This document shows, piece after piece, positions 1-64,000 of a DNA stretch of 64,000 nucleotides. The position numbers were made by a program, and so were the translations under genes. The stretch is taken from NCBI GenBank assembly GCA_903813345.2, contig CAIIXF020000011.1, forward strand, positions 11,692,842 through 11,756,841, read 5' to 3'. Every line of letters starts with the position of its first letter. Position 1 is the first letter of the stretch. The notes beneath the pieces are model-generated. The model ran no database searches. It saw only the letters and a list, made by a program, of their open reading frames with translations, and was not told the origin of the DNA. The DNA is from Owenia fusiformis. Its lineage: Eukaryota; Annelida; Polychaeta; Sabellida; Oweniidae.

Positions 1-1136
1 TCCAGTCAACGCAGAACGATAATCGGGGTAGCTACTCTAAAGTTTACAAAATGTGAGTTTATTGGTTCTGATATTGCACAACAAAGTGCACAATTATTCA
101 TTTAAACCAAACTATTTACACGCATTTGCTCTCATATGTCTAGATAATTTCTCCATCGATACTATCATGCTTGGGTTATTGTGAAAGGACTCAGTTGGGA
201 GTGTTAATCTTATAACACGATACATATTTTCAAAGATCAAATATGTAACGGCAACACAAGAATAGCAAAATTAAGAGAAAATGACATCTTCCCCTTTAAA
301 TTACATGATCAAGTATACGCCTCGAATATCTTCATGAATTGCAACGTATTATTATTGAATAAATGTAAATTAGGAACACAGTTTATGCTATACTAGTAAT
401 AACGCATTGAAAGTAACGTGTCAATGCATGTAGTGTATGTTTAGCAAATTCATTAAGTCAAATGTCCGATTTTTTGTGCATGGAAATAAAGTTTCAAGAA
501 TAAATTAAAAGCAAGATGCTCATGAAGTCGAGTGGAAAAAAACTATTTGCCAAACTTATTGAGGTGTAAGCGTATCAGCATGCGAAGTAACATACATACA
601 CCGTATTCTTTTACTTTTAGGGAGATGAATCCCCCTATACACAGAATGGAGAACTGAACAAAGCCTTTGATAGCACTAATGACAATATTGTCTTTGGAAA
701 TATGGCACACATCGGTGCACAAAATGGAACGAGTGATAAATATGTGGACGAACACAAATATTTGGCAAATGGTAACGCTATAAATACCATCGAGCAAACA
801 AATCATACTGAGTTAGCGGATGTAACTCAGTTGTAAATAAATAGGTGGTACCACTACTGAATAATCTTACAGACAGATAATATATTTTGTCGTTAACCAT
901 CCTGTACTATTGCTTTGTGTAGGATTTCTCAATAGGTAACAGCACATAACATGAACATATTATAGAAACGTGTAAAGTGAATAATTTTTCAACTTTTATT
1001 ATATTTTTCTAATATTGTCCATAATATGTTGATAACCTGGACTGTATGTGTTCCAGTAGATGACTGCACTGTACAAGTTTCGATATACTGTATATGTCGT
1101 TTGGCGTTATCTCGTTTATATGGATTTTCTTCAATA
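1..1136. other. AT-rich non-coding stretch, nothing recognised
   Basis: I see no protein-like frame, splice-flanked exon, RNA gene or repeat end in this stretch. Short open frames here have low-complexity or random-looking composition. Confidence 0.5.
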
Positions 1137-1138
1137 TA

Positions 1139-1715
1139 CAGGGTGGTCCAAAAATGTATCATTACTTAATGAAGTAGCATTTTCTTTTCAATTGAATATA
1201 TTGTTGCTTGATCCATTAAAGTTTGGAAATAAGACTTTGGAGCTCTAACTATGATTTACCTGAAAAACAGAACCCTGGATTGATTTTCTCAGAAATGATA
1301 GTGATTATAAAATGGATACCTCTTTTGGCCTGCATATTCTCAAGACCTATCCAATATGGCCTATTTTCTTTGGGAATACCAAAAAGACCGGGACTATTCT
1401 AACAATCCCCAAACTACTGATGCATTCAAGAATGACATTTGAACGAATATCGGGAAAATTCCCCATGACATGCTTGACAGGGTTAATACAAAGTGTGAGT
1501 AGCCAGACTTTCAGAGCCAATGAGTTTGGATCAAGCACATTACAAACTATTAAGCTGTGCTCGCAAAAAGGTGGTATCTATGGTAACAACTTACACAACA
1601 TAAAACTTACATGTCTGTAAGACAAGGCTTGTCTATGCACAAATATTGTAAAGTTTTCCATTGAACAGAAAATGCAACTTAATCGAAAATGTATACATCT
1701 TTTTTGACCACCCTG
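1139..1715. mobile_element. mariner-type non-autonomous element, CAGGGTGG ends
   Basis: The left end reads CAGGGTGGTCCAAAAATG and the right end is its complement, TTTTTTGACCACCCTG. TA lies directly outside both ends (1137-1138 and 1716-1717), as expected for the Tc1/mariner superfamily. Imperfect inverted similarity continues about 60 bp inward (GCATTTTCTTTTCAATTG against GCATTTTCTGTTCAATGG). The 577-bp interior has no recognisable transposase, so I treat it as a non-autonomous copy. Confidence 0.8.
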
Positions 1716-2252
1716 TAGATATATATAAAGCTTACATTGGCCAGCTGAAAATGTGCCATAGCCTTGTAAGCATAATGCTATTTTCTTAATGTGGGGAACA
1801 TTTTGAAGGAGGTTAAGGAGCTCATTAATACTCATTAGACGAGCCAGTCAAGTGAATGTTCATGTTACCATATTTGGCAAATTTATGCAATAGAAAATAT
1901 TACCAAAACATTGCCTAAGTAAGATATATTACGTAATTCAAAGATATTGTTAAGAGCCAGTGAATTCTATAAAAATGTTGTCAACTATGATTACGATGAC
2001 ACATCTTTAATTAATAAATGGTATCAGTCAATAACCAATCAACAAGTCTGCAAAAAGTAGCGGCAAATACACGTAGTTTACGGCTAAATTAGAATGTATA
2101 TATTTAGAGAGATTGATGAATAAAAATGTCCATTGAGTGAAAAATATGTAAGTAATAATCTGATTTATTTTCAATTGTTCAATGAAATAAACTGGAATTT
2201 TATTTTTGAGTACACCATCGTAAAGGGTTCACTATTTGTAAAATATCAAAAT

Positions 2253-2782
2253 CACACCTGAATAGCCCGACACCAGTAACATCAGATACCGTTGTCACAA
2301 ATGGCAGACATAACCGTCGCTTCAATTAGATTTTCATGAATTGTATGTTTAATAGAGCACCTAGACTAAATTCCTTTGGAACAACAATCAATCAAAGTGT
2401 CTTTATACTCATTATACAATTAATATGTTCTACCATCGATATAAAGTCTTTAATTTAACCGATCAAAATAAGATACGGGACAACGGACACCGTATTACCA
2501 TATGCCGTTGTTTTTGTAAATTATTTCAAATTCAGATTCCGTTGTCATAGACGATATCGAAGACGCTATATTGTGGCGATTCACGACCCAATTTGATCGA
2601 AATTGGGATTTGATATGAAACATCATCACAAGAGCTTAATACATGCACAGAATTAGCGACGATAAAATCCCATGAAACGAGGACCAAGTGATTAAAGAGT
2701 TGAATCGACGGTTGTGTCCGCCATTTGTGACAACGGTATCTGACTTGTCATGCTATTCCCGTTGTCGGGCTATTCCGGTGTG
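2253..2782. mobile_element. TIR element, CACACC ends, possible 4-bp AAAT duplication
   Basis: The left end CACACCTGAATAGCCCGACA mirrors the right end CGGGCTATTCCGGTGTG. A second inverted block follows inside (CAGATACCGTTGTCACAAAT at the left, its complement at about 2720-2745). AAAT sits just outside both ends (2249-2252 and 2783-2786), but the flank is A-rich so the duplication may be chance. There is no coding frame. The superfamily is not certain. Confidence 0.7.
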
Positions 2783-2786
2783 AAAT

Positions 2787-4650
2787 AGACACAACAAAAT
2801 AAATTTAAAATGGTTTTATTTATATTCTTTTTCAACAATCATCTTCAACTATGATAACAAATGTGCACGACTGGGCTTTCAAAATAATTGTAAAGGATGT
2901 TTGCACACAAACGTTTTATGTATGACATGTCAGAATATGAAACTATACATGGTATGCCTTAGAGATGATGTTCAAACAAAAATGCTTAACTCTGCCATAC
3001 TCATAGCAAAATGGCGCATGTGCAAGTACATGTATAAACATACTAGAGCTCTGTGTTTTTACAATAGTAATTATGAGGGATTTGATCTGGGAAATCTCAC
3101 AAGTATGATATTTATATTATCCGAGGGATAAACCTCATATCATCCCTACAGGTGAATAACGACCATGGTCAAGAACAATATCTAATTAATCCTCTTTTAA
3201 ATGAGAGAAAAATTTTGGAAAATATGAAAATTAGTTAAAAATGAAAAGTTTTTGAATATATACTCGGGTTGATATTCGTATTATCCCTGATATCTTCCCT
3301 ATCCAAATATGTGATTTATCACTTGCTATTATATACCTGATATTGCTCTGACCATGGTATAAACTACGATATAGTTCTGAGCTCATATATTCATAATACA
3401 AAGCTAATAAAGTACAGACATGCCATGTTGCATTAATGCATCTATGCCTATATTCACAAGGGTATTTCCAAACGCAAGACGCACGACGTGAATAGCCCTA
3501 TCTCATTTACCAGCTACAAAGCTCACTTTCTAATGACTCGTATTGAACCTCATGACCATATTACCAACATCCAATAGCCTTTGGTGTCATAATTATTTGC
3601 ATTGACGATCTAAGTGTTAAAACAATTACCAAGTATAGGTTTCCACCAAAACACAATCAATACTGATCGTTCACTGACCGCACGTGTACTAAAATACCAT
3701 TTCTATGGCATTCTGTTTTTCCTATAAACATCAACAACGATACCTGAAAATGAGAAAAATAATGAACAGTACACGCTTTATAAATTAGGAAAAATTCGAA
3801 TCAACAATGCTGTTACAGGCCTCCTAGACTTCCATCAACGCGAACGTCAGTTCTGATCTCGCGAATTACGTTCCTTGCGCTCGAACCACGATTCTCACAT
3901 TGCGAACGTGAAATCTTTAATCGCGCACCACCATTTCCTTGCTCCCGAACATATTCCTCCACTCGCGAACAGAGATCCCACGGACCATATATTCAGGGAG
4001 ACTATATTTACTCTGACACCGGTTTAAAACGCCTCGGCAGTTGTCTTGTGGATGCTTTGTCATACATATTTATTATTACATGGACACTGGACACACATAC
4101 ATTGAAGAAACTGTATAAGTAATGTCTATTAGATTATTTTCCTGATCTAGATCTTGTTTTACAACAAGCCTATTTAAAAAAACATAAACTAGTTCAGCTT
4201 CAGACTCTGCAGAGCCCTCTACTGTAAAAATGTCAGCAAATTCAATACAATCTTAAAGATGTAAATGATGCCCTGGGAGTAGTGATATCAATAGATCATT
4301 TATATAAGATTCAAATGATGAATGAAATGGAGACTGCTGTAATAAGCACTTCCAAAACACATCTCATCAGAAATATTTGAACTCGATCCAAAGGATTTCT
4401 AAAAAAGAAATGACTAAGGTAAACAATTTGAATAATGGAGTTGTTGAAGCACCAAGTAGATCCAAATCAAAAACCATATAGCCAGTGACACACTTAGTAC
4501 AATATATTTATAATTCAGTGTCTAAACCATATAATAAATCCAGTTTCATATGCAATCTCAATAAAAGTTTTTTATGTAGCCTACTTATTGACCCAGGGTC
4601 ATGTTTAAATTACAATAAAGAATCCTGTATCATTTTTATTGGACATTTTA
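2787..4650. other. non-coding stretch with one CpG-rich degenerate repeat
   Basis: Mostly AT-rich unique sequence with no supported gene. At about 3837-3985 a local CpG-rich patch repeats variants of CGCGAAC (CGCGAAC, TGCGAAC, CTCGAAC, CGCGAAC) at roughly 20-25 bp spacing. The origin of that patch is unknown. Confidence 0.4.
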
Positions 4651-4883
4651 CAGGGGCGGATCTGGGAAGCCACGCTTGCGCGGAAAAAATTGGGCCCCTA
4701 AAATCCAAAGGTGGGCCCAAAGGTGAAATTTTGAGGCCCATTTTCTTCAAAAGTTGGCCTGAAATTAATTAATTTGGGGCCTTAAAGACTTTTTTTGCCC
4801 ATAATTTTTTTGGGGCCCAATTGGGGCCCACCCAAGGAGGGGGGTCCGGGCCCCCAGCCCCCCCCCCCCCAGATCCGCCAGTG
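4651..4883. mobile_element. short 'GGATCCGCC' repeat element, copy 1
   Basis: Starts CAGGGGCGGATCTGGG and ends AGATCCGCCAGTG, giving imperfect terminal inverted repeats. The inside is rich in GGGCCCAATTTT-type words and G/C runs. TTTTA borders both sides (4646-4650, 4884-4888), a possible 5-bp duplication. The same ends and inner words recur at 12612-12883 and 40146-40547, so this is a dispersed family. The ends resemble hAT-like CAGGGGCGG termini, but hAT elements make 8-bp duplications, so the class is open. Confidence 0.65.
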
Positions 4884-5164
4884 TTTTAAAGCATTCATGC
4901 ATGATGAAGCACCTAGACTAGACTAGACTTCACCTTCATGCATAATGCGTACGGGTTAGCACATTAAATCATGCTTTCAAAAAGAGAATGATACCGGATT
5001 CTTTATTCCTTAATTAATTAATCGCTTTCGTGCATTTGAGCTAGATGGTTTGAACACATGATTTTTTCTTCTTTACAAAAACACATACACATTTAAGTAC
5101 ATAAAATGAATAGCTTCTCGTTTTCTTGGAAATGACGAAAAGAGCTACTCTTCCAGGATATATA

Positions 5165-6153
5165 CAGGGTGTCTCAAAAAAATGTACCCAAAAGTATATC
5201 AAGAGCACAGATAAACCAATCAATATTTTCAGACATTTTTTACATGGTCATGTAGCCAAAACATGAAAGTTCTCTCCCCAATACACCATTTTTATTTCAG
5301 TCTTGTCTTTTTGATGCTTTAACCCTTTACCTTTACACCACAAAATCGATGTAACCTCATATTTCGATGACAGCCTGTATCCTTACTGCTACATTGTTCA
5401 TCACATTTGATAATAATTTCGGTGAAATGTTTTGGATTTCTCTTTGGATGTTGCCCTTAAGTTGTTCTAGGTCTTTTTGCTTGGAATGAGCATTAAAACA
5501 CTCCTTCAAATAGCCACAGAGAAAGATGTTTGAGGATGACGATGGCAGAACAAACACAGATAATCAGGTCAGTTATCGGCAAATAATTCAGGAGTTACCT
5601 TCCAGAGTTAGGCAGGCTATCCTGGAGACCAAATGATATCCAAATGAAAACACAGTGCTCTCAAATTGATACACAACAAAAGCTACACTAGAATCCCAAC
5701 CAATGCAGTTTCTTGAACCTCTGACCTCTCTGTATAAGGGGGCTATAAGACATTGTGAGGGCCTCCCTATTCACCATATTTGAAGGCCCATACTTTTTTC
5801 TCTGAGGCTATTTGAAGGACCATTTTTATGCTAAACCCAAGCTAAGAGACCTAGAACAACTTAAGACCAGCATCTGAACAGAAATCAAAACATTCCACCA
5901 GAAGTATCAAATGTGATGAACAATGTAGTAGTAAGGGTGCAGACTGTCATAGAAATATGACGTTACATTGAATATGTGGTGTAAAAGGTAACGGGTTAAA
6001 GTATCAAAAAGGCAAAACTTAATTAAAAACTGTGTATAGGGGAAGAAACTTTCATCTTTTATCTACAAGACCGTGCAAAAAATGTCTGAAAATATTGATT
6101 GGTTTGTCTATGGTGTTGATATACTTTTGGGTACATTTTTTTGAGACACCCTA
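5165..6153. mobile_element. mariner-type fold-back element with ~370-bp arms
   Basis: Ends CAGGGTGTCTCAAAAAAA and its complement, with TA outside (5163-5164, 6154-6155); the last right-end base is mutated (CCCTA for CCCTG). The two arms (about 5165-5540 and 5780-6153) are inverted copies with scattered mismatches. Each arm includes the 3' end of a mariner-like transposase gene, so the element looks like two transposon ends joined head to head around a spacer of about 240 bp. It encodes nothing intact. Confidence 0.85.
5357..5557 (-). pseudogene. C-terminal fragment of a Tc1/mariner-type transposase
   Basis: Minus-strand translation includes CGYLKECFNAHSKQKDLEQL, then an LKGNIQREI block and SNVMNNVAVRIQAVIEI. 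This matches the usual end of invertebrate mariner-like DDE transposases (a 'DLK..I..EI' helix, then 'V..N...R...C'). About 65 residues remain of a protein normally near 340. It has no catalytic domain and lies inside the left arm of the fold-back; the right arm holds a mirrored, more decayed copy at about 5790-5960. Confidence 0.65.
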
Positions 6154-6259
6154 TATATCCTAAATATATATCCTATAAATCATGTCCATGTAATATTTGG
6201 TTGGTTTTAATTGTCTCATAAAATGAATACTGTATATTTAACAGACGTTTAACCATATA

Positions 6260-6738
6260 CAGAGTGGTCAAAAACGGTAACCCTGTCACTATTCTCACCA
6301 TATATGTAATTTCACAATGTTACAGCTCACAGTTACAGCACTTTAAACAACATGCTCCTATGGCCACTATTGCGCTGTAAGCGAACCTGCACACGTCGTC
6401 CAAAATGTCTGTAATACCTGGAGATATGCAAAACATAGAGTGTTCACACGAAAGGCCTCGATCCTCGATCCGTGTCTTTCAGGCCATACATGCTGAGGAA
6501 CTTAGCCGGGTCATTAACAACGTGCGCGAGTTTATCTATGTTCAGCGCGATGATGGCCACACCTTGGGCATGTTGTTTAAAGTGCTGTAACCATTGTGAG
6601 TATCAGTCTAATGGTCATGAAATATGGTAGGATGGTAGGAAATTCAATGATGTAAAAATATATTAAATAACAGGGTGTACTTTCTTAAAATGACAACAAT
6701 ATGAGGAAAATACAGGATTGCCGTTTTTGACCGCCCTG
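6260..6738. mobile_element. mariner-type element related to the 18916 copy
   Basis: Left end CAGAGTGGTCAAAAACGG and right end CCGTTTTTGACCGCCCTG are inverted repeats with TA outside (6258-6259, 6739-6740). Inner words (ACAGCACTTTAAACAACA, ATTGCGCTGTAAGC, AACCTGCACA) are shared with 18916-19474, so the two are one family. Confidence 0.8.
6486..6570 (+). pseudogene. transposase C-terminal relic in the 6260 element
   Basis: Plus-strand reading gives AIHAEELSRVINNVREFIYV followed by QRDDGHTLG. It resembles the extreme C-terminus of mariner-like transposases ('I..E.L.RV..N...R...C....G.HL'). Only about 30 residues are recognisable. Confidence 0.5.
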
Positions 6739-6779
6739 TATTACCATTTTGGTCTCTGAAGTCGTTTATTATACATTTA

Positions 6780-7236
6780 CATTATGCAATTTATTAAGTT
6801 CGACGAGGATCCGGGCTATTTAGATTTTTCGAAATTTTCGATTGTTTGAACATATAATCATAATGTACCTAATTGATAACATCGATTATTTTGATAAACT
6901 TATATTATATTATCTCGATATTTTCGAAATGTTCGAGCATATAGATAAAAATGTTAAAAACTAGAGAATGCAACGCATTCCGAAAATGTCGATATTTTGG
7001 AGTATGAATATGAGGTGCAAAATGTACTTCAAAAATTAATTTCGATTTTCAAGTATGAAAACGTAACTACTAAATGCTTTTCGAGAATTTCGAAAGTTTT
7101 GAATTTTTCGATCAAAACGTTGCAGCTACTGAATGCTTTTTGAAAAAATAGAGTCCATATTTTCGGAATTTTCAATTTCTTTCTTTTATGAAATCAATGT
7201 TTCCTATTCGAGTATAATATAATGATGTTATACCTA
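6780..7236. repeat. TTCGAA-rich diverged repeat block, left piece
   Basis: The stretch is unusually rich in TTTTCGAAATTTTCGA-like words (about 6818-7160). The same word type resumes at 8130-8208 and 9190-9215, outside two later transposon insertions. No coding frame is supported. Confidence 0.45.
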
Positions 7237-8111
7237 CACTCCCCTCCATAAGTTTGGCAACCTTTTTTCCCCATTGAACTACGTGTTAAAGCCTCTTTAC
7301 GTTTGAATTTTTATTTACTTAACCTGCGATGAAAATACTTATACTATTAATGGAAACGTAATTTGACTTTAATTCCAATACCTCCAAATTTTCTCAATTT
7401 TTTTCCTCAAATACAATAGGTCGAAAATTGATGATGAATTTGATGAATTTTTGAAAATCGACATTCCCATGTTAACCAATGGGAAATGGTAGGTTTGCCG
7501 CAAGTCATATGACAGAATATCCATCCATCCGAGTCCTTGCAAAAAATACGAGTTAGGCAGGTAATTGAATTTGCTAACTTTATTTAACAAAAAATTGATA
7601 TGTTTCTTCAGGTTCAACAAAGTTATAGGGCTTTAAATTCAAAATTGTTTTTCAAAAAACCTCTCCCATTGAAATAACACAGGAGGCGAAAAATAATTTT
7701 CAAAAATGACTTTGAAGCGCTGTAACTTTAATATTCATCAAATAAACTAAACACTTAGTGTTCAAAAAAGTTAGACAATTCAATTTTCTATATAAAAATA
7801 TTTTTTGCTGAATCTTTTACTGAAAAGATATCCTGATTTCTGATTTGCCCCGAACCCTCTTTTTCCCATTGGATTACATGAGAATGACGATTTTCAAAAA
7901 TTCATCAAATTTATCACCAATTTTCGACCTATTGTAATTGAGGAAAAAAATTGAGAAAATTTGGAAGTATTGGAAATAAAGTCAAGTTACGTTTCCATCA
8001 ATATCATAAGTTATTTCATCGCCGGTTAAGTAAATAAAAGTTCAAACGTAAAGAGGCTTTAACACGTAGTTCAATGGAGAAAAAAGGTTGCCAAACTTAT
8101 GGAGGGGAGTG
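7237..8111. mobile_element. Tc1-like fold-back element, ~245-bp TIRs
   Basis: Ends CACTCCCCTCCATAAG and CTTATGGAGGGGAGTG with TA outside (7235-7236, 8112-8113). The arms (7237 to about 7485, and about 7863 to 8111) are inverted copies that look more than 90% identical by eye. The central part has no transposase frame. A related, more decayed copy lies at 29108-29773. The phrase 'AAGTTTGGCAACC' near the end is typical of Tc1-like termini. Confidence 0.85.
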
Positions 8112-8208
8112 TATATAGGAATTAACAGAGGAAACTGTTTGAAATTCGAAGATTTTGAAAACTAGCTACGGTATTTTTGAAATATATTTTTCGATGAAAC
8201 TTTATATA

Positions 8209-9189
8209 CGAGGGTTGTCCCAGAAGTAATGCACTATGCTCTAACTTTCATTAATATTTTTCAATTCAGCTGAAGTTTTGTGTATATAACAATTGAATTT
8301 TATCTATTATATCCTAAAGTTTCAGCATCAAACATTAATATTAAGTCTTAATATGGTTACAATAGCAATATACAGTGTATTGGTAGGGGAGGGCGGGGCA
8401 GGTACCAATTTTTCTAATTATGAAAAGATCCAAAGTGTTATTTTCTTTCTTTTAAATGATCAAAATGTTTTGGAAATGGTTAAATTTAAACAGCATGATG
8501 TTAACCAAGTACAAATAATATCATTTAGCACTGTGATGTCATAATATCACAGTTCAATAGTTACAAATTCAAATACAGTCACAGTCAAGAAATTGCAAAA
8601 TGGCTGCAATTCTCACCTGATAACAGAAGGCCTTGCGTTTGGTGGCCTAATTTCATACTTCACTCGGACTCATTAAACTTATGCTACCATGAAGAAAGTA
8701 TAAAAGGAGTATATACCGGATAGAACGGTACAATTATGAGGTTGGCAGGAGAGATTTAAAAGAGATGACTGGACTCTGGATGACAACTCCAAACATGGGA
8801 GGCAAAAACTCCACAAGTCACAGTGGAAGAAATTGCCAAGTGTGTTTGGCCTGACAGGCATCAAAAGTACATAACATGCAAAATGTGAAATTAAATGGGA
8901 CGCTGTGCAATATACATCTATTAAATCTAGGATGTGCTCATAGTAATTTAGTATCTTAAAATGTATTTTTGAGCATACTTCTTATAGCTATAAAAATGGT
9001 ATTTGTTGATTATTTACTTCATATTTTCAATTTTTTATTCCTTTTGACTATATAGTTTTATCAGTCAACATGAAAATTTGTAGAATAATCAGAAAGTCTC
9101 CAAGGAACATATACTGAGATTTTCATGGAATAATATCAATTATTGATAAAGTTAGAGCATATAGTGCATTACTTCTGGGACTACCCTCG
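8209..9189. mobile_element. mariner element remnant, CGAGGGT ends
   Basis: Left end CGAGGGTTGTCCCAGAAG and right end CTTCTGGGACTACCCTCG are inverted repeats that continue through GTAATGCACTAT. TA lies outside (8207-8208, 9190-9191). The size (981 bp) is below that of a full mariner (about 1.3 kb), and the transposase inside is broken, so it is an internally decayed copy. Confidence 0.85.
8740..8880 (+). pseudogene. N-terminal mariner transposase fragment, frameshifted
   Basis: Plus-strand reading gives GWQERFKRDDWTLDDNSKHG and then RQKL, the familiar 'W..RF+.G...L.DD...GR' linker of mariner transposase N-termini. After one frame change the next stretch reads VTVEEIAKCVWPDRHQKY, matching the region that follows. 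The catalytic domain is missing. Confidence 0.6.
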
Positions 9190-9215
9190 TATCATCGAAA
9201 TATCAGAAATTTCGA

Positions 9216-10444
9216 ACAAATTGTCAGGATCCTGGAAAAGTATGATTTATATTAGGCTACTAGAAACTTTGTAGTTGTTTCATTAGTAATGCATAATTTT
9301 GCCACTCGTTTGGGCTTTTTATACAATCACCTTTGAAATCGTTCTGGTATTCAAGACAATGGTCTACATGCAAGTATGCGCCTACTTGTAAGTCTGTGTC
9401 TGTTATTTTGGTCATAAGTCGTATTGATTTATCAAGCTATCACTATACTGGTAATCAATGAATTTGATACAAAAATGCATTGATTCACAATTGTGGTTGA
9501 TAACACTGGCTTTATATATTGGTATTGTGTCATCTTAATCCTACAAAATAATGTGAAGTCCATGGAAACCCTTTCCCGCGGAGGAGGTATATCCGTAACT
9601 TGATGTATTGTAATAATTGAATGTTTATTTGTATCTCCTTTGTTCTTGTATTAGTTTATATTCCTAGAGTGTACAAGGGGATGATCTTTCTGGTGTTAGT
9701 CAAACTACAACTATTAGTACTTACAAAATACGATGCAAATGTGGGCATTTTTGTTGAACGGACTCAGGAAAACTTGTCAAAACATGGCTTATGCTACACT
9801 GTGTGCACAGGGCTCTTATTTTAACAGAATGAGTACTGATGCAATCGCACAATTGTTAGAAATTCTATAGAATAAATGAAGAACTAAAGAGACAAAACAT
9901 AGAACCCGGGGAAATAACGTTATTAATTGAAGAATGGCTGAATAATGTTGCATCTACATGCGGTGCAAAAAGTGAACGATATTTTAGTCTCAGATGATTG
10001 TCAATTGTTACTGATGCCTACCATCGGGAGTTTCGCCGGTTTGCACTTTCATTGGCTGAATGTAATTATTTTGCGCAACTATTCGCTATTAATCATGAAA
10101 TTTATGAACTACCGTGGGCCTAGCTAAAATCGGATTTAATTAAAATTACATAATTATCTAAAAGGATTATCCTGTAGGTTCTAGATCTAGATCGCATAAT
10201 TGCAATCTGATTTGCATGTTCTCCCTAAGAGGACACTAACCTATTATGACTTTACAATAGTCTATCTTAATCTCATTGCAAGGATAGAGAAACTTCACTA
10301 ATTTCACACTTAATGGATTCTAGGCTAACACCCATTGTGGTTCGTGAATGGAAATACTAAGAAGAAAATATGAAATAAGACTTTAATTATACTGCTCAAT
10401 TTGGAATAGCCGTATACAAGAACGTGCAACAAATATTCACCAAT
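9216..10444. other. non-coding stretch, nothing recognised
   Basis: Unique AT-rich sequence between the mariner remnant and the candidate exon. No splice-flanked coding stretch, repeat end or RNA gene could be supported. Confidence 0.4.
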
Positions 10445-10581
10445 ATGCGACTCATCAAGGGGAAGAAAAAGAAAGTGGACGCTGTGAAAAGGTCCCCAAA
10501 GAAGGTTAAACGAATGACCTCTATTGATATCAAGAAGCAACAGGGGAGGGAGAAATCCTACACAGAATACAAACGTGCTGT
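10445..10581 (+). CDS. candidate first coding exon, lysine-rich N-terminus
   Basis: From the ATG the frame encodes 45 residues beginning MRLIKGKKKKVDAVKRSPKK and ending near KSYTEYKRAV. It is highly basic in the first half. The frame runs into GTGAGTATT, a near-ideal 5' splice site at 10582, and ends in phase 2. The open frame extends upstream to 10379 without a stop, so it could also be an internal exon. Composition (many Lys, Gln, Glu, Ser codons with mixed third positions) is unlike the AT-rich flanks. I do not recognise the protein. A CTCF-like site lies about 145 bp downstream. Three other plus-strand exon candidates end in the same phase. Confidence 0.45.
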
Positions 10582-10724
10582 GTGAGTATTACGACATCTG
10601 TTAGCCTTTTCACGGTGCTCTATCAAATCGAAGGCCCGTCAGCCATTAACACTACCGAGCTGATAGAAGTCAGCTCTCATTAACGTTCAATAACGCAAAT
10701 GCGAGTAGGTAGCTACCAGTTTCA

Positions 10725-10738
10725 CCACCAGGTGGCTC
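10725..10738 (+). promoter_or_regulatory. CTCF-like motif
   Basis: CCACCAGGTGGCTC matches the metazoan CTCF core (CCASYAGRKGGCRS) at 13 of 14 positions. It lies just 3' of the candidate exon at 10445-10581. A single motif match in 64 kb is not proof of binding. Confidence 0.35.
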
Positions 10739-11926
10739 GCACGGGTCAGATAGCATGGCGGGTATAGGAGAAAGTTCCCTTTAACTTAAATTACATGGGT
10801 TTTAGTAGTTCAGTTTTCATATAGCCCTTATATGTATGTATCGAATAGTTATGCAAATTAAAGTATGTCCAGTAAAGGAAAATGTTATAGGTCCAATACA
10901 AGAAAAGATATTTCACTTTTTCTATGGGGAATCAACCCGAACTAGAAGACACATTTTCAAAAAATATTAAATTTTCAAAGTTGATAAACAATTTTCGAAG
11001 CCATATTTTTACATGTAGATTTCAAACATCACTTTGACTGAATTTCGAATATTTAATGACGTAAATCAAGATCATTTCTACTCGCATCTAGTCTTAATTC
11101 TTAATAGAGAAAAATTGTGAGCCCCCTTTGACTAAACGCTGTGCTGAGTAGTACGTTTAATACGCTTTAAATTTAGATTAATATATAATTTATTTGTGGT
11201 TCTATACTCAACTGTTGAACACTCCCTGTTTATAAGACACAAAATTCTTCAGTTTAAAGAAATGAGAGCGCTTGGCCCGCGTGTTTATTTGCCTAACATA
11301 GTAGTATAGTTTACATAAGTGATAAAAGCATGACGATGTTTACGAATACAGTGAGTGAGATAGTGAGTCTGTGAAAATACAAATCAGTATAAATGTGCTG
11401 TATGACAATTCGATTGACACCATTAAAACCTCATCCAATTACTTAGGATTTCTGAGGACTCTTGTTTGAGGCTGAAAGGTTCGAAAAAGGTCCTTGAAGA
11501 GATAAAAAGGTATGTCAATCAAAATATCAATTGTACAATCCAAACAAACATAAGTGAAGAAAAAATTACAGGAATAAAGTATTACACACACGCTGACAAG
11601 CCCCCGAATGACATGTACCTTACACTTACTACCCTTACTCACTCATTCCAAACACAAATAACCTTGTCAACCCGTTCAGCCAATAGAAAAATTTATGTTC
11701 TCAAGTCGATCCACTGCGTTCCGCTCCACCGAACATAAACAGCAATTACCTTATTTTGTTCCTTCAACAGTGGTAGTGGTAGTAAATCAATGTTCTATTC
11801 CCGGGGTTCTATTAAACTACAGCCATTTTTAGGTCTTTCGAAAGCTACAAAATAACTCGCCGTTGGCTAAATATGAATAGTCACATGATCTTTTAACGTC
11901 AGTGCCCATGCGCACGTAAAATACAG
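10739..11926. other. non-coding stretch, nothing recognised
   Basis: No gene or repeat boundary was recognised. A plus-strand open frame around 11466-11738 has no ATG start and no convincing splice sites. Confidence 0.4.
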
Positions 11927-11938
11927 TGCGCATGCGCA
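11927..11938. promoter_or_regulatory. NRF-1-like palindrome TGCGCATGCGCA
   Basis: TGCGCATGCGCA is a perfect match to the NRF-1 consensus (YGCGCAYGCGCR). Nearby are CATGCGCACG (11909-11918) and AAAATGGTGCGC (from about 11938), which is YY1-like. This is the sort of CpG-containing cluster seen in TATA-less promoters, but no coding exon was recognised next to it. Confidence 0.35.
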
Positions 11939-12053
11939 AAAATGGTGCGCGCGAAATGTCTCCACTTTACTGCAAATTACGCAACAGGTAGGACAAGAAA
12001 GGCAAGTTGTATTAAAAAAAAACGTTTTTTATCCCAGCGCGCTGGCTTGTTTA

Positions 12054-12538
12054 TGGCCTAGTCACATAGCCCGGCCGATGAGGTTCCGATGAGCCAGCGA
12101 TGCAATTTTCACCGAACTCGGCCGAACACCGGCCGGACACCGGCCGGACATCCGTGGCGTTTGTTGCTTAAAACCGCATCGGTGGCAGCTCGGTGAAATT
12201 TTAACTTCGGAGTTAAATTTCACCGGGCTCTCACCGAGCTCCCTCATCGCAGCCCCATCGTAACCACATCAGAACACACGTCGGCCGGTGCACGGCCGAG
12301 TATCGGTCGGTGTCCCGTGCATCTGAGACAACCAGAGGACGAGGTTTTTTTAACGGACACCGGCCGAGCTCCGGCCGATGTGGGACAGAGCCTTGGAAAG
12401 TATAGTACCTGAAGATGTCCGGACGGAGTCCGTTCACGTCACCGAGCTCTGCTTCCGATGAGGAGAGCTCGGTGGCACCAAAAAAATCCACCGAGCTCTA
12501 CCGATGCCGGACATCGGCCGGGCTATGTGACTAGGCCA
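12054..12538. mobile_element. GC-rich TIR element with internal CGGCCGA/GAGCTCGG words
   Basis: The ends TGGCCTAGTCACATAGCC and GGCTATGTGACTAGGCCA are perfect inverted repeats that extend about 27 bp (through CGGCCGATG). TA lies outside (12052-12053, 12539-12540). The interior is far more GC-rich than its flanks and alternates CGGCCGA/TCGGCCG and CACCGAGCTC/GAGCTCGGTG words, so it should fold into a strong imperfect hairpin. No protein is supported, although GC-rich composition leaves frames open. Tc1/mariner or PIF/Harbinger-type mobilisation are both possible. Confidence 0.8.
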
Positions 12539-12611
12539 TAAGTAACGAGGTTACAACTTAAAAATGGGGCCCACAAATTGCAACACATTATCGACAAAAT
12601 GGCTTACGTTC

Positions 12612-12883
12612 CACTGGCGGATCCAGGGGGCATGGGGCCCATCACAAATATTGTTGGGCCAAAAAATTGAAGGGCTTCATAAAATGGAACTTTAACGGCA
12701 TAATTTGGTATTTTTAGGCCTTTTTTAGGACAAACTATCAAAAAATGCGCCTCAAATTTTCAAAATTTGGGCCCAATTTTGTTTTTTTGGGGGCCCAGGA
12801 TATTGTTTTTTGCTAATTAGGGCATCCCCCCTTTTTGTTAACTTCTGCATCCCCCTCCTTGTTAGTTTCTGGATCCGCCAGTG
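12612..12883. mobile_element. short 'GGATCCGCC' repeat element, copy 2
   Basis: Starts CACTGGCGGATCCAGGG and ends TGGATCCGCCAGTG, a 13-bp near-perfect TIR. Flanks CGTTC (12607-12611) and CGTTT (12884-12888) look like a 5-bp duplication with one mismatch. The inside has the GGGCCCAATTTTG words shared with the copies at 4651 and 40146. Confidence 0.75.
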
Positions 12884-14335
12884 CGTTTAAATTGGGGATA
12901 ATTCATCATCTTAATTCACAAGGTTTCTTTTGCTCCGGGCTTTTGCTCCAACTTCATCTTGATAATTCAAAAAATGAATCCACATCGAGTGAGTAAACAA
13001 AACAAAATGCCATTCTAAGAGTATGGATATGTCACTAAAGTAATAGAAACATGCTTGTGTGATACACATTATCACCTTCGAGCGATTGGTATATTCCATA
13101 GGTATTGTAACATTAATGAATAAATAATTGCGTGGTATCATAAGCCGCAATCAGGTCAGCTGTTCAACGCAGTCCTGCGTTCAGTTTCGTATGAATATCT
13201 TTCAATTATATTTTATGTTCTTTAATCATATTTATTTTAGATGTAATGCTATGTTGATATTCAATCTTACGTTCTACTAATACTTTTAACGATTAAAGAA
13301 GACCCTTTACAAGCAGGCGCAGTTTGCATCCGGATGACATGCTAACCTTTTGAGCTATATGTTGCGGTGAAATGCGAGCCTTCCATTTGACATGGCACCG
13401 TTCTACTGTAATTGCAGATTCTTAAATTATTTATGATATTCAGCATGCTCTTATAGTTCTTATGGGTTTGCAATTTGCAATTATTACCCTCCATCATTCT
13501 GATCACATCACATCTTTATGTTTTTTTAATTGAAAATGATGAGAAATGGACAAATTCAATACAAATAGAAAGTCTGGATTTCTGCAGATGACCTACACAA
13601 TATATGGTAGAGCCTTACATGTTGTCAACAGCTTTTTTATTTTTAATTTAATGTGTTATTTGCGGGTAGAGCTTGAATATGGTTTTAGATTGAGGGTCAG
13701 TTGATATTTCCCATGTTTTGTCTTTTGAAATGCAGGTAAAACAAAGATATCATGATACTACCAATTAGTTGTTATTAACCCTAATATCTGCAACCCATTT
13801 GTAATACTTTAATTGTCGCAAGGGGGGGGGGCTATGTCAAGACATCGGCGCAGGGTAAGTTGACATAGGGGGTGGACATTTTTAACATTTTGTTGAAAAT
13901 TGTTAGTTTCCTTTCAAGATGATTTTTTGGTGCAAAAAGTATTATATTTTTTAAAAGAGTAATCTATTTTTAAACATGTTCTTCAGGTTGGTTTTTATAA
14001 AATAGGATTTCAAATATGAATTAAGGTTGTGTGTTTTGTGATTATCTATTATCTTTCAAATAAAACAAAAGTGGAACGCTTTTCTAGAACTGAACGTATG
14101 CAGCATCAAATATAGCAGGTATCACGAAAACCCCTTGAAATCAATGGAACACGGAATTGAACAATCATCAATTTCAAGTTGAACTTTTTTTCTTTAATAA
14201 TTCATATTTCAAGATGTACTGCAAATAACTATCAGTGATTTAGTAAGAAAGGAGATCAATCTTTCGACCTGGTATTATTCCAACATCATTTCGGCCCATG
14301 TTGGTGGTATTCTTTTGGAAATGTAATTCACCATC
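12884..14335. other. non-coding stretch, nothing recognised
   Basis: AT-rich unique sequence with a G tract near 13822-13831. No supported gene or element boundary. Confidence 0.4.
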
Positions 14336-14376
14336 GTAGTTGATGAAATAAAACAAATAGTTGATGAAATAAAACA
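14336..14376. repeat. short tandem duplication
   Basis: AGTTGATGAAATAAAACA occurs twice in tandem with a period of about 20 bp, just before the hairpin at 14394. Confidence 0.7.
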
Positions 14377-14393
14377 TAATATAATATTTAGAG

Positions 14394-14505
14394 GTTATGT
14401 CACTATGACGTGAAATATGCCTGAGTTCTCCCAATATAGGCCGACCTTGGGAGGCTCTATATTTGGGCAAGAACGAAGGCATATTTCACGTCATAGTGAC
14501 ATAAC
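14394..14505. repeat. perfect 29-bp inverted repeat, small hairpin element
   Basis: The arm at 14394-14422 (starting GTTATGTCACTATGACG) and the arm at 14477-14505 are perfect complements. Partial pairing continues inside (GTTCTCCCAATATAGG against TATATTTGGGCAAGAAC), leaving a small central loop. It may be a tiny MITE or a structured RNA locus; nothing shows transcription. Confidence 0.7.
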
Positions 14506-15726
14506 TGATGTATTACATGCCTTTGTTCCCATGGTTACTTTGTATCAATGACGTGACGTCATGATATTATCATGGTTATTAAAGAAATCTAATATCAAAA
14601 CGAGGTAAGCGGGCTATATCGGGGTAATCGGGCAATATCGGTGGATATAGCTCGCTAACTTTCCCATTGACTTCCATACAAATGCTTCGCTAGGTATGTA
14701 ATACAATATAATATATTTTACTCTAATATGATATTATATGATTACAAAACAATGAGACGACGCTTCCTTGCCACAGTGAAGCTTTACCATAGCATATGAT
14801 ATTACACCATGAACTTATTACACTAAAGAATGTTACAGTACAAATTTACAGGAATACATTTACATGAATTAGGAATATCCCAATTACTACTATAATAGAA
14901 CCTTTTAGTGGCTCTATTGTCTAGGTCTATTGAGAACAGCCACATCTCCATTCGGTTTGTAGTGTGTATTGCAACTGCCATGTTCCAGGATCAACCCATC
15001 TGTCTTGGCGTTTTAATGTTGATGTAACAACGTTCAACGTTTCGTTGCATAGTCACCATACCACCAGGCTTTCTCTATAATACGATTTACCATATTTGGA
15101 GTTTTAAAGTAATAGTTCTATTTTACATATTTTCGTTCGAGAAAAGGATAATGATCTTTATATGATTGTTATTAAAAAATGACAAAAACTGTATTATATT
15201 TCTCGTTCATGTTTTAAATCAGATGTCGAGTAATAGAAATCATAGTCTTTCTAGGATAAACTGTAAAAACTTTAAGTTTCTAATGACACATTGTCATTTG
15301 GTAAAACTACAGACAACATCTATTCATTTTTAGTTTCTAAAATCCCCTTGTGAGGGGGATTAGCACATGGTTATTTTTTCAAAAATCAGTTGCATAGCGA
15401 ATAGCAAATGAAAATAAAAAACATTATAATGTTGTTTAATAATTTATTTAAAAACATTATAATACTCCATGAGACCAAGTTGGACAACGATAACTTTTGA
15501 ACCTACAAAATAGTCATTGATATTTCATATGAATATCATTTTGTAGTACAGTACATTGTATTATGTACAGAGTTAAAATAATTGGTATTATGGATTTAGC
15601 AAAACATAAGTTGGGTGGATGGAAATCATCGTTTTTATGAAACGGACTGATATTTTTAGACAGACTGTGTAAATCACTGAAATAAAAATGGCTTAACAAT
15701 AGGTTATTCTTATCTATTGTAATGTA
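14506..15726. other. non-coding stretch; contains a CRE-like site
   Basis: A perfect CRE palindrome TGACGTCA is at 14554-14561. A short inverted pair (GCGGGCTATATC, GATATAGCTCGC) is near 14609-14655. No supported gene follows. Confidence 0.35.
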
Positions 15727-17001
15727 CACGCCTAACCATCGCGTAAGCAGGCGTCACCGTACAGCGTCAAAAAATACAGTAGTACAGTTTTCTGTACGGT
15801 TACGAAAATTAACTGAGTTGAAGCAAAAACTATAATGAGGGTTTTAAAAAGATTAATTAGATGAAAATAAATACGATTTCGGGTGTAATAAAAACAGCAT
15901 TCTCTTAGGAATGGTTTTAACTTTCTAATTATGATAAAAGTTTTTCGAGCACTGCTCGGATTTTTTCTGACTGGATCGGCCCACATAATCGACTCGAGAG
16001 AAAAATGTTGTTTTTTTCACTTTTCGTTTGGTTATTATTTTTCCTGTCGTCTGAGAGTATGGATTATTTTTATGAGAATATGTATTTGTTATCTACACAT
16101 TTTAGAACAGATGAATATTCGGCAAAAAATCATTCAGTGTATTTATTCAAAAAAGATCAGAACTATACGGTGACGCATCAGCTGTTCGGTGACGCTTCCT
16201 TAGATTTTATGAAGTGCTCTAAGCTTACTGTTCGAACAAGAGGTAAAGAAGCGTCAGATCTACATGTACATTATCACTGGTAAGTATCAAGCAAAGATGG
16301 CGGACAGGAAGTATGAAGCAAGATGATGTGACATCCCTTGTTTTAAAACATCAATAACGTAGCAACAAGAGAGTTTTGGATTTCATGATCTTTACCGTAT
16401 CATACATTTCCAGTAACCTTCCATTAAGCGGTGGAAGATATCGTTGAACTGTAGCGCCCATGCGCTATATATGAACAAATGATCATACTCCAGAGTTTCG
16501 AATTCCATTTCATACAATCTTAGTCTCATTTAGTTCATCAAAGCATAGCGTCACCGTACAGCTGGTGCGTCACCGTACAAATCTGATCTTTTTTAAATAT
16601 ACATAATGCATGGTTGTTTGCTGAATCTTCGCCCGTTCTAAAATGTGTAATCAACAAATACATATTTTCATAAAAATAATCCATACTCTCAGACGGCAGG
16701 GAAAATAATAACCAAACGAAATGTGAAAAGACAACCTTTTTTCACTTGGGTCGATTATGTGGGCCGATTCACTAAGAAAAAATCCGAACAGTGCTCGGAA
16801 AACGTTTATCATAATCAGTAAGTTAAAACCATTTTTTATTTCACATGAAATCGTATTAGTTTTCATCAAATTAATTTTTTTTAAACCCTTAGTCATAGTT
16901 TTTGCTTCAAAGCAGTTAATTTGCGTTACCGTACAGAAAACTGTACTCCGCTATTTTTTGACGCTGTACGGTGACGCCTGCTTACGCGATGGTAAGGCGT
17001 G
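15727..17001. mobile_element. 1.3-kb fold-back element with ~460-bp arms and 5-bp ATGTA duplication
   Basis: The ends CACGCCTAACCATCGCGT and ACGCGATGGTAAGGCGTG are inverted repeats, and the arms (about 15727-16195 and 16545-17001) stay complementary with scattered changes through CGTCACCGTACAGC-type words. ATGTA directly abuts both ends (15722-15726 and 17002-17006), which marks a 5-bp target duplication. The central 16200-16540 is not mirrored; it contains AAGATGGCGGAC (YY1-like) and CACTGGTAAGTATC (a perfect donor-like site). No transposase is present. Confidence 0.85.
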
Positions 17002-18144
17002 ATGTATGAGTATTGGAAGGTTTATTGGAAGGAAATCCAATGTTTTTGCTACCATCTTTTATGCAATCAATATAGTATCGCGCTTTTGAATACATGAATG
17101 AATTATCACTTGGCCTCAGAAAGTGCTACCATCTAATATCCCTGATATGATTTGTTTCACATCAACAATCTAAAATCAATCAAACAAAAATATATGTCTG
17201 TCTGAGGAAATATTATGTTCCAAGTGAAGAAATGTAACTTTCTTCTTTTGGGGTCACAGAAGATTTGTATGTAATACACTCTGACACTGAGTCTCACTGT
17301 TTCCAGTTTTGGCTTGGCGTTCGTTCATTCATTCTGTCGATCGTAAATTATTACGTCTTTAGTTATCCAATCTATCCTTTGAATCCTACAAAAACTATTT
17401 CCAAAAACCAATTTTTCTACTTTTTAAGGTAACAGAAGGTTGAATGTCAAATGTAGGGTCTGAAGTCCCCAGCAATTAACTTGAAGGCTATGAAATTTGA
17501 CCTTTTCAGTTTTTCAACACAAATTTCTCAAATAGTTATATAAAAAGGTAATGAATATGTGTAGAACCTTTACACAGAAAGGAATATGTATCCAGAATAT
17601 CGATTAGTAGTCTCGAACTTGAGAAACTTTGGATAATATCGTCTGTGACCCAGATAGTTTCAATTTGGTGACATTTGATCTTGAAAATGTTACATTTCCA
17701 GACCTCATTAGATCTTTCGTTAATGGCAATATTTCTATGCGTACTTGTAAGATTTAACTAACCCAACTGACAAACTCAAACACTCACATTTGGCGCCAGG
17801 GGTTACTACACCTTGACACCTGTGATTATTGTTCATCATAACATTTGCCTCTGACTAATGCTGTTAATAATAGTATATTAACCAGAAAAACAGTAACTCC
17901 AAGGGATATCGAATCGCCCCGAACAAAACTTATATTTCAATAAATAGCGTCCTTTTTGAAAATTTCTGGATCAAATCTGTCCACGGATATTTGAGTCATC
18001 AAATATGTTTTCCGAAAAATGGCGGAAATTTTTTAATCCAGCTGCAATCTAGAACTAGAAAAGGGGGCTTTTTAAAAAAATAGCCAATTATGAGAAAACA
18101 AAAGGCCATGGCATTTATTGTAAAACCAAATCTAATCATAAAAA
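17002..18144. other. non-coding stretch, nothing recognised
   Basis: AT-rich unique sequence without supported exons, RNA genes or repeat termini. Confidence 0.4.
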
Positions 18145-18578
18145 CACTGGTGATCCACTCGATTACGCTGGTTACCGAAACGTCGAAGGTACAATTTTTC
18201 TTTTTTTCCTTATTTCACACGTTGTTGGCAGAATTCCCACGACTCAAACGCGTATCAGTATCATATGTTAAGACGATGTATATATATTTGCGAACAAATA
18301 GTTCAGAAGACAACAGAATCGTCGATTTAATTCCTTACTTAAGTTACATAAACGGTATATCGAAATACAGTATGCCGTTTATGTAACTTAAGTGAGGAAT
18401 TAAATCGACGATTATGTTGTCTTCTGGGCTATTCTTTCGCAAACACATACATTTTCTAAAACATATGATACTGACACACGTTTGTTAGAAAAAATGTCGT
18501 GGTGATTCTGCCTACAACGCGTGAAATAAGGAAAAAAGAAAAATCGTACATTTTGCGTAATCGAGCGGATCACCAGTG
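18145..18578. mobile_element. fold-back element, CACTGGTGATCC ends
   Basis: CACTGGTGATCCACTCGATT mirrors GCGGATCACCAGTG at the right. The two halves are inverted copies around a centre at about 18362 (TAAACGGTATATCGAAATAC), the middle of the stem being near-perfect. No clear target duplication is seen. The CACTGG/CCAGTG ends echo the 'GGATCCGCC' family but the body differs. Confidence 0.75.
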
Positions 18579-18915
18579 AACAGAGAAGGGGCAAGGCAAC
18601 AGTCTAGTATATTTATGACAGATTAGACTGTTTAAGGTATCCACCTGGTTCTTTCATTCAGTATGTGAGTCATAACTAAAATCACTGTAAAAGTATTACT
18701 TCAAATATTACCCTAAAACCAGTAGTTTACATTTACAGTTGAACACCCCAAATGACCGTTAACCTAAGTAATTCGAATACCACCTGTGGCATAATTATGG
18801 CATCATGGCATCTTGGAGATTAAGGTCAAGGATTGAATTCCATAACCTGGCTATAATACAGATCGCATCATGAATTTTGATGAATTACATTGCTCCCCCA
18901 GGATCATGCCATGTA

Positions 18916-19474
18916 CGGGGTGGTCAAAAAACGGAAACCCTGCATTTTCCTCATAGCTTTGTCATTTTAAGGACTGCTCCCTAATATTTCACACATTTGT
19001 AAATCATTCTATTTCCTACTACCCTACTATATTTCATGACCATCAGACTGATAGTCACAATTCTACAGCACTTTGAACAACAGGCTTCATGTTTGGCATT
19101 ATTGCGCTGTAGGCAAACCTGCACAGTTGTCAATGATCCAAATGGATTCCTCAGCAGATATGGCCTGAATGATACAGATAATCTCACTTTTGAGGTCTGC
19201 AATTGTCCTGAGGTTATTCTTATACACTCTGTCTCTGCCATATTCCCATAGGTAGGGACATTTTAGACGACATGTGCAGGTTGGTCTACAGCGCAATAGT
19301 GGCCATCGGGAATGTTCTTTAAAGTGCTGTAACACGGTGACTGTCAATCATTTGGTCATGAAATGTGGTAGGCTGGTAGGAAATTGAGTGATGTACAAAT
19401 GTGCAAAGTTATTTCTTAAAATGACAAAGATATTAGGAAAATGGTGTTAGGGTTTCCAGTTTTTTACCACCCTG
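18916..19474. mobile_element. mariner-type element, CGGGGTGG ends
   Basis: TA CGGGGTGGTCAAAAAACGG at the left and CCAGTTTTTTACCACCCTG TA at the right form decayed TIRs. Inner sequence is shared with 6260-6738, including a second inverted pair (ACAGCACTTTGAACAACA and TTCTTTAAAGTGCTGTAA). Confidence 0.8.
19138..19245 (-). pseudogene. mariner-type transposase C-terminal fragment
   Basis: The minus-strand frame includes YGRDRVYKNNLRTIADLKSE followed by IICIIQAISAEESIW. 'D+VY.NN.RTI.DLK..I' is a hallmark of the C-terminal region of many invertebrate mariner-like transposases. About 36 residues survive; no DDE residues are present. Confidence 0.65.
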
Positions 19475-20004
19475 TACATAAAGAATATGACGTCTTATTT
19501 ATCTGGATTTGTGAAAAAGACTTTCTGATTATATGATTTGTTTTCTTAATAAGTTTTTATTATTTGATGTTAGCAGCATTACGATTACAATAGATATATA
19601 GTGCAATTATACAAGATTCGCCATAATAGTGATTTAATCAGTTGCAGATTATTTCTGCCAAGAGCATCATCCGAAATACATCATAATTTTGGTTTGATAA
19701 GTTTCTACATTTTATGTAGATTCTTTGTCCTGTTATACAATTAAACAGGAACCTCCTAGAAAATTCAGTCAGAATTTTTGATTATTCGTCAGTAAATTAT
19801 TCAGGTGGTCTTACTTTTTAATATTTTCATTGTTTGACACGATCGGATTAACTATAAAATAATGAAGTTACAGTTTATTACATGGTTTCCAAAAGTGATG
19901 ATTTGTTTTTATGCAAATAACATGGGATCAGAAATTATATAGCTGGTTTGAATTTTGGTACATTTGGGTTCATATCGTTAATAATTTAAAACTGATACGT
20001 AAAC

Positions 20005-20220
20005 GTTTTGGAATTGATATTTTAATTCCGATTAATTAAGTTGGGAAACACCATGGGAATTCCTCCCTCTGATCACATGTCTAATGACGTAGAGTCCCCT
20101 CGTGTGTTAGCCATTCAGTTAGCCTTTGTTGTCGAGGCAGCATGTTATAATATTTATACAGATTTTGAACTATGTCAGTTTGTCAAAAATTTGAACTATG
20201 TCAGTTTGTCAAAAAATTTC
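20005..20220 (+). repeat. Ngaro split direct repeat A1
   Basis: Starts GTTTTGGAATTGATATTT and matches A2 (24668-24857) closely. A1 is 216 bp against 190 bp because TTTGAACTATGTCAGTTTGT plus its CAAAAA tail (26 bp, 20164-20189) is repeated in tandem at 20190-20215. It probably holds the promoter for the full-length RNA. Confidence 0.93.
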
Positions 20221-20389
20221 AAAGTTTTGGATAAACAGTTTAACTCTCATTGACGGAGTAATTCAATGAAAACGATTAATTCTGGACCTACGTCGATGAA
20301 AATACATAGTTAAGTATAAGACGAAAAATGGATGTTATTATTTGAACTATGTTGATTTGACACATTCTGGATTAACAATATAATTCAAT
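20221..20389 (+). other. Ngaro 5' leader between A1 and gag
   Basis: A 169-bp AT-rich leader. It contains a further degenerate copy of the A1 duplication word (TTTGAACTATGTTGATTTG at 20340-20358). No ORF of note. Confidence 0.6.
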
Positions 20390-21580
20390 ATGAGATACTG
20401 TAACAAATGCGGGAGAAAACACCCTCCGCCAACGGGAAAAAAGTGCAAATTGACACTCCCAGCGACTACAGACGATGAAGATGTAGGTGTTATATCGGTG
20501 CACGAAAATGAGCAGCCAGCTGCAGGCGTTAATGCGAGAAACCCTGACGTCGATGACGACTCTCAAACCTCTTTGACTAAGCAAGACGTTCAGGAGTTAT
20601 TTGGACAATTGGCGGACGAATTTTGCCAAAAGTTGAAGAAACATCACGATGTTTCCAGCGTTCCATCCAGGCCAGATACCAGAGACACGGCAGCGCACGG
20701 GGCAGAGACTGTTACAAGTACACCCCGATCCGATATTGAACATCCAGTGCGATCCAGCGGATCCGACGTCGCTCAGACGGAACAAGCATCGAACTCCGAT
20801 CATGGACTTGCCGACATTAATCTCAACGCTTTACGAAGGGACTCCAAGCTCGTAAAAACGATCGACAGAAGGCTTCAAGATTTATTACAATCTGACACAG
20901 ATGACAGTGAGGACGACGAAGCCAACGATGAAAAAGGACTCAAGAAATTTCGAGGTAAGCGGTCTAAAAGATCAGGCAGGATGCGAACAATAAATGACAT
21001 AGCCAAGATACCAGTAGATTGGCCTCATTTTTATGTATACAGAGGTGCAGATTGCAAATCCGCCACCTATGATACGTTGACTGTACCCGAATTTTCCTTC
21101 GGTTACATGGAAATAGTGAATAACACTGAAAATGGAGATATAAAGTTGCGGATGTTGGAACATTTTCAACAGGTTATGCTCCACACTATGCATTACCAAT
21201 GGGATGATGTGCGCCATTGCCACGGTGTGATACTGGGAAAGATTGAACAAGGAATCCTAACATGGTCGAGTGATTTTGGTCGATACTTTGACAGTTTCGC
21301 TAAAGTTTCAAGAATAGACCAAGATAACAAATTGTCTAAAAGAACCGCCACAGCAAAACCTGCACTTGGCAAAACCAAATCTTCTGATAAAATTTACATC
21401 TGTCACGCCTATAATAATGGCTCGTGTGATCAGGCTTCTGATCACAATAAAGGGAATTTATTTCTTCGCCATGCGTGCAGGTTTTGCTTTGGCAGTTCTG
21501 GTCATGTAAATTTGCATCGGCACGCTGAGTCGGAATGTAAATCAAAACAGTCAAAATTGAGTCAATCAAATTACAATTGA
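20390..21580 (+). CDS. Ngaro ORF1, gag-like nucleic-acid-binding protein
   Basis: A 396-residue protein starting at ATG (MRYCNKCGRKHPPP). The N-terminus has a small Cys cluster (C4, C7, C19). Residues about 60-210 are acidic, serine-rich and probably disordered, with a basic KKFRGKRSKRSGRM patch near 190. The C-terminus holds ICHAYNNGSCDQASDHNKGN then HACRFCFGSSGH and HRHAESEC, a Cys/His zinc-finger array typical of the gag-like ORF in DIRS and Ngaro elements. It probably packages element RNA. It ends at UGA (21578-21580), directly in frame with the pol frame that follows, so readthrough would give a gag-pol fusion. Confidence 0.88.
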   Translation: MRYCNKCGRKHPPPTGKKCKLTLPATTDDEDVGVISVHENEQPAAGVNARNPDVDDDSQTSLTKQDVQELFGQLADEFCQKLKKHHDVSSVPSRPDTRDTAAHGAETVTSTPRSDIEHPVRSSGSDVAQTEQASNSDHGLADINLNALRRDSKLVKTIDRRLQDLLQSDTDDSEDDEANDEKGLKKFRGKRSKRSGRMRTINDIAKIPVDWPHFYVYRGADCKSATYDTLTVPEFSFGYMEIVNNTENGDIKLRMLEHFQQVMLHTMHYQWDDVRHCHGVILGKIEQGILTWSSDFGRYFDSFAKVSRIDQDNKLSKRTATAKPALGKTKSSDKIYICHAYNNGSCDQASDHNKGNLFLRHACRFCFGSSGHVNLHRHAESECKSKQSKLSQSNYN

Positions 21581-23389
21581 CTGACCGCAGCATCCAGTGA
21601 AAACGATTCACATTCCGATAATGTTGTTGATTCAAAGTTACACACAGCTGATTCTTATTTGCTTCTCAATGCTTCAGAAATTGAATACTGTCACGGCAAT
21701 TCAGCCTCTCAAGACAACTGGCTTGATCTTTATTTACAAGTGGCTTCATATAACCAGCCTAATTATATCGGTGCTAAATGCCCCGTGCCCTCTACTTTAA
21801 ACATCTCATTTTGGCGCCGGGAATTGGTTAATTATTCTGATATTCATTTACCGGATTTTTTAGAATTCGGTTGGCCGATTAGTTATTCCAGAGAGAGTTG
21901 GCCACATGGCTGTTACAAAAATCATATCAGCGCGGAACTCTATTTTGACCATGTTCAGAGATATATAGACAAAGAAATATCTTATCAAGCGCTCATAGGA
22001 CCTTTACAGACAGACCCTTTTAGCAGCGTAGGCCCTGGCATTGTTATTTCACCCTTGCAGACTGTTCCAAAGAAAGACTCTGACGACCGCAGGGTAGTTC
22101 TTGACCTTAGTTGGCCCCGGGGTGTTTCAGTTAATGATGGAATTATAAAAGGGGAGTTTTTGGGTGAACCTTTCCACTTAACATATCCCAGGGTTGATGA
22201 TTTAGTAACGTTGGTTTTGAAACATGGTCCTGGTTGTTTGTTATATAAGCAAGACTTGAAACGGGCGTATAGGCAGATTTGTGTTGACCCTCTAGATTTT
22301 CCATTATTAGCGTTTCAGTGGAATGGCTCGCTTTATATTGACAGAAGAGTTCCTTTTGGTCTTAGGACCGGCAGTTTAATGTGTCAAAGAATGACGGATG
22401 CCATCGTCTATTTACATCAAAAAGCGGGTTTCCAGGCTGTTAATTATATTGACGATATTGCTGGTGTTGACTCTGTCCAAGAGGCTAGTCGTGCATTTCA
22501 GTCCCTTTCAAAGTTGTTGTCTGATCTGGGTTTAGAGGATTCCAAAGAAAAGCGAGTTTTACCGTCAACGATTATGACATTCTTGGGGGTCGAGTTCGAC
22601 ACCGTGAAAATGCAATTATCAATTCCGCGTTCTAAGATTAATGATGTTTATCAGATGATCAGTAGCTGGCGGTCTAAAAAAGTTGCCTCCTTGAAAGAGT
22701 TACAGGTTCTCTTGGGAAAGTTGCATTTTATATCGCAATGCGTTCGACCCGCTAGGTTATTTGTTGGTCGTATGCTAGAGGCGTTGAGAGTGGCGTACGG
22801 CACAGGTACTGTGTTTCTCGATGAGGAGTTTCAAAAAGATCTTAGGTGGTTTTTCAATTTTCTGCCCGATTACAATGGTATTCATATGTTATCTGAAAAT
22901 TCATCAAGTGATTATGAATTATACGTAGACGCATGTCTGACCGGTTGTGGTGCAATCATGCAAGGGAGATTTTATCATGCGATCTTTCCATCGTTCATTC
23001 TAAAGGAAGATTTGACTATTGTGCATTTGGAAATGCTCAATGTTTATGTTGCTTTACGGAATTGGTCACATTTGTTCAAAAACAAGAGGGTGTTGGTACA
23101 TTGTGATAATGAAGCATGCGTCTACATTTTGCGATCAGGAAAATCTCGGGACTCATTTTTAATGAGGTGCGTCAGGGGAATTTGGCTCATGTGTGCTGAT
23201 CTCAATTTTCAGTTAGATTGTACTCATATAAGTTCTGCTGATAATTATCTGGCTGACACTTTGTCTAGGTGGCCAAGAAGAGATACATCGTTTGACTTAT
23301 TTTCGCAAAGGTGTGAGGACTTTGGCTTTTTAGAGTGTGTTGAAGATTATGTGTCTGATGAAATGTTTCTAGTTCCGACTTGGATTTAA
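21581..23389 (+). CDS. Ngaro ORF2, reverse transcriptase and RNase H
   Basis: The frame opens right after the gag UGA in the same frame and runs to a stop at 23387. Numbered from the leucine codon TTG at 21659, RT motifs are YKQDLKRAYRQ (Asp 199), VPFGLRTGSL (about 231-240) and NYIDDIAGVD (catalytic YIDD 263-266). RNase H follows with LYVDACLTGCG (Asp 424), VHLEMLNVY (Glu 458), VHCDNEACV (Asp 483) and NYLADTLSRW (Asp 533), so all four catalytic acids are present. The first in-frame ATG is at 22379, inside RT after the first catalytic Asp, so a normal AUG start cannot make a working enzyme. Readthrough of the gag UGA (context UGA-CUG) or reinitiation is needed. It makes cDNA from element RNA. 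The domain calls are certain; the expression route is inferred. Confidence 0.92.
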   Translation: MTAASSENDSHSDNVVDSKLHTADSYLLLNASEIEYCHGNSASQDNWLDLYLQVASYNQPNYIGAKCPVPSTLNISFWRRELVNYSDIHLPDFLEFGWPISYSRESWPHGCYKNHISAELYFDHVQRYIDKEISYQALIGPLQTDPFSSVGPGIVISPLQTVPKKDSDDRRVVLDLSWPRGVSVNDGIIKGEFLGEPFHLTYPRVDDLVTLVLKHGPGCLLYKQDLKRAYRQICVDPLDFPLLAFQWNGSLYIDRRVPFGLRTGSLMCQRMTDAIVYLHQKAGFQAVNYIDDIAGVDSVQEASRAFQSLSKLLSDLGLEDSKEKRVLPSTIMTFLGVEFDTVKMQLSIPRSKINDVYQMISSWRSKKVASLKELQVLLGKLHFISQCVRPARLFVGRMLEALRVAYGTGTVFLDEEFQKDLRWFFNFLPDYNGIHMLSENSSSDYELYVDACLTGCGAIMQGRFYHAIFPSFILKEDLTIVHLEMLNVYVALRNWSHLFKNKRVLVHCDNEACVYILRSGKSRDSFLMRCVRGIWLMCADLNFQLDCTHISSADNYLADTLSRWPRRDTSFDLFSQRCEDFGFLECVEDYVSDEMFLVPTWI

Positions 23390-24389
23390 TTTTGCTTATG
23401 TTTCAGGTCTGAAAGCTGACCTCAGACGTAAAGTTCGCCGTAGACAAATTTCGGCCTTTGCGGACGGAACCAGGGCAAATCATAAGTCTCAATTCAAATC
23501 TTATTTGATGTTCTGTGAAGTGACTAATTTGACTCCTCTGCCGGCAACAGTTGACTCATTATGTATGTACGCCGAGTTTTTGACGAGGACTTTACAATGC
23601 CCAGACTCAATAGCTAATTATCTAGCAGGGGTTCATACTTTACATAAACTTTTATGCTTGGATAGTTCAGCATTCCAAGCCTTTCGTTTGCAACTTACAA
23701 TTAAAGGGATTAGAAAGCAATCGTCGCATTTCCACTTACAAAAAGCACCAATTACAATCCCGATTTTACGGGCTATCATTCACACATTATCGAACAATCG
23801 CGACCCTTTGCACACGGTTCTCAAGTGTCTCTTTCTCATTGCCTTTTTCTCGTTCTTACGTAAGTCCAACCTTTTACCGCCTGGGAACCCCGTTCTCCAG
23901 CATGAGTTACAACATTTACGGCGCAAAGATGTCTTGCGCACTTCTAATGGCCTTTGTTTAGTTGTCAAAAGATCAAAGACTATACAATGTAATGATCGGC
24001 AGCTAATTATTCCAATTTCAGTAATGCAAGATTCTGAATTATGCCCCGTAAAATCCTTTGATGACATGATCTCTATTGTCCCTGCCGGGCCCACTCATCC
24101 TCTATTTGCATTACCTAGCAAAACGAGCTCTGTTCGCAGCTTAACGCAACCACGTGCTCTTGCAGCTCTCAGGCTCATTATACGGGGTCTAGGTCTTAAT
24201 CCGCAATCTTACACTTTGCATTCGTTTCGACGCGGAGGTTGTACCAGCGCCTTTATGGCTTCTGTTCCAGTTGAACTAATTAGACTACACGGCGACTGGC
24301 GTTCTCAGTCGTATTTAAAATACTTTTGCCCATCTGTTTCACACAGATTTCTAGTAACACAACGAATGTCAGTTTTGCTTGATAAGTGA
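23373..24389 (+). CDS. Ngaro ORF3, tyrosine recombinase
   Basis: The frame opens at 23373, overlaps the last 17 nt of pol in the +1 frame, and ends at 24389. The part before the first ATG (23508) already looks like the N-terminal DNA-binding region (KADLRRKVRRRQISAFADGT), so the real protein begins further upstream. Counting from TTG at 23505, the catalytic set is Arg 119 (FSFLRKSNLL), a Lys in VVKRSKT (155-158), His 239/Arg 242 (LHSFRRGGC), the LHGDWRS box (262-267) and the likely nucleophile Tyr 273 (SYLKYF). The enzyme inserts circular cDNA by site-specific strand exchange. The AUG-less start implies +1 frameshifting, reinitiation, or splicing into the acceptor-like TTTGCTTATGTTTCAG ending at 23406. 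Confidence 0.9.
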   Translation, partial: FRLGFNFAYVSGLKADLRRKVRRRQISAFADGTRANHKSQFKSYLMFCEVTNLTPLPATVDSLCMYAEFLTRTLQCPDSIANYLAGVHTLHKLLCLDSSAFQAFRLQLTIKGIRKQSSHFHLQKAPITIPILRAIIHTLSNNRDPLHTVLKCLFLIAFFSFLRKSNLLPPGNPVLQHELQHLRRKDVLRTSNGLCLVVKRSKTIQCNDRQLIIPISVMQDSELCPVKSFDDMISIVPAGPTHPLFALPSKTSSVRSLTQPRALAALRLIIRGLGLNPQSYTLHSFRRGGCTSAFMASVPVELIRLHGDWRSQSYLKYFCPSVSHRFLVTQRMSVLLDK

Positions 24390-24487
24390 TTTATAGTACA
24401 CTATTGTTCCATGGTTTGGCGATTCGTATAGTCTACACCTAGTGGCTAAACGTTTGACTCGCTACTTTCAATAATGCAACTTTTTTG

Positions 24488-24667
24488 GCGGTTGTTTTTT
24501 AATTACGTAACTACATATACACTTATTATATAATCTTTAGGTAGTTAGTCAATTAGTCATGGTATAATCATTTATTTCAATTAGTATTTAGAAATATATT
24601 ATGTAACATTATGTAATATCGCCAAACAAAACTCATTCTTGTTTGTTATTTGTTTATCAACGTAATT
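24488..24667 (+). repeat. Ngaro split direct repeat B1
   Basis: 180 bp, starting GCGGTTGTTTTTTAATTACG and ending ATCAACGTAATT. Identical by eye to B2 (25792-25971). Its 3' edge touches A2 with no spacer. Confidence 0.93.
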
Positions 24668-24857
24668 GTTTTGGAATTGATATTTTAATTCCGATTAATT
24701 AAGTTGGGAAACACCATGGGAATTCCTCCCTCTGATCACATGTCTAATGACGTAGAGTCCCCTCGTGTGTTAGCCATTCAGTTAGCCTTTGTTGTCGAGG
24801 CAGCATGTTATAATATTTATACAGATTTTGAACTATGTCAGTTTGTCAAAAAATTTC
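24668..24857 (+). repeat. Ngaro split direct repeat A2
   Basis: 190 bp, matching A1 without the 26-bp tandem copy. The B1/A2 join probably corresponds to the junction of the circular cDNA used for integration. Confidence 0.93.
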
Positions 24858-25791
24858 CCAACCCTCCCACCCTGTTCTTATATTACTTATCCTTGCCTAT
24901 TTTTGCTAGTTATAATCTTTGTTCGTTTTTCGAATGGTGTACTGGGGGGGGGGGGTAAATGCAACTATAAAGTGTTACGATATTTATTGACCCTTGATTT
25001 TACGCACACTTATAACCTTATTAGCCTTCCGTTGCTAAGTGGTACTTCAAGTCATGACATCTTGTTTGTTTTCTTCATTTGTCACGATGATTACTCTAAA
25101 TCATCATAGTTTACGTACAGTATGATTAAGATTCGAATTGAATTTATTTTCTGTTTCGATTGTTACTGTATGTTGTATGTATTCTTGTCAGCTAATAAGC
25201 ATAGAGCCATTAACGCTCTTAAGCATTCATGTTGTCGTGCATGTTGTAAAACATTTTATTTGTAATTTTGTACTTGTAATTTATGTGTTCATATTTTTTA
25301 ATAGCGTGTAAACCAATGCGCATGTAGCACATTTTTATGAATGTCTTTTAGCCTTGCCGAATGCCAATGTAGGAAGCATTTTACTACACGGTATTCTACT
25401 GGTTGAGTCACTGTTCTTGATTGTCTTTATTGTTACAGTTTAGTCATACAAATGAATCCGCATCGGTATTTGTATTGTAACTCTATGTAATTCATATGCT
25501 TGCAGTTACACACTGTTCATTTATAGTTTTTGATTGCATTTATATCTGTTATTATGTATGTATAAGGTGTCACGTAACGTGACGTTTTTGTAAATGTATT
25601 TGTACCTGTTTCACAGTTTTTACTTGATTCACAGTTTTTTACGTACACTTGCACTTTTACATCACAGTTCATGTCTGCCTTAGCGCTTTTGAACATTGTA
25701 TGTACAGTTTTTATTGTACTCTCATTTATTTGAGCTATGCTCATTCTGTTCTTGACTGCCTCTGGAGCACTGTTCATAGTGGAACAAGTGC
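24858..25791 (+). other. Ngaro A2-B2 spacer (3' non-coding region)
   Basis: 934 bp with no supported ORF. It includes a 12-G tract (24944-24955) and T/GTA-rich sequence. In this element class the 3' region is retained for copying the split repeats. Confidence 0.75.
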
Positions 25792-25971
25792 GCGGTTGTT
25801 TTTTAATTACGTAACTACATATACACTTATTATATAATCTTTAGGTAGTTAGTCAATTAGTCATGGTATAATCATTTATTTCAATTAGTATTTAGAAATA
25901 TATTATGTAACATTATGTAATATCGCCAAACAAAACTCATTCTTGTTTGTTATTTGTTTATCAACGTAATT
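25792..25971 (+). repeat. Ngaro split direct repeat B2, 3' end of the element
   Basis: 180 bp, identical to B1. It ends AACGTAATT, after which host sequence ATTCTAAAAATC begins. Confidence 0.93.
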
Positions 25972-25993
25972 ATTCTAAAAATCATCTACACCG

Positions 25994-26015
25994 AGAACGC
26001 TATATATAGCGTTCT
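25994..26015. repeat. perfect 22-bp palindrome
   Basis: AGAACGCTATA followed by its exact complement, centred on an ATATAT core, 22 bp beyond the retroelement's 3' end. Function unknown. Confidence 0.8.
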
Positions 26016-26771
26016 AAACAAAAAATATGTATTTTTCAACTAACATATCTAACCAATTATATGAAGACAATCCAAATCATTGGAATTTTTTTAACTTAGT
26101 CAATTTTGCAATGTTATTTATAAACAAACAACAGTCATTCTGATACTCGTCACGTTTTCAACAAGAAATACCATAATATTTATAGAAAGGAGCTTAATAT
26201 GCCATGATTTCTTACGATGTACAACAAGAAGATAAGGTGATCTTCCACAGCTGAGAAGCTGAGCTGCATACAAGCCGCGTGTCACTCTTGAGTAAAACAC
26301 AACTAAACGTTGATTTTGCTCTTACACGTTTCTGCGTAGTGTGAGTTGTCAAAAATTCTTCTATTGTAACATCAGGCAAGTTTTGATTAATTGCTTGATT
26401 CACCCAGGCAAGAAGTAATTACACTGGTTAAGTGTATTCAAATATTGCATGCTAATCTAGCGCGGAATTCAATTATAGAGATACCCGATTGAATAGATCA
26501 TCGTATTGCTTTATTACGCGATGAAAATATTTTGTTTTGAACGACAAACTGCCGATTTATGACCGATTTTTTTTATCTAAAATGCCTATTTTTATTTAGT
26601 TGTTATTTTATCACCATGTTAAACATGGCAGATTTTCACTCTCTCGAAGGAAAATGATTTTGCACATCAACGTTATTTCTTTTGTGAATATTACTTAAAA
26701 GCTACACGAATATGAATGTACGAATGGTAGATTTCTGATCTGATAATCTTAGTAAGAAGAGCGAAATTGGT
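26016..26771. other. non-coding stretch, nothing recognised
   Basis: AT-rich host sequence; no exon or repeat end supported. Confidence 0.4.
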
Positions 26772-27612
26772 CTTAAAGTCCCCGTCTAAAGTTTGAAAAT
26801 ATTTTTTTATCATTCATTTACTATTTGTCAGGACTTAAAAAGTGATTTTAGAGATTTTTGAACAAAAAAAAAATTTTGAAAAAAAGTTGTGAGCATTTCT
26901 TTTCTCAAATATTCAAATTTCCCGCCATTTTTCAAAAAAAGTTGAAATTTCTTAATCATCAAATATTTCTTAATGCATTTCAAAAAAGATTATCTTTTTA
27001 ACACCAATGCAAAGATTGAACAAATGACACACTATTTCAATAATAAAATGCCATATTTAATGGGCCACTTCAATGTTTTAGCATATCAAAAATATTTTGA
27101 AACATTAGTGATGTCACTAAGGTAACAAAAACATTTTGAAAAAAATTGAAATTTTTTTTTCGATGTCAATCTTTTCTAAATATGCTAGACTTTCATAAAA
27201 AACCAATGTTGATTGTCTAACCAGGTTAAAAGGAAGAATAAATTATGTTTTAGATATCATTGTACCATTGGTTTCTATGAGAACTATAATTTTGAAATGT
27301 ATTTTTCTCAGAACCATTTCCATGCACTGATAAGTTCATTTCTCGCTTGTTTATCAACCAATTTTCTTAATTTTTCGGCAAAAAACATGGAAGGATGAAT
27401 GCTATGCATTGGTATGAATTGTGGCTAATTAGAAGATATGAGTGACCTCTAAAAGTTGGTTTTAAATAAATTCACAAATTTTTGAACAAAAAGTCTATCA
27501 AAAACCACTTTTTGAAATTTAAAAAAAAAGTTTCACATATCACACTTTGATAACATTGGGTAACACTACAATATAAGCCAAAGTGGTTTAAACTTTACAT
27601 GGGGCCTTTAAG
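26772..27612. mobile_element. TTAA-flanked TIR element
   Basis: Left CTTAAAGTCCCCGTCTAAAG and right CTTTACATGGGGCCTTTAAG are imperfect inverted repeats. TTAA occurs at 26773-26776 and 27608-27611, giving ends AGTCCCC...GGGGCCT inside TTAA duplications. TTAA targets are used by piggyBac and Kolobok elements. The interior is extremely A/T-rich with no transposase, so it would be non-autonomous. Confidence 0.5.
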
Positions 27613-29012
27613 AAAGTTGTGGTGTGAAACTAGGATCATGTTTAACACCTTGTGATCATAAAACTTATTATTAATTGTACTTGATGAAGCAGTTAAAACG
27701 GTATAATTTATGAGATATAATTTCTCCGTTACTTTACCTTACACTCTCTACACATAACCTTGAAAGGTAATCAAAATGATTTTTATGTATACGATTATTG
27801 AGTAAAACACGTCTCGGCGGTTTTCCCTTTTTACGTCCATAATAAATTCCACACATCAAATACTGTAAACAGTATGCGCTTAATGAAAATGTTAAATTCT
27901 GGAATAGCAAATTACACACTTTAATAAGGAAAAATAGCAACTAAACGCTCGTATTTTTGTAATCTGTATGCATACAAATAAGAAACTCTATTGTTCAAAG
28001 TTAAGTACATAATAAATAATGAGCAAGAAATCAATAAATATTTCAAAGAAAACGACAAGTATACACACGGGTAAAATTAGCTGATTTTAGGTACATGACA
28101 TATTGACCCCGAAGTAAATTACTTGAGATACAGATGAAATAGAGTTGCTCTTTTATGTAGATGAGATCCACACAGCAGCAATATCATCACTGACTGCATG
28201 ACTTTTAATTTCGAAGAACAGCGGGATATATTTTACAAAGTTAAAGGGTATTCAAGTGGGATCTGGACGACTTTATCAAACCTCAATTTTTTACCACGGA
28301 TTAACGTCATCAGAGATGGATGATCCTACGACTCTGAGCTACTTGTTATATTACGGATTACACAGATTTTGATATGTCGTAACAGGAGAAACTCATACAT
28401 CAAAATCATCGACTTGAAATATTAGAGCAGCTGAAATATTGAAAATACACTGTACTTATGGATAAATGAACCTGTGAACTATAACATACGTGTATCTAAC
28501 AGATGCAACGAGGGCTTCGAATATATTTGATGATCAAATATAAAAACAGGTGGTTTTCTTTCTTTATCCCATGACAAGGATTCCTTATTTAATAGATTTC
28601 TCTCTAATCCACATGGAAACACAATTAAAACGTTAAATTCCCCATTGGTCTTTGTTGCGTGAATTTTGACCACTTTTCTGGCAAAGTATTATTTCTTATC
28701 AAATTACGAACGTATAAAACCTTATTACATAATTAGATTAAACCAGAGGATATTACAATAGAATACTTGTGAATTTGGTCAAAAGATCAATACCAAATCT
28801 AATCTATATGTGCATCTATAATAAAACAGATCGCCATACCACCTCATCTGGTTTTCGTATAATGACCACGCTTATACTTCCAAATAAGACAAACTGGGAT
28901 CATTAATAGAATATAACATGGCGTTGAAAACTCTGAGAAACATTGGAGTCATATCAACCCAAAGACTATTATTTATAATGATGGATTTGTAACTCATGGT
29001 TAGGAAATAGAT
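27613..29012. other. non-coding stretch, nothing recognised
   Basis: 1.4 kb of AT-rich sequence without supported genes or repeat boundaries. TATTTATAATG (about 28970) lies roughly 40 bp upstream of the next candidate exon and is TATA-like. Confidence 0.4.
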
Positions 29013-29068
29013 ATGGCAAGTGACTTAGCTAGAAAAGCTATACTCAACAACTTTATGGCAGTTAAGAG
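29013..29068 (+). CDS. candidate first coding exon MASDLARKAILNNFMAVK
   Basis: ATG in good context (ATATGG) opens 18 codons reading MASDLARKAILNNFMAVK, then AG|GTAAGTGT, a perfect 5' splice site at 29069. The exon ends in phase 2. The short amphipathic peptide is coding-like. An unspliced reading hits a stop within the donor. I cannot name the gene; no partner exon was found in the window. Confidence 0.45.
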
Positions 29069-29107
29069 GTAAGTGTAGAAAATTGTTCTCAAAATACAAC
29101 AAATTTA

Positions 29108-29773
29108 CTCACCGCTCCAAAAGTTTGGCAACCCAAACTCCGCCAACTGATATAATTTCAAATTATTCAAAAGTTGTTTCCTCATAATTTGCAATAATTG
29201 ATGACTTTGACACACTTTGAAAATCGTCATTCCCGGATGATCCAATAGGAAATGGAGAGTTCACGGCAATTTAGATTAAATGATATCTACAATTCAAAAA
29301 TGCATTATTGTGAGGTTACGTCACGATTATTTGATTGAGTTATAATGAATGTTACATTGAATTCTCTTTGCCTTCTAACTTAAACATTTATATCGTCACC
29401 TTTAAAATAATGTGTGCAGGCTTTGTCTGAGGTGAGGTTTCATTAAAAAATGTTTTGAATCTTCGAGAACTGAGAAATTGTAAAATATTACTTTTGTGCA
29501 CTAATACAATATATATATCATTTGTCACAAACTAGCAAGTTTTACGTTTTTTTTGGATGCGGTTATTTCATTTGCATCAAAATTGTTATCAAAATTCCTA
29601 CAATATAATGAAGATTAGTTTTTAAAAAAAATGTCAAGTTCAAAGGCCATGACGTTTACATCAACAGTACCAATAATGGTTCAACTCCTTCAGATTTTGC
29701 ATACAATACCACAGACGGGTGTTCACACCTCAGTCAAAGAAAATATATATTGCCAAATTTATGGAGGGGAGTG
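29108..29773. mobile_element. Tc1-like element, decayed copy of the 7237 family
   Basis: TA (29106-29107) precedes CTCACCGCTCCAAAAGTTTG and the right end is CAAATTTATGGAGGGGAGTG followed by TA (29774-29775). The words AAGTTTGGCAACCC and GAAAATCGTCATTCCC match 7237-8111. The left tip is mutated and the arms are less similar. Confidence 0.7.
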
Positions 29774-29775
29774 TA

Positions 29776-30239
29776 AACGAAAATTCTCCAGTACAATCTC
29801 ATCAATAACTATTTTTTGACTTGTCTTCATCCAATGTTATGTCTGCATATACTCTGGTATTATTAGCATAAGATGTACATACAAGTACTATTGTATAGTT
29901 ACATGTAAGCATCGATTTTATATTTAGTACCAATCACACAGAAATTGGTTCAGTAATTAGCATTTATAACACAAAATGCTGAGTGTATGTGATAAACGAT
30001 TGATATAGTTATTCCAAAAAACCTACATGGCAGAGTAAAGTTTACTACACTACGATTTTGCTTACAGAATGAAAAAATATCCCATGATCATCTTAACCCC
30101 CCCCCCCCCTCCTATCACACCAAACTATAGCTTTTTCTCAAGCGTACTTTCCAGTCATACAAAAATGTCTTGAAACGGGCTAAATCTGACTGTGGTCGGG
30201 AAATATGTCTAGAATAATTAGCTATTTCGTTCATAAACA
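29776..30239. other. non-coding stretch with a C tract
   Basis: Contains a run of about 13 C at 30096-30108; otherwise AT-rich with nothing supported. Confidence 0.4.
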
Positions 30240-31460
30240 GTCTTGATATCCCATTGCACAACGTCGTTGACGCGTCCCTATTAGGGTCGAAGTATGCAAT
30301 TAATTACGTTCCTAGTCTAGTATGGCTGGCCATCTGGACCAATATATCGTCATACTTTTAACGCCGTAAAATCTACTTTTAACGCCGTAAAAACGATTTT
30401 ATACGCCGTAAAGAATTACTTTTAACGCCGTTAGAAACAATTTTGTACGCCGTCAAAATTGATTTTTTACGGCGTCAAAAATAATTGTGTTGGGCGCTAA
30501 AATTTATTTTGAACGGCGTCAAAATTTACTTTTGACGCCGTAAAAACGATTGTATATGCCGTAAAGAATAATTTTAACGCCGCTAAAAACGACTTTCTAC
30601 GCCATCAAAACTGATTTTTTACGCCGTTAAAAATTATTTTGTACGGCGTCAAAATTGATTTTTTTACGCCGTTAAAAATTATTTTGAACTAGTTCCTGTA
30701 CACCCAGCTGGATGACATCAAGTACGTTGTTTACCGTTGCCCCATTTTCAGTAATTTCACTATCAGCCATTTTTCATTTTACCCCTTCGAACGTACATTG
30801 TTAATCATTTGCGAAAAACGAACAATGACAACTTGATGTATATCAAATTCCCGGGACAGTTGTAGTCTTCCATACAACCAAATGCGTCTGGCAAATAAAA
30901 ATGCCAATATAAATGATAAATGTGACATACATTAACAGAAAAATAGAGTTTTGGATTTATATCAATCAGTCCGGGTAAGTCGAACCATGGGTTTCCAACT
31001 TGAAGCCCATGGTCGAACATACACGTTCGTTTGTTCAATGAATACACAGATTGTAACGCTGGTTTTAATTGGCTGCCAGCTAATTTACGTAATTTACGTG
31101 TCACATTACAAATCTTGACGCGTTCAAAATGCTTTTTTACGCGTGGTTAAAAGTAAGGACGTATAAAATCGTTTTTTGACGGCGTTAAAAGTAATTCTGA
31201 CGGCGTATGAAATCGTTTTTTGACGGCGTTAAAAGTAATTTTTAACGGCGTATAAAAACGTTTTTGACGGCGTTAAAAGTATTTATTACGGCGTTAAAAT
31301 TTTACGGCGTTAATAGTAGATTATTACGGCGTTAAATCTATGACGATACATGGTCCAGACGGCCAGCCATAGTCTAGTAGGTCATATCGTTTGAAGTACG
31401 TTGTCACATTAGACCCCAATAGGGACGCGTTAACGACGTTGTGCAATCGGATATCAAGAC
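30240..31460. mobile_element. fold-back element with arms of ACGCCGT tandem arrays
   Basis: The outer arms read TCTTGATATCCCATTGCACA at the left and TGCAATCGGATATCAAGA at the right, and stay complementary through ACGCGTCCCTATT, ATGGCTGGCC and CGTCATA. Inside each arm is a degenerate array of about 25-bp units built on TTTTAACGCCGTAAAA: left about 30350-30690, right in mainly inverted orientation about 31120-31345. The core 30691-31119 is unique and has a minus-strand open frame of 99 codons of unknown value. No transposase is present. Confidence 0.8.
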
Positions 31461-31571
31461 ATTCTTGTAGGACTGGAAAGAACGGTTGTGAACTTGTTTG
31501 TATATATGATCATGGGCAATGATCATGGGCATTCAACTTTGATGCCCATGATATGATAGGGGGGTTACTTT

Positions 31572-31639
31572 AGCAACCAGGACGTTAATAGGCTATAACG
31601 CAACGCAACCAGGACGTTATGCAATAACGTCCTGGTTGC
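31572..31639. repeat. inverted and direct AGCAACCAGGACGTTA repeats
   Basis: GCAACCAGGACGTTAT at 31605-31620 pairs perfectly with 31624-31639 across a 3-nt loop. A direct copy AGCAACCAGGACGTTAA lies at 31572-31588. This looks like a collapsed TIR or hairpin element. Confidence 0.7.
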
Positions 31640-32883
31640 TGAAGTGGGGAATATTCGCCCGTGCCTGACTAACGTTTAGTAACCGTATCCTACTATTAAC
31701 ATACGAGTAAAATATTTGGACACAACTCGACCTCCTTCTTGGTAAAAACGATGAAAATAAAGAAGTCCTCCGACGGAGGTTCGTCGGTTTTGTAATAAAC
31801 ACGTAACGTCTTTGTAACCAGATGAGGACCAGTGCCCTTTATACTATTCAATTACGGAATATTTCACAAGAACACAATTCAACGGTTTACTACAATCCGC
31901 AAGCTACTGACTGTTACACTAAGATATTCTCAAATTGTGGAATCATGATATAATCTAACATAACACGACATCGTAACCATTATAGACCAACATCTATCCG
32001 TAAAATTATTAATAATGACAGAACATGAGAGGAATCATATAAAAATCACCTCCAAAATGAAAATAGGAAAATTGATATGGATTATTCAAAAAGCCTATCG
32101 ACCCGCTTACATTTTGACCCGTTAACATTTACCCTTTTTATTTCTTTTTCATAATAAGTCTTATTAACGTCAAAAAATAACACGATTGTTTCGCGTGACT
32201 GATAAAAAGAGCAATAAAATATATGCTATGTTTATACACAGCTGATCGATTTGATGATTTCTATAGGGGCTTGATTACAACCAATTATCCGATGATTTCC
32301 ATTACAGAATGAAAAAAAGAAAAATGGCCTGTCTAATGCAGGATTTTGCGGCAAACATCGGACACAGCGGAAGCGTTTAGAGAAGTTTGACAGTTGTCAG
32401 GGGAGTTGTGAAGAAAGAATGACGTGCACATTTTCATTTATTTCGCTATTCTGTTTATTTTTCAATTCAATTTAGATTCATAAGTAATAAATTTGAAGTG
32501 AAACTTCGTCCCACCGAGACATGTTATTGTTAACCTTGTACGAAATCCAGGGGGTGATGTTTTGGGACCGTTTGGTTCGCTAATAGCTCACTAATTACTT
32601 CGTTGTGAGCGTCTCAACTGAACAAATAGACATCGTTTCACAACGTTGCGCATTTCAAGGCAATGCACCGACAACTATCAGTTCGAATAACGTCGAAAGA
32701 AATCATACCTTGAAATATGACAAATACACTTTCAGAATTAAAAATTTATTAAAATCATGGAAGGATTTAAACCTGACTGCAAATTTATGTAAACATTAGA
32801 ATAAGGGACAATAGATAAGTGGGGATGATATGACAATTGGCCTGCATTAAAAACAGAACGTGTGTTCCCATATTCATTGAACA
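31640..32883. other. non-coding stretch, nothing recognised
   Basis: No supported exon, repeat terminus or RNA gene. A short frame near 32605-32799 has a GTG start and no flanking splice consensus. Confidence 0.35.
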
Positions 32884-32915
32884 ATGGCAAACCCTGACTC
32901 GAATCAAATGCCAAG
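32884..32915 (+). CDS. candidate first coding exon MANPDSNQMP
   Basis: CAATGGC gives a strong start context. The frame encodes MANPDSNQMP and runs into AAG|GTAAGTGA, a perfect 5' splice site at 32916, ending in phase 2. Very short exons are hard to prove, but the start context and ideal donor together are notable. Phase-compatible joining to the acceptor at 33404 gives only 25 more codons before a stop, so its true partner may lie further on. Confidence 0.4.
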
Positions 32916-33404
32916 GTAAGTGATTTTAATTAAGAATATCTTATGAGCGATTGGTGATGGTAGATTTCTTTCTGTGGATGATTACTATTAAGGAATAAAT
33001 AAGATACTAATTATAAATTGTCGTCAGGGGAGCTGTTCTAACACATCCAAATTGAGTAGAGGATATAAGATGAGAAAAGACTGGAGATGTTACATGTATA
33101 TATGTAATTATTATTGATTGATAGATTCAGATTGTGTTGTATGATATAAAGCATTCAAGCGGCCCAATTAGTTTATTCAACTTCAGACAAAGTATGTAAA
33201 GGAAAAAAAATTACACCATTCATTTTAGAGGATCCGTATTCACGACCTTTTCATCGAAAAGCATGTTGCAATTATGTTACAATTCCGGTTAGTAATTAGC
33301 TTGCTCAATAATGAACACGGATATGCATGATTTTTTAATCTTTACCCCATAAACAAATCATTGGAAGACTACCATTGACGCTTGATTTGTATATATGTCA
33401 ACAG

Positions 33405-33597
33405 AAATGGACATATCCAGGCCAATCATCCAGAAAGTACTCCCCAAAGGGTTCAAGAAGATGCTATTGGAATTAATTAGTATTTACTGCGCCATTCTTG
33501 TTACGCTCACCAAGCAATACAAACATCATCACATCATCGAAAACCCTTATCATGGGCTTTCAACTAGAATAGACACTTTAGTCCATATGAATATGTA
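33405..33597 (+). CDS. weak candidate exon after a T-rich CAG acceptor
   Basis: TTTGTATATATGTCAACAG (ending 33404) resembles a 3' splice site. The frame with the longest reading gives DISRPIIQKVLPKGFKKMLL onward and stops at 33596-33598, with more G/C-ending codons than its surroundings in the first half. That frame is not phase-compatible with the exon at 32884. I give it low weight. Confidence 0.2.
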
Positions 33598-33598
33598 A

Positions 33599-34990
33599 CG
33601 ATGGCTTTAAATGTGATTTGCCAAACGATTTGCTTATGAAGGCTTTTGATTTAATAGAATAATCTTGCAAAATATTTACACTACCCTAAATATGTTTCAA
33701 AACTAAAATTCTCCTACTGGATAACACGAAAAACTGAGTCTTTCTCTTATCTTTTGGGTTAGAAAGTGAATAATTTGAGTATGGCTTAATTTGCAGATTT
33801 AATTTGTTAACTTGTATTATTCAAATGTCATCGGAATAATTCTATTTCTATTGTGAATGGCGATTCATTTCCAGAAACCTACTTTGGTGGGACAATGATA
33901 GCACAAATACGACATAAACCGATTCAAAACTCTCACAGGTTACAAGTTAGACTTGTATTTATAAATGTCTCAGAGAATGAAACACGTTTCTACAATTCAG
34001 AACTTGACATCTAAAACCGTAGTGAAACAAGGGTTGACAACGCAATATGTAACGTGGCAAAATCATCATCCCAGTGCCCCAAAGGATCTCATGATCAATA
34101 GATAACAATATATACTCCTGAATAGTTTCCCTTACGATCGAGTGTTAAATGTACAATAAATATTATTACATTCCAACAACTTTTAGAACCTTCTAAATTA
34201 GAAAAATTATGTATTATTCTGCCTGAGAGGCTGAAATATTTTCTGATAGAAACACTTTCTGTTTAGATGTCTTTTAAATGTACACAATTTTAAACGACAA
34301 ATTTGGAATATCTTTTCGAAAATCTGCATTAATTAGCTCAGCAAATAAAGTAAGTAGCTTAACATATCTAACGAACTTTCCATTTATACTTCATGGATTT
34401 CCAAATATACTTTTAGGTACGGTTTGCGTAAGGTGTTGTTTGGTATTTTGTTGTTCTTATAATTCATCAACGCTCATGTCTTTATTGTCAACTGTTTTCA
34501 TGCCTTATATCTTGAATGGAAAACTATATGCTTGTAAACTATCAATTGCAAAAATAACAAACGGATGGATAATTCATCCAATCTAGGCAGGGGCAGTAAC
34601 CTTATGTTGCATGCCTATGGTATATTCGCTTTAATTTAGAATAACGGGATACGATGTTACCATCGACCAGAAACAGACATCTCCTAATCCGTGCCAGAAA
34701 AATGACAAGTTTGATAGATAATGAATTTTGATAAGTATAAACATGTTTTTCTCACGGACAATCAGATGACGATAGAGGAAAGCAAAATTAATACTTGCTC
34801 CAGTTAAAATGACTGGAACCTTCGAAAATCATTTGGTTCACCATTATAACAAGAAAAGTTGTTTAGTCTTTATTGACGTCTAGTTTTAATTTTTGAAATG
34901 CATATAAAAGCAATTCTCTGTAAAATACCATCGAGACCCAGAAAGTTCCACCGTGCCTCATTGGTGTACGTTTGGCTTAGGTACATGTAT
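33599..34990. other. non-coding stretch, nothing recognised
   Basis: AT-rich; a plus-strand frame of 102 codons at 34278-34586 has random-looking hydrophobic composition and no homology I recognise. Confidence 0.4.
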
Positions 34991-35073
34991 ACTGTATTTC
35001 TGTACCAGCTTTATAACTAATATTTCTGTACAGCTTTATAACTATATTTCTGTACAGCTTTAATTATAACTAT
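34991..35073. repeat. short tandem repeat, ~25-bp unit x3
   Basis: TATTTCTGTACAGCTTTATA is repeated three times with small length changes. Confidence 0.8.
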
Positions 35074-35390
35074 ATTTTTCTCAACCAGTGTCTCCATCAT
35101 GAACAATACAATAGGTCGCTTGACCGAAAACTTGATAAATGATTGGTTGAATGTGAAAATAAAAGCAAAATAGTATGTCTCATCCTTTTGTGATTTTATC
35201 ATGTGTAAGCTTATATTATGTGTAGGGGTCTGGTTTATGTTGTGATTTCCGTTAGAGACCTGTTCTCATTAATCTCTTCTTGCCTTTGATGCTGAGCTAT
35301 TGTGTTTTACTTGAGTCCTCGGTTAATATGGAGTTTTCCCAAAAGACGAGTTTGGCATGAAAACTATTTTACCCTATGCAGACAGATCGC

Positions 35391-36075
35391 GTAAAATCAC
35401 ATTCGCATGATGTGAGACTCGACAATAAGCAGGAAACTAGAACTATTTTGTCACTCATGTTGCTAATTAGTTATAAATGGTAGATGACAGTCACATTAAG
35501 TTCTACAAGTATCATTGTTCCGCAACTAGTTACTTCGACGGAATGTCAATATAACAAAATGGATGAACTTCCTGGTTACGAGTTTTTTGCTTTCTCGATT
35601 TAAACCTACGTATATATCAAATTGCAGATTATAATTTGGCACAAAGCTAGAAATTATACTCTGACAACATGAATTACAGCTTTATCTTAAAATTCCAAAC
35701 CGAGAGAATTTCTAAAAGCTAGACTATATTGTCTATATTTGCGCCAAATGATAATCTGCAACATGACTTAGTTTAAATCGGGAAAGTACGTATGAGAATA
35801 GCAATTACGTTCTGATATTTCATGGTAACTCGTTTAAAATGTGGAGGCGGTGATTGGAATTACGGTGTTAAAGACAAAACAGCAACAGAACATGTGTAGA
35901 TTTCTTTGAAAAACGAAGAAATATACGTTACTTATCGAAGTTTTCAAAACAGAAAAATATGTATAAATAGTAAAGCTTACAGGTCTAATTCCCCCAGGTT
36001 GCATGGGCATTTGTTTCATGTACTTGACGAGTATCGCATCATGCGAATGTAATTTTAACCGATATGACTGCATGG
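35391..36075. repeat. imperfect long inverted repeat
   Basis: Outer words CACATTCGCATGATGTGAGA (about 35399) and ATCGCATCATGCGAATGTAA (about 36032) are complementary, as are TACCCTATGCAG (about 35369) and CTGCATGGGAT (about 36069). An inner pair, TTGCAGATTATAATTTGGC (35622) and GCCAAATGATAATCTGCAA (35743), lies inside. It is probably an old fold-back element. Confidence 0.5.
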
Positions 36076-36287
36076 GATGTATTTTTTTAACAGCCCGAGA
36101 CAGGTTTAACCGTTTATGTATTAACGTACCTGCTTGATCTCTTTGAAAGTGCGATTACTTATAAACACAACTAATTTGTTTGTTCTATGCACCAGAAGCA
36201 GTTAAAGCAATCTTGATAGATCCCTTTTCATAAACACACTACTCTTGATATGGAAGCAAAAAGCTGCGTTGGAAAACCTTAAGTATA

Positions 36288-36380
36288 CAGGGGCGTAGTC
36301 AGCTTTCAGTCAAGGGGTGCGATCGCCCAAATCTTTTTCGGTTTTCAATCAGGAGGTGCGATCGTGACAAAAGCAAGGCA
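36288..36380 (+). mobile_element. hAT-like terminus, partial
   Basis: CAGGGGCGTAGTCAGC followed by GGGGTGCGATCGCCC is the style of end seen in many animal hAT-type non-autonomous elements. No matching right end was found, so this is a solo or truncated end. Confidence 0.4.
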
Positions 36381-36525
36381 AAACTCCTTTTTAAAAGAGT
36401 GTTTTGAATTTTACAAAAATTGATGCAACTTCCTATAAAATTGAGCTAGAAGCTTCAAATAAAAAACATTTTAAAGCTCTTTTTATCTTTTCTAATCTAA
36501 TGCTTTTATTCTATCATGGCACCCC

Positions 36526-36620
36526 CCCCCGCGAAGTCTCGCGAGTTGCCCGGATATAACCGAGCGATGGCCTTAAATCACGTGATTTTTCACGAGGAAT
36601 CTCGATATAACGCCGCCTTT
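36526..36620. promoter_or_regulatory. CpG-rich patch with TCTCGCGAG and TCACGTGA
   Basis: TCTCGCGAGT (36536-36545) is one base from the TCTCGCGAGA motif bound by BANP at CpG promoters. TCACGTGA (36578-36585) is an E-box of the USF/TFE type. The patch has several CpGs in an otherwise AT-rich region. Both strands carry open frames here because of base composition, and I do not call either as a gene. Confidence 0.35.
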
Positions 36621-37016
36621 TGGCCATTAAGGAGAGTATTGTTAAGTATAAACTCCGCGAAAAATTCTGATTATTCTCCTGCACCATTCCAAAAAATGAG
36701 ACACATTTTGACAAGTATTTTCTCGGCATCTCAGTGATAAACCTATTCTACTGAAAATATGTACAAAGTTCAGCCTAAGTAGTCGTTTGCAACAACAACT
36801 TTTCGATTTGGCGCCAAAATAACCTCTCTGGTCAGATTACCTCAAAATTAGGCGAAAATAACAACTTTTCAGAGGTTGACAGTCATTTTTTTATACATCG
36901 CATGCATGTTTTGTGGGGAAATATCACAAGCTTTGTACTCACAATAACAAAAGAGATGTTATTTGTGCTAATATAAGATTTTTACATTGGGTTTAATACA
37001 ACTTTAAGGTAATTGA

Positions 37017-37262
37017 AAGCAAAAAATCGAGAAAGGGGCGTGCCTTAATGTAATAAAATCTAAAAAATCGTAAAAGAGGCGTGGTTCAAGGTAATTCAAA
37101 GCGAAAAAAAACGAAAAGGGACGTGGTGTAGGGTAATTAAAAGCGAAAAAAATCAAAAAGGAGGCGTGGATTTATGTAAAAAAGCGAAAAAAACGATAAA
37201 GGGGCGTGGTTTAATGTTTAAAAAATTGAAAAACGATAAAGGGGTGTGTTTTATGATAATTC
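37017..37262. repeat. degenerate ~45-50-bp tandem array with GGGGCGTGG boxes
   Basis: Five to six units of the pattern AAAGCGAAAAAAACGATAAA then GGGGCGTGG and TTTAATGTAAT. Each unit carries GGGGCGTG, AGGCGTGG or GGACGTGG, a KLF/Sp-like box. Confidence 0.75.
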
Positions 37263-38923
37263 GTTGATAATTGATGTATAGGGGAATGGGCAATATTTTG
37301 TTATGTACTAGTATTCAATTGTATTTTGAATATTTTTCATGGGCCCCTGCCATGGGCTAAGGGCAATAGAAATATTATCAGAGAAGATTAATACGACTCT
37401 ATTGCTGCCATCTTTATATAACCCTAACCCTATCGAGAATAAACCTCGATTCGTTTATCAAACACTTGATGGCGCTGTACCGGGAGAAAAAACTTTTTAT
37501 AGAGGAAACCAAATTACAAAAAGAGATTCTTTGTTAAACATCAAACAAACAAAATCTACTTTGTCTTGGCTCGAGAGGAAATCTTCTTTTTGTATTAAAT
37601 GGAATAAAGCAGTCATTGATATCACAGTCAATATTGTACAACGAAAATGTGTATTCTGCCCAAGTTAGAAATTTTCATTCAAAAATGGACATTACTTTGG
37701 TTTGGGCATGGGCCATGGTTTGGTACTATTGTCTCTTGACTCATTCGATAGTCCCAAAGATGGTCGAATCTTGGAGAGCCATACCTCTTTTGATTTTTTA
37801 AAATAGATACGAATTAATGTAAGGGTTCTCGTGCATCTAAAAGGTTCGTCATATTGAAGCCACTTATAGCCATTGCGCATCTCATGTATACTGACGCAGT
37901 CAAATTATTGAACAAATGAGAAATTATCCCAACTAAAAGCAGAGAGAGAATATTTAAAGCGCTTTTAATTTATTCTCTATCAAACACAATTTTTTTTATA
38001 AATTCACACTAGTACCATTGCATCACCGAGTAACATTTTGGGGCATTTCATATGATCCATATTTCATTACATACATTTTTAGTTTGCGTGGGGTCTGTGG
38101 AAATGGATGCCTTGCTTGTCTAAACACCAGTATGTGTTTTGTGTAGTATGCCATAATTTGCACATGTTTAGACAAACTTAACTTGCTTCATTCACGGCTG
38201 ATCTACTTCGAACATGACAATAATGATGTTTGATGCACCTCTTTGGAGGATCCGATTCAACTTTTCAAATTGCATAATATATGATAAACAACTTGAACAA
38301 CATTATGCTTCAACTGTTTTGAAAATATGTGAATGATAGCCGCTGTAGAGACCGATATATCATACAGTATACACCTGCTACGTGGAACTTTAAACATTTT
38401 ACTTCTGATCTTGTATCTGTTCATATCTCAGTTTTTTAAATAAACACATTTTTCTTGTTTCGATTTGCTTCAACCAGAGCGTTGCAACTCAAGATTGTTG
38501 CGGTAGAATTTCAGTTTGGACACGTTTTATATGTTGTCTTTTGTCACGTCTTTGAACAGTTTTCTGCGGGGAGTCGCGGGTTGACTTTTACATCCATTTG
38601 CTAAAATTTACATGTTTAAAAGAGCTTCGCTTTGTCGTGTCTTGAGACAGATTGGAATAGTTTCGCCAAGTATCTTGACGTGTTTTGGGTCAAATTAAGC
38701 GAATTTTACATTGTCTTGTCGTGAGTCTCGGGCCAATTTAGGCGATTTTTCATTTTCTTTTATTCTTTTGCCAGTTTAAAACGAGTTCAACCTTGTCCTG
38801 GCGTGTTTAAACGAGTTTCAACTTGCAATTGTCTAAACGTGTTCAGGCTAGCATAAACAAAGTGTTTACATTGAAATTACCCTAAGTTCTGAAGACAAGT
38901 TATCAAAGACAACTTGGTACCCA
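37263..38923. other. non-coding stretch, nothing recognised
   Basis: Plus-strand frames at 37339-37801 lack start or splice support. From 38560 to 38840 the text repeats loosely spaced CTTGTCGTG/GAGTTT words without a clear period. Confidence 0.4.
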
Positions 38924-39268
38924 TTTTTTTAATCATTTATTCCATAAATTCCCCCATTTAATCAAATCCATTGTAATATTAATGACATCTCATCACATCA
39001 GAGATAGACTAGTAAACATTTACATTTACATCACAATTTTTTTAAATCATTTATTCCATAAATTCCCCCATTGAATCAAATCCATTGTAATATTAATGAC
39101 AACTCATCACATCAGAGATAGACTAGTAAACATTTACATTTACATCACAATTTTTTTAAATCATTTATTCCATAAATTCGCCCATTTAATCAAATCCGGA
39201 CCATTGTAATGATAACTCCTCAAATCAGAGATAGACTAGTAAACATTTATAAAATTTACATCACAATT
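38924..39268. repeat. 114-bp tandem repeat, three copies
   Basis: Units start TTTTTTTAAATCATTTATTC at about 38924, 39037 and 39151. Copies 1 and 2 are nearly identical; copy 3 has small insertions and deletions (AAATCCGGACC). Each includes CATCAGAGATAGACTAGTAA. Confidence 0.9.
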
Positions 39269-40145
39269 GCACGCTTAACAACAAATAACAAATAAGTATG
39301 AATGATCAGTCTTGCAGATTGACGAAAATAGGTTATACCTAATTTTAAGTCAACAAAACTAGAGTCAAGGGCTATAAATTAATTGAATGTTTTATAGATG
39401 GCATGGTAGGACGAAATGATTATCTGAAAAATAGTTTTCTATTTTCTACCGTGGTGTTGATCTTGAAACTCTACATGTCAGTAACTTAGCAACTTATCAA
39501 CTACTTGAGCCTATTTATATTATATTCCGCAAACGATTTTGACAGAGCTGGATTTATTTACGGTATACGGTATATTTTATGGACTAATCAACGATTGTTT
39601 ATTTTACAGCCCCCCCCCCCTCCTCCCTAAAACGCTCGTAACACTATCCCCCCTATCGAACCGCATGTTAAAACGTTTTTAATATTCGGCGGATTTAGCA
39701 AGTTCACCGGAGTCATTCCCTTTCAGATGTCATTGACGAAAAAAAATATGAAAGTTCAATCCAAACATAGAAGTAAACATCCCTCAACATGCTATTCAAC
39801 ATTTTGTCAGATCCAACTTTATGAGCAGAGTGCATGTTTCGAACAATATATCACAGGCCCGTAGCCAGGAGGGGGGGGGGCTTTGGGGGCTCGTATGAGC
39901 CACCCCCCTCCCCCTCCTGATATCTCCTAAAAAATGTGGACCTACCTTTTTGCTTACTTGATGAAAAAGTTGCTCTTCCCCACATTCACTGGGCAATTAA
40001 GATTTAAAAACTGGCATTACTGCGCATTGTTTTTCGAATTTGGGCATTATTTTCCAAAATTTGGCCCAATTTTTTTCGCGGACATATTTGTGCTCCTTTC
40101 CCTCTGTTTTTTAGGATCATCCTTTGTGTTTTGTTAAACATAGCC

Positions 40146-40547
40146 TTCTGGCGGTTCCAGAGGGGGGAGGCATAGGTCCGACCCCCTATGATGGGCCCAG
40201 AAAAAAATGATGGCCCAAAAATATTGTAAATAGTGGGCCTTTTTGGGCATTACTTGACCTTTTTGGGCCTTATTTCTTTCAACATCAGGCCAAATTTTCA
40301 AAAAACGGGCTATAAATTTTCAAAATGTTGGCCCGAATTTTGGTTTTAGGGCCCTAAAAATTTTACGTTGGGCCCTAGGATGGGCCCAGAAAAAAATATT
40401 GTTTCATTGTTAGGCCAAATTTTCAAAAAACGTGCCATAGATTTTCTAAATTTTGGCCCAAGAAGTTTTTCCGTGCAAGCGCGGATATTTTTTCCTGGCT
40501 TGAAATGTGGGTCCTCTCCCCCTTGTTACCTTCCGGATCCGCCACTG
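40146..40547. mobile_element. short 'GGATCCGCC' repeat element, copy 3 (nested)
   Basis: Left TTCTGGCGGTTCCAGAGG is a mutated form of CACTGGCGGATCCAGGG; right CTTCCGGATCCGCCACTG is intact. The inside repeats GGGCCCAGAAAAAAAT and TTGGCCCAATTTT words, and part of it is duplicated (about 40190 and 40381). Confidence 0.65.
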
Positions 40548-40594
40548 TCCTTTACAATACAAATCGGCTTGGTTTAGCATGGGGAATTTTTTTT

Positions 40595-40645
40595 TGGGGG
40601 GGGGGTTGCGGGGGGTCGACTCCCCCCCCCCCCCCCCCCCCCCCC
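40595..40645. repeat. G and C homopolymer tracts
   Basis: A G-rich run (40597-40615) and a C run of about 24 (40622-40645) lie at the right end of the 39854 element. Length is unreliable in assemblies. Confidence 0.8.
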
Positions 40646-41299
40646 TTATAAAAAGCTGGCTACGTATTATTGAATCGAATTTGATTTTTTCATCCTGAGA
40701 ATGTTCGATTGTTTGTTCCATCGGTACCTGTTACACTGCTGGGTTGAGTCTAACGAAGCATTTTTGTAACGAAGGTTAGCGAAAAAATTGTGTCCACACT
40801 GGCTCTATTCAACCCTAACGAAGCAATTATTTGGTGTTACACTGCACTTAAAATGCTTCGTTGCGCGTGCGCATTACTCATCTGCCCCACCTACTTATTA
40901 TGATTAATATTTTTATTCTTTTGATATAAACCATTGATCAAACTCAAAAATCTAATTTTTAATGTTTATTTTAACAAATCAGCACAGAAAAAGACTAGTT
41001 CAAAATTCTCGGGAAAATAAAAGAAGATGAATGTGATAATTCCGTACACATGTCCATACATTTTTCCTATCATTTCGATTTTTATATATTTCAGCTGTCA
41101 ATACGATTACAAGTATTGTTTTCATTTTCTATCATTTCCTTTGGAAAACATATGGAATAAAAATAGGCCTATGTTAATTACTAGGAGGAATTGGATTTTG
41201 GGTTTATACAGACGACTAGTATGTAAAATCGTATAAAAACGTTCAATTTCCAAATGGACTTCTCAGCTATATTTCAAATAGTGTAGCCATTACTAAAAT

Positions 41300-41855
41300 G
41301 TCTCGGTGTTCGGCTGGTGGTTTAACTCACGCGGTCCTAACTTCGATCGTTAATTTGAATGTTCGACCTACCAGATGCTTGAAAATCAAGGATTGCGATT
41401 GTCTCATACTGCACCGTTTTACTTCAAACCTATACCATTAAAAATAAAACAAAAATGCCTTTCTGTCGGTGCATTACTTTATGGTAAAGAGTCCCTCGTT
41501 CTAGCAGCGTTTTGGTCCCAAGCTGTTAGAAGGCCTTCTTACAGCTAAGGACCAAAATGCCGCTGGAAGTACGGACTCTGTTTAAGAGAATAATGTACCA
41601 TCAGAAAGGGATATTTGTTATGCTTTGAATGGAACAAGTTTGAAGAAAACGGTGCAGTATGAGACTCGTAATCCTTGATTTTCAAACATCCGGTAGGTCA
41701 AAAATTCAAATTAACGGTCGAAGTTCGGACCGCGTGTAACTACTATTTCATGACCAATTCATTTTAATATGATTATTACCCGTCTCGCCAATACTCCATG
41801 CATATTTGAGTGAGTTTGACATGAATTAGTATGTTAATCCACCAGCCGTCTGCTG
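41300..41855. mobile_element. fold-back element nested in the CCTGTTACAC element
   Basis: Outer words TTCGGCTGGTGGTTTAAC and GTTAATCCACCAGCCGTC are inverted. Long arms of about 230 bp follow, complementary through CGCGGTCC, ATCAAGGATT, CTCATACTGCACCG and CATTTTGGTCC, around a centre at about 41535. Part of the right arm is separated from its tip by about 90 bp. Confidence 0.7.
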
Positions 41856-42262
41856 AATTCGAAAATGGCGCAAATAGGAAGAAACTTGAATATCAGTTGT
41901 AAGCATCGTCTTACGACACATCAATAGTGTTTGGGGCTGGCCTACGACATGCAGCCTCTCTGTGGCAAATATCTGTCGACAAGAAACAATTTTGGCCACC
42001 GTTCCTTGTCCGCAGGTTTTACCGTATTTGTATACGGAAGTTTTGAAACGTAATTAATTCAATATATTTAAACATGGAGTTTAAATTCAATTACAATTTA
42101 AAATCGTCGAAGAATAAAATAATGGAACGACTAGTACAAGTACATGTATTGCAATGGGGCGATAGCCAGTTGAATACGATTTTTGAAGAGAGACATTTTC
42201 GAATCAATCGAATCGGCTATATTCCCTGATGTGATTCACCGGGAAGCACTTGTATCAGTATC

Positions 42263-42649
42263 ATGGTATTAACACCTTTAGAATTACATTCAAGGTATAA
42301 TTATTCGAGGCGCAAGAAAAAATTAATATTAAACATGTATGCCACAACTTTCTATTTAGTAAGCATATCTTATGTAATTTCAAAAGTTTACCCTTCCACA
42401 CATGAGACGGAGTTTTCCGAAAGGAGAGGGACATTTAAATCAGTTTATTCTCTAATAGATCAGATAAACGTTTCAAAACTACCGTATACATATACGGTAA
42501 AACCTGTGTTTTTTAGATTTAATACTTTTTGTCATATCAATGCGAGCAAAGGCAGGGAATCGAATGAAATGCTACGAAAGACGGTAAATCACATTTGTAC
42601 GTGGCGTTTAGGGGTTGAGTTAGCGTCAATCAGTGACGCAAATAGGTAA
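42263..42649 (+). CDS. hypothetical 128-codon ORF inside a TIR element
   Basis: ATG frame starting MVLTPLELHSRYNYSRRKKK and ending LASISDANR. I recognise no domain. It overlaps the right part of an inverted repeat (GGTTTTACCGTATTTGTATA at 42015 against TATACATATACGGTAAAACC at 42485). The last codons read AAT AG|GTAATT, so the stop lies in a donor-like site and the frame could be a phase-2 exon instead. Long for chance in AT-rich DNA, but unsupported otherwise. Confidence 0.3.
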   Translation: MVLTPLELHSRYNYSRRKKKLILNMYATTFYLVSISYVISKVYPSTHETEFSERRGTFKSVYSLIDQINVSKLPYTYTVKPVFFRFNTFCHINASKGRESNEMLRKTVNHICTWRLGVELASISDANR

Positions 42650-42987
42650 TTATTTTATTCAAAACGTAGCATTATAATAATACGTACTTAAAAACATGTT
42701 CTTTCCTCGCGATTCCTCTCGTTTAATACAAAATGATGAATGTGCTCTTTATTACGCGCATGCGCAAACCGCCAACTAAGCATTTTCTAACGAAGCTACC
42801 TGTTACACAGGCCAAAAAAGCTTCGTTGGGAGCTAACCTTCGTTGGATTTTCTACTCATTTGCTTCGTTATCAACTAAGCTTTTCCAACGAAGGCGGAGG
42901 TGTTACACAGGCCCAAAATTGCTTCGTTACGAAGCTTTTTGTCAAATTGCTTCGTAACGAAGCATTTCAACTGGCCTGTGTAACAGG

Positions 42988-43725
42988 GGTCATCGTTGGC
43001 TTTAGATGGCATTTTCAGTGGAATTAGGATTTATGTATAAAAGTCTTAAAACGCTCACTACGACGCTTTGCTCGAGTCGAGTTTCATCCGAGTTGGAGTT
43101 TCCTCCTTTTGGGAGACAATATGGTGAATAGTAATGGAACCATTCCATTTAAATGTGGTAAGATGTAGCCTAACACAAACATGTAATGTCAAATCGCTTT
43201 TAATCTGATTTCTGATATAGTTTTCTACAGGTATTTTGTAAGGTATTTTGTAAGTTTATTTGTTCCCGATTCACCATCTGATAACACGCCTCATATTGCA
43301 GATAAAAGGTAATGTTTTATTTGGCTAAATCAACAGACCACTGGCCAGGCTACATTCTTTATATTTCTCTAGGGCCGTAGATGCGTAATCGAATCATGCG
43401 AATTAATTCAGTTGGCTTGTTGGCAATGCTATTTGGTGCTAAATTGATTTAGCTTGTGGAGGTAACTTATTGTTTATGGGCGTTTTGGGTTGCCTTAATT
43501 CGTTATACTCTAATAGATTTTTTCAAATTAAAATGATGTTCCATCAGTCAAAAACGCAATAAGTAGCTATAAACCAGTCAGAGAGGTAAACAATTGGATT
43601 TGAATATAAATGCATCATTTGACAAAACAAGCGATGTGAACCCCTATAAATGATATGAATCCGACTATTTCTTACATGCATATACCCCATAAACAATTTA
43701 TTTAGAACCAAGCACGTCTCTCTCA
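42988..43725. other. non-coding stretch, nothing recognised
   Basis: No repeat end or exon was supported. It ends in a strong acceptor-like tract, GTCTCTCTCAG (about 43715-43725). Confidence 0.4.
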
Positions 43726-44029
43726 GGATTTGCTTTATAATTGTTTACCCAACTTTTTAAGCACTAGTGGTCTGCAAGTGATAAAGTGCGAAGTAAAAAA
43801 TATGGTTCGAATCGAGGATGCCATTGGGCATAATGTGTTTACAGGTGTGTACACTCTCGTGCTAATTTGTAACCGTATCAAAGCCAACATGGGAACGTAC
43901 ACCGAGACGATCCTGAAGGCCTATCATACTTATGTCTTACATATGTTCGCTAATTCCTTAGTCTGCTTATTGGCATTTGGTTTCTTGATAAAAGAGCAAA
44001 TCGTGACTGACACTGCAATAATACAATAA
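43726..44029 (+). CDS. weak candidate terminal exon after a CTCTCTCAG acceptor
   Basis: A pyrimidine tract and CAG (ending 43725) precede an open frame of about 100 codons. It includes ICNRIKANMGTYTETILKAY and then a hydrophobic MFANSLVCLLAFGFL stretch before TAA. Middle codons favour G/C-ending forms (GAG, ATC, AAC, ACG, CTG, AAG), unlike the flanks, which suggests coding. I do not recognise the protein. Confidence 0.25.
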
Positions 44030-46840
44030 TCACTGCGCCCAATTTTTAATTATTTCCAATTCAGCTGGAGCAATCGGGAGCATGTAAAAGTATTATGGCC
44101 AATCATGGCCAATGTTATGGGGAATATCATTCATATTAAAAATATTTTCAGAAACAGACAGAAGTAGATCTCAAGCCGTGGTTTATCGTCTAATTATTAT
44201 GCATTAAATTTATTGTCTTTATCGAATTTGTTATGATTGTCTGCCCTACTTAGACGCTGACGAAGGTCACCAAGAAAGTCAAGTATAAAGGAAACGATAA
44301 CTATGGTTACACAGCAGTTCTGAATACCCCTCAATTGCTGAACGATTATGCAAAATGATTTTATGGCTACAGATAAAGTGCAAGTGCGATCATCTTTCCG
44401 TTGCATCATACTTGAACGCTGAGGACGCGAGATGAATATTCAAAACCCACTTTGGTATGAAACTTATGAATATGGATGCGTTCACTTATCTAAAGTGCGA
44501 GATCTTTACGATATGAAAAGGCCTGTGAGAAACGTTGGGATGATTTGAAGGGCGAAACTTTTTTCAATTATTATTGGATGGACTACTACACGCGATTCTG
44601 TCTTTTGAGGGACAGTGCTACAGATTAATCCTATTAAAACTATTGAAAGAACATCGAAAATAAATTGGATTACTTTCCACCTATATTCGTTATAGTATCA
44701 TAACATGGGGAAACACAGAAGTCTTAGTAAAAGTGTATCTAGGGGTTTAGAAAATGCTTGTTAAATGAACCAGTTGTTGATTTCCGAAATCCCCGGTTGG
44801 TTAAGATCGTAGAATGGCGTTTACTGATGTGACATTCCCTGACCACAATGGAATACGCTAATCAGTTTACTTTCACGTCAAATAGTAATTAAGTAGAGTA
44901 CACGAATGGCGAAAACTAGAGATTAGTCTACCAAAGAAAGGAATTAATAAATACTGGTAAGTTGTTGTTTTTTCATTGTCAAAGCACTTAGACATGTTCT
45001 CTAAAAGGTAATTACAGATGAGTGAGACCTCGAAATAATCTATGATTGACTTAATGGGATTTAGGAAAATGCTTATTGTTACTTATAAATAATTCAAATT
45101 GCTCGTTTGCGTAAACCTTGGTGTATTTAAGGTATATTAATGATTTTCATTAGAGCAAGCCTCGCTGAAAATAAGGAATGAATTCATATTCTACACGAAT
45201 GTGTTTCTGACACGTATTTGGAATGCAAATTTTGACTTGCTCACGCAAGGTCAAACTTATTTTCATCTTTGGCATTACAAATTATCGAAGATATTTGTGA
45301 TAGTTATTTTTACTACCACCTACTTATTTCATACATTCTTATGAAATGTCAAAGTTAATGTATTCAATTATAATCAGTGTTTGGATACGTATTCATTATA
45401 TTCATGCTTATGTCTAAAGCAAAAGAGTACAGGGGTATAACTGCATGTATACTTGCTATCTTTATCTAAATTATTAATACCACACAAAGCAGTAAACCTT
45501 AAAAGGCTGTTTGAAGTGTTGTAGTTATTGTTTTTCCATTTATATTCTTGTGAACACGAAGGCTATCCTACAATGTTGACTATTTGCTGATACAATATAA
45601 ATGATCATCGCCCTCTGAAGGGTCACGGTTATCACAAATGGCGGCATTGTTCTAGACTCAAAGACAGGTTAGAATATAAATTGGTTCTCTTTCCCTTACA
45701 CTTTACATTTCAAGGTTTGTATTTCGTTTAATGTTTTAATCGTTGGGTTTTCAGTTTATATCATTTCTGGGGTTTAAGTGCGCCTGTGTTGGCTTCAAAG
45801 ATTGTTCTAGCGCTTCATGCAAAGCTCTGTATGTTTGTGGGAATGGTAATTTCTAGTGGTGTCATTTGCTAAGTAAAACGCTTCTATACGAGTAGGCACA
45901 CCCGTTAACTTTTCAATTGTGAAAGGTCCATACCTTGGGAATCCGAGATGACCATATGGTCCTGCTTCCATTCACGAATACTCTAGTGTAACGCCAATAA
46001 TTACATTACAGTCATATCTCTATACATTAATCCAATGGATTATTAGATAAAACACATTAATCCAACAATTAGTAATCATTGATGTTCCTGCTTATCTATC
46101 TTCAACAAAATGACCCCTCTGGACCTTTAGATTTATTATTCCTGTACGGAACACACTCCCAGTGATGGTTCCGATATTAGATTCTAATCAAGTATCAACA
46201 AACAAAACCTCGTGAATGGAGATCGTTTACATTCAAATAAATGATTGTTTGAAGGTGAGCTTGGCTATGGTGAAGTTTGAACGTAACAGAGACAATGCTA
46301 TCCTAATATATACAATCAAACGAAGAAATGAGACAATTCTGGTTAAAGCTGAAGTATAATGTTAGGTTTTAAAACGCCCTTGGGACTAGTAAGCTGAAGT
46401 ATTATTCAGATGATAACATTGAAAACTACTATTACAACATTGTCAAAATCATTATCATTGATGCGAAAGAACATGGCGACATCGGAAATAAATCAACCTC
46501 TCTAATGAATATATCCTTATTTGAATAGATTCTCGCGAAATTGAAATACAAGTCGTTTTTCTAATTCTTAAGGATCATAATCCAATATCAATGTCAGGAT
46601 GATAGCATTATGGCAAAGTAGAAAACACTGCACCTTTTCATAACAATCCCTACGTGGTCGACCAGAGCGTAGGCGAAATATATCCCATCTTATATGCAGA
46701 TGTTACAATAAAGACAACTCTGTGTCAGAAAACATGCTCTTAAACTGCATAAATCAGCGCATTACAGTATAACATCTTTAAATTGTTCCAGTCATTCCTG
46801 TAACAAAGAATGTGACTTTGAGGCTCAACTACTGTAGATA
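44030..46840. other. non-coding stretch, nothing recognised
   Basis: 2.8 kb of AT-rich sequence without supported exons, RNA genes or repeat boundaries. A YY1-like AAATGGCGGCATT occurs near 45637. Confidence 0.4.
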
Positions 46841-46945
46841 CATCCTCCGAACACAGGCCTCCAGAACTCGTACCTCCTTCTTCTTCTGGAAGAAGGAAGG
46901 AACTTTGTGGATGATGTCTTGAACCCTGCGTTCGGAGGATGCTGT
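46841..46945. repeat. hairpin of inverted ATCCTCCGAAC repeats
   Basis: ACATCCTCCGAACACAGG (46840) pairs with CCTGCGTTCGGAGGATG (46925), and an inner pair CCTTCTTCTTC/GAAGAAGGAAGG lies between. The minus strand is open across it, but the symmetry argues for a structured repeat rather than an exon. Confidence 0.6.
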
Positions 46946-47285
46946 AGATAAAATGATCAAGAGTCAATGGTGTTTAGTCAATGATTGCCGTTTGCCTTAT
47001 CTAACGATATTTTAATTATTGATTCGAAACTATCTTTGAGACAAAAGAGGATTTGGTCACACACTCAATGGGATTGATCTGTCCATCACTGATCGATCGA
47101 TGGGTCGATAAGTAATCATGAGAAACAAAGAATCACATGTCAGCATATATATTGACTATGTCGATCAACATTCTACACTGATATGTCGTTGGATCAAGGG
47201 TAGTCCCCCTAAGAACAACTCCGGCAACACACGTTGGAATTCTCAATTACATGTATTATCCATGATGATCTCCACTTCACTCGAA

Positions 47286-48259
47286 CTGTATAGCTATCGT
47301 TGGACCAAGAGATCATAAGCCCTGTGAACAAAGTAACACATATTTTCAAATGTCTTGGCTTATCTATTGAAGTACTACTTTATTGACCACAAACATGAGA
47401 ACACATGAAAAAAGGTTCCCAAAATGGCTTGGCTTATCCATTAATTTAAAAGTATTATTTTACTGACCGTAACGGTCACATCACTGGTATGGTGTCATTG
47501 GACCAAATGAAAACATGAGAACACGTGAACAAAGGTTCTCAAGATGGCTTGGTTTATCCATTAAAGTATTATTTTACTGATCGTAACGGTCACATCACTG
47601 GTATGGTGTCATTGGACCAAATGAAAACATGAGAACACGTGAACAAAGGTTCCCAAAATGGCTTGGTTTATCCATTAAAGTATTATTTTACTGATCGTAA
47701 CGGTCACATCACTGGTATGGTGTCATTGGACCAAATGAAAACATGAGAACACGTGAACAAAGGTTCCCAAAATGGCTTGGTTTATCCATTAAAGTATTAT
47801 TTTACTGATCGTAACGGTCACATCACTGGTATGGTGTCATTGGACCAAATGAAAACATGAGAACACGTGAACAAAGGTTCCCAAAATGGCTTGGTTTATC
47901 CATTAAAGTATTATTTTACTGATCGTAACGGTCACATCACTGGTATGGTGTCATTGGACCAAATGAAAACATGAGAACACGTGAACAAAGGTTCCCAAAA
48001 TGGCTTGGTTTATCCATTAAAGTATTATTTTACTGATCGTAACGGTCACATCACTGGTATGGTGTCATTGGACCAAATGAAAACATGAGAATACGTGAAC
48101 AAAGGTTCCCAAAATGGCTCGGCTTATCTAATACCCTTTGCATTCGTTTGACTTCACTTCTTAAAAGAGAGCTTCGTCGTAGTTTAACTAGACGCTGCGC
48201 GCAGGGTATTTATCTAATAAAGTATAATTTTACTGATCGTAACGCTCACATCACTGGTA
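47286..48259. repeat. 114-bp satellite, about eight units
   Basis: Units contain GTAACGGTCACATCACTGGT, GTGTCATTGGACCAAATG and AACAAAGGTTCCCAAAATGG at a constant 114-bp step (for example 47471, 47585, 47699). The five central units are nearly identical; the first units (before about 47460) are diverged. The last unit is broken by an insertion (48133-48209). Every frame has stops, so it is not a coding repeat. Confidence 0.9.
48133..48209. mobile_element. 77-bp insertion flanked by 9-bp direct repeats
   Basis: Compared with its sister units, the last 114-bp unit has extra DNA beginning ACCCTTTGCATTCG and ending CGCAGGGTAT. TTATCTAAT borders it on both sides (48124-48132, 48210-48218). ACCCT/AGGGT tips are complementary. 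A 9-bp duplication is the MuDR-like size, but the body is too short to classify. Confidence 0.55.
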
Positions 48260-48261
48260 TA

Positions 48262-49117
48262 CACCCTATGCAGACAGAGCCTGTGGGAAATATTGGGTGC
48301 GGCGCAAATGAGCGGAGGGTGCGGAGCTAACGGTCATTTTTGAATTTAAAATTGGGATATTTCTGAAACTAAGCCGTTTTGGGACTTCAAATATACCAAG
48401 ATATGTGTATTTGACACCAAATATCAATAAAATTGTGAAAATAGTAGTGCAATTCATTTTATAGCGACGCAGTATGCCTTAAACATTTCCCAAACCTATA
48501 TATTTTGAGACTATCCTTTTAATACTGCGTCCCCAGCATTCATAAAAAATGGTGTTCAAGATACACTACCCATGCAAATTATTTTTGCATCTTGGAAGCC
48601 AGGCAGTACATGTATCTGTGTGATTTTATGAAAATTCGGAAATGTTCTTCAGATATGAGCCCCCTCTAAATATTGGGTTCGGAGGTACGTTTATGGAGCT
48701 CATCCGCACCCAATATTTAGAGGGGGCTCTATCTGAAAAACAATTTCCGAATTTTTATAAAATCACACAGATACTGCCTGGCTTCCAAGATGCAAAAATA
48801 ATTTGTATAGATAGCGTACCTTGAACACCATTTTTATGAATGCTGGGGACTCAGTATTAAAAGGATAATTTCAAAATATATAGGTCTGGGAAATGTTTAA
48901 TGCATAATGCGTCGCTATAAAATGAATTGCACTACTATTTTCACAATTTTATTGATATTTGGTGTCAAATACACATATCTTGGTATATTTGAAGTCCCAA
49001 AACGGCTTAGTTTCAGAAATATCCCAATTTTAAATTCAAAAATGACCGTTAGCTCCGCACCCTCCGCTCATTTGCGCCGCACCCAATATTTCCCACAGGC
49101 TCTGTCTGCATAGGGTG
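48262..49117. mobile_element. 856-bp fold-back with ~410-bp nearly identical arms
   Basis: Ends CACCCTATGCAGACAGAGCC and GCTCTGTCTGCATAGGGTG. Over the outer 190 bp both arms encode the same 63-residue reading (starting MNCTTIFTILLIFGVKYTYL) on opposite strands, so they are essentially identical there. Near the centre, CCCCCTCTAAATATTGGGT pairs with ACCCAATATTTAGAGGGGG across about 35 nt. No target duplication is obvious. It directly follows the 114-bp satellite. Confidence 0.85.
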
Positions 49118-49594
49118 ATTACACTAGTTTTATTCTAGCTTAATAATGTCACTTGCTGGCTCCAAAAATCTATCGCTTTTTCTGCTTCATATATGCTCAA
49201 GATCAAAACGATGTCGTATAAAACAGTTATTTTACATTTATTGCGACAAAGAATTACATTTTAAATTGCAATGACATTAAAACATGAATGTCAAACCTAC
49301 ATTGATAATCCAACAAGAGGCTTCCGTTTAAATTGTTACATTTGACGCTAATCAATAGTCGGTAATCAAGTAAAAGTTGAGAGTTGCATTTACCACCAAT
49401 AAGTACAGCCCATTTACCAAAATTTGATTTGTATTGACAAAATTGAAGTCAAGATATTCGTCTCTTATACTTTTATTCACCTAAATCATCATCAAAATCA
49501 AACTCTTAAGCAAATACTTATCATCAACTCGTCTTGTGAGTATTCGTCCGCCCCTTTAAATTTACCCACCCGCAGGGACAGAACCCATGTTTCC
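49118..49594. other. non-coding stretch, nothing recognised
   Basis: AT-rich unique sequence between the fold-back and the minus-strand candidate exon. Confidence 0.4.
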
Positions 49595-49876
49595 CTAACT
49601 ACTAACAAGTGCTATATCATCGGCGCAATCACACGATGGAATCTTAGGCGATAATTGGTACGAGTGAGCTGAATTCTGAGATAAACCACCAGTGAGAGAT
49701 GAATGATACCAGGATGGGGGTATCTCTGGAGGAAATTGTTGCCTCTCGTTCAGAACTATGCTCATATATTTTTTCTCTTTTGTGTCAATTGAATGATAGA
49801 CGCTAAATCCTCCATTGAGGTACCCACGAGAGATGTTCTTCATTATCAGATCCTTTTGTAAACTGGCTAGTTTGAC
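49595..49876 (-). CDS. weak candidate C-terminal exon, minus strand
   Basis: The minus-strand frame reads about 90 codons, including GYLNGGFSVYHSIDTKEKKY, ERQQFPPEIPPSWYHSSL and DCADDIALVSS before TAG. The composition is balanced and hydrophilic, with a Pro-rich PPEIPPSWY stretch like an unstructured tail. The frame opens at a stop near 49877; an acceptor there (TTTTAAG) is weak. I do not recognise the family. Confidence 0.3.
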   Translation of the reverse strand, partial: VKLASLQKDLIMKNISRGYLNGGFSVYHSIDTKEKKYMSIVLNERQQFPPEIPPSWYHSSLTGGLSQNSAHSYQLSPKIPSCDCADDIALVSS

Positions 49877-51115
49877 TTAAAACCTTCAACTGGGTTTCAG
49901 TTGTGTGGCATTTATAATGTATAACTTATCGAAGAAAAAATGATTCAATGAAAACTAGGTATTTGTGACTTATTCCATGTGTAGTATAGCGTGTTTAGAA
50001 AATTAAAATCAATTCATTTTATCGGCACATCATTGCGTTTCTGACAGGATGGAAGTTATCAAAATAGAATTGAATCTGGTCAAAACGACATTGATTATGT
50101 CTTAATAGTGCAATCTGTTATTTTATATCTACTAAATTAGCATACTTGAGTTTAGAACTGCATGCGATCTGCTAGAACACATTGTAGTTGATGCTACGAA
50201 ACTGCGTGTGGTGTCTAGCTCTGTAATATTGTTCATTACTGACATTCCACTTAACTCGACCATGAAAATCTTTATGGCGTTTGCATCTACCCATCTTTGC
50301 ACACAGCAGGACTAAATGTTTAATTAAACAATGGTTCATTGAAAGTATCAGTAGTTCACTTGGCACAAATTCTCAGTGGCTCAGTCGCTAAAACTATTTG
50401 AAATGGTATAATAATGAAACTCCATGAAAAGGCGATATGAAAATTGATCCATAAATCTAATGAACTTTGAAGTCTTGAGGAACTTTTTCGTATATCCCAA
50501 ATTAGCCACCTAGTGGTGAAACTATACGTTAACTCTGGTACCTTGGTACCTTGGTAATTGCAGGTAAAACACAATGGATGAAAAATTGAACATTCGAAAC
50601 AACACAACTTCACCATCATTTGAGCAGAGACATATAAAAATTGTTTTTGTAATGCCTCTGATTCGTTTGTTTCTAGAAATCGTTACGACATTGCAAGTTT
50701 ACGACATATTTGAAAACAGAGCACCTTGAATGGTGCTAGCGTCTGATGTGAGGGAAGATATATTGCAGTTAAGTAGACACAGAGATAGATTTTAAAGATG
50801 TCTAGTTTTGTGATATTTTTATTAGGTTATCTAACTTACTTTTGCGATTTGTTGTGTACAGCTTTTTAAGTATAACCTGGAGACCCACTACATTAGAGAG
50901 AAACGTGGGTACAAATAAAGTTCATGTGATTTTTGTGAAGTAAATCGCGGACAAATGTCCTTTCTTATTTTATCATATACCATTTATGGTACATGGTATT
51001 TAAAAGATATTGGGAATATCATGGAAAATAAAGTGAAAATACATTAAATTGTCAGATTTTTCTTCAAACAAACACAAACATGCGCATGTTCAATAGAAAA
51101 ACTACATGTACAGTA
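49877..51115. other. non-coding stretch, nothing recognised
   Basis: Minus-strand frames at 50172-50619 look random in composition and have no splice support. Confidence 0.4.
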
Positions 51116-51854
51116 CGAGGCCCGATCAGAAAGTTTCTTACCTGATTCTCTCATTTGTTTTGTTTATTGCGATTTTAACACATTATACATGCGCCAATGC
51201 TTGTAAGAAGATGACATATAGGATCTATTGATTGAATTAAATGAGATTTGCACAAAATACAAATGTTTCTCAATTTAAAATCAGGTAAGGTGAAGCAGCT
51301 GTCTGGATGGTCATTTCATACCATTCGATTCATTGATACTCGTAAGGGTCATATGAAGACTTTTGCATGCCTTAAATGCCTTGGACATAATCACGTCCTG
51401 CAGCAAGTGACACGATCTCTGAATACACGAAGGAAATGTCATTGAATCAGATATTTTGTAGAGGCTGCTATTGAAAGCTTCAATTATTGATTCATTGTCC
51501 TCAAATTTCAATCCGTGAAGAGGCTTTTTCGCCTCGGGAAACAATAAGTAATCGCACGGTGCTAGGTCTGGCGAATAAGGAGATTGAGGGAGTCACTCAC
51601 TGATGAAACAAGTGTGTATGTGACTGCTATTTGAGACAAAGAAAGTGAAGCTCAGTTAAAAATGAAGCTGATCTACCCTCCCTTAAATTTGGTCGCCATG
51701 ATAACCTCTTCATCAACAGTAAACATTAATGGCCCAAAATAATGTGCACATACCAAAGCTAATTGGTGTAAGCATAATCTGTTAAAAAATCATCTCAAGA
51801 AGTAAAGAAATAAAAATGAGAGCATTTGGGAAGAAACTTTCTGCTCTGGCCTCG
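51116..51854. mobile_element. mariner element remnant, CGAGGCCCGATCAGAAAG ends
   Basis: CGAGGCCCGATCAGAAAGTT at the left mirrors AACTTTCTGCTCTGGCCTCG at the right, with TA outside (51114-51115, 51855-51856). The element is deleted internally and retains the 3' half of a minus-strand transposase gene. Confidence 0.85.
51311..51595 (-). pseudogene. mariner transposase C-terminal third
   Basis: Minus-strand reading begins near 51595 with PQSPYSPDLAPCDYLLFPEA, the mariner signature block that holds the third catalytic aspartate (PCDY) of the DD34D triad. It continues KKPLHGLKFEDNESIIEAFN and ends near SFHTIRF-equivalent sequence by 51311. The first two catalytic aspartates are absent from the element. 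Related to, but distinct from, the other mariner lineages in this window. Confidence 0.75.
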
Positions 51855-51856
51855 TA

Positions 51857-52412
51857 TAGTTATCCTCTGCGAACGTGTTAAAGAGAATTCTAACGCCATT
51901 CTATTCAAAAGCACTGTGTTATTTCAACCACGGGAGGGGTATACAGTGCGTAATTGACGAGACTGATCTAACCTTCATCAGTCTCTGCCTACTAACATCG
52001 ATTAACACTGTCCAGGTTATAACTTCAGGTATTCCATTAACAAGCATACAGGTATATGCCCCAGGTGCCTCATGATCAAGGCAAACACAAGTATAACACG
52101 CCAATTTGGGAATCGAATTACATTTTCTCTTGTTCAAGTATACAATAATGTCGTACGGCATCATAACTCATTCGTCAAGGGTTTCAATTGCTCAATTAAT
52201 TTTACTACTGGCTTATTGAATCATTCTAAGTGTTCTCTGAGATTACTTATATTTTGATAGAAACAGAGTTAAGATTGGAATGATTTGCTCTATTTCGATT
52301 CATAAATGTTCGATCTGACATTTATTTAACTTAAAATTCAGTTTTCATGACCATTTAATCATTTCATCGATGTATCACATATCTGCCACCATATGTTTAG
52401 GCCACTGTTTTT
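51857..52412. other. non-coding stretch, nothing recognised
   Basis: Overlapping open frames on both strands at 51875-52164 have no start, splice or family support. Confidence 0.35.
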
Positions 52413-53100
52413 ATGTCACCACCAAAAAGTGGTGACATATTGGGGTGGTCTCCGTTTTTTTGACGGCGGTTGGTGGTTGGCGGTTGGCGATCGGCGTCTG
52501 TAACAAATTCTTAAAACTTCTAATAACTTAACAAATACTGTTTAGACTGACTTCAATTTTTTCAAAATCATCTACATGTTTTCAGAAGTTCAAATCTGAC
52601 TTTATATTCAAGATTTGACCTTCAATGACCTTTTCAAGGTCAAAAAAGGTCAAAAAGATATTTTTCAACCTGCTTCAAATTGACCATTTTTTCAAAATCA
52701 TCTACAAGTTATCAGAAGCTTAAATCTGACTTTTGATTTCAGATTTGACCTTCAATGACCTTCTCATCAAGGTGAAAAAGGTATTTTTTCAACTTGCTTC
52801 AAATTGACCAATTCTTTTCAAAATCATCTACAAGTTCTCAACAGTTCAAGTCTGACAATAGATTTGACCTTCAATGACATTCTCAAGGTCAAACGATGAC
52901 ATTCTCAAGGTCAAAATGGTCTTTTTTCATCTTGCTTCAAACTGACCAATTTTTTTCAAAACCATCTACATGTTCTCAGAAGTTCAAATTTGACTTTAGA
53001 TTTGAGATTACACCTTAAATGACCTTATCAGGATCAAAAAAGGTCTTTTTTCAACTTGCTTCAAATTGACCAGTCAATTTTTTATAGTTGGTGACATTTT
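52413..53100. repeat. hairpin-led repeat with ~125-bp units rich in AGGTCA half-sites
   Basis: A hairpin ATGTCACCAC/GTGGTGACAT (52413-52438) and a GGCGGTTGG-rich lead (52456-52500) precede about four units of about 125-130 bp (52545-53085). Each unit holds TTCAAAATCATCTACA, then TTTGACCTTCAATGACC and TCAAGGTCAAAA. The layout (terminal hairpin plus internal minisatellite) resembles some non-autonomous Helitron-like elements, but no diagnostic 5' TC or 3' CTRR end was proven. Confidence 0.7.
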
Positions 53101-53166
53101 GTCTTGTCATTCACCCCTGCAATTGATGCCAATGACTCCATTCTCTTTGTCACAAAATGCAACTAT

Positions 53167-55822
53167 GAATACCATGAATTAAACCAAGTTAGATAATATA
53201 GGCCTACATATGCCATGAACTAAAACAAGTTAGATAATAGAGGCCTATATATGCCATGAATTAAAACAAGTTAGATAATATAGGCCTACATATGCCATGA
53301 ATTAAAACAAGTTAGATAATAAAGGCCTATATATGCCATGAACTAAAACAAGTTAGATAATATAGGCCTACATATGCCATGAATTAAAACAAGTTAGATA
53401 ATAAAGGCCTATATATGCCATGAACTAAAACAAGTTAGATAATATAGGCCTACATATGCCATGAATTAAAACAAGTTAGATAATATAGGCCTATATATGC
53501 CATGAATTGAAACAAGTTAGATAATATAGGCCTACATAAGCCATGAATTAAAACAAGTTCGATAATATTAGGCCTATATATGCCATGAATTAAAACAAGT
53601 TAGATAATATAGGCCTACATATGCCATGAATTAAAACAAGTTAGATAATATAGGCCTACATAAGCCATGAATTAAAACAAGTTAGATAATATAGGCCTAC
53701 ATATGCCATGAATTAAAACAAGTTAGATAATATAGTCCTACATATACCATGAATTAAAACAAGTTAGATAATATAGGCCTACATATGCCATGAATTAAAA
53801 CAAGTTAGATAATAAAGGCCTATATATGCCATGAACTAAAACAAGTTAGATAATATAGGCCTACATATGCCATGAATTAAAACAAGTTAGATAATAAAGT
53901 CCTATATATGCCATGAACTAAAACAAGTTAGATAATATAGGCCTACATATGCCATGAATTAAAACAAATTAGATAATATAGGCCTATATATGCCATGAAT
54001 TGAAACAAGTTAGATAATATAGGCCTACATAAGCCATGAATTAAAACAAGTTCGATAATATAGGCCTATATATGCCATGAATTAAAACAAGTTAGATAAT
54101 ATAGGCCTACATATGCCATGAATTAAAACAAGTTAGATAATATAGGCCTACATAAGCCATGAATTAAAACAAGTTAGATAATATAGGCCTATATATGCCA
54201 TGAATTAAAACAAGTTAGATAATATAGTCCTACATAAGCCATGAATTAAAACAAGTTAGATAATATAGGCCTACATATGCCATGAATTAAAACAAGTTAG
54301 ATAATAAAGGCCTATATATGCCATGAACTAAAACAAGTTAGATAATATAGGCCTACATATGCCATGAATTAAAACAAGTTAGATAATATAGGCCTATATA
54401 TGCCATGAATTGAAACAATTAAGATAATAAAGGCCTATATATGCCATGAATTAAAACAAGTTAGATAATATAGGTCTACATATGCCATGAATTAAAACAA
54501 GTTAGATAATATAGGCCTATATATGCCATGAATTAAAACAAGTTAGATAATATAGGTCTACATATGCCATGAATTAAAACAAGTTAGATAATATTGGCCT
54601 ATATATGCCATGAACTATAACAAGTTAGATAATAAAGGCCTATATATGCCATGAATTAAAACAATTTAGATAACATAGGCCTACATAAGCCATGAATTAA
54701 AACAAGTTAGATAATATAGGCCTATATATGCCATAAATTAAAACAATTTAGATAACATAGGCCTACATATGCCATGAATTAAAACAAGATAGATAGCATA
54801 GGCCTACATATGCCATGAATTAAAAAAAGTTAGATAACATAGGCCTACATATGCCATGAATTAAAACAATTTAGATAACATAGGCCTACATAAGCCATGA
54901 ATTAAAACAAGTTACATAACATAGGCCTACATATGCCATGAATTAAAACAATTTAGATAACATAGGCCTACATTTGCCATGAATTGAAACAAGATAGATA
55001 GCAGAGGCCTACATAAGCCATGAATTAAAACAATTTAGATAACATAGGCCTACATAAGCCATGAATTAAAACAAGTTAGATAATATAGGCCTCCATATGC
55101 CATGAATTAAAACAATTTAGATAATATAGGCCTACATTTGCCATGAATTGAAACAAGATAGATAGCATAGGCCTATATAAGCCATGAATTAAAAAAGTTA
55201 GATATCATAGGCCTACATATACCATGAATTAAAACAAGTTAGATAACATAGGCCTACATAAGTCATGAATTAAAACAATTTAGATAACATAGGCCTACAT
55301 TTGCCATGAATTAAAACAAGATAGATAGCATAGGCCTACATATACTATGAATTAAAACAAGATAGATAGCATAGGCCTACATATACCATGAATTAAAACA
55401 ATTTAGATAATATAGGCCTACATTTGCCATGAATTAAAACAAGATAGATAGCATAGGCCTACATAAGCCATGAATTAAAACAAGATAGATAGCACAGGCC
55501 TACATATACCATGAATTAAAACAATTTAGATAATATAGGCCTACATTTGCCATGAATTAAAACAAGATAGATAGCATAGGCCTACATATGCCATGAATTA
55601 AAACAAGATAGATAGCATAGGCCTATATATGCCATGAATTAAAACAAGTTAGATAATATAGGCCTATATATGCCATGAATTAAAACAAGTTAGATTATAT
55701 AGGCCTATATATGCCATGAATTAAAACAATTTAGATAATATTGGCCTACATTTGCCATGAATTAAAACAAGATAGATAGCATAGGCCTACATATACCATG
55801 AATTAAAACAAGTTAGATAATA
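53167..55822. repeat. 41-bp satellite array, about 65 units
   Basis: The unit reads ATAGGCCTACATATGCCATG then AATTAAAACAAGTTAGATAAT. The 2656-bp array is close to 65 x 41 bp. The first two-thirds are mostly GTTAGATAATA units, with local alternation of AACTAAAA/AATTAAAA and of TATAGGCC/AAAGGCC that hints at 82-bp dimers. From about 54660 units with TTTAGATAACATAGG and AGATAGATAGCATAGG dominate. Nearly every unit keeps the AGGCCT palindrome. Confidence 0.95.
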
Positions 55823-56383
55823 CCCTATAAGTACAGTGTTCCAGAGACACGCAAGAACAGGATGGAATCACTCAAGCGTGGTATGGCGTAATGTTGCTAC
55901 ACGAAATGAGTAAAACTTAAAGAGTCCCCAAATTCTCATTCATTGAATTAATCGTATCCAAGGATTAAGGACACGGAACTTGAAGTGGGTGTTAGTTGGA
56001 CCTTACATCCGCAAACTCTTTTGAATGTACACATCCATTATGTATTGTACTCGGCAAAATGAAGAATATAATTCTTGTACTTACTAGCATGTACAGTTTA
56101 TCTGTAATTGAAACAAGAAGCTATGAATACTAAATGGACATTGTTTTTCACTATGACAATAACAATGGAGAGGCATGCGATTGTGTTACCTAACCAAAAT
56201 GAAACTGGATAATTTGGAAACATTTACGTATCATTCATTATACAATGGCCAAACCAATGGATAATAAATAAATGCCTACCCAGTTTATTCATGAATAATA
56301 ACGATAACATTAAAATTATAAAGTTAAAAAATTCTAAATTCGACCTGATAAATTAAAATTCCGTTGAAAAACTAAGTGCAAAA
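55823..56383. other. non-coding stretch upstream of a candidate first exon
   Basis: AT-rich. An in-frame stop at 56354 lies shortly before the ATG at 56384. No clear core promoter element is visible. Confidence 0.4.
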
Positions 56384-56628
56384 ATGGAAATGTATCGTAA
56401 ACTCTTGACGGAACGAGAAAAATGGGGACAGGCGAAAGACGCCGTCACTCAGAGGAATGCCAATGACATAACTACAGATGAGACGGATAATTTAGCGGAA
56501 CACACCCGAAAGAAGCCTGCTCAGCACATGTCATGGATAGAAACAGTTCGAGCCGTCCAGAGTGTAATGACAGTGCCCAGTCACCATTTTGACGCTGGGT
56601 ACGATTCTTTAAGGCTGATCGCTGCCAG
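56384..56628 (+). CDS. likely first coding exon, 81 codons, unknown protein
   Basis: AAAAATGG is a good start context, and an in-frame stop at 56354 makes this ATG the probable start. The 81 codons begin MEMYRKLLTEREKWGQAKDA, pass through a charged stretch (TTDETDNLAEHTRKK) and end HHFDAGYDSLRLIAA before GCCAG|GTAAAC, a good 5' splice site at 56629 (phase 2). Codon use is richer in G/C-ending codons than the flanks, and the composition is clearly protein-like. It is the best host exon in the window. I do not recognise the family; a downstream exon was not found before 64000. Confidence 0.6.
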
Positions 56629-59590
56629 GTAAACGACTATACCAATGAAACAAACGTGTCTTGTCAGTTGTTGAATTGGGTCAGAAATTGTGTCAAAATA
56701 TATTGCCTTGAAATATGCTCTCGTTTTCTGGAGTTTGCCTCAAATCTATTCCATTCGTATTCATTTAATGATTCGACGTCAAGTACATCTAAGCATTTCT
56801 AGTTTTTTTCAAGCATGTCAAATATTGAAATTGATATTATTAAAGCGATGAAAGCATCTTTTCACATTCTTATTTGGTAGTACTTAGAAATGCATAGCAT
56901 AGTGTAAAAGAAAATTGTGATATTCTCATATTGGAGCATGTAAAATGGTTACAACGCATGATGCAAACTTGTAAAAAATAGGATGTCGAGACATAACATT
57001 CCTGCAAGATGAATAAGTTCGACATGATGACGAAAGATTATTTTCGCGCAAAATGTGTCGAAATGGACTTTTCCGTGACGTAATTTTACTTAATTGCTAT
57101 TCAAATCATATACAGATACGAAGTAAATAGATAACTTTGGATCCCGGGCTTTGGATACACAAATTGAATAGTAACTTTACAATTCTAGAAAAACATTATT
57201 AAGTTTAGAATAAGAAAGGCCGCTAAGGTTAATAGTAGGAGAAAAATGTGAAGTGAAGCCATGGGGAAAATCAAGAGAGAATCTGTTATTCATGAGTTTA
57301 ATTAATCGTAGTATTACGTAGGAAGATTTTTACCAGGATGTATCACAATTCACCCCTTATCAAAAATCAAAAAATATATTATATATTTTGTAGTATCGAC
57401 AATTTTCCATCCGTGCCGTAAAATTGAAAATTGACATTATCATATCAAGCTCATTATACAATATCTCGATCTCAGCTCATATTTTCAAGAAAAATCAAAA
57501 GCTGAAAAGCAACCTTCTGTAATGCACTTGTTGAACAGTGAAATTTACATTGGAATTAAAATTAAATTGTATATAAAGATAATCCGATTCATTTTATACT
57601 CGTATATGTTTAGATATACGATTTGAGTTCAATATGATACATGAAAATTAGAATATTTAAGTTTTTGAACCCTTGTTATGAAAGTGGAAATTCGACCCGA
57701 AAGCCATGACTTTTTGAAGCTGCTGGTCAAGACATGTGCAACTCCTTAAATTTTTGATCAAATGTTGATCATGATGCGCTTTAGTGTGCAACGGAGTCAT
57801 GCCATGGACTAAACATCAATATGTATTTTAGGAATCTCCGGATCAGGGGTGATATGTTCCACGTTTCAGGCTATATATTTATATAATTGTTAAGTATAAA
57901 AGAAAGGATATTGGTTCCCTGGAGTCGGTGTGCCAGGATTTCCATCCATTACATAAAACATCCCGATAAGTAATCCTATAGTTGGTTAAAAATTATGTCC
58001 TTCCGTTCATTCTTTTTTTAACATTCCATTTGGAATCAATTTCGAAACAATAGTAATTCAATTGATAAATAAAGTGAATTAATTAGTTAGTTATAGTGGT
58101 CCCGTAGTGGTCCATATTCATTTACTTGTCGAGGGAGACCTTTACACAGTTGTCTTAACCATAACGTCTCTCTGGATAAAATAAAACAAATGGACAAAGG
58201 TGTAAAAATATTATAAAAAAGCATTGTTTTCTCAGGACTAAATGGTCCAAACGATTGCTTATATGGTGGACACCTGCAATTGAAAATCCGTCTGGACTTT
58301 GCAGTGGGACTAGGTACTGTTATGTAAGTAGACTTAGTTAGGATATATTATCCTGGTACATTCGTGCTTGAAAATATGTTTATTTTATATGGCCTTGCTT
58401 TTGTTAAACAAGTCAGTAGAAAGGAAAAGTGATAACCAAAAATGCAGCGTCCTTTGTTATATCATTTTCCGTTCAAATGGAGGTAGAGACTAATTTAAAT
58501 TTATATCACATTCGAATTCCAGTCCAGTAAATAAGTGTACTAATCAATTTTGGTTCAGCTGAAATTCTCAAACTCCCCAGTGATTTCGGTAAGATTTGCA
58601 ATTAAAACTAGCTACGGTATTATCGTTGGTTTAGTACAAGATCATCGCGTGCCTTAGTTCCGTATCGTTACTCCATCGAGTTGTGAACTGTTATCTTGGG
58701 TTGCCATATACCTTGATTTCCTCTCCAACTCTCATAAAATATCGTAACATGCTCATCAATTCACCGATTTAATTGGTTTATTTTATTTTTTATTTTATTA
58801 AGATATGTGAGTTAAAACGATGAAGTATCGCTGCTGCATACACTGGCACTTAAACTACAGGCTTTTGTTGTTATTAGCTGCTACAGTCTCATCAGCGCAC
58901 TTCCCATCTTCATTGCTTGTTTCGCCCCATTAAAGGTTGACGCATATCGTTTAGCAAATCGAACGCCTGTTTTTTGTGTTGCTCACCGTTTAGTATAAAA
59001 GGCACGATCCGGGATAAAACTCAAGGGTATACCAGGTTTGTATGAGGTCGTGGAATAAAACACCTCTGCCTGTTTTTGTAGCAATAGTATAGAATAGATC
59101 GTCATACATTTATAAAATAGAGATTTTTGTTTTGACAAATCAATTTCACATTTTATTGGGGAAGTTTAGGACCTTCTATTTGTGAGTAATAGGAGAATTT
59201 GACATCTAAACACCATCACGTATTAGCACACAACATGGCTTATAGAATGTCCTACAAATGAAGCAAAGCAGTTTGAATGAATACAAGGATTTATGTTGGC
59301 TGATGTACATGCATCCTTTGGATATTTCACTCTCTTGTTGACAGAAACATTGTAGAATATCATTTTATCTACAAGACGATTTCAATAAACTAGAATTTAC
59401 AAAACTCCCCTATTTCTTAAAAATGGACTGATCCAGCTGACTCGCCATATTGTTTTTGTCCGGGAAACTTGACGTAATCCTTTAAAGGCAAAGCACGTAC
59501 AAACTGTTATGGGTGGGGAAGCAGGGTGATATATTTATCTCTTTACAAGACATTACAATATATATCCCTTCAATCGCCCGAGGGCATTTA
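56629..59590. other. long non-coding stretch, probably intron
   Basis: Nearly 3 kb with no supported exon or repeat terminus. If the exon at 56384-56628 is real, this is the start of its first intron. Confidence 0.4.
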
Positions 59591-60479
59591 CAGTTCGTCC
59601 CAAAAAACGCAACAAGCAAAAACATTGAAAAACCACAAAACTAGTGATAATTACATCAATTTCATTTAATTTACCACAACGCCATGTGTCTCCTCTTTTC
59701 AATGGTATAAGGGAACATGGGGCAAAGCGGCCCTCTGGGGCAAAGTGGCCCATCGAAATATCCTTTGAACTGTAAAAAGATGGTTCTTCAAAAGTCACAT
59801 AATCGAATTTTGAAATATTTGCCACCTTCTCGACCGCCCATTTTTAACCAAGCAGCGTCTCGCTTTACGTAAGAGGTAATTCTACTTTTTACCCTCTTTT
59901 TGTAAATTACCCCTCCCACGAGAATCTTTAAAAAATCCGGCAACAATAGAATATCGTTTTGATTTAACATTTTACATAGAGTATGCATATTTATTCTTTA
60001 TTTGTAAAAATTTCGAGCTTCAGATATTAGGCAAATTAAAATGACGTATTTTTGAAAATTCACATGTCTTTGGGGCAAAACGGCCCACAAAGGTTATAAC
60101 ATACAAAAGTCTTATTGTACAAGAACAATTGATTGTCAAATATAACGATTTTAACATTTGGTTTGTACCTTATTTCCTTCCGACACATATCGAATGACTA
60201 GAATTATGGTATAGGGGTTAAGAATACTTTATCTGTCAACTCTTATCTCTGAGATAAGAGGTGTGTGGACGAGTCTTGTAATTGATTAATTTTGGATTGA
60301 GAACCCATGTAACAGAGGGTGGGCCGTTTTGCCCCGAGGGTGGGCCGTTTTGCCTCACCCATGGGCCGTTTTGCCCCACTCTCGACAATATTTTTGACCA
60401 TTTTGAAAATTGATGCAATCATCACTACAGTTTTGTGGTTTTACAATGATTTTTCTTGTTGCGTTTTTGGGACGCACTG
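59591..60479. mobile_element. TA-flanked TIR element, CAGTTCGTCCC ends
   Basis: Left CAGTTCGTCCCAAAAAACGC and right GCGTTTTTGGGACGCACTG are inverted repeats extending about 60 bp (through CAACAAG and AAACCACAAAACT). TA lies outside (59589-59590, 60480-60481), so Tc1/mariner-type. Inside, GGGGCAAAACGGCCCA words occur several times: about 59719-59752 and 60071 in one orientation, and three tandem copies at 60316-60380 in the other. Confidence 0.8.
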
Positions 60480-60572
60480 TAGGGTACATCGCTAAATAAC
60501 AATGGGCAATACTAGGAATAAACTATATGAATACTGTAGGTATTTGACTAAATAAAAAGTTGTGTGAAACAT

Positions 60573-60654
60573 ATTCAAAGAATTTAAACGTAAGACCATG
60601 GGCTTTCAACTAGCTAATTGAAAGCCCATGGTCTTACGTTTAAATTCTTTGAAT
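60573..60654. repeat. perfect 37-bp hairpin with 8-nt loop
   Basis: The arm 60573-60609 is an exact complement of 60618-60654; the loop is CTAGCTAA. The inner part contains ACCATGGGCTTTCAA, a word that recurs near 33550 and, diverged, near 30985-31015. It could be a young fold-back, a small-RNA precursor or an assembly fold-back artefact. Confidence 0.8.
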
Positions 60655-61231
60655 AAGACTCATGCATTGAGTTAGTTATGGGCGAATTAGTGCACGAGGT
60701 TCGTGTTTGCATTTTAAAATTATTTGAATAATCACCAACAACCATGAGTGTTTTTTAAATTCACATTATATTGTTTCCGAGGCCTTTATTCTTAAAACTT
60801 AAACGTACACAAGCACCTATTTGCCATGACAGAATGAAGAAAAAACAACACATACCATTCAAGATGGTTAGCCTAAATACTTCCTACAATATTGTGGCGA
60901 TTTGTTAGAACATCTTTGCGTTTTATTTTGTTAATTAATTAAATAATTCCTTTATGTTGTTCTTGCCAAAATAAGATTGATCGAGATACCATCTGCCAAC
61001 TGCTTATCCTTGACGCACAGATTGCATTTTAAAGGTGGATTTGGATTTCACGAACATTTTCTCTCTAACATTTGACGGCGAATTTTTGTTTTAAGGTAGT
61101 TGTATACCAATAGACCTAAAATAACGATGAAGTGTTTATATTTTTTATATTCGAACGGCCTTGAGATATGCTTCATAATAGAAAAAATTGATGTCACCGA
61201 CTTTGTTTTGATTCCCAGTGTTGATTGGATT
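60655..61231. other. non-coding stretch, nothing recognised
   Basis: No supported exon or repeat terminus. Confidence 0.4.
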
Positions 61232-61525
61232 TTGATTAGTTTTTGGGCATTCTGGGTAAATGTTAAGGTGGACATTTTGGATTTTCCGTCCTAAGTCTTG
61301 TCTGTGCGTTTCCAGATAAACCGTTCGACCTAGAATTGATTTCGAATTTTCAAGGATGTTTCCTTGTATAAAATTCTCTAAATGATTAGATTTTGGGCAT
61401 TCTGGATATATGTTAATTAAGGTGACCATTTCAGATTTTCCGTACTAAAATCTTGTCTGTAAAGTCTTGTCTATGTATTTCAAGGCAAATCGCTTGACAG
61501 ATTGATTTCAAATTTTATCTCAAAT
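61232..61525. repeat. diverged direct repeat, two units of ~150 bp
   Basis: GATTAGTTTTTGGGCATTCT, GTGGACATTTTGGATTTTCC and GATTTCGAATTTT in the first unit (about 61232-61355) match GATTAGATTTTGGGCATTCT, GTGACCATTTCAGATTTTCC and GATTTCAAATTTT in the second (about 61384-61520). Confidence 0.7.
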
Positions 61526-62095
61526 AGCACTTCGTTGTTATTTTGAGGATGCAAAATCTTTGAAAAACCATCTTATGATTTTCTGGAATTTGATATTTCA
61601 TGCCTATCTTTAAGAAAGGTTGGTTAATTTAGGGTAAATTATCCTAATACACTGTGGTAAAAAACAATGATTGAATTATGTTATACGTTGCTATCAATTA
61701 TATATGACCGTAGCTATAGTAACCCTTGTGACTCTCGTAAGACGCTTCTATTTTGTATGATGATTTATGGCACCAAATACTTGTGATGATGCACACAAAT
61801 TCTAATCAACCCAACCAAACAAATATGAGCCGTAATAGTGACAAGAGATTGATGCTTATAGTATTCATATAAATAGATGTGATAAAACGTTGTGCTTGGG
61901 AGCGTAAACAAGTTAGTTCTGACTTATACATGTATATTAAATATATAAATTAAATGATCAATCAATTTTAATGGAGATTATCATTTTGTAGCATGAAGTT
62001 GTATGACAATTATCTACGTGGCCCTATGCTTCATGTGCAGTTGTATATCGTACGAGATAAGATGTGTATGTTAGTATTCGAATGTTTATGTTTAA
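61526..62095. other. non-coding stretch, nothing recognised
   Basis: AT-rich unique sequence up to the start of the next fold-back. Confidence 0.4.
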
Positions 62096-63534
62096 AAGGA
62101 GCACGTAGGTTATCGCAAATAATTTCAAACGATTCTAACTTGAATTATGAATATTTTCTGATCATGAACATGGATGTATCTTTTAGATCCATTCATTTTC
62201 TTCAAGAAAAGTATATATAATGATAATTTAGTTAATCAGACCTAAGTGGTATTGAAGGGGCAATGGACCAATCAAGATACTTTTTCAAAAACGTTGACCT
62301 AATTTTCACCAAGAATGCAACCTTTTATTATATTGTTGAATTCATAATTAGAATGTGCTCTGAGACATGTTTGATTTCCTAAATGGAAAAGTTGATTGCT
62401 CAAGGGAATTTAAAGATACTTACACGTCGCACGAAACTGGGGACAATTAGCGTAACATTATGGCGTCAAAAACCAAGACAAAACAATGAGCTGCATAGGG
62501 CGCAAACAGCCTTACAACGTCAAAAACGACAAGCGTCACATTTTTGTCAAGTTTAGTCAACCTAAAAATAAAATACTTTATCCTTATCTAATCATCACAA
62601 AATTCACAGAGTAGCAAGATCTCGAGGACAATATTTCTAAAATGTTTTTGAATTTTGAAAAACGGTCAAGAAATCCACTTGGGGCGTTGGTAAAAATTGA
62701 TATGTATGGAATTTGTGGTAAAAAATCGATGCGTCACATTTTTTTCAAGTCTCGAAAACCAGCTCTTATTTTAATATTATTTGCAAAATAAACAAACTGA
62801 TTATTGTTTTGTAAATTTCGCCATTACAATATTGTGCTGTTAATTTTTCTTTCAAATCAGACTTAGATTAGAAGGTTAAATAAAGGTAAACTTATTGCTC
62901 GTCCCATTCGCCTTCAAAACTTACACAATTTTGAAAATTTTAAAAGCGTTCATATACGATGATTTGAGCGGGAGCCGTTAAGCAATTGTGACGTCATAAA
63001 TGAACATGTTCCATTGAATAAATTGTGAAATTTTAGTGGGATTTTGATCATTATTTCAAAAGTTATCCCAATTTCAACGAGCCCTATAAGCGTAATTAGC
63101 CCGTATTTCCCGAATTGTCCCCAGGTCCGTGCACGTCCTAACTGTATTTGGATGACCAAAATGAACTGAAACCAATGGATAGCATGAGCTTTTTCAATGG
63201 AGAAATAACATGGGGAACACTTATCTTAAAGCAATTAAGTTTTTCTTTCATGAACTATTTGATACATCAAAATTAAGAATAGTAATGCATTAAACATTGT
63301 GAAAAATGATTGCATTTTTGGTGAAAATGGGGTCAACATCTTTGAAAAAGTGTGTTAATGGGTTGATTGCTAGTTAAATATCTCCGAGTTTGTTTGACTT
63401 TATTATTACTACATATATAATATTCTTTGAGATAATGAATTGATCTAAAAGATAAACCTGTTTCCATTGTCATAAATAGTCATAATCCAAGATATAACCT
63501 TTTGAAATTGTTTGCGATAACCTACGTGCTCCTT
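62096..63534. mobile_element. 1.4-kb imperfect fold-back element
   Basis: AAAGGAGCACGTAGGTTATC at 62095 pairs with GATAACCTACGTGCTCCTTT ending at about 63535. Complementarity continues inward with mismatches through TATCTTTTAGATC, CTTTTTCAAA and CTGGGGACAATT toward a centre near 62815, so almost the whole element is an imperfect palindrome. No clear target duplication and no transposase. A 75-codon plus-strand frame at 61993-62220 that crosses its left edge is not credible. Confidence 0.75.
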
Positions 63535-64000
63535 TATATGTAATTATATACTGTACAAATTACAAGAAACATAAGAAACACAGAGATGAATTAGTTACTA
63601 CAACGGCCTTTATCTTAGATAATTTGATATAACAATGTCACTGTATTATAAATTATCCAAATGCGCTTTTTAAAATACAGAGAAATCATAACGTTATAGT
63701 TTACGTCAAAGCGTTGGGTATGGTGACGCCAGTACATATTTAACTCCACGGCCTGAAAATATATTCGCATCGCATGGACTAATTGCTGGGAATTTCTCTA
63801 ATACATTTTTCATAAATAGAAGTCTCCTTTATAAAGCTATTGACCTCATTGAGTAATGTGCAATATGTAATCGTAATCACCATTAGTGTAAATTATCACA
63901 TTAAAACTAATTGGTGTGATTCTATGAACGTCTAGATGCAGTAAGTCATGGGTGAAATGTGTCAAAGTGACTTGTCATTGCTCTTAGCGTAATTTTCCAT
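63535..64000. other. non-coding stretch, nothing recognised
   Basis: AT-rich end of the window without supported features. Confidence 0.4.

Follow-up and report, generated by a model that had tools for sequence, protein, structure and literature searches.

A candidate UGA readthrough site between gag and pol in a Ngaro-type retrotransposon of Owenia fusiformis

Results

Organization of the element

The stretch analyzed here (the window) comprises 64,000 bp of Owenia fusiformis DNA (contig CAIIXF020000011.1, positions 11,692,842–11,756,841). It contains an element with gag, pol and putative tyrosine recombinase (YR) genes and two pairs of split direct repeats, all on the plus strand. Repeat A1 (19997–20192) is 98% identical to A2 (24660–24855), and B1 (24488–24670) is 99% identical to B2 (25792–25974), or 97% over 194 nt in a second comparison. 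B1 adjoins A2, and the repeats follow the Ngaro layout A1-[ORFs]-B1A2B2 (PMC8547959); a difference from Ngaro is that A2 and B2 lie 936 nt apart.

The gag ORF (20390–21577; 396 codons) ends in a zinc-knuckle-like Cys/His stretch followed by a 13-codon tail. A Pfam search to E=1 gave no match for it, and its homology to the gag of L008, L009, L003 and L004 is weak (24–31% identity). The pol gene (21581–23386; 602 codons; stop codon TAA at 23387–23389) encodes reverse transcriptase (RVT_1, E=1.3e-13) and RNase H (RT_RNaseH, E=3.3e-5; its 24.4 bits are just under the Pfam cut-off of 24.8), and no methyltransferase was found among the Pfam matches. The YR ORF (23373–24386; 338 codons from stop to stop) has its first ATG at codon 46. 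The motif HSFRRGG...GDW...Y (HxxR...GDW...Y) was recognized in it by eye; the Pfam profile Phage_integrase matches it at E=0.17, below the cut-off, gives no match in the YR of L003 or L008, and matches L077, a distant YR family of the same genome, at E=3.2e-9. A Ngaro-type YR retrotransposon is the best explanation of this sequence, which shares with Ngaro the split direct repeats, a gag gene, RT/RNase H in the absence of a methyltransferase, and a putative tyrosine recombinase in the last position.

Structure of the gag-pol junction

The stop-to-stop frames 20384–21580 (398 codons, first ATG at 20390) and 21581–23389 (602 codons) are in register, with UGA 21578–21580 as the boundary between them, in the context AAU-UGA-CUG-ACC. 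This bears out the sequence-only reading, according to which gag and pol share one frame broken solely by this UGA and the first in-frame AUG after it, at 22379, lies beyond the first catalytic Asp of RT. The pol frame contains 12 in-frame ATG, the first of them being codon 267, and the preceding 266 codons (21581–22378) are open and free of ATG; random placement would put all 12 beyond codon 266 with p about 0.0008. Of the RT motifs D-L-x-R-A-Y and YIDD, the invariant Asp of the former is located at 22253–22255 and the Asps of the latter from 22451. Because of the position of the former, a pol product starting at 22379 would lose the first RT Asp. The head of pol also contains YLLLNAS (21656–21676), the counterpart of LLLNP in L008 and L009; thus, the open RT frame carries conserved coding 3' of the stop.

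UGA CU acts as a core motif for readthrough in human cells as well as in fungi, and an A in the third position increases readthrough further (PMC4207609). In OPRL1 the three bases after C are critical (PMC4132726), and UGA-CUAG gives high readthrough (PMC4132726; PMC12233894). The window junction has UGA followed by CU, but G-A instead of A-G at the next two places; A-G is present in L008, L009, L031, L034, L054, L056 and L062. With CUG-A in place of CUA-G, readthrough may be weaker in the window copy, or this copy may have decayed in part.

The comparison with other genomic copies, proposed earlier as a check, gave support to neither side. No near copy of the window family in the genome spans the gag stop, the best one (C6, in L002) matching only from about 21655 onward. 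L037 is a distant, heavily damaged gag relative (61% identity, six stops within the match) whose knuckle frame ends in UAA-AUU. Its tail scores 99 when aligned over 21531–21720, while 200 shuffled sequences scored up to 102.5; the alignment is not above chance and the L037 codon at the stop position is therefore unreadable. Searches of viral contigs found no relatives, whether the query was a single protein or an alignment.

In-frame stops in other YR retrotransposons of the genome

L008 and L009, sister families within the same clade, have the junctions GCA-UGA-CUA-GAC and GCA-UGA-CUA-GAA. The former is kept in L031, an additional damaged copy of the L008 family, and a further damaged family, L034, has ACG-UGA-CUA-GAU. 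UGA-CUA-GA in L008, L009 and L034 lies shortly after the zinc knuckle of Gag and is in frame with pol. Between L008 and L009, 63% of residues agree in the tail of gag and 39% in the head of pol. The program returned –1 (no estimate) for their dS, which was taken as saturation; nevertheless, UGACUAGA is identical in both. Outside this clade in-frame stops were revealed in L048 (UGA-CUG-AUU), L054 (UGA-CUA-GAA), L051 (UGA-UUG-GAA), L059 (UAG-GGA-CAC) and L065 (UAG-GAC-AGA).

In total, eight out of 38 YR-retrotransposon representatives contain an in-frame gag-pol stop, and they belong to at least four lineages in the tree of this genome's families. Five of the eight stops are UGA-CUA/CUG, one is UGA-UUG, two are UAG-G and none is UAA. 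UAA terminates gag in 24 of the 30 families with overlapping pol (Fisher p 6e-5 against 0/8), and UGA-CU in none of the 30 (p 1e-4 against 5/8); both values ignore kinship, and the stop contexts were grouped only after having been seen. A kinship-aware test found four independent pairs on well-supported branches, of which on average 2.8 were in the expected direction for non-UAA and 2.0 for UGA-CU, with 0 in the opposite one; with four pairs this sign test cannot reach significance.

The tree included 39 chosen representatives, all from this genome, and the stop test 38 of them, without L061, which has a damaged gag and is closely related to L066. Among the representatives, L009, L028, L040, L041 and L066 have damaged gag or pol. 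L031, L034, L056, L060, L062 and L067–L072 were read and not counted as separate families; counting L071 (+1, UAA) would raise the number of overlapping families by one. From L001–L030, L002, L005–L007, L010–L012, L014, L018–L020, L023–L025, L029 and L030 were dropped as broken or redundant, and six out of eight stretches of one set (L032, L033, L035–L038) had no usable junction. The second copies L062, L067 and L068 agree with the first copies, which says little because they are 97.5–99.7% identical to them. In 37 of the 38 representatives the pol frame extends without interruption as far as the gag stop or past it (in L009 it is broken 78 codons on), a proportion partly built in, since loci were chosen for readable junctions.

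These data bear on the possibility that the UGA arose as an ordinary nonsense mutation in an element whose gag and pol frames were formerly fused. A single copy of the window family can be read across the UGA, and its context differs from UGA-CUAG at two bases, as such a mutation would allow. On the other hand, gag, pol and YR are otherwise open, the split repeats are 97–99% identical, and the stop occupies the same place as those of the sister families, likewise with UGA-CU. Moreover, 119 of 465 first-look candidate pol matches were scored, and no open frame among them exceeded 763 aa; therefore, none is a fused gag-pol frame. Of the 119 matches, 66 lie in stretches that were read (30 + 28 + 6, and one each within L034 and L007). 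We consider a nonsense mutation very unlikely.

Absence of AUG from the head of pol is the part of the pattern that is not conserved across the in-frame families, while the single in-frame stop, its place and, mostly, its context are. Counted from the stop, an in-frame AUG first occurs at codon 111 in L008, 98 in L051, 39 in L065 and 6 in both L048 and L054. In the last two families reinitiation could serve, because the AUG is only five codons after the first codon of pol. For the window element, pol could be translated alone from a non-AUG codon, CUG 21581 or TTG 21659. CUG is the best-known non-AUG start, and it adjoins the stop both here and in L048; however, the same codon is CUA, no usual start, in L008, L009, L034 and L054. 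The Leu encoded by TTG 21659, the start suggested in the sequence-only reading, is conserved, but as TTA in L008 and L009, and this suggestion was not supported. Reinitiation after an ORF of Gag length is generally poor, and the LLLN motif is kept between families 5' of the first AUG. Independent translation of pol is, in our estimate, highly improbable.

RNA structure around the stop

A stem-loop 3' of the stop, the search for which had also been suggested, was absent from the window by plain folding: segments of 60, 100 and 150 nt starting behind the UGA were no more stable than shuffled sequences (z +0.2, +1.4 and +1.6), and the stem-loop that starts about 8 nt after the stop at viral type II sites was not found. 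L008 is mildly stable (z –1.7, –1.3 and –2.0 at the same lengths) and L034 is stable at 150 nt only (z –2.8), while the other in-frame families have no z below –0.8. Among overlapping controls, one out of eight (L003) reaches z –1.8.

Region 19900–26100 contains no SECIS or other Rfam signal at the gathering score; its four weak matches include no SECIS. UGA can specify selenocysteine, but besides the lack of SECIS among these matches, two in-frame families use UAG. Alternatively, pol may be transcribed separately under a promoter of its own, as a minor promoter is present at the gag-pol junction of the Candida element Tca2 (PMC2194720). We regard selenocysteine insertion or a separate pol RNA as extremely improbable.

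Splice-like sites

A splice-donor-like site, GAG|GTAAGC (20952–20960; putative intron from 20955, phase 1), is located in the middle of gag and is the best-scoring of 249 GT sites in 19997–24400. Scores were based on consensus frequencies. Splicing from this donor to an acceptor in the pol head, at best 21678 (TCTCAATGCTTCAG|AAAT), would bypass the UGA and produce an in-frame Gag(N)-Pol. The acceptor-like site is the fourth-best in the element and its phase matches the donor, so in the window copy a splice over the stop, named beforehand as refuting readthrough if a cDNA were to show it, is feasible. Foamy viruses express Pol from a spliced RNA (PMC2194720), and phase-compatible acceptor-like sites scoring at least 3 within 400 nt after the gag stop were found in five other elements of 17 scored (L009, L015, L027, L051, L059). 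However, the AG by the same LLLN motif in L008 and L009 is in a different phase (by eye), leaving no counterpart at this position and phase. Acceptor-like sites show no general excess behind that stop: scores of at least 3 occur in 9%, 12% and 3% of 100-nt windows (32–33 each), versus 12% of 194 inside pol. Splicing would, in addition, require neither a shared frame nor a leaky stop context. Overall, we find a spliced bypass of the UGA very unlikely.

Another acceptor-like site, TTTTGCTTATGTTTCAG|GT (23390–23408; putative exon from 23407), is located at the start of YR, is in phase with donor 20955 and ranks sixth of 249 AG sites. In many families a mid-gag splice-donor-like site is accompanied by an acceptor in matching phase where YR begins; the mid-gag and YR-start stretches for enrichment tests were picked after the first splice scoring. 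The recurrence of these sites in many families suggests a spliced Gag-YR fusion. A 23-base junction pattern of the proposed Gag(N)-YR RNA, with up to three mismatches, had 0 matches in the genome, and none of the YR matches found begins at the proposed acceptor; splicing is therefore without direct support.

Discussion

Judging from the sequence, Gag-Pol of this element is probably produced by readthrough of UGA across a weak stop in a single frame. The related families keep an in-frame stop at the same place, five times out of eight as UGA-CUA/CUG and never as UAA, and this part of the claim gained support, while the window family's own copies were of no help. We infer that readthrough occurs; its efficiency, the inserted residue and a role in packaging belong to the same model. 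Most ribosomes would stop at UGA 21578–21580 and release Gag. In a minority, a near-cognate aminoacyl-tRNA would be placed on the UGA, aided by the 3' neighbours CU(R), and these ribosomes would continue into RT/RNase H. The resulting Gag-Pol fusion would enter the particle via its Gag part.

Several known systems resemble this arrangement. Viral readthrough sites include type II (UGA-CGG/CUA; alphaviruses and some plant viruses) and type III (UAG-G) (PMC3542737). L008, L009, L034 and L054 share UGA-CUA with type II, whereas the window element has CUG; 3' RNA structure is reported to take part at most type II sites (PMC3542737), and none was found in the window. The same four families carry the heptamer UGA-CUAG of the cellular genes OPRL1, OPRK1, AQP4 and MAPK10, and GCA, the predominant last sense codon in OPRL1, also precedes the stop in L008 and L009 (PMC4132726). 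Readthrough of the cellular genes yields C-terminal extensions (PMC4132726), unlike the whole polymerase here, and the window copy has CUGA. Gammaretroviruses likewise have a single in-frame stop in gag-UAG-G-pol (PMC3542737), and UAG-G recurs in L059 and L065; they differ in their integration enzyme, and the comparison with the window in RNA structure is by plain folding. Tca2 also has a single in-frame stop (gag-UGA-pol) and another integration enzyme, and a reporter assay in yeast detected no readthrough of its UGA (PMC2194720).

The excerpts of the Ngaro/DIRS literature describe only overlapping ORFs or same-frame YR for the expression of pol and YR from one RNA, and contain no gag-pol readthrough; 'read-through' in the excerpts of PMC12440569 and PMC9341512 refers to transcripts, not to translation. 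A full-text literature search found none for Ngaro elements; the original papers of Goodwin and Poulter lay outside it, and a prior description is possible.

Tentatively, a joint reading of YR retrotransposons can be hypothesized, which we consider possible though short of probable. All proteins would be produced from the single gag AUG: Gag by termination, Gag-Pol by recoding and Gag(N)-YR by splicing of the mid-gag donor to the phase-matched acceptor at the YR start, with removal of pol. Lineages would switch between readthrough, of either UGA-CU(A/G) or UAG-G, and overlap in +1 or –1. If so, both enzymes would be carried into the particle fused to Gag, and retrotransposons would share the UGA-CUAG signal with vertebrate genes and alphaviruses.

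If true, readthrough would provide a testable answer to the question of how a single RNA serves for the expression of both pol and YR in DIRS/Ngaro elements and would add one more class of animal retroelements to the users of weak stops. The junctions UGA-CUA, UGA-CUG, UGA-UUG and UAG-G would then form a natural set of related sites inside one host, and annotation of such elements would have to allow for readthrough, as otherwise intact copies would be scored as broken.

Structure of the element and its relatives in the genome

The element extends from the start of A1 at 19997 to the end of B2 at 25974 and is bounded by split direct repeats: A1 (19997–20192), B1 (24488–24670), the adjoining A2 (24660–24855) and B2 (25792–25974). 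Between A1 and B1 lie the gag orf (20390–21577), the pol orf encoding reverse transcriptase (RT) and RNase H (21581–23386; 602 codons) and an open frame for a putative tyrosine recombinase (YR; 23373–24386). This layout of split direct repeats is the same as in Ngaro retrotransposons, and we classify the element as Ngaro-type on the basis of repeats and gene order. The two stretches 18145–18578 and 18911–19479 are nested palindromes whose inverted arms are long and imperfect; they may be foldback transposons.

Stretches 96–100% identical to the element were found on two contigs, C6:13188363–13191578 (pol from about 21655 and most of YR) and C12:8800971–8801165 (195 nt at 23370–23564), and suggest that the element was active or duplicated recently. 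At C4:4932295–4933849 and C9:12572300–12574675 the B1-A2-B2 end is present with no gag or pol matches listed nearby, and these copies resemble solo repeats or deletion derivatives.

The gag-pol junction

Analysis of the reading frames confirmed the sequence-only reading in that gag and pol share one frame, parted by a lone UGA (21578–21580), and that the first in-frame AUG of pol (codon 267 of 602, at 22379) lies past the first RT Asp, the invariant Asp of D-L-x-R-A-Y being at 22253. The stop context is UGA-CUG-ACC, and folding revealed no RNA structure 3' of the stop. Some 80 nt before the UGA, the zinc-knuckle region of gag contains a 25-nt inverted repeat (21341–21365/21475–21499; 92% complementary).

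No further copy spanning the stop was recovered by DNA searches of the genome with 21500–21700 and 20193–21700; the nearest one, on C6, matches only from about 21655 on. L037, a damaged gag relative, extends into the stop region; its alignment there is no better than that of shuffled sequence, and its knuckle frame terminates with UAA.

In a quick RT tree the nearest clade (SH-aLRT 100) comprises the window family and families L003, L004, L008 and L009. Three of them, the window family, L008 (UGA-CUA-GAC) and L009 (UGA-CUA-GAA; pol frame broken 78 codons beyond the gag stop), have in-frame pol after one stop. L031, another copy of the L008 family, is damaged but kept UGA-CUA-GAC; in L034, a fourth family that is likewise damaged, UGA-CUA-GAU stands three codons past the last Cys of the knuckle. 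Eight bases, UGACUAGA, are identical in L008 and L009; since the dS estimate for this pair was not obtained (-1), which we took as saturation, we infer that mere inheritance of this identity without selection is unlikely. In L008 gag, pol and YR are all in one frame, parted by UGA (1237–1239) and UAA (3121–3123).

L003 and L004 have pol in the +1 frame; its overlap with gag measures 92 and 44 nt, respectively, and both families share CCG-AGU-AAG-UAR at the gag end. The gag end is CCG-AGU-AAG-UAA/UAG in L003 (C10), L005 (C8) and L004 (C12) alike, and also holds GTAAGT. It resembles the Ty3 +1 frameshift site, GCG-AGU-U.

Stop contexts in different families

In total, 119 of 465 candidates from a genome search for pol were scored, and the fetched stretches hold 66 of the 119. 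The longest open frame among the 119 was 763 aa; therefore, none of these matches contains a fused gag-pol frame. Outside the nearest clade, single in-frame stops were revealed in L048 (UGA-CUG-AUU), L054 (UGA-CUA-GAA), L051 (UGA-UUG-GAA), L059 (UAG-GGA-CAC) and L065 (UAG-GAC-AGA), all five with a YR-like frame downstream, as judged by eye. Second copies (L062, L067, L068) agree on the stop, but are 97.5–99.7% identical around the junction. The lack of AUG in the first part of pol, as noted in the window copy, is not common to all in-frame families.

Comparison of 38 representatives, with kinship ignored and the stops grouped after they had been seen, revealed that: (i) gag ends in UAA in none of the eight in-frame families but in 24 of the 30 with an overlap (p 6e-5); (ii) UGA-CU is found in five of eight versus none of 30 (p 1e-4); and (iii) UGA-CU or UAG-G is found in seven of eight versus one of 30 (L004, UAG-GGC). 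At least four changes on well-supported branches of the RT tree are required to account for the in-frame families. Independent pairs, a test without power here, gave 2.8 of 4 in the expected direction and none against for non-UAA stops, and 2.0 of 4 for UGA-CU. Pol is at +1 with respect to gag in most of the other families, but at -1 in L046, L049 and L058, three families that a branch with SH-aLRT 94 places on the same side.

Candidate splicing signals

In 37 of the 38 representatives the open pol frame reaches or crosses the gag stop. This suits translation better than splicing, but the loci had been chosen for readable junctions. Of all donor-like sites in the element, GAG|GTAAGC at 20955, in the middle of gag, is the strongest. 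When the best donor-like site was taken from each gag frame, it lay in phase 1 in 28 of 36 families. Within 800–500 nt upstream of the gag stop, a stretch selected after a first look, the best site scores at least 5 in 18 of 33 families, versus 3% of 119 pol windows (300 nt), and has phase 1 in 26 of 33. The corresponding proportions after codon shuffling were 12% for the score and 63% for the phase. Strong phase-1 mid-gag sites were seen in L008, L009, L014, L015, L017, L026, L039, L046, L047, L049, L050, L052 and L058. Families including L003, L004, L022 and L048 have no clear mid-gag site, and in L021 and L054 the site is in phase 0.

Acceptor-like sites scoring at least 3 occur in the first 100 nt of the YR frame, likewise selected after a first look, in seven of 16 families, versus 12–14% of 274 windows elsewhere (Mann-Whitney p 1.4e-4). 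Of the 16 best sites, 12 have YR phase 1, and in the window the donor-like 20955 and acceptor-like 23407 are in matching phase. In distant families this signal partly overlaps SRLQ, a run of conserved pol residues that could explain a portion of it. No spliced Gag(N)-YR copy was found in the genome. After the gag stop no acceptor-like enrichment was seen, which makes splicing an unlikely general route to pol; for YR splicing looks likely from these signals, and the product would be a Gag(N)-YR fusion.

Proposed readthrough of the gag stop

Published work describes UGA with CU directly after it as a core motif for readthrough, both in fungi and in human cells, with a further contribution from A at the third place (PMC4207609). 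Efficient readthrough of UGA-CUAG was described for four mammalian genes (PMC4132726), and viral sites include type II (UGA-CGG, UGA-CUA) and type III (UAG-G) (PMC3542737). Seven of the eight in-frame representatives match UGA-CU or UAG-G. Our literature searches, whose results lacked the original Ngaro papers, did not find such gag-pol readthrough in print.

The readthrough proposed in the sequence-only reading is favoured by the stop contexts of related families. For the window copy the claim is weaker than for the group, because its context departs from UGA-CUAG (CUG-A), no 3' structure was seen, the AUG absence is not general, and Candida Tca2, also gag-UGA-pol, showed no readthrough in a yeast reporter (PMC2194720). 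Gag-Pol is most likely made by UGA readthrough, a mode of synthesis that several lineages of YR retrotransposons in this genome would share.
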